A DNA stretch of 64,000 nt. Origin: Streptomyces broussonetiae (GTDB lineage Bacteria > Actinomycetota > Actinomycetes > Streptomycetales > Streptomycetaceae). This document shows, one piece after another, positions 1 through 64,000 of this stretch. The translations under genes and the position numbers were made by a program. Each line of letters opens with the position of its first letter. Positions within the stretch are counted from its first letter, which is position 1. The stretch covers positions 8,308,001 through 8,372,000 of the forward strand of contig NZ_CP047020.1 in NCBI RefSeq assembly GCF_009796285.1, given 5' to 3'. Below the pieces are notes generated by a model that did no database searches, was not told the origin of the DNA, and saw only the letters and a list, made by a program, of their open reading frames with translations.

Positions 1-134
1 AACCGCTCGGCGGCGGCTTTGGCCGCCTCGGCGAACGGGTCGGTGACGACGAGCGACTCGACGGCGTCGAGCCTGGAGAGGGTCTCGGCGTGGAAGGTGC
101 CGATGCGGCCGAGACCGAGGATTCCGATACGCAT
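1..134 (-). CDS. Gfo/Idh/MocA family oxidoreductase, N-terminal fragment
   Basis: Only the first 44 or so codons lie in the window; the gene runs off the left edge. The visible N-terminus starts MRIGILGLGRIGTFHAETL, a classic Rossmann NAD(P)-binding start with GxGxxG (GLGRIG) at residues 6-11. The following beta strand (ESLVVTDPF) ends in the acidic residue that usually contacts the cofactor ribose. Proteins of this type oxidise polyols and sugars such as myo-inositol. It is upstream of, and in the same direction as, nothing else visible here, but the neighbouring SDR and dioxygenase genes on the same strand feed into it, 41 bp away, so they probably form one catabolic operon. The exact substrate cannot be read from this piece. 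Confidence 0.8.
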   Translation of the reverse strand, partial: MRIGILGLGRIGTFHAETLSRLDAVESLVVTDPFAEAAKAAAER

Positions 135-175
135 GGGGAGTGCAGCTCCTTGGTGCCAGGGATGAGAAGAGATAG

Positions 176-970
176 CTAGTCGAGGCCGCCGAGCACGTTC
201 TGGTCCCAGTCGATCACCGAGCCCGTGACCACGCCCGAGCGGTCGGACAGCAGGAAGACCACGAAGTCCGCGATTTCGTCCGGCCGGCCCAGCCTGCCCA
301 TCGGCAGCCTCGCCGCCGCCTGCTCGCGCCAGTCGTCGCCGGCGCCGTGGAAGGCGCGCTGGGTGGCGTCCTCGCCCTCCGTCGCGGTCCAGCCGATGTT
401 CAGCCCGTTGATCCGGATCCGGTCCCAGCGGTGGGCGTGTGCCGCGTTGCGGGTCAGGCCCACCAGGCCTGCCTTCGCGGCGACGTACGGCGCGAGGAAC
501 GGCTGTCCGCCGTGCGCCGAGGACGTGATGATGTTGACGATCGTGCCGGGCGCCCTGCGCGCCACCATGTCGGCGACCGCCGCCTGCATCGCGAAGAACG
601 GCCCCTTGAGGTTGATCGCGATGTGCTGGTCGAACAGTTCGGGCGTCGTGTCCAGCAGCGTGCCGCGGGAGGTGAGCCCCGCCGAGTTCACCAGGCAGTC
701 GATCCGGCCGTGGGTGTCCACCACGTCGGCCACCGCCGCCCTGGCCTGCTCGGCGTCCGCCAGATCGGCGCGCACGAACATCGCCCTGCCGCCCGCCGAC
801 ACCAGCTCGGCCACCAGCGCCTCGCCCGGTTCCGTACGCCGGCCCGTGACCGCCACGACGGCACCCTCGCGGACACCCGCCCGCGCGACCGCCGCTCCCA
901 TGCCCTGGCTGCCTCCGTTGACGAGCAGCACCCTGCCCGCGAGAAGTCCGCCGGGAAGTCCCCTGCCCAT
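176..970 (-). CDS. SDR family oxidoreductase
   Basis: A 264-residue classical short-chain dehydrogenase/reductase. The cofactor motif NGGSQGMG lies near residue 18, the structural NSAG motif near residue 95, and the catalytic Tyr-Lys pair as YVAAK near residue 163, with the preceding Ser in ITSSAHGG. The C-terminal MGRLGRPDEIADFVVFLLSD segment is typical of the family. It is a cytosolic NAD(P)-dependent alcohol/ketone oxidoreductase. It follows the dioxygenase gene by 16 bp on the same strand and precedes the Gfo/Idh/MocA gene, which suggests one operon for breaking down a hydroxylated or polyol compound. The substrate is not identifiable from sequence alone. Confidence 0.88.
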   Translation of the reverse strand: MGRGLPGGLLAGRVLLVNGGSQGMGAAVARAGVREGAVVAVTGRRTEPGEALVAELVSAGGRAMFVRADLADAEQARAAVADVVDTHGRIDCLVNSAGLTSRGTLLDTTPELFDQHIAINLKGPFFAMQAAVADMVARRAPGTIVNIITSSAHGGQPFLAPYVAAKAGLVGLTRNAAHAHRWDRIRINGLNIGWTATEGEDATQRAFHGAGDDWREQAAARLPMGRLGRPDEIADFVVFLLSDRSGVVTGSVIDWDQNVLGGLD

Positions 971-986
971 CCGCCGCTCAGCCCCT

Positions 987-2153
987 TCAGCTCTCGCGCC
1001 GTTCGGCGCCCGACCGCAGCCCGCTCCGCAACCGCTGCGGATCCCACCCCTCGCGCACGGCCCGTCGTACCAGGTCCGCCTGGGAGGGCGGGGCGAGACC
1101 GTCGACGGGCGGGTCGCTGTCGAGGTTGGTCGGGAAGGGATAGCCCTCGGCGCTCGCCGCGATCACGTTCTCCAGCCAGGTCTCGTCGACGCCGTCGGCC
1201 GCGCGCCGCAGCAGCACCGGGAACACCGCGTTCGCCACCGCCTCCCGGTCCACCGTCTCCATGGCCCGGCCGAACGCCGACGAGACCTGGAGCAGATTGG
1301 CGGTGCGGCGGACATCGGCGGTGCGGTTGCCGCCGGCGGCGTGGAACAGCGCGGGGTTGAAGAAGACCGCGTCGCCCTTGGCGAGCGGGAGCTGGACGTG
1401 GTGATCCTCGAAGTACGCCTGGAACGGCGGGAGTCGCCAGGCCAGATAGCCCGGCTCGTACAGCTGGGAGTACGGCAGCCAGAGCGTCGGACCCGACTCC
1501 ACCGGCATGTCGCAGTGGGCGACCGCGCACTGCAGCGTGAGCACGGGGGAGAGCCGGTGCACCTGCGCGGGATAGGCGGCGGCCACGGCGTTGCCCAGGA
1601 AGCCGAGGTGGTAGTCCCGGTGCACCCTCTGGCCGGCGCCGCCCGGGTTGACCACGTTGACCTGCGAGGTCACCTGGTAGCCGGGGCCCAGCCAGGCCGA
1701 GGAGACCAGCGCCAGTACGTCGTTGGCGTAGTAGTCGGCGAACGCCTCGGGGTCGTACAGGGCCGCCTTCTCCAGCGCGTTCCACACCCGGTCGTTGGCG
1801 CCCGGCTGCGCGAAGTGGTCGCCGGCTGCGGCCCCGGAGGCGCGCTGCTCGGCGACGAGCGCCTCGAAGACGGCGGTGAGCCGGTCCACGACCGCCGGGT
1901 CCGCGAAGGCGCCCTGTACGACGACGACCCCGGGGCCGTCGGCGAGCGCCCGCACCAGCTCGGTCCGCAGCGCATCGCGGTCACCGGCCGTGCGCAGCTT
2001 CCCGGCCTCGTAGAGGAGGACGTCGTCGCGCACGGAAACGGCATGCGGGTAGTCCGCGAGACGGGTGGACCGGTCGGTCAGGGCCCGGAAGGCGTCGAGG
2101 TCGCAGTCCTGCTCGGACAGCCAGGTGCGGCCTGGTGCGGAGGCGACGGGCAT
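987..2153 (-). CDS. Phytanoyl-CoA dioxygenase (PhyH) family protein
   Basis: A 388-residue non-haem Fe(II), 2-oxoglutarate-type dioxygenase. The metal triad is visible: H178 and D180 in VHRDYHLGF and a distal H271 in FHAAGGNRTADVRR, where a following Arg would bind the co-substrate. Such enzymes hydroxylate small molecules in the cytosol. The frame stays open for 46 more codons upstream, but the start at 2153 has an AGGAGA ribosome site six bases ahead, so the longer form is rejected. It is the first gene of a minus-strand set with the SDR and Gfo/Idh/MocA genes and is divergent from the LacI regulator, which is the likely controller. Substrate unknown. Confidence 0.82.
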   Translation of the reverse strand: MPVASAPGRTWLSEQDCDLDAFRALTDRSTRLADYPHAVSVRDDVLLYEAGKLRTAGDRDALRTELVRALADGPGVVVVQGAFADPAVVDRLTAVFEALVAEQRASGAAAGDHFAQPGANDRVWNALEKAALYDPEAFADYYANDVLALVSSAWLGPGYQVTSQVNVVNPGGAGQRVHRDYHLGFLGNAVAAAYPAQVHRLSPVLTLQCAVAHCDMPVESGPTLWLPYSQLYEPGYLAWRLPPFQAYFEDHHVQLPLAKGDAVFFNPALFHAAGGNRTADVRRTANLLQVSSAFGRAMETVDREAVANAVFPVLLRRAADGVDETWLENVIAASAEGYPFPTNLDSDPPVDGLAPPSQADLVRRAVREGWDPQRLRSGLRSGAERRES

Positions 2154-2289
2154 CGGTCTCCTCTTTCCGTCTCTTGCGCATGATGGGGGCATTCGGCCAC
2201 GGGGGCGGTACGGTCCTGCCATTCTTGTCAGTACAAACCCCTCGAACAACCAGCACCCAGCCATCAAAAACCCCTCAAGGAGCCGGACC

Positions 2290-3321
2290 ATGGGCCATCC
2301 GTTCCCGATCCGGGAAATCGCACGTCAGGCGGGTCTGAGCGAGGCGACCGTGGACCGCGTGCTGAACGGCAGGGGAGGGGTGCGGGAGAACACCGCGCAG
2401 GAGGTGCGCCGGGCCATCGCCGACCTCGACCGGCAGCGCACCCAGGTCCGGCTGGTCGGCCGTACCTTCATGGTCGACATCGTGGTGCAGGCGCCCGAGC
2501 GGTTCTCGACCGCCGTCCGCGCCGCCCTGGAGGCCGAACTGCCCTCTCTGCACCCGGCCGTGGTCCGCTCCCGCTTCCACTTCCGTGAGACCGGCCCGGC
2601 CGCCGAGCTGGTCGGGACGCTGGACCGGATCGCCCGGCGCGGCTCCCAGGGCGTGATCCTCAAGGCGCCCGACGTCCCTGAGGTCACCGCCGCCGTGGGC
2701 CGGCTCACCGCGGCCGGCATCCCGGTCGTCACCCTCGTCACCGACCTGCCTGCCGGCGGCCGGCTCGGCTACGTCGGCAGCGACAACCGGGCCGCCGGCG
2801 CCACCGCCGCCTACCTGATGGGGCAGTGGCTCGGCGACCGGCCCGGCAATGTCCTCACCAGCCTCAGCAGCGGCTTCTTCCGCAACGAGGAGGAGCGTGA
2901 GATGGGCTTTCGCAGCGTGATGCGGGCCCGGCATCCGGAGCGGACGCTGGTGGAGATCGCCGAGGGGCAGGGCCTGGACGCCACGCAGTACGACCTCGTC
3001 CGCGCGGCCCTGGAACGCGACCCCGAGATCCGGGCGGTGTACTCCATCGGCGGCGGCAACAACGCCACCCTGCGGGCCTTCGCCGACCTCGGCCGCGACT
3101 GCGCGGTGTTCATCGCCCACGACCTCGACCACGAGAACACCCGCCTGCTGCGCGAACACCGGCTGTCCGCCGTGCTCCACCACGACCTGCGGCACGATAT
3201 GCGCGAGGCCTGCCATCTCGTGATGCGCGCCCACGGCGCCCTGCCCCCGGCCGGGCCCGTGCTGCCGTACGCGATCCAGGTCGTCACGCCGTACAACATG
3301 CCCGCGCGGCCGGGCGAGTGA
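2290..3321 (+). CDS. LacI family transcriptional regulator
   Basis: A 343-residue LacI-type repressor. Residues 5-50 form the HTH and hinge (IREIARQAGLSEATVDRVLNG), followed by a periplasmic-binding-protein-like sensor domain (FMVDIVVQAP to the C-terminus) with GSDNRAAG and YSIGGGNNATL ligand-binding loops. The VD in EATVDRVLN replaces the more common VSRVLN, as in the subfamily that senses sugars or inositol-like compounds. The start at 2290 follows an AAGGAG site; a longer open frame upstream is not used. It is divergent from the dioxygenase/SDR operon, with 136 bp between, so it probably regulates that operon and itself. Confidence 0.88.
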   Translation: MGHPFPIREIARQAGLSEATVDRVLNGRGGVRENTAQEVRRAIADLDRQRTQVRLVGRTFMVDIVVQAPERFSTAVRAALEAELPSLHPAVVRSRFHFRETGPAAELVGTLDRIARRGSQGVILKAPDVPEVTAAVGRLTAAGIPVVTLVTDLPAGGRLGYVGSDNRAAGATAAYLMGQWLGDRPGNVLTSLSSGFFRNEEEREMGFRSVMRARHPERTLVEIAEGQGLDATQYDLVRAALERDPEIRAVYSIGGGNNATLRAFADLGRDCAVFIAHDLDHENTRLLREHRLSAVLHHDLRHDMREACHLVMRAHGALPPAGPVLPYAIQVVTPYNMPARPGE

Positions 3322-3330
3322 GGAGACGTC

Positions 3331-3942
3331 GTGGGACACACCGAGCGCGTGGAGATCGACGGTGTAGCCCTGCTCGCGACGCTCGAACCGGGCGGCAGCG
3401 GCGTCGGGCTGCTCGCGTTGCACGCCGGCACCGAGGGGGGCACGGCCCAGCTCGCCGAGGCGGTCGCGCGCCGCTGCGGTGCCACCAGTCTCGTCTTCAC
3501 CCAGCCGGAGACCTCGGCGCCCGTGCACATCACGTCCCCGCGCATGGCCGTCGACCACTGCGCGCTGCTGCGCGAGTTCCGCTCCCGGGTGTCGCTCACG
3601 GTCTCCCTGCACGGACACCAGCGGCGCCAGGCCCGGCACACCCTCTTCCTCGGGGGCGGCAACCGCGCGGCGACGCTCCTGCTGGGACGGGAACTCGACG
3701 TCCTCGCGCCCGCGTTCAGGATCGTGACGGACCTGGCCGAGATCCCGGCCGCGCTGCGCGGACTGCACCCCAGGAACCCGGTCAACCTGACCCGGCTGGC
3801 GGGCGTCCAGGTGGAACTGCCGCTCTCGGCCCGCACCACGGGCCGGACGGACCAGCCGCCGCAGCCGGTGGTCGAGGCGTTCGTCGCCGGAGTCGGCCGG
3901 CTCGCCGAGACGCTCCCGCCCGCCACCCCGGAACCGAGCTGA
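3331..3942 (+). CDS. Poly-gamma-glutamate hydrolase-family (DUF867-like) zinc amidase-like protein
   Basis: 203 residues starting at GTG after a GAGGAG site, nine bases downstream of the LacI stop, so probably cotranscribed. The pattern HAGTEGGTAQLAEAVA near residue 31, then HITSPRMAVDH and VSLHGHQRR near residue 95, matches the arrangement of zinc-binding and active-site segments (HGGxxExGTxxxA ... SxHG) of poly-gamma-glutamate hydrolase-type metallopeptidases. One expected Gly is Ala here (HAGTEGG). The family cleaves gamma-glutamyl amide bonds. Its role beside a catabolic regulator is unclear; it may act on a gamma-glutamylated compound. Family assignment is by motif only. Confidence 0.6.
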   Translation: MGHTERVEIDGVALLATLEPGGSGVGLLALHAGTEGGTAQLAEAVARRCGATSLVFTQPETSAPVHITSPRMAVDHCALLREFRSRVSLTVSLHGHQRRQARHTLFLGGGNRAATLLLGRELDVLAPAFRIVTDLAEIPAALRGLHPRNPVNLTRLAGVQVELPLSARTTGRTDQPPQPVVEAFVAGVGRLAETLPPATPEPS

Positions 3943-3966
3943 GCCGACCGCGTCGGCGCGGTCGGC
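3943..3966. terminator. GC-rich hairpin between convergent genes
   Basis: A perfect 10-bp stem GCCGACCGCG / CGCGGTCGGC with a four-base loop TCGG begins right after the stop codon at 3942. It sits between two convergent genes, so it probably ends transcription from both sides. There is no T-tract, which is common in Streptomyces. Confidence 0.6.
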
Positions 3967-3998
3967 CCTCTGCGTTTGCGCAGGCGCGGCCCGGTCGC

Positions 3999-4343
3999 TC
4001 AGAGAGTGATCGCGTACGCCTTGCGCAGCGTCTCGTGCACCGTCCACGTCGTACGGTCGCCCGCGCGCAGCACCGCCATGTCACCCGGCCCCACGGTCAG
4101 GGTGGGGCCGCCCTCGACCTCGATCGTCGCCGACCCGCTGATCACCACGAACAGTTCGTCGGCCTCCGTGTCGGTGACCACGCCGGGGGTGATCTGCCAG
4201 ATCCCGCGGATCTGCTTGCCGTCCGATGACTCCCAGACCACCTTTCCGGTGACCTCCGGGTTCCCGGAGACGATCTGCTCCGGATCGAGGGGCTCGGGTT
4301 CGAGGTCGGCGCCCGGGATGTGGAGCGCGAAGCTGTGCGTCAT
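3999..4343 (-). CDS. Cupin domain protein
   Basis: A 114-residue single-domain cupin. The central region reads GVVTDTEADELFVVISGSATIEVEGGP followed by GPGDMAVLRAGDRTTWTVHETLRKAY, the usual two cupin motifs, though the His of motif 1 is not clear and metal binding may be weak. The length and layout match the small cupins with an ethanolamine-utilisation-like fold (DUF861-type), whose role is often unknown. It is transcribed alone and convergent with the gene ending at 3942. Confidence 0.75.
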   Translation of the reverse strand: MTHSFALHIPGADLEPEPLDPEQIVSGNPEVTGKVVWESSDGKQIRGIWQITPGVVTDTEADELFVVISGSATIEVEGGPTLTVGPGDMAVLRAGDRTTWTVHETLRKAYAITL

Positions 4344-4473
4344 GGGGCGACCCTAGCCAGCGCCCCGGGCGCGCCGCGGCCGACAGGGTGTGGGACATCG
4401 GGGCCGGTGGGCGGACACTTCGTCGGGGGGTGCCCGCTGGCGGCCGGAACGGGCCCGGGGGACCGTGGGGAGC

Positions 4474-4998
4474 ATGGCTGACTCCACGGCGGCCACCGCT
4501 GACCCCGGCGCGCCGCACCGGCACCACGGCACGCGCGAGGCCGTCCTCTTCGGCGGGGTCTACGGCGCCGTCCTCGCCAGCTCGATGGTCGCCGCCCTCT
4601 CCCAGTACGGCCGCACGACCCCCGTCGGCCGCCGCTACGACGCCGCCTGGCTACTGGTGACCGCGCTCGCCTCGGCCCTGGCCCACGGCTACGCCCACTA
4701 CATCGCCGAACGCAGCCCGCACCGTCGCTGGGACGTCCTGCGCACCCTGCGCGACGAGTGGCCGCTGGTCACGGCCGTGTTGCCCACGGTCTTCATCCTC
4801 GCGGGCGCGGGCTGGCACTGGTGGCCCGCGAAGGGCCTGGAGTACCCGGCGTTCGCCCTCAACATCGCCATCCTCTTCGGCCTCGGCCTGGTCACCGCCC
4901 GCTGGTCGGACCGCAGCTGGCCGATCGCGGTCCTCATGGGCATGGGCGACGCACTGCTCGGGGCGATCGTGGTCGTGGCCAACGCGGTGATCAAGTAG
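4474..4998 (+). CDS. Small integral membrane protein, function unknown
   Basis: 174 residues with about four hydrophobic segments (AVLFGGVYGAVLASSMVAAL, AAWLLVTALASALAHGYAHY, LVTAVLPTVFILAGAGWHWW, and a pair AFALNIAILFGLGLVTARW and IAVLMGMGDALLGAIVVVAN). A His-rich N-terminus (HRHH) precedes the first segment. It is probably an inner membrane protein conserved among streptomycetes; I do not recognise a function. The start at 4474 is chosen because an earlier in-frame ATG at 4390 lacks a clear ribosome site and adds a Gly/Arg-rich stretch. It stands alone, convergent with the TetR gene. Confidence 0.7.
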   Translation: MADSTAATADPGAPHRHHGTREAVLFGGVYGAVLASSMVAALSQYGRTTPVGRRYDAAWLLVTALASALAHGYAHYIAERSPHRRWDVLRTLRDEWPLVTAVLPTVFILAGAGWHWWPAKGLEYPAFALNIAILFGLGLVTARWSDRSWPIAVLMGMGDALLGAIVVVANAVIK

Positions 4999-5011
4999 CG
5001 CGGAGCCGGGG

Positions 5012-5590
5012 TCAGCGGCCGGTGCGCACCCCGTCCAGGGCGATCGCGAGGACCCGGTCGCGCTGGGCGTCGTCGTCGAACGCGGTGGCCGTGATCCCCG
5101 AGACCATCCGCAGCAGATCGCCGAAGTCCATGTCCGCCCGCGCCACGCCCGCCTCCTGCGCGCGCTCCAGCAGCGGGCCGCCGGCGGCGAACATCGAATC
5201 GCGGCAGGACTGGAAGATCTCCGACTCGTCGTTGAGGGCCTCGCGCACCGCTCGCTTGGTGACCATGTACCCGGCGAACCGGTCCAGCCAGGCCGTCAGC
5301 GCCTTCCACGGCTCCTGGTCCGCCACGTCCGCCGCCGCCAGGCACAGGGCGTTGACCTCGTCCGCGTAGACGCTCTCGAAGAGGTCGCGGCGAGTGGGGA
5401 AGTTCCGGTACAGGGTGCCGATGCCGACGCCCGCGCGGCGTGCGATGTCCTCCAGCGAGGCGTCCGAGCCGTGCTCGGCGAACGCCTCACGGGCGGCGAC
5501 GAGCAGGGCGTCGTAGTTGCGGGCGGCGTCCTTGCGGTGCGGCCGGCGGGCCGCCACGATCTCGCCGACGGGGAACGGGGTGGCCGTCAC
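5012..5590 (-). CDS. TetR family transcriptional regulator
   Basis: 192 residues. The N-terminal HTH is clear: YDALLVAAREAFAEHGSDASLEDIARRAGVGIGTLYRNFPTRRDLFESVY, followed by a helical ligand-binding domain. It is divergent from the MFS exporter at 5826, and three copies of a palindromic GGAGG-N4-CCTCC site lie in the 235 bp between them. This is the standard layout of a drug-responsive TetR repressor that controls an exporter and itself. Confidence 0.9.
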   Translation of the reverse strand: MTATPFPVGEIVAARRPHRKDAARNYDALLVAAREAFAEHGSDASLEDIARRAGVGIGTLYRNFPTRRDLFESVYADEVNALCLAAADVADQEPWKALTAWLDRFAGYMVTKRAVREALNDESEIFQSCRDSMFAAGGPLLERAQEAGVARADMDFGDLLRMVSGITATAFDDDAQRDRVLAIALDGVRTGR

Positions 5591-5617
5591 TGCTGCCTCC
5601 TGGGGGGCTCGACGATT

Positions 5618-5683
5618 CGGAGGGTCACCTCCGCATCTTGAAACGGAGGGGTGCCTCCGTTAGAGTGGAGGGGCACCTCCACT
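5618..5683 (+). promoter_or_regulatory. MFS promoter overlapped by three tandem TetR-type operators
   Basis: Three inverted repeats with the same core lie in a row: CGGAGG-N4-CCTCCG at 5618-5633, AACGGAGG-N4-CCTCCGTT at 5642-5661 and AGTGGAGG-N4-CCTCCACT at 5664-5683. The last two have perfect 8-bp arms. Centres are 26 and 22 bp apart. A good housekeeping-type promoter, TTGAAA (5638-5643), 17 bp, TAGAGT (5661-5666), lies inside the middle operator and points at the exporter. The leader to the exporter start is about 150 bases. Confidence 0.75.
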
Positions 5684-5825
5684 TTAGCAGTGCGGAGGCG
5701 GCGCCCGCCGTGCCCGGACGCGTCCACGCGTCCGCCGCCTCGCACCGCCTTCCCCCGACGGGCCGTACCACCCGTCTCCCTGGCCTGTGACGTTGTTCGT
5801 CCCGGACCTCCGGAGAGGCTCCTTC

Positions 5826-7250
5826 ATGCCCCGCTCGTCCACCCGTCTCACCTTCGCCGTCCTCGCGACCGGCGCAGGTGTGTTCTCCATGCTGCAGTCG
5901 CTGATCGCGCCGGCCCTGCCGACCGTCCAGCACGCCCTGCACGCCTCCCAGTCGACCGCGACCTGGGTGATGACGGCGTATCTGCTGTCCGCCTCGGTCT
6001 TCACCCCGATCCTCGGCCGGGTCGGCGACCTCGTGGGCAAGAAGCGCACGCTCGTCGCCGTCCTGCTCACCGTCCTCGCCGGCTGTCTGGTCGCCGCGCT
6101 CGCCCCGGACATCGGCGTCCTCATCGTCGCCCGGGTCGTCCAGGGCGTCGGCGGTGCCCTCTTCCCGCTGTCCTTCGGCATCATCCGGGACGAGTTCGCC
6201 CCGGCCGAGGTCGGCGGCAGCATCAGCAACCTCTCCGCGGTGATCGCCGCGGGCGGCGGGGTCGGCATGGTGGCCGCCGGGCCGATCGTCTCCGCGCTCG
6301 ACTACCGCTGGCTCTTCTGGATCCCCGTCGCGATCGTCGCCGCGACCGTCCTGATCGCCGTGCGCTACGTCCCCGAATCCCCCAAGCGTGCCCAGGGGAG
6401 GGTGAGTTGGACCGGCGCGGCGCTGCTCTCCGCGTGGCTGGTGGCCCTGCTGCTGCCGCTGAGCCAGGCCGGGCAGTGGGGCTGGGGCTCACCCAAGGTG
6501 CTCGGCCTGTTCGCCGCAGCCGTCGTGCTGTTCGCCGTCTGGCTGACCGCCGAGGCCCGCTCGCGCAGCCCGCTGATCGACCTGCGCGTGATGCGGCTGC
6601 CCGCGGTGTGGACGACCAACGTGGCCGCCCTGCTCTTCGGCGCCGGGATGTACGCGATCTGGTCCTTCCTGCCCGGCTTCGTCCAGACACCGACGGCGGC
6701 CGGCTACGGCTTCGGCGCGAGCGTCACCACCGCCGGCCTGCTCATGCTCCCCATGCTGCTGGCGATGTTCGTCTCCGGCGTCCTCACCGGCCGCCTCGAG
6801 CCCCGCGTCGGCGCCAAGGCCCTGCTCACCACCGGTGCCGCGCTCGGCGCGCTGGCCTGCGCAATCCTCAGCCTCTGGGACGACACGCAGTGGCAGATAG
6901 CCGTGGTCGCGGGGCTCTTCGGCCTTGGCATCGGACTCGCCTTCGCCTCCATGGCCAACCTGATCGTCGGCAGCGTCCCGCCCGAGCAGACCGGCGCCGC
7001 GACCGGGATGAACGCCAACATCCGCACCATCGGCGGCTCCATCGGCGCCGCGCTCACCAGCGTCCTGGTGACCGGCCGTCTCCAGCCCTCCGGTCTGCCC
7101 TACGCCTCCGGCTACACCCACGGCTGGACCCTGCTCGCCCTGCTCTGCCTGGCCGCGACCGGCGCCGCCCTCCTGGTCCCGACCCGTCGCCCGGCCCCCA
7201 ACGCCCCCGCCGCGACGGGCCTGACACAGGCACCGGCCCGGGTGCGGTAG
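5826..7250 (+). CDS. MFS transporter, DHA2-like drug exporter
   Basis: A 474-residue major facilitator protein of the 14-segment (DHA2-like) type, by length and hydrophobic pattern. Motif A is present after segment 2 as GRVGDLVGKKR, and motif C-like GGGVGMVAAGPIVSAL appears in the fifth segment, as in proton-driven drug antiporters. The start at 5826 is preferred over one 39 bases upstream because it puts a plain N-terminus (MPRSSTRLTFAVLATG) right before segment 1. Controlled by the divergent TetR regulator through the three operators upstream, so it probably exports a toxic compound that the regulator senses. Confidence 0.88.
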   Translation: MPRSSTRLTFAVLATGAGVFSMLQSLIAPALPTVQHALHASQSTATWVMTAYLLSASVFTPILGRVGDLVGKKRTLVAVLLTVLAGCLVAALAPDIGVLIVARVVQGVGGALFPLSFGIIRDEFAPAEVGGSISNLSAVIAAGGGVGMVAAGPIVSALDYRWLFWIPVAIVAATVLIAVRYVPESPKRAQGRVSWTGAALLSAWLVALLLPLSQAGQWGWGSPKVLGLFAAAVVLFAVWLTAEARSRSPLIDLRVMRLPAVWTTNVAALLFGAGMYAIWSFLPGFVQTPTAAGYGFGASVTTAGLLMLPMLLAMFVSGVLTGRLEPRVGAKALLTTGAALGALACAILSLWDDTQWQIAVVAGLFGLGIGLAFASMANLIVGSVPPEQTGAATGMNANIRTIGGSIGAALTSVLVTGRLQPSGLPYASGYTHGWTLLALLCLAATGAALLVPTRRPAPNAPAATGLTQAPARVR

Positions 7251-7297
7251 GCTTGACCTGCGTGATCACGCGGGGGACACCCCGGGTGGGACCGCAA

Positions 7298-7371
<74 letters not shown>

Positions 7372-7390
7372 CTTGCGTAGGTGCAAGTCG

Positions 7391-7422
7391 GAGGCCATGC
7401 CGGAGTATTACGGCATGGCCTC
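7391..7422 (+). terminator. Intrinsic terminator of tRNA-Pro
   Basis: A perfect 12-bp stem GAGGCCATGCCG / CGGCATGGCCTC with an eight-base loop, followed by TTGATCATTTT. It lies 20 bases beyond the tRNA. Confidence 0.85.
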
Positions 7423-7526
7423 TTGATCATTTTCTGGCCTCTCGCCCGTGCGCCCCCGGACGAGGAGGGCGACGACCATGCCCGTCCTGCATGATCCCAG
7501 CCGGTCGACGGGCGCCGCAGCAGGCC

Positions 7527-8109
7527 ACGTCGTACCGCCGCAACGCTCGCGGCCGCCGCGACTCCGGCGAAGGCGAGCGCGCCGTGATGGCGTGAGGCCC
7601 GTGGCTGCGGCGCACGCGATGCCGCCCGTTCGTCGAAGCGGCCGTGCGCGCCGAAGTCCCCCCGCTGCCGTCCGGCGGCAGCCGGAGGTTGTCGCGGCTG
7701 CCGGGCGGTTTCGGCTGGTCGGTCGTCTGGGAGGCGCAGCCGGTCCGGGCCGGACAGCGGTCGAGGAGGCCGGGCGCCACGGCATTGGCAGCAGTGCGCC
7801 CACGGTGCTCGCGCCGACCCAGTACTCACGCGTGCGCGGGCGACCCGCCGCGTACACGACGGCAGGGGCGGCAAGTTCGGGTCGGCAGATCGGTGGAACG
7901 GGCTGCGGCCGGTACGGCATCGGACTCAACGACCAGTCGAACCACGGGGTGTTGAGGGCCGGCAGTTGAACCATGGTGACCGGCACCCTGCTGCGGTGGT
8001 GCAGGAGTTCACAACGCACTGCCTCGTTCCTGCCCTGGATCGCGTGCTTGGCGCCGCAGCAGGCGGACTGCAGGGGGACGCCGCGGTGGGAGAGCGCCAA
8101 CTCGACCAT
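7527..8109 (-). pseudogene. SDR oxidoreductase remnant, frameshifted and 5'-truncated
   Basis: The C-terminal half of a short-chain dehydrogenase can be read only by switching frames twice. From 8109 down, frame 1 gives HRGVPLQSACCGAKHAIQG (the YCGAKHA catalytic region, with the active Tyr changed to Cys), then VTMVQLPALNTP and REYWVGASTVGALL. Near 7785 the reading moves to a second frame (MAPGLLDRCPARTGCASQ), and near 7661 to a third (GDFGAHGRFDERA). The N-terminal Rossmann half is missing; sequence upstream of 8109 shows no SDR motifs. It is a dead gene next to tRNA-Pro. The rest of the interval 7423-8379 holds nothing else I can support. Confidence 0.75.
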
Positions 8110-8379
8110 GGAGGACCGAGCGACTCCGCGGGATTCTCCTCGAAGCATGGTTCGCCCCGGGAAACCGGTGTCGTGCACTGCCGAAGTGCACTTGCGGCGT
8201 ATCCCTCAGATGCGTCGGAAAACCCGCAGCAGCCCACGGCCACACGCACAGGTCGAAGACGCGGCCGGGAGGCGTTCCACGCGGACCGCGGCGCCGGCAG
8301 CGTCGCGACGGTCCATGAGCACGCACAGACCCCCTGGCCCGGGTGGGGACTCGGCACGGCCCGCCCATGTCCCGCCGGG

Positions 8380-9312
8380 TCACACGAGGTCGTCCAAGTG
8401 GCGTCGCGCTCTGTCGAGGGACCGACGGCAGCGGCTCAGGTCCTTCCAAGGGTTCGCGTGTCTGTCCAGGCGTTCGGAGAGGGTGCGCAGGGTCCAGCGC
8501 CGTGGTCCCAGTTCCGGGTCGTCGAGTTCCGCCCACTCCAGCGGGGTGGCGACCGGGGCGTGCGGGCGGGCGCGTACGGCGTAGGGGGCGACCGAGGTCT
8601 GGGCGTAGGTGTTGCGCTGGACGTCCAGGTAGAGACGGCCCCCGCGGCTGTTCTTGCGTGCTTCGGTCGTCAGCCGGTCGCTGTGCCGCTGCGCGAGCAG
8701 GTCGGCGACGCGCCGGGCGAAGTGCCGGGCGGTTTCGAAGTCCGTGCGCCGGTCGAGCGGCACCAGGAGGTGCAGGCCGCGTGATCCCGTCGTCATCAGC
8801 GCGGGCCGCAGCCCCAGCTCGGTGAGCAGGTCACCCAGTCGGCGCGCACCCCACCGGACGTTCTCGAAGCCGTCGTGCGTGCTGTCAGGCGGGTCGAGGT
8901 CGAAGACGAGCCGGTCGGGGCGGTCCAGGCAGTCCGCGGGACTCAGCCAGGGATGCGGGGTGATGCACGCCTGGTTGGCGAGGTACACGAGAGTGGCCGT
9001 GTTGTCACAGACGGCCATGGTGAGGCTGCCGCCCTGCTTCGGCACACGCACTGTGCGGATCCAGTCGGGGAAATAGCCGGGAACGTCCTTGTGGTAGAAG
9101 GACTTTCCCTCGTACCCGTCCGGGTAGCGCTCCATCACCAGAGGTCGGCCCCTGAGGTGGCTCAGCATCAGAGGTGCGATGCTGCGGTAGTAGTCGATCA
9201 GCTCGGCCTTGGTGATGCCGTCGTCCGGGAACAGCTCCTTGTCCGGGTTCGACAGCGGCACATTGCGGCTGCCGACCCGTATCTCCTCCCGGGCGCTCGC
9301 CCTGGTACTCAT
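8380..9312 (-). CDS. LigD-type polymerase/primase domain protein
   Basis: 310 residues matching the polymerase domain of bacterial NHEJ ligase LigD, the archaeo-eukaryotic primase fold. Visible motifs: VPLSNPDKELFPDDGITKAELI near the N-terminus, the catalytic acidic pair in VFDLDPP, and SRGLHLLVPL. It has no ligase or nuclease domain, and Ku is not nearby, so it is a stand-alone polymerase module like several in streptomycetes. It can add or fill in nucleotides at broken DNA ends, with partners encoded elsewhere. The start at 9312 has AGGAGG eight bases upstream; 33 further codons in frame are not used. Confidence 0.88.
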   Translation of the reverse strand: MSTRASAREEIRVGSRNVPLSNPDKELFPDDGITKAELIDYYRSIAPLMLSHLRGRPLVMERYPDGYEGKSFYHKDVPGYFPDWIRTVRVPKQGGSLTMAVCDNTATLVYLANQACITPHPWLSPADCLDRPDRLVFDLDPPDSTHDGFENVRWGARRLGDLLTELGLRPALMTTGSRGLHLLVPLDRRTDFETARHFARRVADLLAQRHSDRLTTEARKNSRGGRLYLDVQRNTYAQTSVAPYAVRARPHAPVATPLEWAELDDPELGPRRWTLRTLSERLDRHANPWKDLSRCRRSLDRARRHLDDLV

Positions 9313-9498
9313 GAGGTGTGCCTCCTGGTCGCGGCCTTGTCGGTGCGCAGTCCGATGCGGCACAGGGGGATCCGGTCCGTCAGCGATGCGGAGACGGACA
9401 TCCCGATCCATTCCTTCCGCCGGGAGGACGGCTGGTCACCCCCTCCGAGTGCCCGACGGGCCGGATGCCATGCAGGCGCACCACTCGGTGACTCCGCG

Positions 9499-11349
9499 CT
9501 ATACGCTCATGGCGACCAGCAGCACCGCCACCCCGACGGCCAGCCAGGCGACGTAGTCACCGAGGTGTCCCGAGTGCAGCCGGCGCAGGGGCACCACGAC
9601 GCGCCGTCCCACACCTTCACAGAGCGCCGCGGCGCGGCCCGCGAGCGGTGACCGCAGCGCGGGACCCCAGACTGCCGCCGCGGCGAAGAGCACCGCCAGG
9701 GCCGTCGAGGCGAGCGCGAGAAGCACGCCCTCGGCGCTCCACCCGACGTCCGGCATCGGTGAGGCCGGTGTGGCGGGGTGGCCGAGGACGGCGGCGGTGT
9801 AGGCGGTGCGGTCGGTGAACTGGCGCGCGGCGCGGGCGAGGGCGACGCCGGGTCCGGGGAGCAGCCCGAGGGCGAGCGAGGCGGCGAGCAGTACGGTGGG
9901 CACGGCGAGCATCGGGGTGGGGATGCGGCGCTGCGGGTCGCGGATCTCCGGTTCCTCACCGCTGCCGGTCGTCTCCGGACCGGCGTAACGCTCACGGGGC
10001 CGGGGCCCGGCACCGGCGAAGATCCGGGCAGCGGCCCGCAGCACGGCCCCGCCCGTGAGGGCCGACACGAACACGAACACCGCAGGCAGCCAGGGGAACT
10101 GCTCCTCCCCGGCGTGTTCGGTCACGGCCTTGCCGAGAGCCGTGCCGAACGGCGGCAGGCCTGCGAGACCGAGACCGCCCAGGGCGAACAGCGCACCGAC
10201 GAGCGGGAGATCGCGGCCGCGCCGGTACAGCCCGTGCTCGTCGACGGAGCCGTGCCGGTCGAGCAGGACACCGGTCGTGGCGAACAGCGCCGCCTTCACC
10301 CCGGCGTGGGCGGCGACGTAGAGGGCCGTGCCGGCCGTCGAGGCGGAGGTGAGCAGTGCCGCGCCGGTGAGGAAGAGGCCGACGTGCCCGATGGTGGAGA
10401 AGGCGAGCAGGCGCTTGAGGTGCCGCTGCTGCCAGCACATCACCGCTCCCACCAGGGCCGTCAGCACCCCGGCGGCCACGAGGACGGCGCGCAGGTGCGG
10501 CTGCGCGATGCCGTGCGGCCCGGAGAACACGACCCAGTAGACGCGTGCGACGCCGTAGACCGCGAGTTCCACCATGACGCCCGAGAACAGCATGCACACC
10601 GGGGTCGGCGCGACGGAGTGGGCGTCCGGTAGCCAGAAGTGCAGGGGCACCACCGCGGCCTTGACCAGCAGTCCGGTGATGACCAGCACGAAGGCCACGG
10701 ACAGCAGGGTGTCGGCGCGGTGCCGGGCCAGTTGCACACCGATCTGCGCGAACCCCAGCTCACCGGTGCGCGCGTACACCAGGCCGATGCCGAGCAACGA
10801 GCAGTAGGCGCCGAGGGAGTTGACGACACCGAAGACCAGGGCACCCTGCACGGGCCGTGGATCCTCGATGCGATAGCCCGTCAGTGCGTAGGCGACCGCC
10901 CCCATCAGCTCGAAGAAGACGAACGCGTCGAACAGGTCGCCGGTCAGCGCGAACCCGACCATGCCCGCCTCGAACAGCAGGAGCAGGGCAGGGAAGGTGC
11001 CCGCGTGCGCCACGGGCGGCTCGTCGAAGTAGCGCCAGGAGTAGACGACGACCGCGAGGACGAGCGCGGCGGTCAGCAGCGCGAGACCGACGCCGATCCG
11101 GTCGCCGACAAGCACGATGCCGACGCTCTCGCCCCGCACCGGGGACCAGCCGCCCAGCCAGGAGACGCTGTGCCCGTCACCGGTGCGTAGCCACAGCCAT
11201 GCGAGGCAGCCGGCCTCCAGCACCGCCCAGACCGTGACCAGCGCGTCGATGGCGGGGCGCGGCAGCCATCTCCCGACGACCACGAGGGCAACAGCACCCA
11301 GCAGCGGTACGGCGACGGCGAGGGGCAGCAGATCGGCGGTACGCACCAT
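9499..11349 (-). CDS. Mrp-type antiporter subunit D (proton-translocating NADH dehydrogenase-like)
   Basis: 616 residues, almost wholly hydrophobic, of the MrpD/NuoN-NuoM proton channel family. Conserved features include the Glu in LFEAGMVGFALTGDLFDAFVFFELMGAVAYALTGY region (key Glu of transmembrane helix 5), Lys in LLVKAAVVPLHFWLPDAHSVAPTPV, and HVGLFLTG and HAGVKAALF, the usual charged intramembrane residues. It is the last gene of a seven-gene antiporter operon and the only large antiporter-like subunit here. It lies 10 bp after subunit C. The extra C-terminal part (after about residue 480) has two more hydrophobic segments. It most likely moves H+ in exchange for Na+ or K+. Confidence 0.87.
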   Translation of the reverse strand: MVRTADLLPLAVAVPLLGAVALVVVGRWLPRPAIDALVTVWAVLEAGCLAWLWLRTGDGHSVSWLGGWSPVRGESVGIVLVGDRIGVGLALLTAALVLAVVVYSWRYFDEPPVAHAGTFPALLLLFEAGMVGFALTGDLFDAFVFFELMGAVAYALTGYRIEDPRPVQGALVFGVVNSLGAYCSLLGIGLVYARTGELGFAQIGVQLARHRADTLLSVAFVLVITGLLVKAAVVPLHFWLPDAHSVAPTPVCMLFSGVMVELAVYGVARVYWVVFSGPHGIAQPHLRAVLVAAGVLTALVGAVMCWQQRHLKRLLAFSTIGHVGLFLTGAALLTSASTAGTALYVAAHAGVKAALFATTGVLLDRHGSVDEHGLYRRGRDLPLVGALFALGGLGLAGLPPFGTALGKAVTEHAGEEQFPWLPAVFVFVSALTGGAVLRAAARIFAGAGPRPRERYAGPETTGSGEEPEIRDPQRRIPTPMLAVPTVLLAASLALGLLPGPGVALARAARQFTDRTAYTAAVLGHPATPASPMPDVGWSAEGVLLALASTALAVLFAAAAVWGPALRSPLAGRAAALCEGVGRRVVVPLRRLHSGHLGDYVAWLAVGVAVLLVAMSV

Positions 11350-11359
11350 GCCCGGCCCT

Positions 11360-11704
11360 CTAGCCCTTCAGCCCGGTGAGGGCGTCCGGGTCGACCGTGC
11401 CGTGGCGCTTGCGGATCTGAATGGCGAGTGCGAGCAGCAGCGCCGTGACCGTGGCGCCCACGACGACGTCGGTCAGCGCGAGCGCCTGGACGACGGGGTC
11501 GACGGTGCGGGTGCGCAGCGGAGTGTCGGTGAAGTACGGGGCGATGCCGCCGCGCCGGTAGCCGACGGTGAGCAGCAGCACGTACGTCGAGGACTGTGCC
11601 ACGGCGAGACAGCCGACGGCATGGACGATGTCGCGACTGGTGACCATGCCGTACACGCCGGCGAGAAAGATCCAGCCGGCGGTGAGGAAGGGCAGGATCG
11701 TCAT
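11360..11704 (-). CDS. Mrp-type antiporter subunit C (NuoK-like)
   Basis: 114 residues with three hydrophobic segments, the size and layout of MrpC/NuoK. The segment IVHAVGCLAVAQSSTYVLLLTVGY and the later DPVVQALALTDVVVGATVTALLLAL are characteristic, the latter with the conserved LTDVVVG. Its ATG overlaps the stop of subunit B (ATGA), so the two are translationally coupled. It forms part of the membrane antiporter complex. Confidence 0.85.
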   Translation of the reverse strand: MTILPFLTAGWIFLAGVYGMVTSRDIVHAVGCLAVAQSSTYVLLLTVGYRRGGIAPYFTDTPLRTRTVDPVVQALALTDVVVGATVTALLLALAIQIRKRHGTVDPDALTGLKG

Positions 11705-12456
11705 GTGCCGCCTCCCGAGCCCGGGTTCTGTGCCGGTCTCACCTCGACTGCCTGGTCCAGGAAGGAGGCGAGCAGGACGATGACGCCCGAGCCGACCTCG
11801 ACACCGACCGCAGCGTTCAGCAGCGGCACCAGACCGCCCGAGGAGAGCTGTCCGAAGGTGCCGAGCGGCAGCACGTTCTGGAGGTAGGCGCCGCCTGCGA
11901 TCAGCCCGGCCAGGCCCAGCGCCGCGAAGGCGCCCGCGCCGAACGCGTCGGACGCGTCGAGCACGGCCAGCGGACGGATCCGTTTCAGCACGCGGTAGTC
12001 GGCGGCCACGTACGCCATGTGCAGCCCGGTGGCGAGAATGACACCGCCCTGGAAGCCGCCGCCCGGCGACAACTGGCCGTGAGCCACGATGTACACGCCG
12101 GTCAACAGCGTGAGCGGCACCATGACCAGGCCCAGCAGCCGGGTGCTGGGCAGGACCCGTCCCGCGCGCGGCCGGCCGACACGCTCGTCGCGCGCGTGGC
12201 GCAACAGCACGATGGTCCCGAGCACCGAGGCGAACAGGATCGACTCCTCCCCGAGGGTGTCCAGGGCGCGCTGGTCGAAGTTGACCGAGGAGACCACGTT
12301 GGCGGTGCGCTGCCGCAGGGACGCGGCCACCGCGCGGGTGGCGTAGGGGTGCACCGCGGTCCCGAAGTGCGGCAGTCCGGTGCAGGCGAACCCGTACACC
12401 ACGGCGAAGACGACGGCCGCGGCCCAGAACAGCCGGATGCGCGCGCTACGACTCAT
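11701..12456 (-). CDS. Mrp-type antiporter subunit B (MnhB domain)
   Basis: 251 residues. Hydrophobic segments run through the protein, with the MnhB signature LSPGGGFQGGVILATGLHMAYVA near residue 150 and FGAGAFAALGLAGLIAGGAYL following. The N-terminal part (RIRLFWAAAVVFAVVYGFACTGLPHFG and TANVVSSVNFDQRALDTLGEESILFASVLG) resembles the piece that in other organisms ends MrpA (the MbhE-like region). The start at 12456 is chosen over a GTG 18 bases upstream because AGGAGG lies six bases before it. It overlaps the previous gene by 11 bp. Confidence 0.86.
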   Translation of the reverse strand: MSRSARIRLFWAAAVVFAVVYGFACTGLPHFGTAVHPYATRAVAASLRQRTANVVSSVNFDQRALDTLGEESILFASVLGTIVLLRHARDERVGRPRAGRVLPSTRLLGLVMVPLTLLTGVYIVAHGQLSPGGGFQGGVILATGLHMAYVAADYRVLKRIRPLAVLDASDAFGAGAFAALGLAGLIAGGAYLQNVLPLGTFGQLSSGGLVPLLNAAVGVEVGSGVIVLLASFLDQAVEVRPAQNPGSGGGT

Positions 12457-12751
12457 CGCCGCCCTCCTGCCCACGGCCGTCCGGCTCGTGGTGGGCGGCC
12501 GTGCCGCGGCGCACCTTCCGGACCGTCAGCAGGATCAGCAGCGGGGTGACCGCCGTACCGACGGCGAGCTGGGAGAGGGCCACGTCGGGCGCCTGGAGCA
12601 GCGTGAACAGGACGGTGAGACACAGACCGAGGACGGCCAGCAGGACGGCCTGCCGTACCGGGTCGCGGGCCAGCGCCGCGGCGGTCGCGCTCACCGCCAC
12701 CAGCACCAGCGCGACGGCGATCAGATACTCCTGGGCGGTGGCCGTGTTCAC
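12446..12751 (-). CDS. MbhD-like (DUF4040) antiporter subunit
   Basis: 101 residues, GTG start overlapping the previous stop as GTGA. Three hydrophobic segments, with TLLQAPDVALSQLAVGTAVTPLLILLTVRKV, the hallmark of the MbhD/DUF4040 domain. In most Mrp systems this domain is fused inside the large MrpA; here it is a separate small protein and the large antiporter part of MrpA is missing. It belongs to the same membrane complex as its neighbours. Confidence 0.82.
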   Translation of the reverse strand: MNTATAQEYLIAVALVLVAVSATAAALARDPVRQAVLLAVLGLCLTVLFTLLQAPDVALSQLAVGTAVTPLLILLTVRKVRRGTAAHHEPDGRGQEGGDES

Positions 12752-13056
12752 TCCGGGGAGTCCTTTCGCAGCAGATGTTCGTGCTGGGCCGTCGCCCTGC
12801 CGATCGCCATCGCGGTGACCGCCCCGCCGAAGGCCACGATCACCGCGATGACGAGCAGCTTGACGGCGGCGCGCCCGGGCCCGGTCTCGACAGCCAGGGC
12901 GAACGCGACGAGCGGTCCGCCGACGGTGGAGGCGGGGGTGAGGGCGTGCAGCCGCTGGAACGGCCTGGGCAGCGCCACCAGGCCCACGGCGGAGAGCAAC
13001 AGCACACCGGTGCCGACGACGAGCAGGACGAGCGCGCACACATGGCGGGCCGTCAT
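12748..13056 (-). CDS. Mrp-type antiporter subunit G
   Basis: 102 residues with three hydrophobic helices. The pattern GTGVLLLSAVGLVALPRPFQRLHALTPASTVGGPLVAFAL is the MnhG/MrpG signature (LRxPDxxxRLHAxTKAxTLG in the classic form). The start MTARHVCALVLL at 13056 is used; an upstream frame extension has no support. It ends by overlapping the MbhD gene start. Confidence 0.86.
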   Translation of the reverse strand: MTARHVCALVLLVVGTGVLLLSAVGLVALPRPFQRLHALTPASTVGGPLVAFALAVETGPGRAAVKLLVIAVIVAFGGAVTAMAIGRATAQHEHLLRKDSPE

Positions 13057-13057
13057 C

Positions 13058-13351
13058 TCATGCCTTTCCGTGGGTCCGACGCGTGTCGGGGGCCTCGATC
13101 GACCGGCCACCGAGGAAACGGGCGAAGACCAGCGTTCCGGCGGGCCCGAGAACGGCCAGGACGAGACCGAGGTCGGCGAAGGAACTGCGATCGAATCCCT
13201 GGGCCGTCAGCAACAGGACGACGGTGACGACGGTGGTGGCGAGATTGAGCCCCGCGAGCCGCTCGACCGCCGAACCACGGCCGGCGGCCCACACGCACGG
13301 CGGCATCCCCAGAGTCAGCAGGACCGCCGTCGCGAGTAGCCAGGCGTTCAC
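13058..13351 (-). CDS. Mrp-type antiporter subunit F
   Basis: 97 residues, GTG start overlapping the stop of subunit E. Hydrophobic, with three helices; RLAGLNLATTVVTVVLLLTAQ and DLGLVLAVLGPAGTLVFARFLGG match MrpF, where the RlxxlN and FvG-type segments are conserved. A part of the antiporter complex, one base upstream of the next gene. Confidence 0.85.
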   Translation of the reverse strand: MNAWLLATAVLLTLGMPPCVWAAGRGSAVERLAGLNLATTVVTVVLLLTAQGFDRSSFADLGLVLAVLGPAGTLVFARFLGGRSIEAPDTRRTHGKA

Positions 13352-13836
13352 CGCCGTCCCCCCTCGGTGAGTACGTCTTCCAGTCGCGTACGGTCCTCGG
13401 TGAGGAAGTGGGCGACGGCGCTCTGCCGGCCTTGCCTCTTCTGCCCTTGGACGTCGACGACGTACGCGCCAGGAGTGGCCGACAGCGCGGCGCACGCCCA
13501 CGCGGCGCCCGTGCCGGACCGTAGCGACAGCGTCTTCATGCTCCCCTGGGGCGAACGGCCGCTCACGGCACGCGCGGTGACGCCGCACAGCCGCCCCAGG
13601 TCGGCGAGAACCGCACCGGGCCATGTCAGAGCGGCCGACGCCCACCTCCGGGTTCCACCGACGCCGGCCCCCGACGCGACGCGCACGGCTCGTGCCGCGA
13701 CTGCCGCGATCGCCGCTCCCCCCGCGGCCACGAGGAGTTCGAGGGCCGTGACGGGGGTGATGAACATGAGATAGACGCCGACCAGCACCGTCCACCACAC
13801 CAGTACCTCGCCCCTGGCCGCCCACCTCTGCCGCAT
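13348..13836 (-). CDS. Mrp-type antiporter subunit E
   Basis: 162 residues, the first gene of the operon. N-terminal membrane helices (EVLVWWTVLVGVYLMFITPVTALELLVAAGGAAIAAVAAR) are followed by a cytosolic domain with TLSLRSGTGAAWACAALSATPGAYVVDV, the MnhE signature of a segment that normally carries TPGT. It is the usual small E subunit of the Mrp antiporter. Its stop overlaps the F start, so E to B are tightly coupled. Confidence 0.85.
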   Translation of the reverse strand: MRQRWAARGEVLVWWTVLVGVYLMFITPVTALELLVAAGGAAIAAVAARAVRVASGAGVGGTRRWASAALTWPGAVLADLGRLCGVTARAVSGRSPQGSMKTLSLRSGTGAAWACAALSATPGAYVVDVQGQKRQGRQSAVAHFLTEDRTRLEDVLTEGGRR

Positions 13837-14284
13837 CGCCCCTCCTCACGCAGGTGTGCCGTCGCGGACCCAGCAACGTGTACCGCGCACGGCGATTCCC
13901 ATGCCCCACGCACGCCGGGGAGAGCGATCCGGCAGGCCGAGCATCACCGTGATGGAGGACCACCACCGAGCGCGATCACACCTGCCCACTCCGAGACCCG
14001 CGCACTTACGGACACCGGATACCCACGCCTGCGCCCGTGTCACCTCGCCGATGCGGGCCCGGCGCCGAGCCCGGGCGGGCTCCCTGCCGGTGCACGGCGG
14101 GCACGGCCGGTGCATGGCGGGCACGCCGGCCGGTGTCGCACTGCTCGAACGCCCAGGGGGCAGGCCCACTGCACACCGAGGCGGGTTCGGTGCCCACTGC
14201 GACGGGTACTCGGACAGTCCGGCCCACCGTGACCGTCCGAGAGCCTCGATTCCGTTACTGGTGATGATGGCGGGTGAGTGCACA
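13837..14284. other. Intergenic region with no gene recognised
   Basis: Between the divergent antiporter operon and the glycosylase-like gene. It must hold both promoters but no clear -35/-10 pair stands out. The only structure I see is a 20-bp tandem duplication at 14086-14125. Confidence 0.5.
14086..14125. repeat. 20-bp tandem duplication
   Basis: Two copies of GCCGGTGCAYGGCGGGCACG in direct contact (14086-14105 and 14106-14125), differing at one position, followed by a partial third start (CCGGCCGGTG). Non-coding by all signs. Confidence 0.7.
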
Positions 14285-14956
14285 ATGGCTGGGAGGAAGA
14301 CAGGTGGGAAGACGGTCGGCGGCACGGAGAAAGCGGTGGTGCGCGCACTGCTCGACCGGCAGGAACGGACGTACGCGGCACAGGCCGGTATCCGTCTGCG
14401 CAACACGCCGGCCCCGCTCTACCAGACGCTGGTGCTGGCCGTACTCCTCAGCACCCGCATCAGAGCAGACATCGCGGTGGCCGCGGCACGCGCCTTGTTC
14501 GACGCCGGCATGCGCGACCCGAGGTCCATGGCGAAAGCGTCGTGGCAGCACCGCGTGGACGCCCTCGGCGAAGGCGGCTACCGCCGCTACGACGAGCGCA
14601 CCTCCACCATGCTCGGCGAGGGAGGGGAGCTGCTGCTCGACCGGTGGGGCGGTGATCTGCGCCGGCTGCGCGAGGAGCGCGACGCGCGCAAGGCCCTGCT
14701 GGACATACCCGGGATCGGACCCACCGGAGCCGACATCTTCCTGCGTGACGCGCAGGGCATCTGGCCGGAGTTCGCACCGTACATCGACCGCAAGGCCTTG
14801 GACGGAGCACGGCGGCTGGGGCTCCCCGGCTCGCCCGAGAAGCTCGGCGGGCTCGTCGCAGGACGTGACTTGGCGCGTTTCGCGGACGGTCTGGTCCACG
14901 CCGCACTCGACCGGACGCTCGCCGACGCGGTGCTCGCCTCGGCGGAGGCGGGCTGA
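14285..14956 (+). CDS. Endonuclease III-like HhH-GPD protein
   Basis: 223 residues. The layout is that of the endonuclease III superfamily: a helical N-terminal part with PLYQTLVLAVLLSTRIRADIAV (like the FELLIAVLLSAQATD stretch), then the helix-hairpin-helix ALLDIPGIGPTGADIFLRD near residue 140, and the Asp in PYIDRKAL near residue 160. In endonuclease III the HhH is followed by a Lys (GVGRKTA) that performs the AP lyase step; here the same place reads GIGPTGA, so Lys is absent, and no four-Cys iron-sulfur motif follows. It would at most be a simple glycosylase. An alternative start lies at 14267. It is divergent from the antiporter operon and stands alone. Confidence 0.75.
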   Translation: MAGRKTGGKTVGGTEKAVVRALLDRQERTYAAQAGIRLRNTPAPLYQTLVLAVLLSTRIRADIAVAAARALFDAGMRDPRSMAKASWQHRVDALGEGGYRRYDERTSTMLGEGGELLLDRWGGDLRRLREERDARKALLDIPGIGPTGADIFLRDAQGIWPEFAPYIDRKALDGARRLGLPGSPEKLGGLVAGRDLARFADGLVHAALDRTLADAVLASAEAG

Positions 14957-15038
14957 ACCGTTGCGTCAGAAGGCCAGGACGCTCGACCGTCGAGTCGCCC
15001 ATCAGTAACCAGGACATGAAGAAGGGAGTGGACCGATC

Positions 15039-15587
15039 ATGCGTATCGCGTTTCTGACGGCGCCCGAGGGCGTCGAACAGGTGGAGCTGACCGAGCCCTG
15101 GCAGGCGGCACTGGCGGCCGGGCACGATCCGGTGCTGGTGTCCACCGACTCCGGTGACGTGCAGGCTTTCCACCACCTCGACAAGGCGGACACGTTCACG
15201 GTGGACGAGGTCGTCGGTGAGCTTGCTGCGGATTCTTTCGGTGGTCTGGTGCTACCGGGCGGGGTCGCCAACCCGGACTTCCTACGGACGAACGACGAGG
15301 CCGTCGCGTTCGTGAAGGCCTTCTTCACACAGGGACGCCCGGTCGCGGCGATCTGTCATGCGCCCTGGACCCTGGTCGAGGCGGACGTGGTGCGGGGCCG
15401 CGAGCTGACCTCGTGGCCGAGCCTGCGCACCGACATCCGCAATGCCGGCGGTACCTGGGTGGACCAGCAGGTGAAGGTCTGCGACCACGGCCCCAACAAG
15501 CTGGTCACGAGCCGGAAGCCGGACGACCTGAAGGCGTTCTGCGAGACGTATCTGAGGGTGTTCGAGCAGGAGGAGAAGGGCGGATGA
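15039..15587 (+). CDS. PfpI/DJ-1 family protein (type 1 glutamine amidotransferase-like)
   Basis: 182 residues of the DJ-1/PfpI/YhbO kind. The nucleophile elbow is AAICHAPWTLVEADVV with Cys at residue 106, and the upstream Glu in the LTEPW region plus GGLVLPGGVANPDFLR complete the usual active site. The later ELTSWPSLRTDIRNAGGTWVD is also diagnostic. Members act as glyoxalase/deglycase or chaperone proteins under carbonyl and other stress. A GAAGGGAG site precedes the start. It lies just upstream of a methyltransferase gene in the same direction. Confidence 0.9.
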   Translation: MRIAFLTAPEGVEQVELTEPWQAALAAGHDPVLVSTDSGDVQAFHHLDKADTFTVDEVVGELAADSFGGLVLPGGVANPDFLRTNDEAVAFVKAFFTQGRPVAAICHAPWTLVEADVVRGRELTSWPSLRTDIRNAGGTWVDQQVKVCDHGPNKLVTSRKPDDLKAFCETYLRVFEQEEKGG

Positions 15588-15623
15588 GAAGCTGCCGCAC
15601 GACTTCCACGTCGGCGTCCCCGG

Positions 15624-16433
15624 ATGACCCGCCACCTGCAGGACGGCAACCCCGCGGAAGCGGTCGCTGCGCGCTCGGACCCCAGTCGCCGTGGCAAGGT
15701 GGGCGAGGTGTACAACTCCGACTATGCCGTCACGGTCGAGTTCTACGACCTGTTGCAAGCCGAGTCAGACCGCCGCCGGGCCGAGCGGCGCTTCACGGAG
15801 GCGGCCCGCCGCGCGCGGCATGCGATCGTCGACGTCGGCGCCGGCACCGGGATCGTCACCGAAGTCCTCCTCGCTGTCTCCGCCGCACCCGTCCACGCCG
15901 TCGAGCCGGCGCCCGCCATGCGCGCCGCCCTGCTGATGAGAGTCGCCCGCCTGGAGGCCGACCAGCGGGCGCGTCTCACCCTCCACTGCGAACCCATCGA
16001 GGAGTTTCGGCTGGAAGCAGTGGCGGACCTGGCGATCGCCTCCAACATCATCGCCTGCCTCAGCCCCGCCACGCGGCGCGCCGCCTGGCAGGCCATCAGC
16101 CGGGTGCTGCTGCCTGGAGGGCTGCTGCTGTTCGACCCGCCCCCGGCCCGGCTGCCGACCCGGCGCGACACGGTCGGCAGGCTGGGGCCCGTCCGGATCG
16201 GCCCGGACCTCTACACCGCCGTCGTCACCCGGGAACCCGACCGTGGGATCGTCCGTACCGTGTTCACCTACCAGGTCGAACGGAACGGCCGCATCCTGCG
16301 CCAGGCGCAGGAGTCGTTCGCCATGTGGCCGGCCAGTTCCTTCCGGCTCGGCACGGAACTCGAAGCCGCAGGGCTGCAGGTCGTACAGGCACCCACGGCC
16401 CAACTCATGGCCGCACGCCGCCCAGCGCACTGA
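15624..16433 (+). CDS. Class I SAM-dependent methyltransferase
   Basis: 269 residues. The SAM-binding motif I is IVDVGAGTGIVTEVLLAV at about residue 70, with the acidic VEPAP following (motif II), and the later LAIASNIIACLSPATRRAAWQAISRVLLPGGLLLFD matches motifs III and post-III. The long insertion before the C-terminus (VVTREPDRGIVRTVFTYQVERNGRILRQ) is typical of small-molecule methyltransferases. It starts 36 bp after the PfpI-like gene, so cotranscription is likely. The substrate is unknown. Confidence 0.83.
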   Translation: MTRHLQDGNPAEAVAARSDPSRRGKVGEVYNSDYAVTVEFYDLLQAESDRRRAERRFTEAARRARHAIVDVGAGTGIVTEVLLAVSAAPVHAVEPAPAMRAALLMRVARLEADQRARLTLHCEPIEEFRLEAVADLAIASNIIACLSPATRRAAWQAISRVLLPGGLLLFDPPPARLPTRRDTVGRLGPVRIGPDLYTAVVTREPDRGIVRTVFTYQVERNGRILRQAQESFAMWPASSFRLGTELEAAGLQVVQAPTAQLMAARRPAH

Positions 16434-16487
16434 GAGGAGGAACGCGGTGCTTTCGGCGGTGCCACGGCCCCCCCGACTGCCCGTGGT

Positions 16488-16643
16488 CTACCAGTAATGG
16501 CGTCGGCCGCCGACGGCGTGACCGACAGAGCCGAGCAGGAACAGGAGGGCTCCGATGACGAGCAAGATGATCCCGATCGTCCACAGGATGCCGATGTGCA
16601 GGACGAATCCGACGATGAGCAGGATGACGCCGAGTGCGATCAC
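16488..16643 (-). CDS. DUF6131-like small membrane protein
   Basis: A 51-residue protein, GTG start, almost entirely hydrophobic: VIALGVILLIVGFVLHIGIL, then WTIGIILLVIGALLFLLGSVGHAVGGRRHYW. Two transmembrane helices with a basic C-terminal tail ending HYW match the small actinobacterial DUF6131 proteins. A strong AAAGGAG lies six bases ahead of the start. Function unknown; such proteins are common in stress and general membrane contexts. The 20-bp tandem duplication at 16654-16693 lies in its 5' region. Confidence 0.8.
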   Translation of the reverse strand: MIALGVILLIVGFVLHIGILWTIGIILLVIGALLFLLGSVGHAVGGRRHYW

Positions 16644-16653
16644 GGCGGTCTCC

Positions 16654-16693
16654 TTTCCTTAGCAGTTCTCACGTTTCCTTAGCAGTTCTCACG
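16654..16693. repeat. Perfect 20-bp tandem duplication in the 5' region of the DUF6131 gene
   Basis: TTTCCTTAGCAGTTCTCACG occurs twice in direct contact (16654-16673, 16674-16693). Read on the minus strand it gives CGTGAGAACTGCTAAGGAAA twice, so the purine-rich AAGGAAA just before the ribosome site is doubled. Confidence 0.9.
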
Positions 16694-16730
16694 GAAGCTG
16701 TCCGTGTCCGTTCGGCCCGGCGTCTCGCTG

Positions 16731-17288
16731 TCAGGCCGGGGCGTGGCGGGCCTGGCCGCCGTCGGAGAGAAGTTCGTCGAACAGAGTCCGGTAGTGCACC
16801 ATGGCGCCGCGCAGCTGCTCGGTGGTGGCCTTGTGGCTCATGCTGAGTGCGTCGATCTCGTGGGCGGCTCGGTAGTGCTCAAGGGTGCGGCCGTGCTCCA
16901 CGGACAGATCCTTGAGCTGCTGGTCGTAGCCCTCGGTGGGGTAGCCGCGTTCCCGCATCAGGGAAGTCACCAGCCGGTCTGCGTCGTGTACGGCGCCCTC
17001 GGGGTGATCGACGAACTCGTGCTGCACGTTGTCCCAGTTGCGCGTGTAGCGCTCGCGGGCACGGTCGGGCAAGGGCTTGATGTCGAGCGTGTCGTGCCGT
17101 TTCTCGCGTGCGCTCAGCTCACGTTCAGCGGCGAGCCGGCTGTCGGCGTCGTCGACGGTCCGTTCGTACTCCGGGCCGAAGCGCTCGCGCAGCGCCCGGT
17201 GCCGCAGGAAGAGAGCCAGGGCCACGGCGATCAGTACGAGGACCACTGCGACGGGAATGACGATCGCCAAAAGCGTGCCGGTAGACAT
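16731..17288 (-). CDS. Membrane-anchored hydrophilic protein, function unknown
   Basis: 185 residues: one N-terminal transmembrane helix (LAIVIPVAVVLVLIAVALALFL, residues 7-28), then RHRALRERFGPEYERTVDDADSR and a long charged, helical region (DKERELSAREKRH region, DNVQHEFVDHPEGAVHDADRLVTSLMRERGYPTEGYDQQLKDLSVEHGRTLEHYRAAHEID). This looks like a conserved streptomycete anchor protein, with the soluble part facing the cytosol. I do not know its role. The start at 17288 has GAGGAGG eight bases ahead; a longer frame upstream reads through an unrelated UdgX fragment and is rejected. Confidence 0.68.
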   Translation of the reverse strand: MSTGTLLAIVIPVAVVLVLIAVALALFLRHRALRERFGPEYERTVDDADSRLAAERELSAREKRHDTLDIKPLPDRARERYTRNWDNVQHEFVDHPEGAVHDADRLVTSLMRERGYPTEGYDQQLKDLSVEHGRTLEHYRAAHEIDALSMSHKATTEQLRGAMVHYRTLFDELLSDGGQARHAPA

Positions 17289-17537
17289 CGAACCGACCTC
17301 CTCACTGTGGGTGATATCCAGCGAGTTCCCCATATGCCCGAAGTACTCCTGGAGGGGGAGAGGGGCCGGGGCCGTCAACTGATCCGGTAGGGAGCCGCCC
17401 GCGCGTCGGCGGGACTCCAGCCCGGGCAGGGCGCAGTGCCCTGAGACCTCCAGGCCGTGGCCGGCCCTATGCCCTGGAGTCCGCGCTGGTCGTGGCGGCA
17501 CACCTGCCGATCGTCGTCGAGGGAGTACCCCCGTGTC

Positions 17538-17663
17538 GCCCTCGCCGAACACGGTCTGGGTCGCGTCCTGGTACAGCGGGCAGCCCCGGCACCGCGCGGC
17601 TGCCTTCCGCAGCCCGGGCAGTCCCGCGCGCCGTCCCGGCAGGAAGGGCGTCGCGGCATGAGC
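17538..17663 (-). pseudogene. UdgX-type uracil-DNA glycosylase fragment
   Basis: On the minus strand about 42 codons read RAHAATPFLPGRRAGLPGLR, then KAAARCRGCPLYQDATQTVF and GEG. This matches the N-terminal iron-sulfur part of UdgX/family 4-like uracil-DNA glycosylases (CxGC-LYxDATQTVFGEG). The next expected block (VGEQPGDQED) and all later motifs are missing. It is a truncated relic between two small stress-type genes, and the rest of 17289-17819 shows no other gene. Confidence 0.7.
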
Positions 17664-17688
17664 CCTGGACGCAGCTGTTACTGGTTCC

Positions 17689-17768
17689 GAGTACCCGGGT
17701 ACTCGCCACCTCGTCACGCCAGGCCGCGCTCGGTGCGAAGCCGTGTGCAGGTCACAGCGGTTGCTGTG
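17689..17768. promoter_or_regulatory. Two palindromes upstream of the small gene at 17820
   Basis: A perfect 16-bp palindrome GAGTACCCGGGTACTC at 17689-17704, and CACAGC-GGTT-GCTGTG at 17753-17768, which is 52 bp before the start at 17820. Either could be an operator or, for the second, a hairpin. No matching regulator is adjacent. Confidence 0.45.
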
Positions 17769-17819
17769 GCGAGGAAAGGGGCGCCGCTGCGGCGAAGAAA
17801 CCGACGAAAGGAGGTTGCC

Positions 17820-18002
17820 ATGAGCACCCACGGCAACAAGGAACGCGACACCCGGCCCGACGAAAGGACGCGAGAGCGGTCCGCGGAGGAGCGGAAGGTC
17901 GTGGCCCCGACCCCACGGGACGTGCGGGCCAAGGCCGAGGGCGACAAGACGGAGGACGACGAGAAGTCCGATCCTCCGGCGACCGGCACGCGGGCCCCGT
18001 GA
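17820..18002 (+). CDS. Small hydrophilic protein, function unknown
   Basis: 60 residues, strongly charged and low in complexity: MSTHGNKERDTRPDERTRER and onwards to KAEGDKTEDDEKSDPPATGT. No membrane segment and no domain I know; it is likely disordered. An excellent AAAGGAGG site lies six to seven bases ahead of the ATG, which is the main reason to call it a real gene. Two palindromes sit just upstream. Confidence 0.6.
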   Translation: MSTHGNKERDTRPDERTRERSAEERKVVAPTPRDVRAKAEGDKTEDDEKSDPPATGTRAP

Positions 18003-18277
18003 CCGGCGGACCGTTGACGGGCCGTCCCGTCGTTCTCCGGCCCGATGCGGAGTGCTCCTGAGACCTCAAGTGACTCAAGCTGGTTCCGGGCCGCCCGGAC
18101 CACTACCGGGCGCCCCGGGAACGACCAACCGGCTTCTGGGGCCTGAAGGCACCGGCCTGGGCCTCTCCGTCGGGCGAGTGGTCCCAGTGGATGCAGTCAC
18201 CCGAGGAACGGGAGGGTGACCAGGACGGTCGAGGGCACTCGGTGGGAGCAGGAGGACGATCTCGTCCGAGGAGAGCC

Positions 18278-18967
18278 ATGACCGAGCAGAAGTCGTCATC
18301 CGCCCTTACGGCACCCCTGCGCGGGGCCGCCTCGGTACTGCGTATGGTGCCCGGCGGCGGGGTGGTGAAGAGGGCCGCGGAGGAAACCCTGGACAGGGTC
18401 GGTGCGGTCTCGCCTCGCAGCCGACGCATGGCGGTGTACGCCGGAGCAGGACTGCTCGGCGCGGCGGGCGTCGTGGAGTGGCCGGTGGCCCTCACCGGAG
18501 CCGCGGTGGCCTGGCTCACCCAGCCACGGCCGACGCGTCCGGCGGACGGCGGTCAGGGCGCGCAGGCAGCGGCTTCGACCGGCGGGGCGGGGCTCTCGGC
18601 TGCGGACGGGGGAGCTGGTGAGCCACCCGGTCCGGTAGCCGTCGGGGAACGGGAGTCCGACGAGGGACCGGCCGCGCGTCATACCGGTCGCGCCGGACCC
18701 GCCCACGATCTCGGCACCGCAGCGCTCAAGTCCGCCGAGGGAAGTGCCCAAGGCGCCAGGATGGCCCCTGGCGCCGGGAGAACCGGTCCTGCCGAGGTGA
18801 CCGGCGGCGCTGGAGCGGAGACGTCCGGCAAGGCCGGAAACACCACGGTCCCCGACACGTCCGACGGAACCGGGGGCCCCGCCCCCGACAGCGGCGGGGC
18901 AGCGTGGCCCCATGGGGGCACCAGTCGGTTCGGCCCCACGGCCCGGCCCGGCCGTACCACTTCGTGA
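18278..18967 (+). CDS. Ala/Gly-rich protein with one hydrophobic region, partner of the P-type ATPase
   Basis: 229 residues. After a short N-terminal part (LTAPLRGAASVLRMVPGGGVVKRAAEETLDRV) comes one hydrophobic stretch (RMAVYAGAGLLGAAGVVEWPVALTGAAVAWLTQ, about residues 48-80), and then a long Gly/Ala/Pro-rich tail of about 150 residues that looks disordered. The start at 18278 follows GAGGAG. It ends 12 bp before the giant P-type ATPase gene, in the same direction, so it is probably in the same transcript and may assist that transporter. No known domain. Confidence 0.62.
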   Translation: MTEQKSSSALTAPLRGAASVLRMVPGGGVVKRAAEETLDRVGAVSPRSRRMAVYAGAGLLGAAGVVEWPVALTGAAVAWLTQPRPTRPADGGQGAQAAASTGGAGLSAADGGAGEPPGPVAVGERESDEGPAARHTGRAGPAHDLGTAALKSAEGSAQGARMAPGAGRTGPAEVTGGAGAETSGKAGNTTVPDTSDGTGGPAPDSGGAAWPHGGTSRFGPTARPGRTTS

Positions 18968-18979
18968 GGAGAGGCTCTC

Positions 18980-21900
18980 ATGCCCGGTCTGCTGACGGTT
19001 CCGGCTGCCGTGGCCCGGCCCGCCGCCCGGCTGCTGCCCGCGGCTCCACGGCTGCTCACGCGGGCGGCTGCGCCGACGGTCGGGGCGGCCGCCGGCGTGG
19101 CCGTGGCGACGGCCCGTGCGGGAGTGCGAGGCGCGGACGCCACCCTGCGGGTCGTACGCGTCGCCCGCAACACGCTGCCCGGTGCCGGTGACCACTGGCG
19201 TGCCGGTGCTCGCGTCCACCTCGCCCTGCGCCCTGTGAAGCGAACGCGGACGGTAGCCGGTGGCACTGCGCGGGCGGCCCGCTGGGTGGCGGAGCAGTTG
19301 GCCGAACGCCCCGACGTGCTCGCCGCCTACTGGGACCAGGGACTGGCGCGGCTGGTGGTCACCGCGGCCAGGGAGGAGGCCATCGACCGCGTGGTGGAGC
19401 ACGCGGCAGGACTGGCCGAGCGACACGGGCTGGCGCTGGCCAGTGAGGACACGGAAGAGACCACGCATCCGGCCGACCCCGCCGGGGTGCGCGCCGCGGC
19501 GGCCACGCTCGCCGCGGACGGCATCGGAATCGGCGTCGCGCTCACGGCGTACGCACTGCGTCTGCCGACCTCGCCCCGGGCCGTTACCGCGGCGGTGACC
19601 CTGCTGCGGGAGAACCCGCGCTTTCGCTCCTGGCTGCGCGCCCGGCTCGGCGACTCCCGGATGGACCTCGTTCTGGCCTGTGCGAACGCCGTCGCGCACG
19701 GCGCCGGTCAGACCCCCACCGGCCTCGTCCTCGACGGCGTCCTGCGCGCGTGTCAGCTGGGCGAGACCGTGGCCCGCGCCGCCGCGTTCGACAAGGTGCA
19801 CGACCGGCTCTGCGCGCCCGGCCGGGTCGGCCTCGCGCCGGACGGCACTCCGCGACCGCCGCTGCGCGAGTCCCCGGCCCAGGAGTACGCCGCTCACGCC
19901 GAGGCCGGTGGCGTGCTGGGCGCGGCAGCCGCCCTGCTGGTCAAGCACGATGCCGCGGAGGCCGCCGAGGCGGTGCTCGCCGGCTCGCCCAAAGCAGCCC
20001 GGTACGGCCCCGCCGCCTTCCACGCCCTGCTCAGTGCGGCGCTCGCGCGAACCGGTGTGCTGGTCCGCGCCCCGGACCGGCTGCGCAGGCTGGAGCTGGC
20101 GCACACGCTGGTCCTGCATCCCAGTGCCCTGCGCACCGAGGACGGCGGGAGCGATCCGTGGGCCGAACCCGTGCTGGACGCGGCCCGCCGGGCCGGACTG
20201 CGGATCGTGGTCGTGGACGACCCCGCTCTCGAGGACTTCGCGGGTCTCGCCGACCAGGTCGTCGACGCCCGCCGGCCGCTCGATGACGTCGTGTGCGAGG
20301 CGTGCGCCGAGACGGGTGCCGTGCTCACGGTCGCCCGGATGCGGTCGCCCGAAGATCACGACGTGGCGTCGGCGCTCCGCGCCGGCGACATCGCCGTAGC
20401 CCTCGTGGACCGCGATGCCGCGGTCCTGTGGGACGCGGACATCCTGGCCCTGCACGGGCTGCCGGACGTGTGGCGGGTACTGACCGCGATTCCGGCGGCG
20501 CGTGTGGTCGGCAGGCGTTCGCAGACCCTCGCCCGTTCCGGCGCGGCCCTGTCCGGGCTGCTCGTGGCCGTCGGTGAGTCCAAGGGCGGACGTGGGCGAC
20601 GCGCGGTGCTGCCGGGACTGCGGCACGCTCCGGTCGACGCGGCTGCCGCCTGCGCGCTGCTGTCCGGGGCGCGGGCCGCGCTCGGTGTGGCAGCGCGGCG
20701 TACCCCGCAGCCCCGCCCCCGCGTCCACTGGCACGAGCTGGACCCGGACGAGGCGCGCAGGCGGCTCGAGAGCGAAACGGTTGCCGAGGACACCACCTGG
20801 CAGCAGCTGACCCACGGCATGCGCGACACCGTCACCGGGGCCACCCAGCACTCGTTCGCGGCACCCGCGCGCTGGTCCTACCGGCTCGGCCGGGCCGTGC
20901 GCAGCGAACTCCAGGATCCGCTGACCCCGGTCCTCGTCGTCGGATCGGCCGCCTCGGCGATCCTCGGCTCGGCCATGGACGCCCTGCTCGTCATCGGCGC
21001 CCTCGATCTGAACGCGCTGGTCGGCGGCATCCAGCGGCTGCGTGCCGAACAGGCCCTGTCCGGACTGGTCGCCGAGCAGAAACAGAAGGCGCGGGTCGTT
21101 CCGCCGGACACCGAGGCACCGGCGGGCGGTACCCGGACCGTGGAGGCCGGCGGGCTCCTGCCCGGCGACGTGATCCAGCTCGGGGTGGACGATGTCGTAC
21201 CCGCCGATGCCCGGCTGCTGCGGCAGGAAGGACTGGAGGTCGACGAGTCCGCGCTGACCGGCGAGTCGCTTCCGGTGGAGAAGCAGACCGACCCCACCCC
21301 GCACGCGCCGGTCGCCGACCGGAGCTGCATGGTCTTCGAAGGCACGACCGTGGTGACGGGGCAGGCCCGGGCCGTGGTGGTGGACACCGGCGAGCGCACC
21401 GAGGCCGCCCGCGCCGTCCACCTCGCGGCGCGCACGCCCCCAGCAGGCGGGGTGCAGGCCAGGCTCCAGGAACTCACCCGCAAGGCACTGCCGTTGACAC
21501 TGGCCGGCGGCGCCGGGGTGACCGGCCTCGCGCTGCTGCGCGGCACCCCGGTCAGGGACGCGGTCAGCGGGGGCGTGGCCGTCGCCGTCGCCGCCGTCCC
21601 CGAGGGCCTGCCGCTGGTGGCCACGGTCGCGCAGTTGGCTGCGGCCCGGCGACTGAGCCGCGACGGCGTCCTGGTGCGCACCCCCCGCACCCTGGAGGCG
21701 CTCGGCCGCATGGACACCATCTGCTTCGACAAGACCGGCACCCTCACGGAGAACCGCCTGCGTCTGGTGCGGACCTGTGACGCCGAGGGCGGCGCCCACC
21801 GGACGGACGATGCCGGAGCCGCGGACACGATCCGCGCCGCGGCCCGCGCCTGCCCGCAGCAGGACGGGGGCTCCGACCGCCCGGTACACGCCACCGACGA

Positions 21901-23323
21901 GGCCGTCCTCACCGCGGCCCGGCCGGACCCCGACTGGACGCAGCTGGCCGATCTGCCGTTCGAGGCCGCGCGCGGTTACGCGGCGGCTGTCGGCCGCGCC
22001 GGGGACGGCCCGCCCGTGCTCGTGGTCAAGGGCGCCCCGGAGACCGTGCTGCCCGCGTGCGTGGGCCTGCCCAAGCGTGTCCGCGACGCGGCGCAGGCGC
22101 TCGCCACGGACGGTCTGCGGGTGCTGGCAGTGGCCGAACGGCGGCTGGGCGCGGACGAAGAGGAGTCCGCGGCACTCGACGAGCCGCCACGCGACCTGGA
22201 GTTCACCGGACTGCTCGCCCTGTCCGACGTACCGCGCGAGACGTCCACCGCACTGGTCGCCGGCCTGCGTGGTACCGGCGTACGACCGGTCATGCTCACG
22301 GGCGACCATCCGCAGACCGCGCGGGCGATCGCCGCCGCTCTCGGCTGGCCCGAGGACACCGTGGTGGTCACCGGGGACGAACTGGCGCAGGCCGACCGGG
22401 CCACCCGGGCCCGGATGCTGCGCGACGCGGGCGTGGTGGCCCGGGTGGCCCCCGAGCAGAAGCTCCAGGTCGTGGAGGCGCTACGGGACGCAGGCCGGGT
22501 GGTCGGCATGGTGGGCGACGGCGCCAACGACGCCGCGGCCATCCGCGCAGCCGACATAGGCGTCGGCATCAACGCGCGCGGATCGGCCGCCGCGCGCAAC
22601 GCCGCCGACATCGTCCTCACCGACGACGACCTGACCGTCCTGATCGACGCGGTCGGCGAGGGCCGCGCCCTGTGGCACAGCGTGGCCGACGCCATCGCGA
22701 TCCTGATCGGCGGCAACGCGGGCGAGGTCGGCTTCGGCCTCCTCGGTACGCTGCTGGCCGGCCGGGCACCACTGTCCACCCGCCAGATGCTCATGGTGAA
22801 CCTGTTCACGGACCTGTTCCCGTCGATGGCGGTCGCGGTGACCGAGAAGGCGGGCACGCCGGGCAGCGAGGCGGAAGAGGATGCCTCTCCCGGTGCCGTA
22901 CGGGCCGGCCACGGGTCACCGGAGGAGCCGTCCGCGATCCTCGGCGAGCATCTGCTGCGGCAGATCCGCCACCGAGCCCTCACCACCTGTCTCGGCGCCC
23001 TCACGGCCTGGCTGATCGGTCGCTTCACCCCTGGTACCGCACGCCGCTCCAGCACGATGGCCCTGTGCGGCGTGGTCGGCACGCAGCTGGTGCAGACGCT
23101 GCTCGACCGACGCGACAGCCCTCTGGTGCGGATCACCGCACTCGGTTCCGCGGTCGCACTGGTCACCGTGGTCCAGACGCCGGGTGTCAGCCGGGCCTTC
23201 GGCTGCACCCCGCTCGGCCCCCTCGCCTGGTCCGGAGTGATTGCCGCGGTCGCCCTGGCACTGGCGGGGCAGCGGTACCTGCCCCGCCTGGACGAGACGG
23301 TCCGGCGGTTGCTGCCGAAGTGA
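18980..23323 (+). CDS. Giant cation-translocating P-type ATPase (CtpI-like)
   Basis: 1447 residues, nearly twice the usual 700-900. All P-type core motifs are in the C-terminal half: TGES at about residue 759, PEGL at about 873 (in place of the CPx of heavy-metal pumps), the phosphorylated Asp in DKTGTLTEN at about 917, and GDGANDAAAIRAADIGVGI at about 1179. The first 640 or so residues carry an Ala/Gly-rich part, a possible HMA-like fold (RPDVLAAYWDQGLARLVVTA), and a large region (ALARTGVLVRAPDRLRRLELAHT to ADILALHGLPDVWRVL) that resembles a degenerate second set of ATPase soluble domains. PEGL points to a type II-like, not copper-type, pump, but the ion is unknown. It closely resembles mycobacterial CtpI-type proteins in plan. 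Confidence 0.85.
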   Translation: MPGLLTVPAAVARPAARLLPAAPRLLTRAAAPTVGAAAGVAVATARAGVRGADATLRVVRVARNTLPGAGDHWRAGARVHLALRPVKRTRTVAGGTARAARWVAEQLAERPDVLAAYWDQGLARLVVTAAREEAIDRVVEHAAGLAERHGLALASEDTEETTHPADPAGVRAAAATLAADGIGIGVALTAYALRLPTSPRAVTAAVTLLRENPRFRSWLRARLGDSRMDLVLACANAVAHGAGQTPTGLVLDGVLRACQLGETVARAAAFDKVHDRLCAPGRVGLAPDGTPRPPLRESPAQEYAAHAEAGGVLGAAAALLVKHDAAEAAEAVLAGSPKAARYGPAAFHALLSAALARTGVLVRAPDRLRRLELAHTLVLHPSALRTEDGGSDPWAEPVLDAARRAGLRIVVVDDPALEDFAGLADQVVDARRPLDDVVCEACAETGAVLTVARMRSPEDHDVASALRAGDIAVALVDRDAAVLWDADILALHGLPDVWRVLTAIPAARVVGRRSQTLARSGAALSGLLVAVGESKGGRGRRAVLPGLRHAPVDAAAACALLSGARAALGVAARRTPQPRPRVHWHELDPDEARRRLESETVAEDTTWQQLTHGMRDTVTGATQHSFAAPARWSYRLGRAVRSELQDPLTPVLVVGSAASAILGSAMDALLVIGALDLNALVGGIQRLRAEQALSGLVAEQKQKARVVPPDTEAPAGGTRTVEAGGLLPGDVIQLGVDDVVPADARLLRQEGLEVDESALTGESLPVEKQTDPTPHAPVADRSCMVFEGTTVVTGQARAVVVDTGERTEAARAVHLAARTPPAGGVQARLQELTRKALPLTLAGGAGVTGLALLRGTPVRDAVSGGVAVAVAAVPEGLPLVATVAQLAAARRLSRDGVLVRTPRTLEALGRMDTICFDKTGTLTENRLRLVRTCDAEGGAHRTDDAGAADTIRAAARACPQQDGGSDRPVHATDEAVLTAARPDPDWTQLADLPFEAARGYAAAVGRAGDGPPVLVVKGAPETVLPACVGLPKRVRDAAQALATDGLRVLAVAERRLGADEEESAALDEPPRDLEFTGLLALSDVPRETSTALVAGLRGTGVRPVMLTGDHPQTARAIAAALGWPEDTVVVTGDELAQADRATRARMLRDAGVVARVAPEQKLQVVEALRDAGRVVGMVGDGANDAAAIRAADIGVGINARGSAAARNAADIVLTDDDLTVLIDAVGEGRALWHSVADAIAILIGGNAGEVGFGLLGTLLAGRAPLSTRQMLMVNLFTDLFPSMAVAVTEKAGTPGSEAEEDASPGAVRAGHGSPEEPSAILGEHLLRQIRHRALTTCLGALTAWLIGRFTPGTARRSSTMALCGVVGTQLVQTLLDRRDSPLVRITALGSAVALVTVVQTPGVSRAFGCTPLGPLAWSGVIAAVALALAGQRYLPRLDETVRRLLPK

Positions 23324-23434
23324 CCTTCGACCAATTCGGGAACGGGTAGAGCGCGCGCGAAATCGGCGCGCCTGAGGAGTGAAGCCTGGCCCGGGATGGA
23401 TACCCGAACAGTCCAGGGTTCGGAAAAGAGCCCG

Positions 23435-23475
23435 GCGTTTTCCCTGCGGGCCGCCTCGGCTCGCAGGGAAAACGC
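23435..23475. terminator. Long hairpin downstream of the P-type ATPase gene
   Basis: A perfect 14-bp inverted repeat GCGTTTTCCCTGCG / CGCAGGGAAAACGC encloses a further 4-bp stem GCCG-CCT-CGGC with a G-T pair between them, giving a nearly uninterrupted 19-bp stem. It starts 112 bp after the ATPase stop. No T-tract follows; it may be a terminator or a relic of a mobile element. The rest of 23324-23610 shows no gene. Confidence 0.5.
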
Positions 23476-23610
23476 GTACGAGCCGACGTTTTCCCGGAAC
23501 CCGAAAAGCAGCGCCCCCGCCCAACACCGGATCTTACTTCCGTGGGCAACATGACGACAAAATTTACGTGGGCGACGCAACTTACGTGGACGACATGACG
23601 ACACAAAGGA

Positions 23611-23645
23611 AGCGGGATCCCGTGATACGGAAGAGGGATCCCGCT
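23611..23645 (-). terminator. Terminator of csbD-like gene
   Basis: Inverted repeat AGCGGGATCCC (23611-23621) and GGGATCCCGCT (23635-23645), a perfect 11-bp stem with a 13-base loop, 15 bases beyond the stop of the CsbD-like gene. On the minus strand it is followed by TTCCTTTGTG, a T-rich run. Confidence 0.75.
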
Positions 23646-23659
23646 CATAACGTGCCGCG

Positions 23660-23833
23660 TCAGCCCTTGAAAATGTCCTTCGTCTTCTCCTTGGCCTGGC
23701 GGGCTGCGCCCTTCGCCTTCTTGGCCCGGCCCTCGCCTGTCAGCTGCTCGTTGCCCACGGCGCGGCCCGCGGCCTCCTTGGCCTTTCCTGTGGCTTGCTC
23801 CATCTTACCCTTGGCCTTTTGCGATCCGGCCAT
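23660..23833 (-). CDS. CsbD family stress protein
   Basis: 57 residues, too short to be noticed by long-frame searches. It reads MAGSQKAKGKMEQATGKAKE then AAGRAVGNEQLTGEGRAKKA and ends KTKDIFKG: the typical Lys/Ala/Gly-rich CsbD repeat (KGkxeqatGkakEaaGravgn-eqltgeGkaeqakGkaqqak). CsbD proteins are small, abundant, and induced by general stress through SigB in Bacillus; their biochemical role is unknown. AAGGAGAG lies eight bases ahead of the start. A SigB-like promoter and a terminator flank it, so it is a single-gene unit. Confidence 0.9.
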   Translation of the reverse strand: MAGSQKAKGKMEQATGKAKEAAGRAVGNEQLTGEGRAKKAKGAARQAKEKTKDIFKG

Positions 23834-23881
23834 TGTCGTTCACTCTCCTTCCCCCGTAGGAATCCCGGACACCCATCTAAA

Positions 23882-23906
23882 GTACCCTGATCCGGAAGGG
23901 AAACAC
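23882..23906 (-). promoter_or_regulatory. SigB-type promoter of the CsbD-like gene
   Basis: On the minus strand GTGT, 15 bases, GGGTAC fits the Streptomyces SigB-family consensus GNNT-N14-16-GGGTAY exactly (a GTTT alternative with 13 bases overlaps). The -10 lies 48 bp before the ATG. This agrees with csbD genes being general stress genes. Confidence 0.6.
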
Positions 23907-24071
23907 GCTCGCGGCCTCGATTCGGTGACCTGGCGAAGTGCCCTGGTTGTCAGGGTCCTGTCCGTTGATGACTGAAGATTTGAAAGCGTCAACTGCACTG
24001 CGACCCGCCGGGTCGGACCCGCGGTGGCTGACCGCCCGATGTCGTTTCCTCGGCGCGCGGCGGGAAACCCG

Positions 24072-25043
24072 ATGCGTATGGTGCGATTCGGCTACACGAT
24101 GATGACTGAGCAGGCCGGCCCACGCGACCTCGTGACGCATGTCGTCCGGGCCGAGGAGGCCGGTTTCGACTTCTCGGTGACGTCCGACCACTATTTTCCG
24201 TGGCTGGACGAGCAGGGGCACGCGCCGTACGCCTGGAGCGTGCTGGGCGCAGCCGCGCAGGCCACCTCGCAGATCCCTCTGATGACATACGTGACCTGCC
24301 CGACGATGCGATACCACCCGGCGGTCGTCGCACAGCAGGCCGCAACGATGCAGCTGCTCTCCGGCGGCCGCTTCCGGCTGGGACTGGGCTCCGGAGAGAA
24401 CCTCAACGAGCATGTCGTGGGCGGCGGCTGGCCTGCCGTCGACGTACGCCAGGAGATGCTGGCCGAGGCGGTCGAGATCATCCGGGCGTTGTTCGGTGGT
24501 GGTTACGTCAACCACCACGGCACGCACTTCGACGTGGAGTCCGCGAGGCTCTGGGACCTGCCCGACAGTCCTCCACCCATCGGCGTGGCGGTCTCCGGGC
24601 AGCGCTCCTGTGCGCTGGCGGGCCGTGCCGCCGACCTGATGATCGCCGTCGAGCCGGACCCGGACCTTGTCACCGCCTTCGAAGAGAACGGCGGGACGGG
24701 CAAGCCGTGTGTCGGACAGCTGCCGGTCTGCTACGACACGGACCGTGGTGAGGCCGTGCGCCGGGCGCACGAGCAGTTCCGCTGGTTCGGCGGCGGCTGG
24801 AAGGTCAACGCCGAACTTCCCGGAACCGCGGCCTTCGCTGCCGCGAGCGCGTATGTACGCGAGGAGGATGTTGCGGACTCGATCCCTTGTGGGGACGATC
24901 CGGAGGTCTTCGCCGAGGCCGTGCGCCCTTACGTCGAGGCGGGCTTCACCGAGATCGCCCTGGTCCAGGTCGGCGGCGCCGCACAGCTGCGCTATCTCGA
25001 CTGGGCGGAGAAGACGCTGTTGCCCGCACTGCGTGAACTCTGA
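24072..25043 (+). CDS. F420-dependent LLM-class oxidoreductase (TIGR03557-like)
   Basis: 323 residues of the luciferase-like TIM barrel, coenzyme F420 type. The start MVRFGYTMMTEQAGPRDLV, EEAGFDFSVTSDHYFPWLDEQGHAPYAWSVLGAAA, the TYVTCPTMRYHPAVVAQQAATMQLLSGGRFRLGLGSGENLNEHVVGGGWP block and the C-terminal FTEIALVQVGG are the pattern of the TIGR03557 F420 family (glucose-6-phosphate dehydrogenase-related). Such proteins hydride-transfer from F420H2 to small molecules. The start at 24072 (or Met two codons on) is used because the 16 codons before it look non-native. It is convergent with the gas vesicle operon. Confidence 0.86.
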   Translation: MRMVRFGYTMMTEQAGPRDLVTHVVRAEEAGFDFSVTSDHYFPWLDEQGHAPYAWSVLGAAAQATSQIPLMTYVTCPTMRYHPAVVAQQAATMQLLSGGRFRLGLGSGENLNEHVVGGGWPAVDVRQEMLAEAVEIIRALFGGGYVNHHGTHFDVESARLWDLPDSPPPIGVAVSGQRSCALAGRAADLMIAVEPDPDLVTAFEENGGTGKPCVGQLPVCYDTDRGEAVRRAHEQFRWFGGGWKVNAELPGTAAFAAASAYVREEDVADSIPCGDDPEVFAEAVRPYVEAGFTEIALVQVGGAAQLRYLDWAEKTLLPALREL

Positions 25044-25059
25044 CCCGGCGGCACCCGGG

Positions 25060-25091
25060 CCGGGCACGGTCGCCATGGCCGCCGTGCCCGG
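25060..25091. terminator. Bidirectional hairpin between convergent genes
   Basis: Inverted repeat CCGGGCACGG (25060-25069) and CCGTGCCCGG (25082-25091), a perfect 10-bp stem, with an inner GCCATGGC palindrome in the 12-base loop. It separates the F420 oxidoreductase and gvpK, which meet end to end. Confidence 0.6.
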
Positions 25092-25128
25092 GAAGGGGCG
25101 GGAACCAGGGATGTCACCGCCCTCATCC

Positions 25129-25560
25129 TCATGGTCCGTCGGCAGAACCGGGCGGCAGGAGTGTGCCGAGCGGGCCGAGGTCCAGATTGAGATCCTCCAT
25201 GGTCAGGCCGTAGCGGGCGCACAGATCGCTCATGCGGTCGTGGAGGATCATGAGAGTGGTGCCCAGGCGCTCTTCCTGCTCCTCGGTGAGGTCACCCTGG
25301 TCGACGCGGTGCAGCGCCTGACGCTCCATGAGCTGCCGCAGGAGTTCGACCAGGGTGAGGACGAGCCTGATCAGGTCGCGTTCGACGGTGTCGGGATCAG
25401 TGCTGATACGGCGGGCGGGGTGCGGCGACGCCTGCCGACGGGCTGGTCCGATGTCGTCGGGTACCGCCGGTAGCAGTCGGAACGCCCGGGCGGCGGCGTC
25501 GGCGACCTCGCCCAGGCGGTCGGGCGGATCGGGGAGCCGGCCGCCGGCCGCGCCCGTCAT
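25129..25560 (-). CDS. gvpK: Gas vesicle protein GvpK
   Basis: 143 residues; the last gene of the gas vesicle operon. The conserved GvpK stretch is RISTDPDTVERDLIRLVLTLVELLRQLMERQALHRVDQGDLTEEQEERLGTTLMILHDRMSDLCARYGLTMEDLNLDLGPLG. GvpK is an accessory protein needed for vesicle assembly in several bacteria. The start ATG at 25560 overlaps the gvpS stop (ATGA), so the two are coupled. An Arg/Pro-rich N-terminal segment of about 50 residues precedes the conserved part. Confidence 0.93.
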   Translation of the reverse strand: MTGAAGGRLPDPPDRLGEVADAAARAFRLLPAVPDDIGPARRQASPHPARRISTDPDTVERDLIRLVLTLVELLRQLMERQALHRVDQGDLTEEQEERLGTTLMILHDRMSDLCARYGLTMEDLNLDLGPLGTLLPPGSADGP

Positions 25561-25790
25561 GGTGCGTCCTCGGGGAGTGCCGGGGTCTGCCACGGTGACG
25601 GGTTGCGGGCACTCACGGAAACGATCAGGGCCCGCAGCGAGATGCGGACCAGGTCGATGTCCGCGATCGACAGCACCACGTCCCCCGTGAGGACGACGCC
25701 GCCGCTCAGCAGGCGGTCGAGCAGGTCGATGAGGGCCACCTGGCTCTGTGCCAGTGGCTCGGCCCCGGACGGCCGCTGTGTGTCGTTCAT
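25557..25790 (-). CDS. gvpS: GvpA-like gas vesicle protein GvpS
   Basis: 77 residues with the GvpA fold core ALIDLLDRLLSGGVVLTGDVVLSIADIDLVRISLRALIVSVS. Small GvpA paralogue of the GvpS/J/M kind, thought to be a minor shell or nucleation protein. It sits between gvpL and gvpK, which is the GvpS place in streptomycete clusters. The ATG at 25790 overlaps the gvpL stop (ATGA). Confidence 0.85.
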   Translation of the reverse strand: MNDTQRPSGAEPLAQSQVALIDLLDRLLSGGVVLTGDVVLSIADIDLVRISLRALIVSVSARNPSPWQTPALPEDAP

Positions 25791-26629
25791 GGCGGCCGGT
25801 CCGTTGCCGGGTCCTCCGTGCCCGGTGGGGCGACGAAGGAGTACGGCGCCCAGGGGCCGGTGACGTCGATCCGTACGCCGGGCAGTCCGTGGGCAGCGTC
25901 GAGAACCCGCTTGCGGAATTCCGCCGTGGCCTCGTGCGTGAGGAGATAGGCGTCGTTGACGACGTTCTCCCCGGCGCCCGTGGCGAGTTCCCCTTGCTGC
26001 ACCCGGTGCCGGGCGTGGTCGGTCGCCATGGCGCGGCCGATCGACTCGACCCGTTCGGCAGCCTCCCGGGCGGCCTCGTAGCACTCCTCGCGCGAGTGCC
26101 GCTGGGCGCGGCGGGCCCGCAGATAGGCCCGGCCCGGGCCGGTGTCGGCGGTCGTGTCGGCAGCGCTCGCCGAGCCGGCAGCGCTCGCCGGGCCGGGGCG
26201 CCGGGTGTCCGGCTGCGGCTCCACGTAGATCTTCACGCCCCATTCGAGCTGTCCCGCCAGGCGCTGCAGGGTCTGCGAGAACAATTCCGCGTCCTCGTGC
26301 AGCATCGCCCGTATCCGCCCGTCGTCGAGGTACACCGTGGCGAGTCGAAGCGGCAGCACGGTGGTGTGCGCGGCCAGGGCCTCGATCACGCTGTGGTGGG
26401 CGCGGGCGACAGCTTCCAGCCAGTCCAGGTCCTCCAGGTGGCGGCGCAGGGCACGCTCCTGGAATTCCTCGGCGGGCACGGGGCTGACGGCGGCGGTGAG
26501 ATCGCTCCCGGGCCCCTCCGAAACCATGTGGACCGGCGCACCCGCGACGCCGACCACGCCCTCCAGAGCCGTGTCGAGGCCCGCCGCGTTGCGCACCACG
26601 GCGTAGGCGTAGAACACCGACTCAGTCAT
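25787..26629 (-). CDS. gvpL: Gas vesicle protein GvpL (GvpL/GvpF family)
   Basis: 280 residues. The N-terminal ESVFYAYAVVRNAAGL begins the first ferredoxin-like domain, and the middle LEAVARAHHSVIEALAAHTTVLPLRLATVYLDDGRIRAML carries the conserved GvpL/F central motif (the VLP-LRF-G-type stretch). The C-terminal VNDAYLLTHEATAEFRKRVLDAAHGLPGVRIDVTGPWAPYSF ends in the typical PYSF. An Ala/Ser/Gly-rich insert near residue 150 separates domains. Structural accessory of the vesicle. It overlaps gvpJ by 8 bp. Confidence 0.92.
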   Translation of the reverse strand: MTESVFYAYAVVRNAAGLDTALEGVVGVAGAPVHMVSEGPGSDLTAAVSPVPAEEFQERALRRHLEDLDWLEAVARAHHSVIEALAAHTTVLPLRLATVYLDDGRIRAMLHEDAELFSQTLQRLAGQLEWGVKIYVEPQPDTRRPGPASAAGSASAADTTADTGPGRAYLRARRAQRHSREECYEAAREAAERVESIGRAMATDHARHRVQQGELATGAGENVVNDAYLLTHEATAEFRKRVLDAAHGLPGVRIDVTGPWAPYSFVAPPGTEDPATDRPP

Positions 26630-27053
26630 CGCTCGCCCCGCTCCTGCGTCGGGTGGAGGACCGCGGGGTGCGGGACCGTCCGGCGGGCGGCTGCTCTTCG
26701 CGAGGCGACAACTCCCGTCCTTCCTTGAGTGCCTCGATCTCGGCGTGCAGGCGCCTGTTCTCTTCGGCCAGCGCACTCTCGCCGGCTCGGGAGGACAGCG
26801 AGGCATCGTGCTCCCACCAGTCGATCCCCATCTCCCTGGCCTTGTCGACGGAGGCGACGATGAGCCGGAGCTTGATGGTGAGCAGTTCGATGTCCAGCAG
26901 GTTGATCCGGATGTCCCCCGCGATGACGATCCCCTTGTCCAGGACACGCTCGAGGATGTCGGCCAGGTTCGCGCTGGAGCCCTGGCCGTAGCCGTACGGG
27001 GTCGCGGCCCGCGAGGGGTACGGTCGCGGTCGGTTGGTGAGGGGATCTGTCAT
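26622..27053 (-). CDS. gvpJ: GvpA-like gas vesicle protein GvpJ
   Basis: 143 residues. The core SANLADILERVLDKGIVIAGDIRINLLDIELLTIKLRLIVASVDKAREMGIDWWEHD is a GvpA-type domain, here with the extended form of GvpJ, then a coiled-coil-like segment (LAEENRRLHAEIEALKEGREL) and a basic tail ending RSSTRRRSGASDD. Its size and place beside gvpL fit GvpJ. It lies between gvpG and gvpL. Confidence 0.9.
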   Translation of the reverse strand: MTDPLTNRPRPYPSRAATPYGYGQGSSANLADILERVLDKGIVIAGDIRINLLDIELLTIKLRLIVASVDKAREMGIDWWEHDASLSSRAGESALAEENRRLHAEIEALKEGRELSPREEQPPAGRSRTPRSSTRRRSGASDD

Positions 27054-27073
27054 ACGGCCACCTGGATTCCCGC

Positions 27074-27328
27074 TCAGGGAGCGGCTTGGCCCCGCCGGTA
27101 GGCGACAATCTCCTCAAGACGGTCGAGGAGCCGGTCCTCGCACTCGTCGAAGGTCCTCTGGTCGATGCGGCCCTCGAGCAGCGCGTGCTCCAGTGCGGCG
27201 AGTTCACGCTGTACGGGCTCGGGGTCGTAGTACTCCCGCTCGGCCGCCTCGATCACCCGGTCGACGACCCAGCCCACGCCCCGCACCGGCGCCAGCGGCA
27301 AAGTGAGGATCTGGTTGACCAGGCCCAT
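27074..27328 (-). CDS. gvpG: Gas vesicle protein GvpG
   Basis: 84 residues matching GvpG throughout: MGLVNQILTLPLAPVRGVGWVVDRVIEAAEREYYDPEPVQRELAALEHALLEGRIDQRTFDECEDRLLDRLEE, the usual small protein with a helix-rich C-terminus. An ATG start at 27328 is preferred over a GTG nine bases upstream because of the position of the GAGAGG ribosome site. It sits between gvpF and gvpJ. Confidence 0.92.
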   Translation of the reverse strand: MGLVNQILTLPLAPVRGVGWVVDRVIEAAEREYYDPEPVQRELAALEHALLEGRIDQRTFDECEDRLLDRLEEIVAYRRGQAAP

Positions 27329-27340
27329 GAGCTGCACCTC

Positions 27341-28054
27341 TCAGACGAAACTGTACGGCGGCAGCGGTCCGCGCAGCCGCAGCTTGCAGTCCTCGCCCAA
27401 CTGGTGGGCCAGGCTCATCTGCGTGGCCAGGAACATCTCCTCCTGGGCCTCCTCCACCAGGAAGGAGACATTGAGGAAGTCCTGCCCGCCGGGCGACGAG
27501 ATGCTCTCCTCGCGTGCGTACGGTCGCAGGGCCTCGACGATTCCCGAGGCGAGCGCCTGCTGTCGTGCCTCAACCTCCTGCGCGATCAGCTCACCCAGCG
27601 CGAGCGACATCTCAGGGGTGCCGGAGCCGCCGCGGGTGGCCTCGTTGAGTTCGTGAGCCTCCTGCGACTCCCGGAGGATCCGGCGCAGCAACGCCTTCTC
27701 CTCCCAGGAGACCTTCAGGTTGTATTCGGTGGCGCCTTTCAGGTGTTGCAGCCGCTGCTCGTACTCGCTCGCGCGGTCTTCCAGCGCACCGCGCACGGCG
27801 TCGTCGTTCTCGGCGGTCATCCCGAACTGCAGGGGCAACACCGTGCCGTCGGCCATCAGTCGTTCCTGGACCTCCTGATGCGCCGCGACGTCGCGGCGCC
27901 TGGGACGCAGATCCTCGGGGGCGTCACTCACGACCGCGTTCAGCACTCCCGCCGTCACAGACCGCAGCGGGCCGGGAGGGTCCCCGACACCTCGCAGGCC
28001 ATCCAGACGCATCGGGTGACTCTTCGAAGTGATGGAGTAGACGTAGACGGCCAT
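27341..28054 (-). CDS. gvpF: Gas vesicle protein GvpF
   Basis: 237 residues of the GvpF/GvpL family. It begins MAVYVYSITSKSHPMRLDGL and contains DVAAHQEVQERLMADGTVLPLQFGMTAENDDAVRGALED, the central conserved stretch, and ends with LRLRGPLPPYSFV, the family C-terminus. GvpF interacts with GvpA and guides shell assembly. It is the second long gene after gvpA, separated by 3 bp, so coupled to it. Confidence 0.93.
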   Translation of the reverse strand: MAVYVYSITSKSHPMRLDGLRGVGDPPGPLRSVTAGVLNAVVSDAPEDLRPRRRDVAAHQEVQERLMADGTVLPLQFGMTAENDDAVRGALEDRASEYEQRLQHLKGATEYNLKVSWEEKALLRRILRESQEAHELNEATRGGSGTPEMSLALGELIAQEVEARQQALASGIVEALRPYAREESISSPGGQDFLNVSFLVEEAQEEMFLATQMSLAHQLGEDCKLRLRGPLPPYSFV

Positions 28055-28057
28055 GGG

Positions 28058-28537
28058 TCACTCCCTCTCCCGCCGAGACGTTCTCCTGGCCCGGCGGCGC
28101 TGCTGTCTGGGCTCCTCCTCGTATGCGACCTCCTCCTGATCGTCTTCCTCGTTCCCGTCGTTCTCCTCCGTCTCTTCTTCCTCGCCGTCGCCGGTCAGGG
28201 TGTCCTTGACCGCCTCGACTGCGCCCGTCAGGGCCCCCTTGGACTTGCCTTCGGCCCCACCTTCGGTGATCTCGCCGACGAGATCGGTGAGCTGCGTTGG
28301 CTGTTTGTTGCCGGATTCGAGGTCGAGGCGGTTGCAGGCTTCGGCGAAGCGCAGGTAGGTGTCCACACTGGCCACGACGATGCGAGCGTCGATCTTGAGA
28401 ATCTCGATGCCGACGAGGGACACGCGGACGAACACGTCGATGACGAGGCCCCGGTCGAGGATCAGGTCCAGGACGTCGTACAGGCTGCTCGTGCTTCCAC
28501 GCGAGATGCTGCCCCCGCCTTGCGGTACCACGGTCAT
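28058..28537 (-). CDS. gvpA: Major gas vesicle shell protein GvpA, with long acidic tail
   Basis: 159 residues. Residues 10-70 are the shell domain: [57 protein letters not shown]. After it comes a tail of about 80 residues rich in acidic and later basic residues ([19 protein letters not shown] then [16 protein letters not shown]), common in streptomycete GvpA but absent from cyanobacterial GvpA. The shell domain polymerises into the proteinaceous vesicle wall; the tail would stay exposed and may change that. The start at 28537 has GGGAGG ahead of it. Confidence 0.94.
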
Positions 28538-28568
28538 GGCGCCTCCCTTCACCACCCCCTTGTACGGA

Positions 28569-28931
28569 TCAGCGGCGCCGGTCGATCTGGCCGCGGGTGT
28601 AGCGGCGGGTCCGTTCGTACGCCAGCAGGTCGCCCTCCTCGTCCAGCGTCACGTGGTAGCTGCCCAGCACGCTGGTCGTCTCGGGGACTCGCTCCAGTTC
28701 GAGTACCTCGACATCCGCCTCCCATCCGTCTTCGGTCCGTTTGATGGCCGATACCGATTCGGGAGCCCGCCCGAGGAGTTCCTGCAGTTGACTTGCCGCC
28801 GACCGCATGGCCCACGCCGCCGTGCGCTTGCTGGATTTCCGGGCCTTGTTGTCGGCCGGGCGGCGTGCAGTGTCGTCACTGCGGGAGACTCTCCTGCCAC
28901 TGCCTGTGCGGTCCTTCTCTGACGCGGCCAT
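28569..28931 (-). CDS. gvpO: Gas vesicle protein GvpO
   Basis: 120 residues, first gene of the operon. The N-terminal 45 residues are basic and low in complexity; the C-terminal [71 protein letters not shown] is the GvpO domain. GvpO is essential for vesicle formation and usually begins the actinobacterial cluster, which is the case here. The start at 28931 is preferred to one 39 bases upstream by family length. An AT-rich region separates it from the divergent gene at 29072. Confidence 0.93.
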
Positions 28932-29071
28932 CTTCCCAACTCCGTCGTTGGAGCGGCGCTCCCCAGTCACTCAAACGTACTATTTCAACATATACACCTA
29001 AAAACGGGCAGCAACGGACCGGCCGCATGCCGCCATGCGGCTGTGCAGCGGCCCGCCGGAGGGAATGACCG
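28932..29071. promoter_or_regulatory. AT-rich divergent promoter region of the gas vesicle locus
   Basis: Between gvpO and the divergent histone-like gene. It includes a run of about 40 bases (28974-29012) that is strikingly AT-rich for this genome (ACTATTTCAACATATACACC then TAAAAAC). No exact consensus promoter is visible; it probably holds both promoters and their control sites. Confidence 0.45.
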
Positions 29072-29923
<852 letters not shown>

Positions 29924-29926
29924 GCC

Positions 29927-30883
29927 ATGGCCAGGACGGCACGGAAGACCGAGCAGGACGAGCTCTCCGGCCTCGACCGGTTGCGCGACGAACTCGTCGA
30001 CTACCTCGGCGCCCAGGTTGAGCGCCTCGCGGACGTGGCGGGCGACAAAGTGGAAGGCCTGACCGACCAGTTGCTGGACGTGGCCGAGAACGGCGGGGTC
30101 CTCCCGAAAGTCGGAGCCCGCGTCCTCCAGGGTGACTCGCCGATCAAGGCTCTGCTCGGCGAGAAGGCCAAGAGCATCAAGGACAGTGTCACAGAAAAGG
30201 CATCGAGCCTGTTCGGCGGCGGTAAGGGCCGCAAGTCCGGCACCCCGAAGGTCACGAACATCATCGAGCACCTCGATGTCGGCGTCCCCGTACGCGTCGC
30301 CTACGACCACTGGACCCGGTTCGAGAAGTTCAGTTCCTTCACCAAGGGCGTGCGCAGCGTGTCCCAGGGAGACGAGACCAGCAGCGACTGGAAGGTGAAA
30401 GTGGGGCCGTCCACCCGTTCCTGGAAGGCCACTGTCCAGGAACAGATCCCGGACGAGCGCATCATGTGGACTTCCGACGGGGCCAAGGGCAGTACCCGTG
30501 GCTGTGTCAGCTTCCACGAACTGACGCCCACACTCACGCACATCGTGCTGGTCGTCGAGTACTACCCCTCCGGCTTCTTCGAGAAGACCGGCAACCTGTG
30601 GCGCGCCCAGGGACGCCGGCTGCGGCTTGATGCCAAGAACTTCCAGCGCTACGTCACACTCTCCGACGAGGACGCCGACGGCTGGCGCGGTGAGATCCGC
30701 GACGGCGAGGTGGTGCGCACCCACGAGGAGGCGTTGGAGGAGGAAGAAGCGGATTACGAGGAAGAAGAGCCCGAGGAGGAGTTCGACGAGGATGAGGAAG
30801 AGGCACCGGAGGGCGAGTACGAGGACGAAGAGGAGGAGGGCGAGGAGGAGTACGAAGACGAAGACGAAGGCGAAGAGGCATGA
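29927..30883 (+). CDS. SRPBCC (START-like) protein with acidic tail, gas vesicle locus
   Basis: 318 residues in three parts: a helical N-terminus (residues 1-95, DELSGLDRLRDELVDYLGAQVERLADVAGDKVEGL); a SRPBCC/polyketide cyclase-like domain (residues 105-230) with VTNIIEHLDVGVPVRVAYDHWTRFEKFSSFTKGVRSVSQGD and WTSDGAKGSTRGCVSFHELTPTLTHIVLVVEY; and an acidic tail (residues 270-318, long Glu/Asp runs). The SRPBCC fold binds hydrophobic ligands or lipids. It follows the histone-like gene by 3 bp. It may be GvpZ of streptomycete clusters, but this is a guess from location. Confidence 0.7.
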   Translation: MARTARKTEQDELSGLDRLRDELVDYLGAQVERLADVAGDKVEGLTDQLLDVAENGGVLPKVGARVLQGDSPIKALLGEKAKSIKDSVTEKASSLFGGGKGRKSGTPKVTNIIEHLDVGVPVRVAYDHWTRFEKFSSFTKGVRSVSQGDETSSDWKVKVGPSTRSWKATVQEQIPDERIMWTSDGAKGSTRGCVSFHELTPTLTHIVLVVEYYPSGFFEKTGNLWRAQGRRLRLDAKNFQRYVTLSDEDADGWRGEIRDGEVVRTHEEALEEEEADYEEEEPEEEFDEDEEEAPEGEYEDEEEEGEEEYEDEDEGEEA

Positions 30884-30909
30884 GACCACAGCGACCCTGA
30901 CGCGTGGTC
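30884..30909. terminator. Short hairpin between convergent genes
   Basis: GACCAC-A-GCG and CGC-GTGGTC pair around an eight-base loop just after the SRPBCC stop, 15 bases before the end of the sigma factor gene. A weak but well-placed terminator. Confidence 0.45.
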
Positions 30910-30923
30910 AAGGGCAGTTGGTG

Positions 30924-31781
30924 TCATTGCGCTCGGCGGTCCCCGGGCCGCTCCGCCAGGGCTTCGGCGCGGATCCGGGCGCAGCTGCGGCTGATCAGCC
31001 GGGAGACGTGCATCTGGGAGATGCCGAACCGATCGGCGATACGGCTCTGCGTCGCGTCCTCGAAGAACCGCATGTAGAGGATGGCCCGCTCCCGTTCGGG
31101 CAGTCGGCGCAGGCCCGCCTTGGCCGCCTCACGGTCCACCACCACGTCGTACGAGGCGTCGGCGGCGCCGAGGGTGTCGGCGAGGCGGGATCCCTCGTCA
31201 CCGGTGGGCAGTTCAGCGTCCAGTGACAGGGCCCTGAAGCTCTCCAGCGCCTCAAGGCCCGCTGACACCTCCTCCTCGGTCAGGCCGGTGTGGGCGGCGA
31301 CATCGGCCGTGGTGGGCTCGGCAGCACCGGGCCGCCGTGCCAGCTCCCGGCGGGCCAGCCGCACCCGGTTGCGCAGTTCCTGCACCCGGCGCGGCACCCG
31401 GACGGCCCACATCCGGTCCCGGAAGTGCCGCCTGACCTCACCGGTGATGGTCGGCACGGCGTAGCTCTCGAAAGCCCCCCGGGAGGGGTCGTACCGGTCC
31501 ACGGCCCTCACCAGGCCGAGGGCGGCCACCTGACGCAGATCCTCCAGCAGCTCACCACGGTCACGGAAACGGCCGGCGATCCGGTGGGCCATGGGCAGCC
31601 AGGCGGCAACGAGTGCGTCGCGCACGACCTCATGCTCGGGGCCGTCGTCCAGTTCCACGAGCCGATCGAACAGTGCCGCGGTGTCGGGGGCCTGGTGGTG
31701 GCTCCGCCGAGTGGCGGGCGAGGTGGTGGCGGCCCCGGTCTCGGGTGTGGTGGGACGGCTCGTCGACGTGTAGGTCAGCAT
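30924..31781 (-). CDS. SigB/SigF-family RNA polymerase sigma factor
   Basis: 285 residues with the full set of sigma-70 regions 2-4: region 2 DLRQVAALGLVRAVDRYDPSRGAFESYAVPTITGEVRRHFRDRMWAVRVPRRVQELRNRVRLAR, region 3 ADVAAHTGLTEEEVSAGLEA, and region 4 LRRLPERERAILYMRFFEDATQSRIADRFGISQMHVSRLISRSCARIR. The SYAVPTITGEVRRHFRD and VPRRVQEL stretches are the marks of the SigB/SigF/SigG stress and sporulation family of actinomycetes. Such factors read GNNT...GGGTAY promoters, of which two are proposed in this window. AGGAGG stands eight bases before the start at 31781. No anti-sigma gene is next to it. Confidence 0.92.
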   Translation of the reverse strand: MLTYTSTSRPTTPETGAATTSPATRRSHHQAPDTAALFDRLVELDDGPEHEVVRDALVAAWLPMAHRIAGRFRDRGELLEDLRQVAALGLVRAVDRYDPSRGAFESYAVPTITGEVRRHFRDRMWAVRVPRRVQELRNRVRLARRELARRPGAAEPTTADVAAHTGLTEEEVSAGLEALESFRALSLDAELPTGDEGSRLADTLGAADASYDVVVDREAAKAGLRRLPERERAILYMRFFEDATQSRIADRFGISQMHVSRLISRSCARIRAEALAERPGDRRAQ

Positions 31782-32138
31782 GCGGATGGCCTCCTGAGCG
31801 GTTCTCGGGGCGGCCCTCTGAGACGGTGTTCCAGGGGCCGACCCGAACAGTGCGGTCAGGGTCTGCCGCAGAGGAGCCGCCGAGGCCGCCGGACAGTACC
31901 GGACAGTCGGGCTCCCACTGGGCGTGCGCCTCCGTTCCGAAGCACGAAGGCTCGGCTGCCCTTCGATCCCGCTGCCAAACCACACATCCGCGGTAACGGG
32001 CATCGCCGGGGCGAGGCTGCTCCTGGTCGATGTCCTCACCGACAGCCGACGGACGCCCTCTGCTCCCCGCGCACGACCGCACCGCAACACCCGCCCCGAC
32101 GCCGGGACCTCCGTGCGAGGACACCGACGACGGGTACC
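31782..32138. other. Intergenic region upstream of the sigma factor, no gene seen
   Basis: Rich in short repeats, such as CCGGACAGTACCGGACAGT at 31891-31909, and must hold the sigma gene promoter, but no coding pattern or hairpin stands out. Confidence 0.45.
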
Positions 32139-32252
32139 TGCAAGACCGAGGCCGTGCAGCTGCAGCGCGCGCTGCACACCCGGCCGGACATCGATCCGGT
32201 CCGCGGCATACTCTTGGCTGCCTTCGGCCGGGATCATCGTGTCCGGCCGTGA
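32139..32252 (+). pseudogene. ANTAR-domain protein fragment
   Basis: About 30 codons read TEAVQLQRALHTRPDIDPVR and GILLAAFG before a stop at 32252, resembling the beginning of an ANTAR RNA-binding domain (QLxxALxTRPVIDQAkGILM). The second helix pair (ceaFexL.. type) is missing, and no upstream sensor domain is present. It is probably a relic beside the sigma factor gene. Confidence 0.45.
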
Positions 32253-32267
32253 TGATGCCGGGGCACG

Positions 32268-32636
32268 CTACGTCGCGCCGCTGCCCCCGCTTCCGAACGA
32301 TCCGCCGGAGCCGGGCTGCCAGCGAGGGCGGGTCCGCTCAGGACTGGGCCTGCTGGGGGCGTTCCCGAGCTGGTGGGGTGTCAGGCCGTCGCCCTTCACC
32401 GTAGTCCGGGGCACCTCGTTCGGCTCGCGCATCTCCCGCTCCTCACGCACCGGTCCCGAACGGGGCAACCGGGGATGGTCCGAGCGCCCAGGGGGAGCGG
32501 GTTCCCGGCTGCGCACCCGGATCCCGAGGCGTACGGCCCCCACCAGTGCGGCCGTGACGAACAGACCGCAGACGGCGATGGCCACCACCCCCGCCGCCGA
32601 GCCGGTGGCGGCCACTTGCTCCTGTGTCGTGTTCAT
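32268..32636 (-). CDS. DUF6479 family small membrane protein
   Basis: 122 residues: a single transmembrane helix (AAGVVAIAVCGLFVTAALVGAVRLGIRVR, residues 15-43) followed by a charged tail with SREPAPPGRSDHPRLPRSGPVREEREMREPNEVPR and TRPRWQPGSGGSFGSGGSG. This is the DUF6479 pattern of streptomycetes (REPAPP, REvREMREPdEVPR). Function unknown. No Shine-Dalgarno sequence precedes the ATG; a SigB-like promoter lies just ahead, so the mRNA may be leaderless. Confidence 0.8.
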   Translation of the reverse strand: MNTTQEQVAATGSAAGVVAIAVCGLFVTAALVGAVRLGIRVRSREPAPPGRSDHPRLPRSGPVREEREMREPNEVPRTTVKGDGLTPHQLGNAPSRPSPERTRPRWQPGSGGSFGSGGSGAT

Positions 32637-32646
32637 GGGACGCCGA

Positions 32647-32672
32647 GTACCCGGCGCCCTGACGTGCCATAC
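32647..32672 (-). promoter_or_regulatory. SigB-type promoter of the DUF6479 gene, leaderless spacing
   Basis: On the minus strand GTAT, 16 bases, GGGTAC fits GNNT-N14-16-GGGTAY. The -10 ends only 10 bases before the ATG at 32636, so transcription would start within a few bases of the start codon. Confidence 0.5.
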
Positions 32673-33140
32673 CCGGACGCGGCACGGACGGTGCCGATTC
32701 CTGCCATCCCTGCTTCGGCATCCCCGCGGTGACGGCATCACAGCTGCCGGTGATGTCCTCATGACGTCACGGTGTGAGGTGGGCTGGTCCGGCGGACGCC
32801 TGGGACCCCAACCGGCACCGGCCCCTCGACGTGGCCATGCCGGGCCAAAGCCCGTGCGCGCGGTGGTGCGTGAGGCACTGACCGTGATTTATGCACGAAA
32901 CGGGCACCCCGTGCCGGTCGACGACGGGACCGGTGAGGTACGGGTGAGGTGAGTGGCGCCCGGGCGGCACGGCCTTCGCCACCGTGCCGCCCCGGCCACC
33001 CACGCCGCCATCCGTACCCCATGCGGCACATCCCATAACACTCCCGGGATCAGCCTGCCGTTGCACCGCACGGCACATCATCCCGGCCCCACGAAACGTC
33101 AGGCTCAGGGCCTGTCCTGGCCATCCCTGACGTCCAGCGG
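32673..33140. other. Intergenic region, no gene supported
   Basis: Open frames here are short or Arg/Pro/Gly-rich on both strands. A weak inverted repeat GTGATGTC-CTCAT-GACGTCAC at 32750-32770 is the only structure I see. Confidence 0.4.
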
Positions 33141-33806
33141 TCACACTCCGATGAAGCTCACCGTCTCCGCCATGTCCGCCCGCCCGGTGCGCAGCCGTGG
33201 CACGCCTTCCCTCTCGAAACCCACCGAGATGCCGCAGAACAGTACGCGCTCGTCATTGGCGCCGACAGTTCGGCCGACGGTCTTGCGGTACATGGTCCAC
33301 ATCACCTGGGGGCAGCTGTGCAGCCCTTCCGCCCTCAGCAACAGCATGACCGTCTGCAGGTACATCCCCGCGTCACCCCACTGTCCGGGCCCCATGGTCC
33401 GGTCGAGGTAGCAGAACAGGACGACCGGTGCCCCGAACGCCTCCGAGTTCAACGTAGCGATCTTCTTGGGCCGCTCGGGGTCGTCGCGCTCAATTCCCAG
33501 CGCCTGGTACCGCTGAGCCGCCGCCGCGGAGAAGCGGTCCAGATACGGCGAGGTCAGTTCGTCCGGGTACATCGGATACTCCCGCTCGTCACCCGGGTCT
33601 CCCGCCAGTGCCCTGGCCGTCGCGCGTCTCTTGAGTTCGGCCAGGGGTTCGCCGGTCACGACATACACATGCCACGGCTGGAGGTTCCCACTGGACGGAG
33701 CCCGCGTCGCTGCGGTCAGCACTCGTTCGAGGATCTCCTTGGCCACCGGCTCGTCGCTGAACGCCCGCACGGCCCGGCGGCTGTCCACGGCCTCGTACAC
33801 ATCCAC
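33141..33806 (-). CDS. Nitroreductase family protein
   Basis: 221 residues, GTG start. The N-terminus reads MDVYEAVDSRRAVRAFSDEPVAKEILERVLTAATRAPSSGNLQPWHVYVVTG, the FMN-binding pattern of nitroreductases (SRRSxRxF..., APSSGNxQPW). The later RAEGLHSCPQVMWTMYRKTVGRTVGANDERVLFCGISVGF and the C-terminal RADMAETVSFIGV complete the fold. It would reduce nitro or quinone compounds with NAD(P)H. It is transcribed away from the DUF6479 gene and convergent with nothing close; no operon partner. Confidence 0.88.
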   Translation of the reverse strand: MDVYEAVDSRRAVRAFSDEPVAKEILERVLTAATRAPSSGNLQPWHVYVVTGEPLAELKRRATARALAGDPGDEREYPMYPDELTSPYLDRFSAAAAQRYQALGIERDDPERPKKIATLNSEAFGAPVVLFCYLDRTMGPGQWGDAGMYLQTVMLLLRAEGLHSCPQVMWTMYRKTVGRTVGANDERVLFCGISVGFEREGVPRLRTGRADMAETVSFIGV

Positions 33807-33997
33807 GTCCTCGCGTCCTCCCCTTCATCCGGGCCTCACCGCTGTGTTCATCGGTCAGCACCGAGTATCGCCGGGAGCCGCCGGGCCACGGCCGCGCGAT
33901 TGATTCCGCGAAGCGGAAACAAGGCGCCTGTGGGTGAGGGTGCGGGCCAGGGGGAACTCGGACCCTGTGGCAGGGCAGATCCCATGAGGTGCCCGGG

Positions 33998-34665
33998 ATG
34001 GACGACCGGTCCTGGGGTGGTGGAGAGACGACAGCAGAGACGAACGGCGCGCCGCTGGAGGAGTTCCTGGCCGACCCGGCCCACTGCACCCTCGACCTCG
34101 CGAGCGTCGTCGCCGACTGCGCCAAGTTGCTCGACTCGATGACCGACGTCCCGGCGTACGTACGCAACGCACGGTGCGACGTCCTCGCCGCCAATGCGTT
34201 CGGCCGGGCGTTGTACGCACCGGCCTTCGACTCCCCGCTGTTCGCCCGGCGGGGGCCGGTCAACACCGCCCGCTTCCTGTTTCTGGACCCCGCCGGCCGG
34301 GACTTCCGGACCGACTGGGACAAGGGTGCCGACGACTCCGTCGCCTTCCTGCGCTCCGAGACAGGGCGAGCACCCCATGACAGGGCGTTGACCGACCTGA
34401 TCGGAGAACTCACAACCAGGAGCGATGAGTTCGCACGCCGGTGGGCCCGCCACGACGTGAAGATCCACCGCTCCGGCGTGAAGCGCCTTCACCCCCCGCT
34501 CGTCGGCGATCTCGCGCTGCCCTACGAGGCGATGGATCTGCCGGCCGACCCTGGCCTCCGCCTCAACTTCCGCACCCCGCACCGGACTCGCCGCAGCGCG
34601 AGGCCCTCAGCCTCCTCGCCGGCTGGGTGAGCACCGGCACGGTCGCCCCCTCGCACAACGACTGA
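33998..34665 (+). pseudogene. XRE/MmyB-type regulator, lacks HTH, frameshifted at the end
   Basis: Residues from about 34090 to 34560 match the MmyB-like ligand-binding domain of actinobacterial XRE regulators: SMTDVPAYVRNARCDVLAANAFGRALYAP, NTARFLFLDPAGRDFRTDW, DRALTDLIGELTTRSDEFARRWARHDV, RSGVKRLHPPLVGDLALPYE. The N-terminal helix-turn-helix is absent and replaced by about 30 unrelated residues. Near 34565 the frame breaks; the expected ending SPQREALSLLAGW appears in a different frame. A dead regulator gene, placed upstream of a dead aldo/keto reductase in the usual regulator-reductase order. Confidence 0.75.
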
Positions 34666-34683
34666 ACCACCACGAGGAGAACA

Positions 34684-35166
34684 CCTTCACCCACTACCGA
34701 CCGCTCGGACGCACCAGCGTCCAGGGCAGCCCGCTCTGCCCGGGCGCGATGATGTTCGGCCCCTGGGGCAACGAAGACGAGGCCGACTCGGTACGGATCA
34801 TCCACCGCACCCTCGACGCCGGCATCAACTTCATCGACACCGCGGGCGTGTCTCCGGCGGGGTCTCGGAGGAGATCGTCGGCAAGGCGCTCAAGGACCGT
34901 CGCGAAGAAGTTCTTCATGCCGAAGAGCCAGGACGCCCCCAACTCCCGGGGAGAATCGAGGCGCTGGATCATCCGCGAGGTTGAGAACTCCCTCAGGCGC
35001 CTGGGCGCCGACCGCATCGACCTCTACCAAGTCCACCGCCCCAGCCCGGACACCGACGTCGCCGAAACCCTCTGCGCTCTCTCCGACCTCGTACACCAGG
35101 GCAAGATCCGGCACATCGGATCCTCGTCCTACTCCGGTTCCCAGGTCGTCGAAGCCCAGTGGATCC
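34684..35166 (+). pseudogene. Aldo/keto reductase remnant
   Basis: Starts without an ATG (THYRPLGRTSVQGSPLCPGA), runs MMFGPWGNEDEADSVRIIHRTLDAGINFIDTAGV, then shifts frame near 34852 (RVSGGVSEEIVGKALKDRREEV is read in another frame), returns as FFMPKSQDAP and RGESRRWIIREVENSLRRLGADRIDLYQVHRPSPDTD, and breaks off at about 35166 in SSYSGSQVVEAQW. Active-site Tyr (normally in DVYSGG, here lost with the shift), and the C-terminal third of the TIM barrel is missing. The 160 bp that follow, to 35332, show no gene. Confidence 0.78.
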
Positions 35167-35332
35167 CGTCGACCCGTAGCTCGAGGTCGCCGTAGCTGTT
35201 GTCGGCGGGGTTGACGGTCACCCCGGGGCCACGATCCCGTCGATGCGGTCGAGTACATAAGATCAACGAGATCGACTTCGGCTGCGGGTATCTCCCAGGT
35301 GGCATCCGCTTCGATGCATCCTGAGCAGCGCG

Positions 35333-36214
35333 TCAGGGCCGAATGTTCTCGAGGTCCTGGAGAAGGCCGGCGTGTGTCGGCTGCCACCCGAGGGCATCGC
35401 GGGTGTGCGCGCTGGACGCAGGCTGGTCCATGGCGAAGATCGGGCCGAACGGGCCGAAGTTCTCCTGCGGAACCTCCTCGACCGGCAGGCCCAGTCGCCG
35501 GCCGATGACCGTCGCGATGTCCCGCACCGCGTCGCCCTCGTCGGCGACGGCGTGCCAGGACGTCCCGGCCGGCGCGGACTCAAGGACCAGACGGAACAGG
35601 GCCGCCGCGTCGAGCGCATGCACGGCCGGCCAGCGCTGGGTGCCGTCGCCCGGGTAGCCGGAAACCCCGGTGCGGCGCGCTGCCTCGACCAACAGGCCGG
35701 CAAACCCGCCCTGTCCCTCGTTGTGGACCGTGCGCGGCATGCGGACGGCCATGCTGCGCACACCGCGCGAGGCGAGATCCAGCAGCGCTGTGACCGACCG
35801 GCCTCGACCGGCCACCGGTCCGCCGGTGGGCAGCGGATCGGCCTCGGTGGAGGCGCGTCCCGGCACCCAGGGGGTACCCGAGACCGTGACGATCGGGCGG
35901 TCACTCCCGATGAGTTCCCGTCCCAGCGCGGCGAGAGCGGCGCTCTCCTCGGCGATGGCCTGTGCGAGCGCATCCGGACTGCTGTAGTCGCGGCCGAACG
36001 CCAGACTGATCACGCCGTCGCACTGTGCAGCGCCGGACCGCAGGACGTCGAGGTCCGCCAGGTCTCCGCGCAGCACCTTGGCGCCGGCGCTCTCAAGGGC
36101 CCGCGCGGAGCCGTCCGAGCGGGCCAGTGCGAGAACGGAGTGGCCGTTGCCGAGCATTTCGGCGACGACGGCGGAGCCGATGGTGCCGGTGCCGCCGGTG
36201 ATGAAGACGTGCAT
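35333..36214 (-). CDS. Atypical SDR / NAD(P)-dependent epimerase-like protein
   Basis: 293 residues of the extended SDR class. The N-terminus MHVFITGGTGTIGSAVVAEML has the GxxGxxG cofactor loop, DLADLDVL follows, and LLDLASRGVRSMAVRMPRTVHN and DEGDAVRDIATVIGRRLGLPVEEVP match the NAD(P)-binding epimerase/NmrA-like group. The catalytic YxxxK is not clearly kept, so it may be a binding or atypical reductase. The start at 36214 is used; a longer frame runs into the operator region. It is divergent from a TetR regulator that very likely represses it. Confidence 0.8.
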   Translation of the reverse strand: MHVFITGGTGTIGSAVVAEMLGNGHSVLALARSDGSARALESAGAKVLRGDLADLDVLRSGAAQCDGVISLAFGRDYSSPDALAQAIAEESAALAALGRELIGSDRPIVTVSGTPWVPGRASTEADPLPTGGPVAGRGRSVTALLDLASRGVRSMAVRMPRTVHNEGQGGFAGLLVEAARRTGVSGYPGDGTQRWPAVHALDAAALFRLVLESAPAGTSWHAVADEGDAVRDIATVIGRRLGLPVEEVPQENFGPFGPIFAMDQPASSAHTRDALGWQPTHAGLLQDLENIRP

Positions 36215-36230
36215 GAGTCCTCCCGGAAAG

Positions 36231-36289
36231 TGATGGGACTGTTGTCCCATCACTCCACCTTACCCGGTGACGGGACAACAGTCCCATCA
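36231..36289. promoter_or_regulatory. Two palindromic TetR-type operators in the divergent SDR/TetR region
   Basis: TGATGGGAC-TGTT-GTCCCATCA at 36231-36252 is a perfect 9-bp inverted repeat; TGACGGGAC-AACA-GTCCCATCA at 36268-36289 is the same with one mismatch. Centres are 37 bp apart. They lie 16 bp from the start of each flanking gene (the SDR at 36214, the regulator at 36305), and would block both promoters when bound. Confidence 0.75.
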
Positions 36290-36304
36290 CCTATCCTGGG
36301 TCTC

Positions 36305-36883
36305 ATGGCTAGATGGCAACCAGGGGCGTCCCAGCGACTCGTCGTTGCGGCCGTCGACCTGTTCACCGAGCAGGGGTACGACGCCACCACCGTGGCGCAG
36401 ATCGCCGAGCGTGCCGGCGTCACCAAGAGCACCTTCTTCCGGTACTTCTCCGACAAGCGCGAGCTACTGGTCGCCGGTCAGGAGACGCTCGGCAGGCTGC
36501 TCGCCGACGGCATCACCGAGGCGCCTGCGAGCGCGAGCCCCCTTCAGGCGGTGGCGGCCGGTCTCGAGCGCGCATCGAGCGCCATGGGGCCGGTGAACCG
36601 CGAACTCGGCCCCCGCCTCGAAGCAGCCGTGGCAGCCAGCACCGAACTTCAGGAGCGCGACGCCCTCAAGAGCGTCGGTCTCGCGGCCGCCATGACAGCC
36701 GCGCTCATCGCCCGCGGTGTCCCCGGGCCGACTGCGCATGTCGCGGGCGAGCTGGGAGTCCTCGCGTTCAAGCAGGGCTACGCCCGGTGGTCCGAAAGCG
36801 ATCGTGACGATGCCGAAGGGCTCGCGCCTCATGCGCTGGCAGCCCTGGAGGACCTGCGCGCGGCAACCGCGTCGCTGGGCTGA
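36305..36883 (+). CDS. TetR/AcrR family transcriptional regulator
   Basis: 192 residues. The N-terminal HTH reads ASQRLVVAAVDLFTEQGYDATTVAQIAERAGVTKSTFFRYFSDKRELL, and a helical ligand-binding part follows (NRELGPRLEAAVAASTELQERDALKSVGLAAAMTAAL). It starts 16 bp after the second operator and is divergent from the SDR gene it most likely controls, along with itself. Confidence 0.92.
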   Translation: MARWQPGASQRLVVAAVDLFTEQGYDATTVAQIAERAGVTKSTFFRYFSDKRELLVAGQETLGRLLADGITEAPASASPLQAVAAGLERASSAMGPVNRELGPRLEAAVAASTELQERDALKSVGLAAAMTAALIARGVPGPTAHVAGELGVLAFKQGYARWSESDRDDAEGLAPHALAALEDLRAATASLG

Positions 36884-37339
36884 TCTGCGCCACCTTGCTG
36901 TTGCGGCAGCCTGGCCGTGCGCTCGGGACGGGTGGCTTCGCCGCAGCGAACGCCTCGCCCAGGACGCGTCCGGAAGCGTCCCGTCCACCGTCAAGAACGC
37001 CACGGGACAGGTCGAGGCCTTCACCTGGGCCGGCAGCGCGGCGGCGCGGCAGCCGTCACCGGCATGAGGCGCGAGGACGTGAGCCCGCCCATCCGCGGCC
37101 GGAGGCCACAGGCCCGCCGCGTCAGGCGCGGGGGCGGGTGCCCGGAGCCGGCGCCGCTGGTCGGTGAAGCCGGCCATGGCGGCGTGCGCGGGCCGGCGCC
37201 GGCGCCCCGTCACGGCTCGGCGTGAACAGCGCCCCCTGGCCCGGTGCCGTGTACCCGCCGCGCTCGCCAAGAACTTCCCGGTCGGGCGGTGCGTGCCGGC
37301 GCGCCCGGGGTCCACGGGAATCCACTGCCGCGCCTTCTC
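36884..37339. other. Intergenic region, no gene supported
   Basis: Between the TetR gene and the end of the permease gene. Only short, Arg/Pro/Ala-rich frames on both strands. Confidence 0.5.
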
Positions 37340-38788
37340 TCACGCCTGCTGCCGGCGCGCCACCATCACCGCGTACACCAGGACCCCGGCGAACAGGAAC
37401 AACACGCCCTGGTACACCGCCGCGTAGCCGGCACCCGCCATCAACCACAGGGAGAAACCGGCCGCCACCGCGGTGATCACCAGGTCCCGGGCGAGCCGGG
37501 CGCGGTCCACCGACTCGCGGCGGCCGGAGATCAGGTGGAAGAGCTGGGCGGCCGTCGCGAGGAGGTACGGCACGGTCGCGGTGAACGTGGTGATGAGGAC
37601 CAGGACCTCGAAGACCTTCCCCGAGCCCGACAGGTAGTTGTAGGCGGTGAGCAGGGAGGCGAGGACGACCGTGACGGCGACGCCGATGGTCGGCACGCCC
37701 CGGCGGCGCCGCGCGAAGGCCGCAGGGAACAGGCCGTCCTTGGCCGCGGCGTACGGGGTCTGGGCGCTCAGCAGCGTCCAGCCGTTGAGGCAGCCCGTCA
37801 TCGACACCACCGCCGCCAGCGCCACGGCCGTACCGCCCCAGCTGCCGCCGAACATCGCGTTCACGGCGTCCGAGAACGGCGCGGTGGAGTGCACCAGACG
37901 GTCGTGCGGCACCGTGCCGAAGACGGCCAGGGTGCCCAGCAGATACACCAGGGCGGCGCCCGTGGTGCCGATGACGCTGGCGCGCCCCACGTTGCGGCGG
38001 GCGTCCTTGACCTCGCCCGCGCTGACGGCGGCCGACTCCACCCCTAGGTAGGAGAAGAGCAGCAGGGCGGCGGAGGCGGACACCGCGCCGACCGGGCCGT
38101 GACCGCTCGAGTTGAACGGCCCCAGCCGCGCCGGGTCGAAGAAGAACAGCCCGCCGACCGCGACGAGCAGCAGCGGCACGAACTTCAGCACCGTGGAGAC
38201 GAGTTGTACGGCACCCACGTACCGGGTTCCGGCGAAGTTGGCGACGGCGGGCAGCCACAGCAGGACCAGGGCGGTCAGGCACGCGGACCAGGGGTGGCCG
38301 CCCACCGGTATCACCACGTCGAGGTAGCCGACCGCGGCCACGGCCAGCGCGGCGTTCGACACCCAGCCGGTGATCCAGTACGACCAGGCGGCCAGGAAGC
38401 CGGCGAAGTCGCCGAACGCCTCGCGGGCGTAGACGTACGGGCCGCCGGTGCGGGGATCGCGTGCGGCGAGCCGGCCGAAGACCAGGGCCAGGGCGATGGC
38501 GGCGACGGTCAGCACGGCGAAGGCGACCAGGCTGACCGTGCCGAAGGGGGCGATGGAGGCGGGCAGCGTGAAGATGCCGCCGCCGATGATGTTGCCCATG
38601 ACCAGCGCGGTGGCGACGGGCAGGCCGAACTGCCGGGCATGCCTGCTGGTGCCGGTCGAGTCCGTCACGTCCGGGTTGTCGTGAGGGACCTGGTCGTCAG
38701 TGACCTGGCCGTGAGTGACCTGGTCGGGTGCCGCGAGGGTCTCCGAGGGGGCCGGAGCCGGTTGCGGGGCGGTTCCGGGGCTGTCCAT
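37340..38788 (-). CDS. APC-superfamily amino acid permease (hydroxyproline cluster)
   Basis: 482 residues with about 12 hydrophobic segments. It begins with a disordered acidic/Thr-rich tail of about 45 residues, then ATALVMGNIIGGGIFTLPASIAPFGTVSLVAF, the APC-family glycine-rich segment 1 (GxIIGxGIF), and later VESAAVSAGEVKDARRNVGRASVIGT and VVSMTGCLNGWTLLSAQTPYAAAKDGLFPAAFARR. This resembles basic amino acid/polyamine antiporter-type permeases. A TTG start 18 bases upstream is less likely than the ATG at 38788, which has GGAGAGG nine bases ahead. As the last gene on the same strand as the hydroxyproline catabolic genes, it is the probable uptake permease for hydroxyproline or proline. Confidence 0.82.
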   Translation of the reverse strand: MDSPGTAPQPAPAPSETLAAPDQVTHGQVTDDQVPHDNPDVTDSTGTSRHARQFGLPVATALVMGNIIGGGIFTLPASIAPFGTVSLVAFAVLTVAAIALALVFGRLAARDPRTGGPYVYAREAFGDFAGFLAAWSYWITGWVSNAALAVAAVGYLDVVIPVGGHPWSACLTALVLLWLPAVANFAGTRYVGAVQLVSTVLKFVPLLLVAVGGLFFFDPARLGPFNSSGHGPVGAVSASAALLLFSYLGVESAAVSAGEVKDARRNVGRASVIGTTGAALVYLLGTLAVFGTVPHDRLVHSTAPFSDAVNAMFGGSWGGTAVALAAVVSMTGCLNGWTLLSAQTPYAAAKDGLFPAAFARRRRGVPTIGVAVTVVLASLLTAYNYLSGSGKVFEVLVLITTFTATVPYLLATAAQLFHLISGRRESVDRARLARDLVITAVAAGFSLWLMAGAGYAAVYQGVLFLFAGVLVYAVMVARRQQA

Positions 38789-38813
38789 GGGGGTCCGCCT
38801 CTCCAATCACACA

Positions 38814-38838
38814 GATGTCCCGGGATCGCCGGGACGTC
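38814..38838 (-). promoter_or_regulatory. Hairpin in the 5' region of the permease gene
   Basis: GATGTCCCGG and CCGGGACGTC around a five-base loop GATCG, with one G-T pair, 26 bases upstream of the permease start. It may fold in the mRNA leader or be an operator. Confidence 0.4.
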
Positions 38839-39010
38839 AGTCATGGTCGGGGAAGTCGCCGCCCTCCACAAAATCGCCGGATCTCGTGCGGCTCAGCGGG
38901 GCTGACCTCGTAAAAAGTGCGTTCGCGGGACGTCCGTGCCGCGATATGTCCTGTGGTGCCTCTCGTGCGTGGGACGGCCGGGTGCGTGAGGGCGGTGTCC
39001 GTCCTCCCGG

Positions 39011-39706
39011 TCAGCCGCGTTCCTCTCCGCCCGCCCACAGGCTGCGGACATGGCCCAGGTGCCGGGTCATGATCTCGTGCACGGCCTGTTCGTCCCGCTC
39101 CAGCAGGGCGTCGAGGAGTTCGAGGTGTTCCTGGGCGGAGGCGAGCAGGCGGCCCGCGCGCACCAGCGCGGTCAGGCCGTAGAGGCGGGAGCGCCCGCGC
39201 AGGTCGGCGATCACCTCGACCAGGTGGGCGTTGCCGGCCAGGGCCAGCAGGCCGAGGTGGAAGCGGGTGTCGGCCTCGACATAGGCGATCAGGTCGCCCG
39301 CCACCGCCGCGGTGACGATCTCCCGGGCCGCCGGGCGCAACGCCTCCAGCGAGACACGGTCGGCGGTGCGGGCCAGCCCGGCGACGGTGGGGATCTCGAT
39401 GAGGGCACGGATGTGCGTGTACTCGTCCAGCTGCTGGTCGGAGACGGCGGTGACCCGGAAGCCCTTGTTGGGCACGGTGTCGACCAGGCCCTCCTTGGCC
39501 AGGTCCAGCATCGCCTCCCGCACCGGTGTCGCCGAGACACCGAAGCGGGCGGCGAGGGACGGGGCGGAGTAGACCTCGCCGGGGCGCAGCTCGCCCGCGA
39601 TCAGCGCGGCGCGCAGCGCGTCGGCGACCCGCTCACGGTAGCTGCTGCGCCGGCCGCCGAGCCGGGGCAGCGCCGGCAGGTCCCCGTCCGAGGTGTTCTG
39701 TGCCAT
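39011..39706 (-). CDS. GntR family (FCD) regulator
   Basis: 231 residues. The winged-helix domain reads RERVADALRAALIAGELRPGEVYSAPSLAARFGVSATPVREAMLDLAKEGLVDTVPNKGFRV, followed by the FCD ligand-binding domain (DEYTHIRALIEIPTVAGLA..., ADTRFHLGLLALAGNAHLVEVI), which has the Asp/His metal ligands of FadR/VanR-type regulators. It is placed between the permease and the epimerase gene, so it is the obvious controller of the cluster. Two starts (39706, 39715) are possible; 39706 has GGTGAT ahead. The motif ATGTCAC at its start recurs at the other gene starts in the cluster. Confidence 0.9.
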   Translation of the reverse strand: MAQNTSDGDLPALPRLGGRRSSYRERVADALRAALIAGELRPGEVYSAPSLAARFGVSATPVREAMLDLAKEGLVDTVPNKGFRVTAVSDQQLDEYTHIRALIEIPTVAGLARTADRVSLEALRPAAREIVTAAVAGDLIAYVEADTRFHLGLLALAGNAHLVEVIADLRGRSRLYGLTALVRAGRLLASAQEHLELLDALLERDEQAVHEIMTRHLGHVRSLWAGGEERG

Positions 39707-39728
39707 GTCACGCATCACCGGCGGGAGT

Positions 39729-40730
39729 CTAGAGGACGAATCCCTCCGGGAACGGATCGGTGGGGTCCAGCAGGTACTGGGCGGTGCCGGTGATCCACGC
39801 GCGACCGGTGAAGCTCGGCAGCACCGCCGGGACTTCGGCGACCTTGCTCTCACCGAGCAGCCGTCCGGTGAACCGGGTGCCGATGAAGGACTCGTTCACG
39901 AACTCGGTGTGCAACGGCAGTTCGCCGCGCGCGTACAGCTGCGCCATGCGCGCGCTGGTACCCGTGCCGCACGGGGAGCGGTCGAACCAGCCCGGGTGGA
40001 TGACCATCGCGTGCCGCGAGTGCCGGGCGGTGGCACCGGGCGCGTACAGGTGCACGTGGTGGCAGCCGCGGATCGACGGATCTTCCGGATGCACCGGCTC
40101 CGCCTCGGAGTTGATCGCCTCCATCAGCGTGAGGCCGGCCGCGAGGATGTCGTCCTTGCGGGCGCGGTCGAAGGGGAGACCGAAGGCGTCCAGCGGGAGG
40201 ATCGCGTAGAAGTTGCCGCCATAGGCCAGGTCGTAGGTGACCGTACGTCCGCCGGGCAGTGTGATCGCGCGGTCGAGCGCGACGGCGAACGACGGCACGT
40301 TCCTCAGGGTCACATGCCGCGCGGCGCCGTTGTCCACCGCCACCTCGGCCACCACCAGCCCCGCCGGCGTGTCCAGCCGGATGGTGGTCACCGGCTCCAC
40401 GACCTCCACCATGCCGGTCTCGACCAGCACGGTGGCCACCCCGATGGTGCCGTGCCCGCACATCGGCAGATAGCCCGACACCTCGATGTAGATCACGCCC
40501 CAGTCGCAGTCGGGGCGGCTCGGCGGCTGCAGGACCGCGCCGCTCATCGCGGAGTGGCCGCGCGGCTCGTTCATCAGCAACTGCTTGATGTGGTCGCGGT
40601 GTTCACGGAAGTACAGCCGCCGCTCGTTCATCGTCGCACCCGGTACGGTGCCGATCCCGCCGGTGATCACGCGGGTCGGCATGCCCTCGGTGTGCGAGTC
40701 CACGGCGTGCAGGACGAGTGTGCTGCGCAA
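39729..40730 (-). CDS. 4-hydroxyproline 2-epimerase (proline racemase family)
   Basis: 333 residues, TTG start after GGGAGG. The N-terminus (STLVLHAVDSHTEGMPTRVITGG) and the two active-site cysteines, C91 in PMCGHGTIG and C254 in SPCGTGTSARM, are typical of the proline racemase family. Both Cys are present, so it is a two-base racemase/epimerase and not the dehydratase form, which has Thr in one place. It converts trans-4-hydroxy-L-proline to cis-4-hydroxy-D-proline. Its place beside a DHDPS-like deaminase and a three-part FAD dehydrogenase supports the hydroxyproline assignment. Confidence 0.92.
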   Translation of the reverse strand: MRSTLVLHAVDSHTEGMPTRVITGGIGTVPGATMNERRLYFREHRDHIKQLLMNEPRGHSAMSGAVLQPPSRPDCDWGVIYIEVSGYLPMCGHGTIGVATVLVETGMVEVVEPVTTIRLDTPAGLVVAEVAVDNGAARHVTLRNVPSFAVALDRAITLPGGRTVTYDLAYGGNFYAILPLDAFGLPFDRARKDDILAAGLTLMEAINSEAEPVHPEDPSIRGCHHVHLYAPGATARHSRHAMVIHPGWFDRSPCGTGTSARMAQLYARGELPLHTEFVNESFIGTRFTGRLLGESKVAEVPAVLPSFTGRAWITGTAQYLLDPTDPFPEGFVL

Positions 40731-40753
40731 CGCTCCGGCCTCCCTCTCGAACG

Positions 40754-41650
40754 TCAGACGAGCCCTGCTGCGACGGCCTTCTCGGTGGCCGCACGGACCG
40801 CGGCCTCCTGCTCGGGGAGCAGTGGCACCCGCGGCGGGCGCACCGGGCCGCCGTACCGGCCTACGACGTCCATGGACAGTTTGATGGCCTGCACGAACTC
40901 CACCCGTGAGTCCCAGCGCAGCAGCGGGTGCAACTGCCGGTACAGGGGCAGGGCCGTGGCGAGGTCGCCGGCCACCGCGGCGCGGTACAGCTGCACCGAG
41001 GCACGGGGCAGCGCGTTGGGGTAGCCGGCCACCCAGCCCTTGGCGCCCGCCACGGTCAGCTCCAGCAGGACGTCGTCGGCGCCGGTCAACAGGTCCAGGT
41101 CAGGGGCGAGTTCGGCGATGCGGTACGCGCGGCGGACATCGCCCGAGAACTCCTTGACGCCATGGATGTGCCCCTCGCCGTGCAGTCGGGCGAGGAGTTC
41201 GGGCACCAGGTCGACCTTGGTGTCGATCGGGTTGTTGTACGCCACCACCGGCAGGCCCGACCTCGCGACCTCCGCATAGTGGGCGAGGACCGAGCGGTCG
41301 TCGGCACGGTAGGCGTTGGGGGGCAGCAGCATCACCGAGGCGCAGCCCGCCGCGCCCGCCTGCTCGGCCCACCGGCGGGCCTCGGCGGAGCCGTACGCGG
41401 CGACGCCCGGCATCACTCGCGCGCCGCCGACCGCCGCCACGGCCGTCTCCACCACTCGGGCGCGCTCCTCGGGGGTGAGTACCTGGTACTCGCCGAGCGA
41501 GCCGTTGGGCACGACGCCGTCGCAGCCGTTCGCCACCAGCCAGGCGCAGTGCTCGGCGTAGCGGTCGTGGTCGACCGAGAGGTCGTCGCGCAGGGGGAGC
41601 GCGGTGGCGACGAGGACGCCGCGCCAGGGGCGGTTCTCCGGGTGGGTCAT
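40754..41650 (-). CDS. DapA-family pyrroline-4-hydroxy-2-carboxylate deaminase
   Basis: 298 residues of the dihydrodipicolinate synthase TIM-barrel family. The Schiff-base Lys is in GVKEFSGD, and the pyruvate/keto-acid binding PNGSLGEYQVLTPEERARVVETAV and YNNPIDTKVDL stretches are present. In hydroxyproline degradation this family member removes ammonia and water from 1-pyrroline-4-hydroxy-2-carboxylate to give 2-oxoglutarate semialdehyde. The start at 41650 is preferred over one 30 bases upstream, which would run into the palindrome and the end of the next gene; GGGGA lies ahead of it. Confidence 0.87.
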   Translation of the reverse strand: MTHPENRPWRGVLVATALPLRDDLSVDHDRYAEHCAWLVANGCDGVVPNGSLGEYQVLTPEERARVVETAVAAVGGARVMPGVAAYGSAEARRWAEQAGAAGCASVMLLPPNAYRADDRSVLAHYAEVARSGLPVVAYNNPIDTKVDLVPELLARLHGEGHIHGVKEFSGDVRRAYRIAELAPDLDLLTGADDVLLELTVAGAKGWVAGYPNALPRASVQLYRAAVAGDLATALPLYRQLHPLLRWDSRVEFVQAIKLSMDVVGRYGGPVRPPRVPLLPEQEAAVRAATEKAVAAGLV

Positions 41651-41673
41651 GAACGGTCCCCAATCAATGCGGT

Positions 41674-41685
41674 GTGACATGTCAC
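41674..41685. promoter_or_regulatory. Palindrome inside the hydroxyproline operon
   Basis: GTGACATGTCAC, a perfect 12-bp palindrome, overlaps the stop of the FAD subunit and lies 24 bp before the deaminase start. The half-site ATGTCAC is also found at the starts of the GntR gene (39705-39711) and the DAO gene (44604-44610), so it may be the operator of the GntR regulator. Confidence 0.5.
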
Positions 41686-43085
41686 TGTTCGGCTGTGTCG
41701 TCGTCCGGCAGGTTCGCCAGCACGCCGAGCGGTACCGGGCGGGCGAAGGGCCGGCGTCCCGCGGTGAGCGGGCAGCCGGTCAGTGCGGCCACGGCGGGTG
41801 CGCACATCCGGCCCTGACACCAGCCCATCCCGGCCCGGGTGAGCAGTTTCGCGGTGCGCAGGTCCGTGGCGCCGAGCGATCGTGCGGCCGTACGGACAGG
41901 GCCGGCGGTGACCTCCTCGCACCGGCACACCACCGTGTCGTCCGGGATGCGCTCCGCCCAGCCCGCGGGCGGGGCGTACACCGTCTCGAGCGCCGCGAAG
42001 AACGCCCGCAGCCGGGTCCTGACCCGGGCGGCGGCGGCCCAGGCGCGCGGGTCGGGGACGGTGCCGTGCAGCCGGGCGGCGGCCGAGCGGCCCGCGATGT
42101 GCCCCTCGGCGAGCGCGAGGGCCGCGCCGCCGATGCCGGTGGTCTCGCCCGCGGCCCACACCCCGCGCACGTCGGTGCGCTGCTCGCCGTCCACCCGTAC
42201 GTCCGTCCCGGCAAGGGTGCAGCCGAGGGCCTCGGCAAGGTCGGTGTGCGGCAGCATGCCATGGCCGACGGCGAGGGTGTCGCAGGAGATGCGGCGCCCA
42301 CTGCCGGGCCGGATCCGCCCCGTGCGGTCCAGCGCGGCGACCGTGACCGCCGTCAGCCGGTCGGTGCCGTGCGCCTCCAGTACGGTGTGCCGGGACAGCG
42401 TGCGCACCCCGTGGCGCAGCAACAGCGCCGCGTACCAGGCGCCTTCGGCGAGCTTGGCGGGGTGCGCGGCGAGGTCCGGCGCGCGGCGCAGTACGGCCGT
42501 GGGTCCGGCGGACTCCACCAGCGCGGCCACCCGGGTCCCCGCCGCGGCGAGCCCGGTGGCCACCGGCAGCAGCAGCGGCCCGGTGCCCGCGACCACGGCC
42601 GTCCGGCCGGGCAGCACCAGAGCACCCTTGAGCATGGCCTGTGCGCCGCCCGCCGTGACGACTCCGGGAAGCGTCCAGCCGGGAAAGGGCAGGACGCGCT
42701 CGTAGCCGCCCGTGGCCAGCAGCACCGCGTCGGCGCGGACGGTGACCCCCTGCTCCTGTGCGGGACCGAGCAGCGCGTGCACCGTGAAGGAGTCCGACTC
42801 CCGCTGCACACACCAGACATGGTGGTCTGTCAGATGGGTGATGCGTCCGGCCGCGATGTGCCGGGCGAGGCCGTCCGCCAGCCGCCGCCAGGTGCGCCAC
42901 TGGTGGTGCAGGGCCTCGGGGCGGCGGGCGCCCAGCGCGGGGGCGGGCTGCCGGTAGAACTGCCCGCCCGCCTGGCCGGCCGCGTCGATCAGGGTGACCC
43001 GGACGCCCCGGGCGGCCGCGGACAGCGCCCCGGCGAGGCCCGCCGGGCCCGCTCCGACGACGGCGAGATGCGCGCGCCCGGTCAT
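41682..43085 (-). CDS. FAD-dependent oxidoreductase subunit (opine/hydroxyproline dehydrogenase alpha-like)
   Basis: 467 residues. Rossmann motif GAGPAGLAGALSAAARGVRV at residue 11, GG(A)LL-type ATGGYERVLPFPGWTLPGVVTAGGAQAMLKG and GVWAAGETTGIGGAALALAEG are those of the large NAD(P)/FAD subunit of opine oxidase-like enzymes. The C-terminal part ends with four cysteines (VVCRCEEVTAGPV, MGWCQGRMC), the BFD-type [2Fe-2S] cluster. It acts with the DAO subunit and the small 2Fe-2S protein to oxidise D-hydroxyproline to 1-pyrroline-4-hydroxy-2-carboxylate. Coupled to the 2Fe-2S gene by a 4-bp ATGA overlap. Confidence 0.87.
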   Translation of the reverse strand: MTGRAHLAVVGAGPAGLAGALSAAARGVRVTLIDAAGQAGGQFYRQPAPALGARRPEALHHQWRTWRRLADGLARHIAAGRITHLTDHHVWCVQRESDSFTVHALLGPAQEQGVTVRADAVLLATGGYERVLPFPGWTLPGVVTAGGAQAMLKGALVLPGRTAVVAGTGPLLLPVATGLAAAGTRVAALVESAGPTAVLRRAPDLAAHPAKLAEGAWYAALLLRHGVRTLSRHTVLEAHGTDRLTAVTVAALDRTGRIRPGSGRRISCDTLAVGHGMLPHTDLAEALGCTLAGTDVRVDGEQRTDVRGVWAAGETTGIGGAALALAEGHIAGRSAAARLHGTVPDPRAWAAAARVRTRLRAFFAALETVYAPPAGWAERIPDDTVVCRCEEVTAGPVRTAARSLGATDLRTAKLLTRAGMGWCQGRMCAPAVAALTGCPLTAGRRPFARPVPLGVLANLPDDDTAEQ

Positions 43086-43399
43086 CGCCCCGCCCCGCGG
43101 CCGTCGTCCCGTCCGGTCCCCTCCTGGGTGCGGATCTCGTCGCCCGGGCGCACCGGGACCAGACAGGCCCGCTGGTCGGCCTTGCCGTTGACGGTCACCA
43201 GGCAGTCGAAGCACACCCCGATCCCGCAGAACACCCCGCGTGGCCGTCCCGTGCCGCGCGTGCTGCGCCAGGCCCTCACGCCCGCCGCCCACAGCGCCGC
43301 CGCGACCGTCTGCCCGGGCAGCGCCGTGACGGGGCGACCGTCGAAGGTGGCGGTGAAGGCCTCGCCAGGCCGCGCCCGTGCCAACTCATGTGGATTCAC
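43082..43399 (-). CDS. (2Fe-2S)-binding subunit of the hydroxyproline dehydrogenase
   Basis: 105 residues. The ferredoxin-like fold has the Cys cluster FCGIGVCFDCLVTVNG with a later Cys in RACLVPV, the four ligands of plant-type ferredoxin-like subunits of the HcnA/SoxA-like kind. It carries electrons between the FAD subunits. Overlaps the FAD subunit start by 4 bp (ATGA) and follows the DAO gene by 34 bp. Confidence 0.88.
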   Translation of the reverse strand: MNPHELARARPGEAFTATFDGRPVTALPGQTVAAALWAAGVRAWRSTRGTGRPRGVFCGIGVCFDCLVTVNGKADQRACLVPVRPGDEIRTQEGTGRDDGRGAGR

Positions 43400-43433
43400 G
43401 GTGTGTTGCCTCCCTCGGTCCGACTCCAGGGAT

Positions 43434-44594
43434 TCACGCTGCTTCGCCTCCGTCGGGGTCGAACCGTTCCGGGCGGAACGGGGTGAGATCCAGCTCGGGC
43501 GGCTGTCCGGTGAGCGCCTGGGCGATCAACCGGCCGGTGCCGGTGGCCAGTCCGATGCCGGCGCCCTCGTGACCGCAGGCGTGGAACAGCCCGGGCACCC
43601 GGGGGTCGGGGCCGATCGCGGGAAGATGGTCGGGCAGATACGGCCGGAAGCCCGCGTACGTGCGCAGCGCGCGGACCCGCTGCAGGAACGGGAACAGGCC
43701 GATCGCCCCGGCCGCGAGCGCCCTGACCGCCGCCAGGGACAACGAGCGGTCGAAGCCCACCCGCTCCCGGCTCGCGCCGATGAGCACGGGGCCCGCGGCC
43801 GTACCCTCCACGACGGGCGAGGTGCGCAGGCAGGGCGAGTCGCTCGCGACGTCGGCCACATAGTCCGCCGCGTACACCTTGTGCCGGATCAGCCGTGGCA
43901 GCGGCTCGGTGACCAGGACGAAGCCGCGCCGGGGGAGTACCGGCAGCCGGACACCCGCGAGCGCGGCGAGGTCGCCGCCCCAGGTGCCGGCCGCGTTCAC
44001 CACCGCCCGTGCGTGCACCTCGCCCCGGTCTGTGCGGACCCCGGCCACCGCGCCGTCCGCCGTGCGCACCACCCCGGTCACGGTCCGGTCCGTGTGCAGC
44101 CGGGCGCCCGAGGCGCGCAGCAGGTGCGCGGCGGCCAGCGCGGGCATGACCTGGGCGTCCTGTGGATAGTGCACCCCGCCCGCCATCCCGGGTGCCAAGT
44201 GGGGCTCGAATTCGGGAAGTCCGGCCGCATCCACCGGATCGGCCACGACCCCGGCCTCGCGCTGCCCGGCCGCGAACCGTGTGAGCGCGGCCAGTGCGCC
44301 GGGCGTCGAGGCGACCACCAGGCCGCCCTTGGGTTCGTACTCGACGGCCGCGCCCAGCTCGCCCGCCAGGTCGTCCCACAACCGGGCCGACAGCAGGGCG
44401 AGTTCGAGTTCGGGGCCCGGTTCCTTGTCGGATACGAGCAGGTTGCCCTCGCCCGCGCCGGTGGTGCCGCCGGCCACCGGTCCCCGGTCCACCACCCGCA
44501 CATCGAGGCCGGTCCGCGTGGCGTACAGCGCGCAGGCCGCACCCACCATCCCGGCTCCGACGACCACGACATCGCAGGTCAGTCGCTTCGCCAC
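43434..44594 (-). CDS. DAO-type FAD oxidoreductase (D-hydroxyproline dehydrogenase beta-like)
   Basis: 386 residues of the glycine/D-amino acid oxidase family. The N-terminal DVVVVGAGMVGAACALYATRTGLDVRVVDRGPVAGGTTGAGEGN has the dinucleotide motif and the GGT. SxxGN type loop, VNAAGTWGGDLAALAGVRLPVLPRRGFVLVTEP and the C-terminal GHEGAGIGLATGTGRLIAQALTGQ are typical of the OoxB/HcnC-like subunit. It is the catalytic subunit that oxidises cis-4-hydroxy-D-proline. First gene of the operon read from the right; a motif ATGTCACAT lies 10 bp upstream. Confidence 0.88.
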   Translation of the reverse strand: MAKRLTCDVVVVGAGMVGAACALYATRTGLDVRVVDRGPVAGGTTGAGEGNLLVSDKEPGPELELALLSARLWDDLAGELGAAVEYEPKGGLVVASTPGALAALTRFAAGQREAGVVADPVDAAGLPEFEPHLAPGMAGGVHYPQDAQVMPALAAAHLLRASGARLHTDRTVTGVVRTADGAVAGVRTDRGEVHARAVVNAAGTWGGDLAALAGVRLPVLPRRGFVLVTEPLPRLIRHKVYAADYVADVASDSPCLRTSPVVEGTAAGPVLIGASRERVGFDRSLSLAAVRALAAGAIGLFPFLQRVRALRTYAGFRPYLPDHLPAIGPDPRVPGLFHACGHEGAGIGLATGTGRLIAQALTGQPPELDLTPFRPERFDPDGGEAA

Positions 44595-44767
44595 GTCAGT
44601 ACTATGTCACATGGCGCACTTTCTGAGGAGACCTCGGACACCCTCGGCCCTCCCTCGTGCCCTCCACTGCCGCCCGGCCGGAGTCCCGGGCGTGGACACC
44701 CTCTTGACGTCGCCCGGCACCGGATCGACACTCCAGGGAGGGAATCCTAGTGAACAGGTAGGGAACC

Positions 44768-44890
44768 ATGCGGCGCCTCGAAACGGTCACCGGCCGAACG
44801 GGCCGTACACCGTTGCGCGCACCCCTGCTCACCTCCCGCCTGCACATCGACCTCCAGCGCGTCTGCAGCGCGATCAGCCTGCACCGCTGA
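44768..44890 (+). CDS. Cysteine-type leader peptide
   Basis: A 40-codon frame reading MRRLETVTGRTGRTPLRAPL then LTSRLHIDLQRVCSAISLHR. The end, SRLHIDLQRVCSAI, matches the actinobacterial putative leader peptides (SRRHIDLxRVxSAxC) found ahead of sulfur and cysteine assimilation operons. GGTAGGGAA precedes the ATG by about five bases. It sits 77 bp before a GST-like gene. Its translation rate, sensitive to Cys supply, is proposed to control the genes downstream. In most examples the Cys is near the end; here it is the Cys in RVCSAIS. Confidence 0.65.
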   Translation: MRRLETVTGRTGRTPLRAPLLTSRLHIDLQRVCSAISLHR

Positions 44891-44966
44891 GCCGGGCCCG
44901 CGCGCCCGCCGGCCGACGACCTCCGTCGGCGCGCCCCTGACGCACGCCCACCACCCGGGGAGACGC

Positions 44967-45851
44967 ATGTCCATCACCTCACTCGCCGCCGTCCCGTCCG
45001 TCCACCGGGCCTGCCCCGTCTTCCGGGGCCGGATCGGCCAGGACGCGCGCAGCGGCCACTACGCCGTGCCCCACCGCTACCGGCTGCATCTGTCGACCGC
45101 CTGTCCCGACGGGCTGCGCCTCGCCGTCGGGCACAGCCTCCTCGGCCTGGACGCCGGCTGTCCGGTCACCGTGCTGCCCGCCGTCCCGGACTGTCCCGGC
45201 GGCGGCCACGCGGCGCTGCGCCCGCTGTACGAGGCGAGCGCGCACCACTACACCGGCCCGGCCCTTGCCCCGGTGCTCAGCGACGACTGGTCCGGACGCA
45301 TCGTCAGCACCGAGGCCCGCGACATCCTGCGCGACCTCGACCGCTTCCCGCACGAGGGCGGCGCGGCACTCTACCCGAGCGGCCAGGAGTCCGTGATCGA
45401 GGCCGTCGAGGCCATGTGTGACGCCATCGAGGAGGCCGCGCAGTGCGCCGGACGGGCCGGCACCGGGCCGGTCGAGCGGGCCGCGGCCCTCGACGCGCTG
45501 TTCGACACCCTGGGCCGGCTGGAGAGCCGGCTCACGGAAGAGGAATACCTGGTCGACGACCGGCTCACCGCCGCCGACGTCGAACTGTGGGTGACCCTGG
45601 TGCAGTTGGACATGGTCCACCGCTGCCACCTCGACGCCTCCGCCGTGCACCGCATCGCCGCCCACCGCGCTCTGTGGGTCTACGCCGGCCGGCTGGCCGC
45701 ACGCCCCGCCTTCGGCCGGCACCTCGACCTCGAGGGCATCTCCCGCCGCCACCACGGCCGTTGCCAGGGCCTGGAGGCCGCCGGGGCCGCCGTCCAGATC
45801 CTGGACTGGGCGGGCCGCGCCGCCGACACCGAGGACGCTTCCCGCAGGTGA
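44967..45851 (+). CDS. Glutathionyl-hydroquinone reductase-like GST family protein
   Basis: 294 residues resembling the ECM4/YqjG group of glutathione S-transferases. The C-terminal helical domain is clear: SVIEAVEAMCDAIEEAAQCAGRAG, LDTLGRLESRLTEEEYLVDDRLTAADVELWVTLVQLDMVHRCHLD, RPAFGRHLDLEGISRRHHGRCQG. The N-terminal thioredoxin-like part, which should carry the catalytic CPWxxR, is degenerate (SVHRACPVFRGRIGQDARSG has CPVF), so it may work with another thiol such as mycothiol, or not at all. GGGGAGA precedes the ATG. It follows the leader peptide and precedes the collapsed sulfur operon, so it is its only intact gene. Confidence 0.72.
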   Translation: MSITSLAAVPSVHRACPVFRGRIGQDARSGHYAVPHRYRLHLSTACPDGLRLAVGHSLLGLDAGCPVTVLPAVPDCPGGGHAALRPLYEASAHHYTGPALAPVLSDDWSGRIVSTEARDILRDLDRFPHEGGAALYPSGQESVIEAVEAMCDAIEEAAQCAGRAGTGPVERAAALDALFDTLGRLESRLTEEEYLVDDRLTAADVELWVTLVQLDMVHRCHLDASAVHRIAAHRALWVYAGRLAARPAFGRHLDLEGISRRHHGRCQGLEAAGAAVQILDWAGRAADTEDASRR

Positions 45852-45869
45852 CGCGCGCACCGGGTACGT

Positions 45870-46025
45870 CTGATCCTCACCAGTGCCGTGTCCGTCGTCC
45901 AGTTCTACGTCGAGCGGTACTTCGCCCGCGGTGCCCCCCGCGCGCTGTCGCCGACCCCGCTGCAGAAGGCGCGGGCGGCCCTCACCGGAGTGCGGGCCCG
46001 GCTGCGCAGGGAGGCCGCCGTATGA
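45870..46025 (+). pseudogene. ABC transporter permease, C-terminal remnant
   Basis: 51 codons to a TGA at 46025 read LILTSAVSVVQFYVERYFAR and then GAPRALSPTPLQKARAALTG. This is the end of an amino-acid type ABC permease (last helix, VxxxQYYxERRFARG, then a basic tail). Everything before it is missing; the GST gene stops 19 bp upstream. The stop overlaps the next start (ATGA), as in intact operons. Confidence 0.72.
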
Positions 46026-46135
46026 CCGCCACCGGCACCCCGCACAGCGCCCCGGCCGCCCTGGAGGTGCACAACGTCCACCAGCGGTACGGCACCCATC
46101 GCGTGCTGGACGGCATCGACCTGAGCGTGCGTCCG
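46022..46135 (+). pseudogene. ABC transporter ATP-binding protein, N-terminal remnant
   Basis: 38 codons from ATG 46022: MTATGTPHSAPAALEVHNVH then QRYGTHRVLDGIDLSVRP. This is the start of an ABC ATPase (VxnVhxxYGthxVLdGIdLsV) up to just before the Walker A loop. After it a Pro/Arg/His-rich stretch of about 40 codons stays in frame up to the next gene. The Walker A/B and signature motifs are all deleted. Confidence 0.72.
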
Positions 46136-46255
46136 ACCCCGACCACCGACTCCGACCACCTCCTCCCACGACGTCCAGCCGACGGCCTCCCCTCGACGCC
46201 CTCCCCCCGACGGCCTCCCGCCGACCGCCACCACCACCGAACGACAAGGACAGCC

Positions 46256-46599
46256 ATGCCCAGCCACCTTTCCCGACGCGGACTGACCCGCGGCATCACC
46301 GCGGCGATCGCGGTCGCCACCCTCGCCACCGGGCTCGCCGCCTGCGGTGGTGACAGCGACGCGGCCACCTCCCCCGTCACCCGCCAGGCCCGGTGAGATC
46401 GTCGTCGGACAGGTCTCCAACGGCGCCGCCCGGCAGACCACCGTCAAGGTGTCCGAGGTGAAGTCCATCAGCGCCGAACTGCCCCCATCGCTCCGCAAGA
46501 GCGGCAGGCTCGTCATCGGCGAGGGAGCCCTCCCGGCCGGATTCCCGCCGCTGGCGTACGTGGGCAGCGACCAGCGGACCCTCACCGGCTCCGAAACTA
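46256..46599 (+). pseudogene. Substrate-binding lipoprotein of ABC transporter, frameshifted and truncated
   Basis: ATG at 46256, AAGGA ahead. The signal peptide (MPSHLSRRGLTRGITAAIAV then ATLATGLAACGGD) has the lipobox LAAC, so it was a lipoprotein. A frameshift near 46380 ends the first frame at 46396; in the other frame it continues as IVVGQVSNGAARQTTVKVSE, VKSISAELP, LVIGEGALPAGFPPLAYVGS, DQRTLTGSE, the start of a cystine/amino-acid-type binding protein. At 46599 it joins the monooxygenase remnant. All of the rest is gone. Confidence 0.78.
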
Positions 46600-47419
46600 C
46601 GCGACCCTGGACCACCTCGCCGACGGCCGCCTGGACCTGATCACAGGCAAGGGCAACGGCACTGCCCAGCGGGAGCTGTTCCAGGTCACGCCCGAGGACC
46701 AGTGGGACCGCAACACCGAGAGCTACGAGGTGTTCCGGCAGCTGTGGCGGCAGGACCGGGTCACCGCCGACACCCGCTTCCGGCCGCCGCTGAAGGACGC
46801 CGAGGTCTGGCCGCGGCCGTACCAGCGTCCCGTCCGGGTCTGGCACGGCAGCGCCACCAGCAGGTGGTCCGTGGACCTCGCCGCCCGCCACGGCGACCCG
46901 CTGTTCTCGGCGAACGTGACCCACCCCGTGGAGCCGTACGCCGAGCTGGTCCGTCACTGCCGCGAGCGCTGGACGCACCACGGCCGGCATCCGGCGGACC
47001 TCGCGATCGGCGCGGGCTCCGCCGGGCTGTACGTGGCGCGCACCTCCCAGGAGGCGCTGGAGGCCTACCGGCCGGTCTTCGAGCGCAACCTGGCGTTCCA
47101 GCGCAGGTCCGCACTGCCCGTGGTCTTCGAGACCCTGGAGGACTTCGTGGCGCGCAGCTCGGCTTTGATCGGCAGTCCCCAGCAGGTCATCGACAAGGTG
47201 CACCGCTACCACGAGCAGCTCGGGCACACGGTCCTGCATGTGCACGCGGAGGCCGGCGGCCTCACCGGCGTCCAGCACCGGGACTCCCTGGAACTGTTCC
47301 AGTCGGCGGTCGCCCCCGTACTGCGCACGGAGATACCGGACCCGCCGTTCCCCTGGGCCCCGGTGCGGCCCGCAACGCAAACCGGCCCCGGACCGGAGGC
47401 GGAACCGGCGGGCCGCTGA
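46600..47419 (+). pseudogene. LLM-class FMN-dependent monooxygenase, 5'-truncated remnant
   Basis: The open reading continues in frame from NYATLDHLADGRLDLITGKG to a stop at 47419, about 270 codons. It is the main part of a luciferase-like FMN-dependent monooxygenase (KPN_01858/TIGR04027-like group): LFQVTPEDQWDRNTESYEVF, WPRPYQRPVRVWHGSATS, HAEAGGLTGVQHRDSLELFQ. The first 90 or so residues, with the FMN-binding first beta strands, are missing, replaced by the binding protein. It has no usable start of its own except an internal GTG. Family members often degrade sulfur-containing compounds. Confidence 0.72.
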
Positions 47420-47426
47420 CGCCCCG

Positions 47427-47480
47427 GGCTCACTCGTTCCAGCCGGGACGGTCCTGGCTCACTGGTTCCAGCCCGGACGG
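47427..47480. repeat. Two 25-bp direct repeats
   Basis: Unit 47427-47451 (GGCTCACTCGTTCCAGCCGG and GACGG) and unit 47456-47480 agree at 23 of 25 positions, with a four-base spacer. They sit right after the monooxygenase remnant. Confidence 0.8.
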
Positions 47481-47528
47481 CGCCTCGGCCACCGGGCGTT
47501 CGTGCCGTGTTCGCACGTGGACGTCGGC

Positions 47529-47573
47529 GTGGTCGCGGACGTCACCTCCCCCGTAGGTGACGTCCGCGACCGC
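47529..47573. terminator. Long perfect hairpin between convergent genes
   Basis: GGTCGCGGACGTCACCT (47531-47547) and AGGTGACGTCCGCGACC (47555-47571) form a perfect 17-bp stem with a seven-base loop, extended by a G-T and a G-C pair to 19 bp. It lies between the monooxygenase remnant and the metallopeptidase gene, which meet end to end, and is probably a bidirectional terminator. Confidence 0.6.
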
Positions 47574-47614
47574 TCCCCCGGTGCCGGACTTTGGTCGCCC
47601 TGGTCCGTGTGCCG

Positions 47615-48700
47615 TCACCAGCACATGACCGCTGTCTCTCCCGATCCCCACGTCGAGTACAGCCGGACCCGGACGACATAGCGGCGGCCCTTGACGAGCC
47701 GTACCCGGACGGCGGCGTTGTCCGGCGCGCCGCCGTCGTCGTGGCCCGCGAGGAAACGCGGTTCCCCGTCGCGCTCCTCGAAGACCACGAGCACGGTGTC
47801 GGCGTCGCCGAAGGTGCCCACGGTGTAGTCGCGGGTCTCCGGCGGCTCGACGGTGAAGTCGGCCTGCTCGCCCGGACCGAGCCCGAGCGGCGCCGAACGG
47901 AACGGCACGAGCGCGGCCGGAGCGGCCGGGTCGGCCGGCGGATACCAGCGGAGCACGAACTCCTTGTCCGCCGGGGACGGGGCACCGGACGGACGCAGCC
48001 CCCCGCGGTACTGCTCCGGCTCCAGCACCAGCCCCGGCCCGAACGGGAACGTCATGATCGAGTGCGGATCCCACACCGAACCGCTGGCCTCGCCGGCCTC
48101 GAGCGTGTGCAGGACGTTCGTGTCCGTCGTCTCCCGGTTCCAGAAGTTCGGCGGGCCCGCCAGCTCGGCGTACACGGCCTCGTCGTCCCAGTGGAGCCCG
48201 GCGTACGGGCTCTGGTGCTCGTGCGCCATGCCGAGTGCGTGCCCGATCACGTGCAGGACCGTCGCATGCTCCCCGGGCCAGGTCACATCCCAGCCCAGGT
48301 TCATGGTGCGTTCGCCCCGGCCGACCGACAGCGCCTCCCGGCCCACCGCCGACCAGGAGCCGCCGCCGGTCTGGAACCCGATCCGCAGCTCCGCCTCGTG
48401 CCGGTCGCCGACCTCGGCGAACGTGACACCGATGCCGAGCCCCTGCCACTCGCGGAAGCAGGCGCGTACCGCGTCCCGCTGCGCCTCGCCGCCGGCCCAC
48501 GGCACCCGGCGCAGCTCCCCGGTCCCGGGGACCGGGATCACCGAGGCGGCACAGACGTCGTCGTAGAAGTAGTAGTGCAGGACCGTGCCGTTGACCCACA
48601 TCCGCCGCCCGGCGAGCAGCGCGCCCAGCCGCTCGGCCGTCAGCCCCGGGGCGAAGCACGGGGCCGGCTGCCGCGGTAGCGAGCAGAGGCGTCGGGTCAT
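47615..48700 (-). CDS. M12-like (astacin/matrixin) metallopeptidase homologue with lost catalytic Glu
   Basis: 361 residues. An N-terminal metallopeptidase domain shows MWVNGTVLHYYFYDD, REWQGLGIGVTFAEVGDRHEAELRIGFQTGGGSWSAVGREAL, the zinc motif HVIGHALGMAHEH (residues 150-162) and a Met-turn DPHSIMTFPF near residue 215. The normal motif is HExxHxxGxxHEH. Here the first two residues are His150-Val151, encoded by CAC GTG where a Glu would be GAG: one base away. All three zinc His remain. The C-terminal part (after about residue 250) is a beta-rich domain. The start at 48700 lacks a clear ribosome site. Divergent from the LuxR gene; likely part of the CHAT-S8-sigma block. Confidence 0.8.
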   Translation of the reverse strand: MTRRLCSLPRQPAPCFAPGLTAERLGALLAGRRMWVNGTVLHYYFYDDVCAASVIPVPGTGELRRVPWAGGEAQRDAVRACFREWQGLGIGVTFAEVGDRHEAELRIGFQTGGGSWSAVGREALSVGRGERTMNLGWDVTWPGEHATVLHVIGHALGMAHEHQSPYAGLHWDDEAVYAELAGPPNFWNRETTDTNVLHTLEAGEASGSVWDPHSIMTFPFGPGLVLEPEQYRGGLRPSGAPSPADKEFVLRWYPPADPAAPAALVPFRSAPLGLGPGEQADFTVEPPETRDYTVGTFGDADTVLVVFEERDGEPRFLAGHDDGGAPDNAAVRVRLVKGRRYVVRVRLYSTWGSGETAVMCW

Positions 48701-48795
48701 GCGGACAGCGTGCCCGAACGCCACCACCGGGCACCTGAGTCGGGGGCTACTCAAGTCGCCCTGTATCAAACCTGAGTACGCGGGCTCTGGTTGGT
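48701..48795. promoter_or_regulatory. Divergent promoter region of the metallopeptidase and LuxR genes
   Basis: The 10-bp element TGTATCAAAC at 48762-48771 nearly equals TGTATCAGAC at 53147-53156 in the second divergent region of this block. CCTGAGT occurs twice (48733-48740 and 48771-48777) around it. Confidence 0.4.
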
Positions 48796-50514
48796 GTGAG
48801 GACTTACGAACAGGACGCGACGACACCGGTGCCGCCCTGGCCGTTCACCGGCCGGGACGAGGAACTCGAGCTGGTCCGCGGGGCGTGGGCCGCCGGGCGG
48901 CACGGCATCGTGGTGACCGGCCCGGCCGGCCACGGCAAGACCCGGTTGATCGCGGAGGCGGTCCGGGGCACCGACCATGCCCGGGTGACCGGCACACCCG
49001 AGGCCCGTGACCTGCCCTTCGCCGCCTTCGCACACCTGCTGCCCGACGGTGTCTCGCCGCAGCGCGCGGTCCAGATCCTGTCCGGGGTACGGCTCCTCGT
49101 CGTGGACGACGCCCACCTGCTGGACGAGGCCTCCGCCGCCCTCGTCCACCAGCTCGCCGTGCACGGCCGCACCCGGCTCGTCGTGGCCGCGGTGGACGGT
49201 GTGCCCGCACCGGGCGCGGTGTCCCGGCTGTGGACCGGGGAACTGCTGCCCCGACTTGCCCTGGCGCCACTGCCGTTCGAGGACGTGGCGCAGCTGCTCA
49301 CCGCGACCGGCCTGGAAACGCTCACCGTGCGCCGTCTGTACGCCGTGTGCCGGGGCGACCTGCGGCTGCTGCGCGACCTGGTGACCACGCTCTGCGTGGA
49401 CGGCCGGCTGACGCCCGTTGCGGGCACCGGCGAGCGGGCCTGGCGCGGCGCGCTGCCGCTCACCCCGGCCGTGCGCGAGCGGCTCGCCCCGGTGCTCGAA
49501 CGATCCGCCGTCGCCGAGCGGGAGACGCTGGAACGCCTTGCGTTCGCGGAGCCGTTGCCGCTGCCGCTCGACGACCTGGACCTGGACGTCCTGGAGCGTC
49601 TGGAGACGGACGGTCTGATCCACGTCGACGACCAAGGCGGTGCCGTCGCCCTCGCCGACCCGCTGCACGGCCCCGCCCTGCGCGCCGGGGCCGGCCGGCT
49701 GCGCGCCCGCCGGCTGACGCGTGCCCCTCGCGATGTCGGACCGGACCTCGAGAGCGAACAGCGAGCCCTGGTAGGGGCGATCGAGCGGCTCGACGTCCGG
49801 GCGGTGCCCACTCCGGTGGGGGAGTGGGTGGTGGCGGAGGGAGCCCGGGTCCCGGCCGGATACGCCGCCGTGCGGGCCCGGTTCGCCCGGCTGCGGGGCG
49901 AGCTGCGCGACGCCGCCGCCTGGGCCCGCGAGGGGCTGCGCAGCGCACCGGGGGACAGTGGCTGCCGTACGGAACTGAGGCTGGCCGACGGGGAGTTGAA
50001 TGAAGGGGACGACGTCTACGCGCGGTACGACTCCGTACGTCTGGGGGAGCCCGGGCGGTCCGTGCGGGAGCTGCCCGCGGGCAGTGTGTTCGCGCAGCAC
50101 GCCGAAGCGCTGACGCTCGGGGACGGCGGCGGACTGGACCGTGCCGCCGAGGAACTGCGGGAGCGGGGGTTCCTGCTCTTCGCCGCCGAGGCGCACGCGC
50201 AGGCCGTACGGGCCCACCGGGATCCGCGTGCCGCCCGGCGCTCACGCACCCGCGCGGTTGCCCTCGCGCGCCGCTGCCAGGGAGCGCGCACACCGGTGCT
50301 GGCAGGTCTCGTCCTCGGTGAACTGACCGCCCGGCAGCGCCAGATCGTGACCCTCGCGGCGGCGGGGCTGAGCAACCGGGAGATCGCCGAACGGCTCACG
50401 CTGTCCGTGCGGACCGTCGGCAACCATCTGTACAGCGCCTACACACGGCTCGGAACCGGGGACCGAGGGGCGTTGCCCTGGTTGGTGGAGTTGCCGCAGT
50501 GCGCGTCGGCATAG
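48796..50514 (+). CDS. ATP-binding LuxR family regulator (LAL-type)
   Basis: 572 residues, GTG start. The N-terminal AAA/STAND-like ATPase has Walker A GPAGHGKTR at residues 42-50 and a Walker B-like RLLVVDDAHLLDEASAALVHQL near residue 105, shorter than the 900-residue LAL proteins. The middle is helical, Ala/Arg-rich. The C-terminus has a LuxR HTH: LTARQRQIVTLAAAGLSNREIAERLTLSVRTVGNHLYSAYTRLG, residues 510-556. It senses through ATP-dependent change. Divergent from the metallopeptidase gene and convergent with the CHAT gene. It may control both divergent promoters of the block. Confidence 0.9.
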   Translation: MRTYEQDATTPVPPWPFTGRDEELELVRGAWAAGRHGIVVTGPAGHGKTRLIAEAVRGTDHARVTGTPEARDLPFAAFAHLLPDGVSPQRAVQILSGVRLLVVDDAHLLDEASAALVHQLAVHGRTRLVVAAVDGVPAPGAVSRLWTGELLPRLALAPLPFEDVAQLLTATGLETLTVRRLYAVCRGDLRLLRDLVTTLCVDGRLTPVAGTGERAWRGALPLTPAVRERLAPVLERSAVAERETLERLAFAEPLPLPLDDLDLDVLERLETDGLIHVDDQGGAVALADPLHGPALRAGAGRLRARRLTRAPRDVGPDLESEQRALVGAIERLDVRAVPTPVGEWVVAEGARVPAGYAAVRARFARLRGELRDAAAWAREGLRSAPGDSGCRTELRLADGELNEGDDVYARYDSVRLGEPGRSVRELPAGSVFAQHAEALTLGDGGGLDRAAEELRERGFLLFAAEAHAQAVRAHRDPRAARRSRTRAVALARRCQGARTPVLAGLVLGELTARQRQIVTLAAAGLSNREIAERLTLSVRTVGNHLYSAYTRLGTGDRGALPWLVELPQCASA

Positions 50515-50520
50515 CAGCGC

Positions 50521-53133
50521 TCAGGCCGCCCCGAACGCCGCGAACGCCCACCCCGTCGCCTGGTGGACCGGGTCGCCCGGCAGGGCGCTGCGGGCGTCGC
50601 GCAGGGCCTCGGCGAGCGACAGGCCCGCATCGAGGCCCTTGTGCAGGGCCAGCATCAGGGGGACCACCGCCGCGTCGTTGACCGGGGCGCTGCTCGCCAC
50701 CACCCCGGCCGTGCCCAGCGGGAGCAACGCCGTGACCAGGCCGAGGAGTTCGTCGGCGCCGACCGAGGCGAGGCGGGCCGTGTCGCAGCTGGAGAGGATG
50801 ATCCGGTACGGGCTGCGGGCCAGGCGCTCGAAGTCGTGCACGATCAGCGGGCCGTCGGCCATCCGCAGACTGCTGAACAGCGGGCTGTCCGCGCGAAACG
50901 TGCCGTGCGCCGCGAGATGGGCGAGGGCCGCGCCGTCGAGGTGCTCCAGGACCCGGGGGACCTGGGCGTCGTCCCCCTCCAGGACCGTCGCCGTGCCGTA
51001 CCGGCCCGTCAGTTCCGGCACCTCGGCGCCGCCGGTGGCGAGGCCGGGGCCGCGCACCAGGACGTGCCGGCCGCCCGGCGGCGGCTCGGTCTCGCGAGCG
51101 CGCAGCCAACTGCCCGCCGACGGGGAGACGCTGAGCACCCGCTCGCGCAGCGCGGGCAGCAGCGCCCACGGCACGCGGTGCAGGGCGCCCGGCGGCACGA
51201 TCACCACGGGACCGGCGCCAAGATGCTGCGCGGCCCCGCCCAGCAGCAGCTCCTGCAGTCGCCGCCCGCCCGCCTCCACCAGCGGCAGCCGTGCCTCGGC
51301 GCCGGGGTGGGCGAGCCGCCGCAGGCCCGCCTGGACGTACTCGGCCTCGGCCATCGCCTCCGTCAGCGGGCCGCCCGCGAACCGCCGCACCCGGCCCTGT
51401 CCGCACAGCAGCACGTGCACCCGCCCGTCCACGACGGCGAGTTCGACCAGGCGGGCGTCGCCGAGCCGGTCCAGCAGCCGGACCGTGTCGAAGCGGTCCC
51501 CGCCGTGTGGCGCGGCACCGCGGATGTGATGGGTGCGGGAGCGGATCTCCCGCTCCAGACGCCGCCGTTCGCGCTCCAGAGCGGGCACCGGACGGCCCTC
51601 CATCCGGGCCTCCTCCGCACGCGCCGCTATCTCCCGGTAGGCGGTCAGACCGCTCAGCAGCGCCGGGTCGGCGGGCGGCCGGGTGGGCGGCGCGGACAGC
51701 ACGGTCGACCGCCAGCGCTCGCTCCACTCCAGCAGCCGCCGCGGACTGCCCTGGGCGAGGCCCACCTCCTGGGCGAGCGCCGCCAGTTCGGCCCCCTGCG
51801 CGGTCGTGCGGGCCCGCAGCTCCGAGGCGCCGAGCGTCATCCGGTGGTCGTCCAGTACATCCAGGCCGCGCCGGCACGCCTCCAGCACCCCGCGCCGGGA
51901 CCCGGCGGCGCGGGCCCTGAGCGCCTGCGCCGCCCATCCCGTCACCCTTGCCTGCGGCGGGCCGCCGTACCGGCTGCGCGCGGCGACCGCCAGATGCCGT
52001 TCCGCGTCCGCCGTCCAGCCCAGCGCCAGCGCGATCCGGCCCGCGAGCAGCGAGGCGTCCGGGGCGGCGGGCGAACCGAAGGAGGCCAGCTTCTCGGCGA
52101 CCGCCGCCGCGTCCGCGACCAGCCGCCCCGACCGGCGCCCGGCCGCCACCCGGGCCTCCGTCAGCACCAGCCGGGCATGCGTCTCCCACCACATCCGTCG
52201 CTGCGCCGCGAACAGCCGTACGGCCACGGCGGCGCGGGCGACGGCGGTGTGCGGGTCCCCGGCCGAGCAGGCGGCGCGCGCGGCGGCCAGCAGCACCTCG
52301 GCCTTGCGGGTGGACTGCCCGCCGATCCGGTCCAGGAACGCGATCGTCGTGTCCGCCTCGGCCAGCGCCTCCGGGGCCAGTCCGGCCGCCATCAGCACCT
52401 CGCAGCGCCGGATGGACAGCATGTACGTCGGGGTGCCGAGCTTGGCGTAGCGCTCCTCGGCCTCGTCCAGCAGCCGCAGCGCCGCCGGGATGTCCCCGGA
52501 GCGGAACGCGGCCAGCCCCCGGCTCTCCACCGCGTCGGCCTTGTCGTGCTCCTGGCCGGTGGTGTCCCACAGCCGCTCGGCCGCCGTGAAGTCGGCGTCC
52601 GCCCGGTCCACCGCGCCGAGCGCCAGATGCACGGTGGCCCGCAGGGTCAGCGCCCGTGCGGTCCAGATGTCGTCGCCGACCTGCCGCAGCACCGGCAGGG
52701 CCCGCCGTACGTCCTCCAGCGCCTCCCGGTGGTGGCCCAGCACCCACCACACGTACGCCCGCCGGTACAGCACCCTGGCCCGGGTGTGGCCGCTGCCCCG
52801 CGCGACCCCGCGCTCGAAGGAGGTGAGCCCCTGCCGCGTGCGCCCCGCATGCACCAGTGCGACCCCGAGTGTCGCGAGCACGTCGGCCTCCCGGTCGGCC
52901 GACTCGGCGCGCGCGGCCAGGTCCCGGGCCCGGCGCAGATGCCCGAGCGCGATCCGCAGATCGCCGAAGTCCCGCTGCCAGATGCCGAGAACCTGGTGGG
53001 CGACGCTGGCGTTGAGCGGTGGCGGAGCGGCCTGCAGCACCTGTTCCGCGCGCGCCCGGGCCGCGCCCGGGTCGGCGAAGACCAAGGGCAGCAGTTCGGA
53101 AACTGTTTCGCTTCCCGCTGTCACGTCTCGCAT
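50521..53133 (-). CDS. TPR-CHAT domain protein (caspase-like)
   Basis: 870 residues. Residues 1-440 are TPR-like helical repeats (such as ADREADVLATLGVALVHAGRTRQGLTSFERGVARG, HREALEDVRRALPVLRQVGDD). Residues 560-870 are a CHAT domain, the caspase/HetF-type peptidase: the catalytic His743 lies in LAHLAAHGTF and Cys783 in ILSSCDTARL, with the usual LPLGTAGVVASSAPVNDAA and C-terminal HQATGWAFAAFG. Both dyad residues are present, so it is probably active. TPR-CHAT proteins sense a signal through the repeats and cleave a partner. Divergent from the S8 peptidase gene. Confidence 0.93.
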   Translation of the reverse strand: MRDVTAGSETVSELLPLVFADPGAARARAEQVLQAAPPPLNASVAHQVLGIWQRDFGDLRIALGHLRRARDLAARAESADREADVLATLGVALVHAGRTRQGLTSFERGVARGSGHTRARVLYRRAYVWWVLGHHREALEDVRRALPVLRQVGDDIWTARALTLRATVHLALGAVDRADADFTAAERLWDTTGQEHDKADAVESRGLAAFRSGDIPAALRLLDEAEERYAKLGTPTYMLSIRRCEVLMAAGLAPEALAEADTTIAFLDRIGGQSTRKAEVLLAAARAACSAGDPHTAVARAAVAVRLFAAQRRMWWETHARLVLTEARVAAGRRSGRLVADAAAVAEKLASFGSPAAPDASLLAGRIALALGWTADAERHLAVAARSRYGGPPQARVTGWAAQALRARAAGSRRGVLEACRRGLDVLDDHRMTLGASELRARTTAQGAELAALAQEVGLAQGSPRRLLEWSERWRSTVLSAPPTRPPADPALLSGLTAYREIAARAEEARMEGRPVPALERERRRLEREIRSRTHHIRGAAPHGGDRFDTVRLLDRLGDARLVELAVVDGRVHVLLCGQGRVRRFAGGPLTEAMAEAEYVQAGLRRLAHPGAEARLPLVEAGGRRLQELLLGGAAQHLGAGPVVIVPPGALHRVPWALLPALRERVLSVSPSAGSWLRARETEPPPGGRHVLVRGPGLATGGAEVPELTGRYGTATVLEGDDAQVPRVLEHLDGAALAHLAAHGTFRADSPLFSSLRMADGPLIVHDFERLARSPYRIILSSCDTARLASVGADELLGLVTALLPLGTAGVVASSAPVNDAAVVPLMLALHKGLDAGLSLAEALRDARSALPGDPVHQATGWAFAAFGAA

Positions 53134-53142
53134 GGTAGTGGC

Positions 53143-53154
53143 CTGATGTATCAG
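53143..53154. promoter_or_regulatory. Near-palindrome in the CHAT/S8 divergent region
   Basis: CTGAT-GT-ATCAG, five-base perfect arms, 10 bp from the CHAT start and 57 bp from the S8 start. It overlaps the element TGTATCAGAC shared with the other divergent region of the block. Confidence 0.45.
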
Positions 53155-53210
53155 ACGGTGGCCCCACGACTCTCACTGTCGAACACCGTCTTTGCGGGGG
53201 AGGAGACATC

Positions 53211-54641
53211 ATGGCACCACAGCGTTTCCATGAGCAGTTCGACCACATCCAGCGCGCGATGCCGGACATCGCCCTGGCGATGGGCCCGTACGACGACGGC
53301 GCCGCCCACTTCCTGTACGAGAAGGGAGTCGTCCTGGCCCGGGACGGCGAGGAGGCCAGGGTCGTCGAGGACACCGTGCGCGCCCACTTCACCGCGACCG
53401 CAGGCCTGGTGCCCGACCATGTGCGCCGGGAAGGACCGCAGGCCAACCGCACCGGCGTGACCCGTATCCGGATCGGCGACCCCGCCGAGGGCACCGACTC
53501 CGTCCCGCACGCCCTGCGCGCCCTGCGCGATGCCGAGGGCCGCCAGGGCCGCCGGCTGGTCGGCCGCAACCACCTGGTGCACATCGCGGTCAACGCCTGC
53601 CCGAGCGACGAGCCGGTGCCCGTGCCGCGCGGCCGGCCGGCCAACCCGGCCGCCGCCGAGGGCCGTTACGACGCGGCAACCGCCGCCCGGGTCCTCGTGG
53701 TCGACACCGGCCTGGTGCACGACCACGGCGGCTACCCGCTGCTCGCGCACACCACGGGCGACACCCAGCCGGCAGAGACCGACGCCGACGGGGCACTGCG
53801 CCAGTACGCCGGACACGGCACGTTCATCGCCGGGATCCTCGCGGCGGTCGCGCCGAACACCGAGGTGACCGTCCGCAACACCATGAGCGACGCGGGCGCG
53901 ATCCTGGAGTCCGAGTTCGGCGCCCGGCTCTTCGAAGCGGTCGACGAGGGCGGCTGGCCCGACATCATCAGCCTCTCCGCCGGCACCACCACCGAGGGCA
54001 CCGACGGCCTCATCGGCCTGGACGCGTTCATGCGGGAACTGCGCGAGCAGCGCACCCTGCTGGTGGCCGCGGCCGGCAACAACTCCAGCAACGCGCCGTT
54101 CTGGCCCGCCGCCTACGCCGCCCTGCCCGAGTACGAGGGCAGCGTCGTGTCGGTGGGCGCGCTCAGCGCGGACGGCGAGAGCGAGGCCTGCTTCAGCAAC
54201 CACGGCCCCTGGGTACGGGTCTTCGCCCCGGGTGAGCGGCTCACCAGCGCCCTCACCGGTTTCGACACACCCGTGCCGTACGTCTACCAGCACTCCACCT
54301 ACGACACCTGCCGGTTCGGTTTCGACTACACCTGCACCTGTCAGCTCCCCCGCCACACCGGTGTGCTGAGCGAGGGCCGGGAGAGCACCGGCGCCAAGCC
54401 GCACCAGGTGATGTTCGACGGGCTCGCCCAGTGGAGCGGCACCTCCTTCGCCACGCCGGTCGTCGCGGGCCTCGTCGCCGCGCACATGACGGCGCAGCAG
54501 GAGCGCGACCCGCGGGCCGCCCGCGACCTGCTGCTGGCGTCGGCCACGGACACCACCGAGGTGCGCGGGGCACGCGTCACGGTGCTCCGGCCGCCCACCT
54601 GGCGCCCGGCGTCGGCCGTAGACGCGGCCGTGCCCGTATGA
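53211..54641 (+). CDS. S8 family (subtilisin-like) serine peptidase
   Basis: 476 residues. The catalytic triad is visible: Asp164 in VLVVDTGLVHDHG, His202 in GHGTFIAGILAAV, Ser412 in SGTSFATPVVAGLVAAHM. It has no signal peptide and no transmembrane segment, so it is intracellular, unlike most subtilases. The first 150 residues are a novel N-terminal domain (HEQFDHIQRAMPDIALAMGPYDDGAAHFLYEKGVVLARD...). An insert with several Cys (DTCRFGFDYTCTCQLPRHTG) lies near residue 370. RBS GGGAGGAG is strong. It is divergent from CHAT and directly followed by the sigma factor. A substrate of CHAT or the reverse is plausible. Confidence 0.93.
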   Translation: MAPQRFHEQFDHIQRAMPDIALAMGPYDDGAAHFLYEKGVVLARDGEEARVVEDTVRAHFTATAGLVPDHVRREGPQANRTGVTRIRIGDPAEGTDSVPHALRALRDAEGRQGRRLVGRNHLVHIAVNACPSDEPVPVPRGRPANPAAAEGRYDAATAARVLVVDTGLVHDHGGYPLLAHTTGDTQPAETDADGALRQYAGHGTFIAGILAAVAPNTEVTVRNTMSDAGAILESEFGARLFEAVDEGGWPDIISLSAGTTTEGTDGLIGLDAFMRELREQRTLLVAAAGNNSSNAPFWPAAYAALPEYEGSVVSVGALSADGESEACFSNHGPWVRVFAPGERLTSALTGFDTPVPYVYQHSTYDTCRFGFDYTCTCQLPRHTGVLSEGRESTGAKPHQVMFDGLAQWSGTSFATPVVAGLVAAHMTAQQERDPRAARDLLLASATDTTEVRGARVTVLRPPTWRPASAVDAAVPV

Positions 54642-54700
54642 GGTCCGGGACGCTCCGCTCCACGGCGTACGATGACGAGCCGTACACGAGGGGTGGAGCC

Positions 54701-55276
54701 GTGGACCGTACAGAGGTCGGGGCGTTGGTCCAGTCCGCCGTCGACGGGGACGCCGCGGCCTGGAAGGCGCTCGTGGAAGGGATGAGTCCGCTGGTGTGGT
54801 CGGTGGTGCGCGCACACCGGCTCTCGGACGCCGACGCACACGAGGTCTATCAGACCGTGTGGTTCCGCTTCGCCCAGCATCTGGGGCGGATCCGCGAACC
54901 CGACAAGGCGGGGGCCTGGCTGGCCAGCACGGCCCGCAACGAGTGCCTGAAGGTACTCAAGAGCCTGGCCCGGCTGACCCTGACGGACGACCCGCAGGTG
55001 CTCGACCGGGCCAGCGACGCCCGGACGCCAGAGGAGTCGCTGATCGACTCCGAGGAGGAGGCGGACCGTGCCGAGCGGGTCCGCCGCCTGTGGCAGGAGC
55101 TGGAGGGGATGGGCGAGCGCTGCCGGCAACTGCTGCGTGTGCTGGTCGCCTCCCCGCAGCCCAGCTATGTGGAGATCTCGGCCGCGCTCGGTATCGCGGT
55201 CGGCAGCATCGGACCCCTGCGGCAGCGCTGCCTGCGCCGGCTGCGGGCCCGGATGGACGCACGAGGTGCGGCATGA
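54701..55276 (+). CDS. ECF-type RNA polymerase sigma factor
   Basis: 191 residues. Region 2: SPLVWSVVRAHRLSDADAHEVYQTVWFRFAQHLGRIREPDKAGAWLASTARNECLKVLKS. Region 4: LEGMGERCRQLLRVLVASPQPSYVEISAALGIAVGSIGPLRQRCLRRLRARM. A short ECF sigma, without region 3. A GTG start at 54701 with GAGGGG eight bases ahead is preferred; an ATG at 54638 overlapping the S8 stop adds 21 residues. No anti-sigma with a membrane helix follows; the next gene is a small soluble acidic protein. Such a sigma would be released or altered by proteolysis. Confidence 0.9.
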   Translation: MDRTEVGALVQSAVDGDAAAWKALVEGMSPLVWSVVRAHRLSDADAHEVYQTVWFRFAQHLGRIREPDKAGAWLASTARNECLKVLKSLARLTLTDDPQVLDRASDARTPEESLIDSEEEADRAERVRRLWQELEGMGERCRQLLRVLVASPQPSYVEISAALGIAVGSIGPLRQRCLRRLRARMDARGAA

Positions 55277-55791
55277 GTGGCAGTGACGGCAACGGTGTGC
55301 CCCCGCAGGGCACGGACGACGAGGGCGGCCTGCCCCACGAGGACGCGGGCGACGGCGCGTTCGGGGACCTGCTGCTGGAGGAGGAGCTGCGGCAGGCGGC
55401 CGCCGTTCTGGACCCGGTCCCCGACGCCTTGCGCCAACTGGCGCTCGAGGCCTTCGCGTTGCACGACCTGGACGCCGAGATCGCGGAGCTGGCCTTCGAC
55501 TCGCTCGTGGACGCGCTGCCGGTGCGGGGCGTCACGGACCCGCCGCGGATGCTGACGTTCCGGGCGGGCGAGGTGACCGTCGACGTGGAGGTGACCGAGG
55601 ACGGGCTGATCGGCCAGGTGCTGCCGCCCGCGTCGGCGCGTATCGAGGTGCTCGGCGGCCCGCAGACGGCCCGCCCGGTCACGGTCGACCCCCTCGGCCG
55701 CTTCGCCAGTGACACACCGCCGGCCGGCCCGTTCGCCCTGAGGCTGCGGACCGGCGCGGAGGTCATCGTCACCGAGTGGCTGCGGGCCTGA
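55273..55791 (+). CDS. Small acidic protein coupled to the sigma factor, function unknown
   Basis: 172 residues, ATG overlapping the sigma stop as ATGA. The first 30 residues are acidic and Gly-rich (likely disordered). Then FGDLLLEEELRQAAAVLDPVPDALRQLALEAFALHDLDAEIAELAFDSLVDALPVRG forms helices, and the C-terminal half (MLTFRAGEVTVDVEVTEDGLIGQVLPPASARIEVLGGPQTARPVTVDPLGRFASDTPPAGPFALRLRT) is a beta-rich domain. No transmembrane segment. By place it could be the anti-sigma factor or an adaptor. The conserved order CHAT/S8/sigma/this gene is known in several actinomycetes as I recall, but I do not know a named family. Confidence 0.75.
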   Translation: MSGSDGNGVPPQGTDDEGGLPHEDAGDGAFGDLLLEEELRQAAAVLDPVPDALRQLALEAFALHDLDAEIAELAFDSLVDALPVRGVTDPPRMLTFRAGEVTVDVEVTEDGLIGQVLPPASARIEVLGGPQTARPVTVDPLGRFASDTPPAGPFALRLRTGAEVIVTEWLRA

Positions 55792-55815
55792 GGCCGTTCG
55801 GCGAGCCGCCCGTGG

Positions 55816-57033
55816 TCACCAGGTCACGGGCAGCGTCCGGGGGCCGCGGATCATCGTCCTGTGCCGCCAGAGCACCTGCTCCGGCGGCACGGCGAGGCGC
55901 AGCCCGGGCAGCCGGTCCAGGAGAGTGTCGATCAGCAGCTCGGTCTGCAGCCGGGCCAGCACCGTTCCGGTGCAGAAGTGCGGGCCGTTGCCGAACGCCA
56001 CGTGCGGGTTGGGATCGCGGTCGGGGTCGATGCGGTCCGGGTCGGGGAAGACGGCCGGGTCGCGGTTGGCGGCGAGGTAGGAGACGTAGACCGGCTCGCC
56101 CGCCGCGATCCGGTGGCCGGCGATCTCCACGTCCTCCAGCGCGATCCGGGCGAGCCCCACCGAGCTGCGGTGCGGGATCCACCGGAACAGCTCGTCCAGC
56201 ACCGGACCGCGTGCCTCGGGACGCGCCCGCATCCGTTCCATCAGCTCCGGCCGGGTCAGCAGGAGGTACAGCATCTGCCCGCAGTTGTGGGTGACGGCCT
56301 CGCCGCCGATCTGCAGCGGCCCGGCGAGCCCCACGGCCTCCTCCTCGCGGATCTCCCCGCGGGCCACGGCCGTGCCGAGCATCGAGTAGACGTCCTCGGC
56401 CGGGCTCGCGGCCCGGGCCCGGACGGCCTGGGTGATCCACCCGTACAGCCCGTCCTTGGCCCGGCCGGCGGCCTCGACCCCGTTGGTGGAGATGATCTCC
56501 CGCGTCCATGCGTGCACCTGCCCCCGGTCGGCGGCGGGCACGCCCATCACCTCGCTGACGACGCAGAGCGGGAACGGCTCCAGCACCCGCTCGACCAGGT
56601 CGGCGGGCGGCCCGTCCTGCACGACGCCGTCCACCAGCGCGTCCAGGAGCGCCTGGGCGCGGGGCCGCAGCCGTTTCATGGCGCTCACCGTGAAGGCGCC
56701 CGCGACCGGCTTGCGCAGCCGGTTGTGATCCGGCTGGTCGGCCCAGGCGAGAGAGCCCGGGCGGGGCGCGAAGTTCGGTGCCATCCGGGTGACTTGACGG
56801 TGTGTCACCTCGGTGCGGCTGAACCGCGGGTCGTTGGTGATCAGCTTCACGTCGTCGTGGCGGGTCGCCAGCCACGCCCAGCCCTCGCCGAACGGCAGCC
56901 GGATCCGGGTCAGCGGACCCTCGCGCATGAGGCCGGCGAGGACCGGGTCGAACTCCGTCCCGTCCAGGTCGGGCGTGGACCAGTCCCGCACGGGCGGCGG
57001 TGCCTGGCCGGTGAGCGTGGTCTCCTCGGTCAT
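55816..57033 (-). CDS. Cytochrome P450
   Basis: 405 residues. The haem-binding loop FGNGPHFCTGTVLAR lies near residue 345, and the K-helix E-R pair in LDELFRWIPHR near 285. The I-helix stretch is LQIGGEAVTHNCGQMLY, where the common (A/G)GxE/DTT is not kept: the acid-alcohol pair for oxygen activation reads Ala-Val. TRMAPNFAPRPGSLAWADQPDHNRLRKPVAGAFT is the usual helix C. A cytosolic, ferredoxin-dependent monooxygenase of a secondary-metabolism type, but no ferredoxin gene is next to it. The start at 57033 precedes by 176 bp a separate gene. Substrate unknown. Confidence 0.92.
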   Translation of the reverse strand: MTEETTLTGQAPPPVRDWSTPDLDGTEFDPVLAGLMREGPLTRIRLPFGEGWAWLATRHDDVKLITNDPRFSRTEVTHRQVTRMAPNFAPRPGSLAWADQPDHNRLRKPVAGAFTVSAMKRLRPRAQALLDALVDGVVQDGPPADLVERVLEPFPLCVVSEVMGVPAADRGQVHAWTREIISTNGVEAAGRAKDGLYGWITQAVRARAASPAEDVYSMLGTAVARGEIREEEAVGLAGPLQIGGEAVTHNCGQMLYLLLTRPELMERMRARPEARGPVLDELFRWIPHRSSVGLARIALEDVEIAGHRIAAGEPVYVSYLAANRDPAVFPDPDRIDPDRDPNPHVAFGNGPHFCTGTVLARLQTELLIDTLLDRLPGLRLAVPPEQVLWRHRTMIRGPRTLPVTW

Positions 57034-57209
57034 GCCCTCCACCCTGGTACGGGGGCCTCTGGCTGTCCTGCGGGAGTGCGCCATGTGGAGGGCGGCCGGG
57101 CCCGTGGGGCTGCCGCGCCGGGGCGCCGTGCCCGTGCTGCGCCGTTGTGGCCGGACGGAGCCCGCGCAGCCGCATGGCGCCACGGCCCCGCGCCCCTTGC
57201 GGGGGCGTC

Positions 57210-57989
57210 TCAGACCGCGTTCACGAGTCCGGCCAGCGCGTCCGCCAGCCGGTCCAGCCCGGGGCCGGTCGGCCCGCCCGGCTCCGCCATATAGGTGTCC
57301 CGCCGGATCTCCACCATCAGGGCGCCGACCCGGGCGTCGGTGCCGTAGAACTCCAGTGGCACGTACGTCCCGGCGAAGGGGCTGTCCAGGCCCGTCGCGC
57401 CGCAGGGCGCGAAGGCCTCGCGGGCCGCGGCGGTCAGCCACGGCGGGGTGTGGAAGGGGTCCGTGCCCAGGCAGACCGGCGGGCGCGGCCCGGCGGCGTG
57501 CAGTTCGTAGGGCAGCGGGGCGCTCGGGTAGGAGTGCACGTCGATGATCACGGCCCGGCCGGCGGCGGCCAGCCGGTCCGCCACCGCCTCGGTCATGGCC
57601 CGCGCATACGGCCGGAAGTACCGCTCCAGCAGAGGCTCGGGATCGGTGTCCGGTGGCCGCAGTTCGCCCAGGTGCGTGGTCCGCGTGTACACGGCGCCCA
57701 TGCCGACGGCCGCCATCTCCTCCCGCTCGTCCGGGAACCGCTCCGGGTCCACGACCAGCCGGGACAGCCGGTTCACGAACCGCCAGGGGGTCGTGGTGGC
57801 CAACTCAGCCGCCAGCGCGGCCAGTTCGGCGGTGTGCGCATCCGTGATGTGGTCCAGCTCGGCCGCCAGGGCGCGGTCGTCCAGCACGATGGCGGGGCGC
57901 ACGTTCTCGGGAATCTCCCGCGCCGCGTGCGGCACGTGCAGCAGGACGGGCGAGGCGGGGTCGCCGGGGAGCAGTTCGAAGGCGGACAC
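57210..57989 (-). CDS. N-formylglutamate amidohydrolase family protein
   Basis: 259 residues. The zinc-type motif begins VLLHVPHAAREIPENVRP, continues LDHITDAHTAELAALA and later INVHSYPSAPLPYE-like IIDVHSYPSAPLPYELH, and LGTDPFHTPPWLTAAARE. This is the N-formylglutamate amidohydrolase family, which removes formate from formylglutamate in histidine degradation, though most streptomycete members lack a hut context and act on unknown amides. There are no hut genes here. Confidence 0.85.
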   Translation of the reverse strand: MSAFELLPGDPASPVLLHVPHAAREIPENVRPAIVLDDRALAAELDHITDAHTAELAALAAELATTTPWRFVNRLSRLVVDPERFPDEREEMAAVGMGAVYTRTTHLGELRPPDTDPEPLLERYFRPYARAMTEAVADRLAAAGRAVIIDVHSYPSAPLPYELHAAGPRPPVCLGTDPFHTPPWLTAAAREAFAPCGATGLDSPFAGTYVPLEFYGTDARVGALMVEIRRDTYMAEPGGPTGPGLDRLADALAGLVNAV

Positions 57990-58058
57990 GGGCGGCTCCG
58001 GACGGTGGGGTGACGGTGTCGCGGATCACGGTGCCACACCGTCCGCAGCCGCCCCGCG

Positions 58059-59198
58059 TCAGCCCAGCAACTCCCTCATCAGCAGACCTACTTGTTCCGT
58101 CTCGATCAGGAACCCGTCGTGCCCGTACGGCGAGTGCACCACCCGCACCCGGTCGGCGCCCGGGATCAGCGCGGCCAGCTCCCGCTGCTGGGCAAGGGGG
58201 TAGAGGCGGTCGGAGTCGACACCGGCCACCAGGGTGGGTGCGCCGACCCGGGCGAGAGCGGCCCGGAGCCCGCCCCGGCCGCGGCCGGCGTCATGGGCGT
58301 TCATCGCCTCGGTCAGGACGACGTAGCTGCCCGCGTCGAACCGGCTGACCAGTTTCGCCGCGTGATGGTCCAGGTACGACTCCACCTGGTAGCGGCCGCT
58401 GCGCCAGGGGTCCTCGGCGTCCTGCGGGGACCGGCCGAAGCGGGCGGTCAGCTCCGGCTCGCTGCGGTAGGTGACCTGGGCGAGACGGCGGGCCAGGCCC
58501 AGCCCCACGACCGGTCCCCGGCCGGTGCCGTGATAGGTGCCGCCCTGCCAGTGCGGGTCGGCGCGGATGGCGTGCAGCTGGATACCGGCCCAGGCGATCT
58601 GCTCCGCGCTCGCCGCCGCCGTGGTGGCGAGCAGCAGCAGCGCCCCGGCCCGCTCCGGGTACGACACCGCCCACTCCACGGCCCGCATCCCGCCCATCGA
58701 GCCCCCGACGACCAGCGCCCAGCGCGCGATGCCCAGGGCGTCCGCGAGCCCGGCCTCCGCCGCGACCTGGTCGCGCTGGGTGAGGAAGGGGAAGGCGCCG
58801 CCCCAGGCCCCGCGGCCGTCCGGGTGCGGGGCGGCCGGGCCCGTGCTGCCCTGGCAGCCGCCCAGCACGTTGGGTGCCACCACGAACCACCGGTCGGTGT
58901 CCAGTGCGCGCCCGGGGCCCACCAGTTCGTCCCACCAGCCGGGCGACGGATGCCCCGGCCCCGCGGGACCGGCGGCATGGCTGTCGCCGGTCAGCGCGTG
59001 CAGCACCAGCACCGCGTTGGACGCGTCCGGCGCGAGCCGCCCCCAGGTCTCGAACGCCAGTCGCACACCGGGCAGTTCACCGCCCGCATCGAGGGGCAGG
59101 GGGCTGTCCGCCGTCCACCACTGCCGCCGGCCCGGCGGGTCGCCCTCCCGCCAGGCCCCGGTCACCGGCACACGCTCCGTGGCTGGAACGGTGCTCAC
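58059..59198 (-). CDS. metX: Homoserine O-acetyltransferase MetX
   Basis: 379 residues, GTG start directly after the metY stop. An alpha/beta hydrolase fold: VLVLHALTGDSHAAG near residue 60, catalytic Ser in VVGGSMGGMRAVEW, and the C-terminal Asp/His pair in LVAGVDSDRLYPLAQQRELAALIPGADRVRVVHSPYGHDGFLIE. MetX transfers acetyl from acetyl-CoA to homoserine, the first step of methionine synthesis by direct sulfhydrylation. It is the second gene of metY-metX. Confidence 0.95.
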   Translation of the reverse strand: MSTVPATERVPVTGAWREGDPPGRRQWWTADSPLPLDAGGELPGVRLAFETWGRLAPDASNAVLVLHALTGDSHAAGPAGPGHPSPGWWDELVGPGRALDTDRWFVVAPNVLGGCQGSTGPAAPHPDGRGAWGGAFPFLTQRDQVAAEAGLADALGIARWALVVGGSMGGMRAVEWAVSYPERAGALLLLATTAAASAEQIAWAGIQLHAIRADPHWQGGTYHGTGRGPVVGLGLARRLAQVTYRSEPELTARFGRSPQDAEDPWRSGRYQVESYLDHHAAKLVSRFDAGSYVVLTEAMNAHDAGRGRGGLRAALARVGAPTLVAGVDSDRLYPLAQQRELAALIPGADRVRVVHSPYGHDGFLIETEQVGLLMRELLG

Positions 59199-60515
59199 CT
59201 ACGCGTCCTTGGCCGCGCGGAAGCCGGCCTCCAGGTCCGCCTTGAGGTCGGCCAGGTTCTCGATGCCGACCGACAGCCGGACCAGGCCCGGCGCGGTGCC
59301 GGTCGCCGCCAGCTCCTCCTCGGTGAGCTGGCTGTGCGTGGTGGACGCCGGGTGGATGATCAGACTGCGTACGTCACCGATGTTGGCGAGATGGCTGAAC
59401 AGCTCGACGGCGTCCACGAACCGCCGGCCCGCCCCGACCCCGCCACGCAGCTCGAAGGAGAGCACGGCACCGGCCCCGCGCGGCAGGTACCGCTGCCCCG
59501 CCTTGTACCACTTGCTGGACTCCAGGCCCGGATAGTGGACGACGGAGACCTCGTCGCGCTGTTCCAGCCACTGCGCGAGTGCCTGCGCGTTGGCGGTGTG
59601 CCGCTCCAGGCGCAGGCTCAGCGTCTCCACGCCCTGGAGCAGCAGGAACGCCGAGTGCGGGGAGAGCGCCGGGCCGAGGTCGCGCAGCAGCTGTACCCGC
59701 AGCTTCACGGCGAACGCGCCAGGGCCGAGCGCCGGCCAGTAGCGCAGCCCGTGATAGCTCGGGTCGGGTTCGGTGAAGCCCGGGAAGCGGTCGGCGTGCG
59801 CGCCGAAGTCGAAGCTGCCGCCGTCCACCACGACACCGGCGATCGCCGTGCCGTGCCCGCCGAGGAACTTGGTCGCCGAGTGCACCACGATGTCCGCGCC
59901 GTGCTCGAGGGGCCGCAGCAGGTACGGCGTCGGCACGGTGTTGTCCACGATCAGCGGGACCCCGGCCGCATGGGCCACGTCGGCGACCGCCTGCACGTCC
60001 AGGACGTTGCCGCGCGGGTTGCCGAACGACTCGGCGAACAGTGCCTTGGTGGTCGGCCGGATCGCGGCCCGCCAGGCCTCGGCGTCGTCCGGGTCGTCCA
60101 CGAAGGACACCTCGATGCCGAACCGGGGCAGGGTGTGCCGGAAGAGGTTGTAGGTGCCGCCGTACAGGGAGGTGCTGGAGACGATGTGGTCCCCGGCCCC
60201 GGCCAGCGTCAGGATCGCCAGCGTCTCGGCCGCCTGCCCCGAGGCGAGCGCGACCGCTCCCACGCCGCCCTCCAGCGCGGCGATGCGCTGCTCGAACACG
60301 TCCGTGGTCGGGTTGTGGATCCGGGTGTAGATGTTGCCGGGCTCGGCCAGCGAGAACAGGTCGGCCGCGTGCTGCGTGTCGCGGAAGACGAACGAGGTGG
60401 TCTGGTACACCGGCGTCGCCCGGGCGCCGGTCGTCGGGTCGGGGGCGGCCCCGGCGTGGATCTGCTGTGTCTCGAAGGACCAGGCCGGGGTGCCGGTGGT
60501 GGGCTGTGTGCTCAT
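59199..60515 (-). CDS. metY: O-acetylhomoserine sulfhydrylase MetY
   Basis: 438 residues of the Cys/Met metabolism PLP family. [89 protein letters not shown] begins it. PLP Lys lies in [24 protein letters not shown]. It makes homocysteine from O-acetylhomoserine and sulfide. GAGGAG stands five bases before ATG 60515. It abuts metX with no gap, so they form one transcript. Confidence 0.95.
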
Positions 60516-60599
60516 GAAGCTCCTCGGGCGTGGGAGACGGCGGGACGTGGCACGAGACAACCACGCGCGAACTCGCCCGAACAGCCATGTATGAGACGT

Positions 60600-60627
60600 G
60601 ACATGAGGTCGTCATGGACGACATGTC
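60600..60627. promoter_or_regulatory. Inverted repeat upstream of metY
   Basis: GTCGTC-ATG-GACGAC (60608-60622) with outer GACAT and ATGTC arms, 85 bp before metY. A candidate operator for methionine control; no riboswitch fold is recognisable in the leader. Confidence 0.45.
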
Positions 60628-60647
60628 GCAGCAATGTTCCCGGACAC

Positions 60648-60686
60648 GACTCCGCCCCGGCCAGGGGTTCCGGCCGGGGCGGAGTC
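60648..60686 (-). terminator. Terminator of the isocitrate dehydrogenase gene
   Basis: GACTCCGCCCCGGCC (60648-60662) and GGCCGGGGCGGAGTC (60672-60686), a perfect 15-bp stem with a nine-base loop, 30 bases past the stop at 60716. No T-tract. Confidence 0.75.
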
Positions 60687-60715
60687 AGCGGGCCTGCGCG
60701 CAGGCGCCGTGGCCC

Positions 60716-64000
<3,285 letters not shown>

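Follow-up and report, generated by a model that had tools for sequence, protein, structure and literature searches.

The locus analysed here, part of a 64,000-nucleotide stretch of the Streptomyces broussonetiae genome (hereafter, the window), raises the question of whether a protein that displays the zinc-binding motif of a metallopeptidase, with valine in the place of the general-base glutamate, is a misread protease, a decaying one or a pseudopeptidase maintained for another function. The corresponding gene is a minus-strand open reading frame which extends from an ATG at 48700 to a stop at 47615 and encodes 361 amino acids (Table 1). Its product matches the NCBIfam profile NF050131 (AbsR1) with 700.4 bits over residues 1–361 of 361, the curated whole-protein cutoff being 650 bits over the full model, and is a member of the Streptomyces AbsR1/SCO6992 family. 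Specifically, it is a full-length orthologue of SCO6992 (AbsR1) of S. coelicolor, ~70% identical to the SCO6992-like relatives, with which it shares a divergent absR2 neighbour and a zinc motif devoid of the catalytic Glu; in the SCO6992-like loci this residue is Gln, and the S. coelicolor-like group combines Gln with the Met-turn Tyr, as opposed to Val151 and Phe218 in the window protein. All 62 aligned members, including paralogues with 50% identity, match NF050131 at E-values of up to 0.001.

Table 1. Features of the absR1–absR2 locus, with coordinates given as positions in the window.
Feature	Coordinates	Strand	Remarks
absR1 orthologue	47615..48700	-	361 aa; family score, structure model, alignments
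absR1 parts			Short N-terminal segment; myroilysin-like metzincin domain, ~68-257; C-terminal beta-sandwich, ~265-361
Cys6 codon	48683..48685	-	No change of Cys among orthologues or outparalogues; possible additional ligand of the zinc, as in a cysteine switch
Zinc-binding motif HVIGHALGMAHEH, residues 150-162	48215..48253	-	His150/154/160 and Glu161 invariant in 166 distinct sequences
GTG at codon 151, Val instead of general-base Glu	48248..48250	-	E/Q/V/A/T among orthologues
Met-turn SIMTF, residues 214-218	48047..48061	-	Ser214 and Met216 invariant; position 218 is Phe here
absR2 orthologue, LuxR-type regulator	48796..50514	+	572 aa; AAA/P-loop N-terminus, GerE DNA-binding domain; divergent

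The Pfam Astacin profile recognizes the window protein with 27.4 bits (cutoff 22.5), and an AlphaFold2 model generated from 62 homologues (mean pLDDT 85, pTM 0.84; low confidence at the N-terminus, which contains the invariant Cys6) yields myroilysin as the best fold match (TM 0.87, normalised to myroilysin), followed by astacins, meprins and serralysins. Matches that extend over just ~100 columns fit the C-terminal sandwich and include the collagenase pre-peptidase C-terminal and collagen-binding domains. Myroilysin (M12A; PDB 5GWD, 5ZJK) is the closest solved structure, with ~30% identity, and its structures are the sole close solved relatives of the window protein; the alignment spans the active site, bringing the HExGHALGMxHEHQ region and the Met-turn into register. 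Given the full-length AbsR1 score and this alignment over the active site, the motif is not a chance resemblance. Myroilysin itself is a secreted, active elastase that carries the Glu, whereas the window AbsR1 adds a beta-sandwich domain; no signal peptide was evident by eye in AbsR1.

The hallmarks of the metzincins, namely, the HxxxHxxGxxH zinc ligands and the Met-turn, are present in the window protein, and the three His, the Gly and the Met are invariant in the family. The two residues that mark active enzymes are both replaced: the general-base Glu that follows the first zinc His in active metzincin peptidases is Val151, encoded by GTG, and the Tyr of the SxMxY Met-turn of active astacin-type peptidases, which in this family lies two positions past the Met, is Phe218, so that a second catalytic-site residue is altered. 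With both Glu and Tyr lost, peptide hydrolysis by the metzincin mechanism is not expected, and, as far as can be judged from the sequence, the window protein would bind zinc and be proteolytically inactive. An earlier note on this DNA had correctly placed the Val-containing motif, HVIGHALGMAHEH, at residues 150–162, with the GTG of codon 151 at 48250–48248; the interval it assigned, 48241–48260, covers the start of the motif but not the rest, which runs from 48253 to 48215. Its observation that the three zinc His and the SIMTF Met-turn are retained is borne out (His150/154/160 and residues 214–218), although the change of Tyr to Phe218 within that turn had been overlooked. A comparable constellation is known from the pseudopeptidases ADAM7 and ADAM29 (HQLGHNLGMQHD and HHLGHNLGMNHD; PMC11266112), in which the three zinc His are kept and the general-base Glu is replaced, as in AbsR1; unlike the bacterial AbsR1, which is tied to a transcription regulator, these are multidomain membrane proteins of animals. 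Metzincin pseudopeptidases are thus far known chiefly as animal ADAMs, and a 2024 review does not mention Streptomyces.

A sequencing error was among the options entertained in the earlier note, and GTG is indeed one base away from the commonest codon at this position. However, comparison with homologues from other strains, which that note had proposed, recovered the identical GTG in four further distinct orthologue sequences deposited in separate records (L002, L033, L003/L031 from S. monashensis, and L045), close relatives have CAG or GCG at this codon, and the genome that contains the window is assembled as one contig of 9.74 Mb. The five Val sequences form one clade with a support of 93 and are mostly separated by dS values of 0.15–0.22, with L002 and L033 being near-identical; by parsimony, Val arose from Gln rather than straight from Glu. 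Given the recurrence of GTG, an error of sequencing or assembly at this codon was rejected, its probability being negligible. Val151 is real.

Substitutions at this position extend well beyond the Val clade. Among 158 distinct full-length Streptomyces orthologues, residue 151 is Glu in 109, Gln in 42, Val in five, and Ala and Thr in one each, and residue 218 is Tyr, Phe, Leu, Ala or Ser across the family, the Met-turn Tyr being absent also from some of the Glu-bearing orthologues. Cys6, His150, Gly153, His154, Gly157, His160, Glu161, His162, Gln163, Ser214 and Met216, by contrast, never change in 166 sequences, outparalogues included. With columns 151, 217 and 218 left out of the codon tree, at least 10 switches between Glu and non-Glu are counted, and eight independent contrasts lie on well-supported branches. 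Parsimony rooted on the outparalogues, all of which have Glu at position 151, infers 12 changes at position 151, 12 at position 218 (Tyr to Phe, Leu, Ala or Ser) and none at the zinc ligands. At position 151, Gln replaces Glu at the base of two clades (33 and 25 members) and again in two single tips, Thr replaces Glu once, and Val and Ala each arise from Gln; there are also several returns to Glu, which parsimony does not firmly separate from repeated losses of Glu. Variation at the Glu position next to zinc ligands that never change supports the pseudo-enzyme option of the earlier note. Its corollary, that correction of an error would leave an ordinary protease, fares less well, being at odds both with the free variation of position 151 and the Met-turn Tyr family-wide and with the lack of protease activity in the tested member of the AbsR1 family (PMC9705864).

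Correlated loss of Glu151 and Tyr218 was considered and rejected: in raw counts, 90 of the 109 Glu sequences also carry Tyr at position 218, but the association loses significance once independent contrasts are used, as Tyr differs in only ~1/8 pairs. A second paralogue, ~50% identical and found in some Streptomyces (L182–L189), retains Glu as well as the Met-turn Tyr in each of the eight copies examined, and both residues are also kept in the more distant actinobacterial homologues L218 and L219.

Median pairwise dN/dS amounts to 0.23 for the Val sequences, 0.27 for the near Gln clade, 0.33 for the coelicolor-type Gln sequences and 0.28 for the Glu/Tyr sequences, and the values of ~0.2–0.3 in the Glu-less lineages indicate that these lineages are under selection. 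Decay of the window gene was rejected on the basis of dN/dS and the conserved zinc ligands. The same data bear on a broader scenario, whereby the Glu-bearing AbsR1 are active proteases and the Val, Gln, Ala and Thr forms are recent losses, that is, dominant-negative or decaying copies in some lineages. Such losses would fit the presence of Glu in all outparalogues and distant homologues in which the motif was read, as well as the occurrence of clearly broken copies in some genomes (L234, L235 and L238), but dN/dS is not relaxed in the Val or Gln clades, the zinc His, Glu161 and Met216 are invariant, the two main Gln clades hold 20 Gln members each rather than lone tips, and the Met-turn Tyr is missing in some Glu-bearing members too. 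We consider this scenario unlikely as an account of the family; given that 69% of the orthologues have Glu, some lineages may keep a proteolytic role. The repeated replacement of Glu by Gln, Val, Ala or Thr under purifying selection points, rather, to a selected function that does not need Glu-dependent proteolysis. The three broken copies, from other Streptomyces, differ in kind: L234 (252–931) combines an internal deletion with Arg151 (HRIGH), L235 (218–1299) a frame shift, and L238 (765–949) consists of remnants only.

The published work on SCO6992 can be re-examined in this light. SCO6992 stimulates actinorhodin and undecylprodigiosin, and SCO6993 is its antagonist, which represses antibiotic genes (PMC9705864, PMC9628970). 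An MBP-SCO6992 fusion responded to Zn in CD spectra and lacked protease activity, beta-glucuronidase activity being reported instead; glutamate is nowhere named in that paper, the legend of one figure listing three His, Gly and Tyr as the most conserved residues (PMC9705864). Four published SCO6992 primers were compared, two used for cloning (PMC9705864) and two for qPCR (PMC3610822). Loci L176/L224 and L174/L225, in two genomes, match all four exactly, and Gln occupies position 151, in the motif HQIGHALGMLHEH (HQIGH), at every locus with up to four mismatches to the set. The published SmaI and SphI-PstI fragment sizes were matched by none of the 10 loci examined. Judging from the exact primer matches in close relatives, the assayed SCO6992 most likely has Gln and no general base, which would account for the negative protease result.

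Alternatively, AbsR1 might be a genuine beta-glucuronidase, as claimed for MBP-SCO6992, with a metzincin fold that has become a glycosidase, either zinc-assisted or independent of zinc. The published activity was on p-nitrophenyl- and AS-BI-glucuronide, a zymogram band was seen in the SCO6992 strain only, the NCBI family is named for this activity, and freedom at position 151 suits a non-protease. However, the published assay included no active-site mutant and the zinc effect was not significant, glucuronic acid left the pigment unaffected, and the 50 best fold matches listed contain a weak match to a CBM6 carbohydrate-binding module and no glycoside hydrolase catalytic domain. Furthermore, the host of the assayed protein was E. 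coli JM109, a K-12 derivative with a uidA gene of its own. We consider the glucuronidase claim weakly supported, and it is quite improbable that AbsR1 is such a glycosidase. The 'beta-glucuronidase' name of NF050131 goes back to one published report on a single MBP fusion protein.

The start codons of absR1 and absR2 are 95 bp apart in the window, and 79 of 80 orthologue loci have absR2 next to absR1 in divergent orientation, with a spacing of ~95 bp being typical regardless of residue 151. In a sample of 40 genomes, AbsR2 was present in 20/20 with AbsR1 and 0/20 without (Fisher p ~1e-11, with phylogeny ignored); absR1 and absR2 travel as one unit. The neighbour in the window is the orthologue of the LuxR/LAL repressor AbsR2/SCO6993, from which it differs in length (572 aa versus 606 aa) and which represses actinorhodin and undecylprodigiosin in S. 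coelicolor (PMC9628970). The gene pairing, the co-occurrence and the opposite phenotypes suggest that AbsR1 controls AbsR2 directly. We know of no physical contact between the two proteins.

Taken together, these observations make it likely that the AbsR1 orthologue of the window, a myroilysin-type metzincin with an intact zinc site from which both the general-base Glu and the Met-turn Tyr have been lost, serves as a zinc-binding pseudopeptidase. The zinc site and the cleft would stabilise the fold or accommodate a ligand or a peptide, perhaps Cys6 from the N-terminus of AbsR1 itself, and antibiotic biosynthesis would be controlled by AbsR1 together with AbsR2, the LuxR-type repressor encoded divergently from it. 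The zinc of myroilysin is subject to a Cys switch, whereby a Cys of pro-myroilysin caps the zinc, and, by analogy, Cys6 may be the zinc-capping residue of AbsR1. More tentatively, and with somewhat less than even confidence, the whole AbsR1 family could be viewed as a bacterial pseudo-metzincin dependent on zinc, whose former active site senses or binds a small ligand or peptide and which controls the paired LuxR-type repressor, zinc coordination being the conserved function and the catalytic Glu a neutral position that changes freely.

The AbsR1 family is already known; repeated loss of the general base within a bacterial antibiotic-regulatory family is apparently new, no such case having been found in a limited literature search. 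A pseudopeptidase would explain the puzzling published result of a metalloprotease motif yet no protease activity and casts doubt on the NCBI family name, and the natural Glu/Gln/Val/Ala/Thr series of one active site renders the zinc role of a pseudopeptidase directly testable in antibiotic producers. As for the partner gene, AbsR2 varies in length, with 572 aa in the window, open frames of 589–598 aa in five genomes checked and ~620–670 aa in most others, the alignments of these longer versions mostly breaking near residue 400. On its other side, absR2 adjoins a gene (50521–53133, minus strand) for an 870 aa protein with TPR repeats and a CHAT domain, the latter being a caspase-like peptidase domain.
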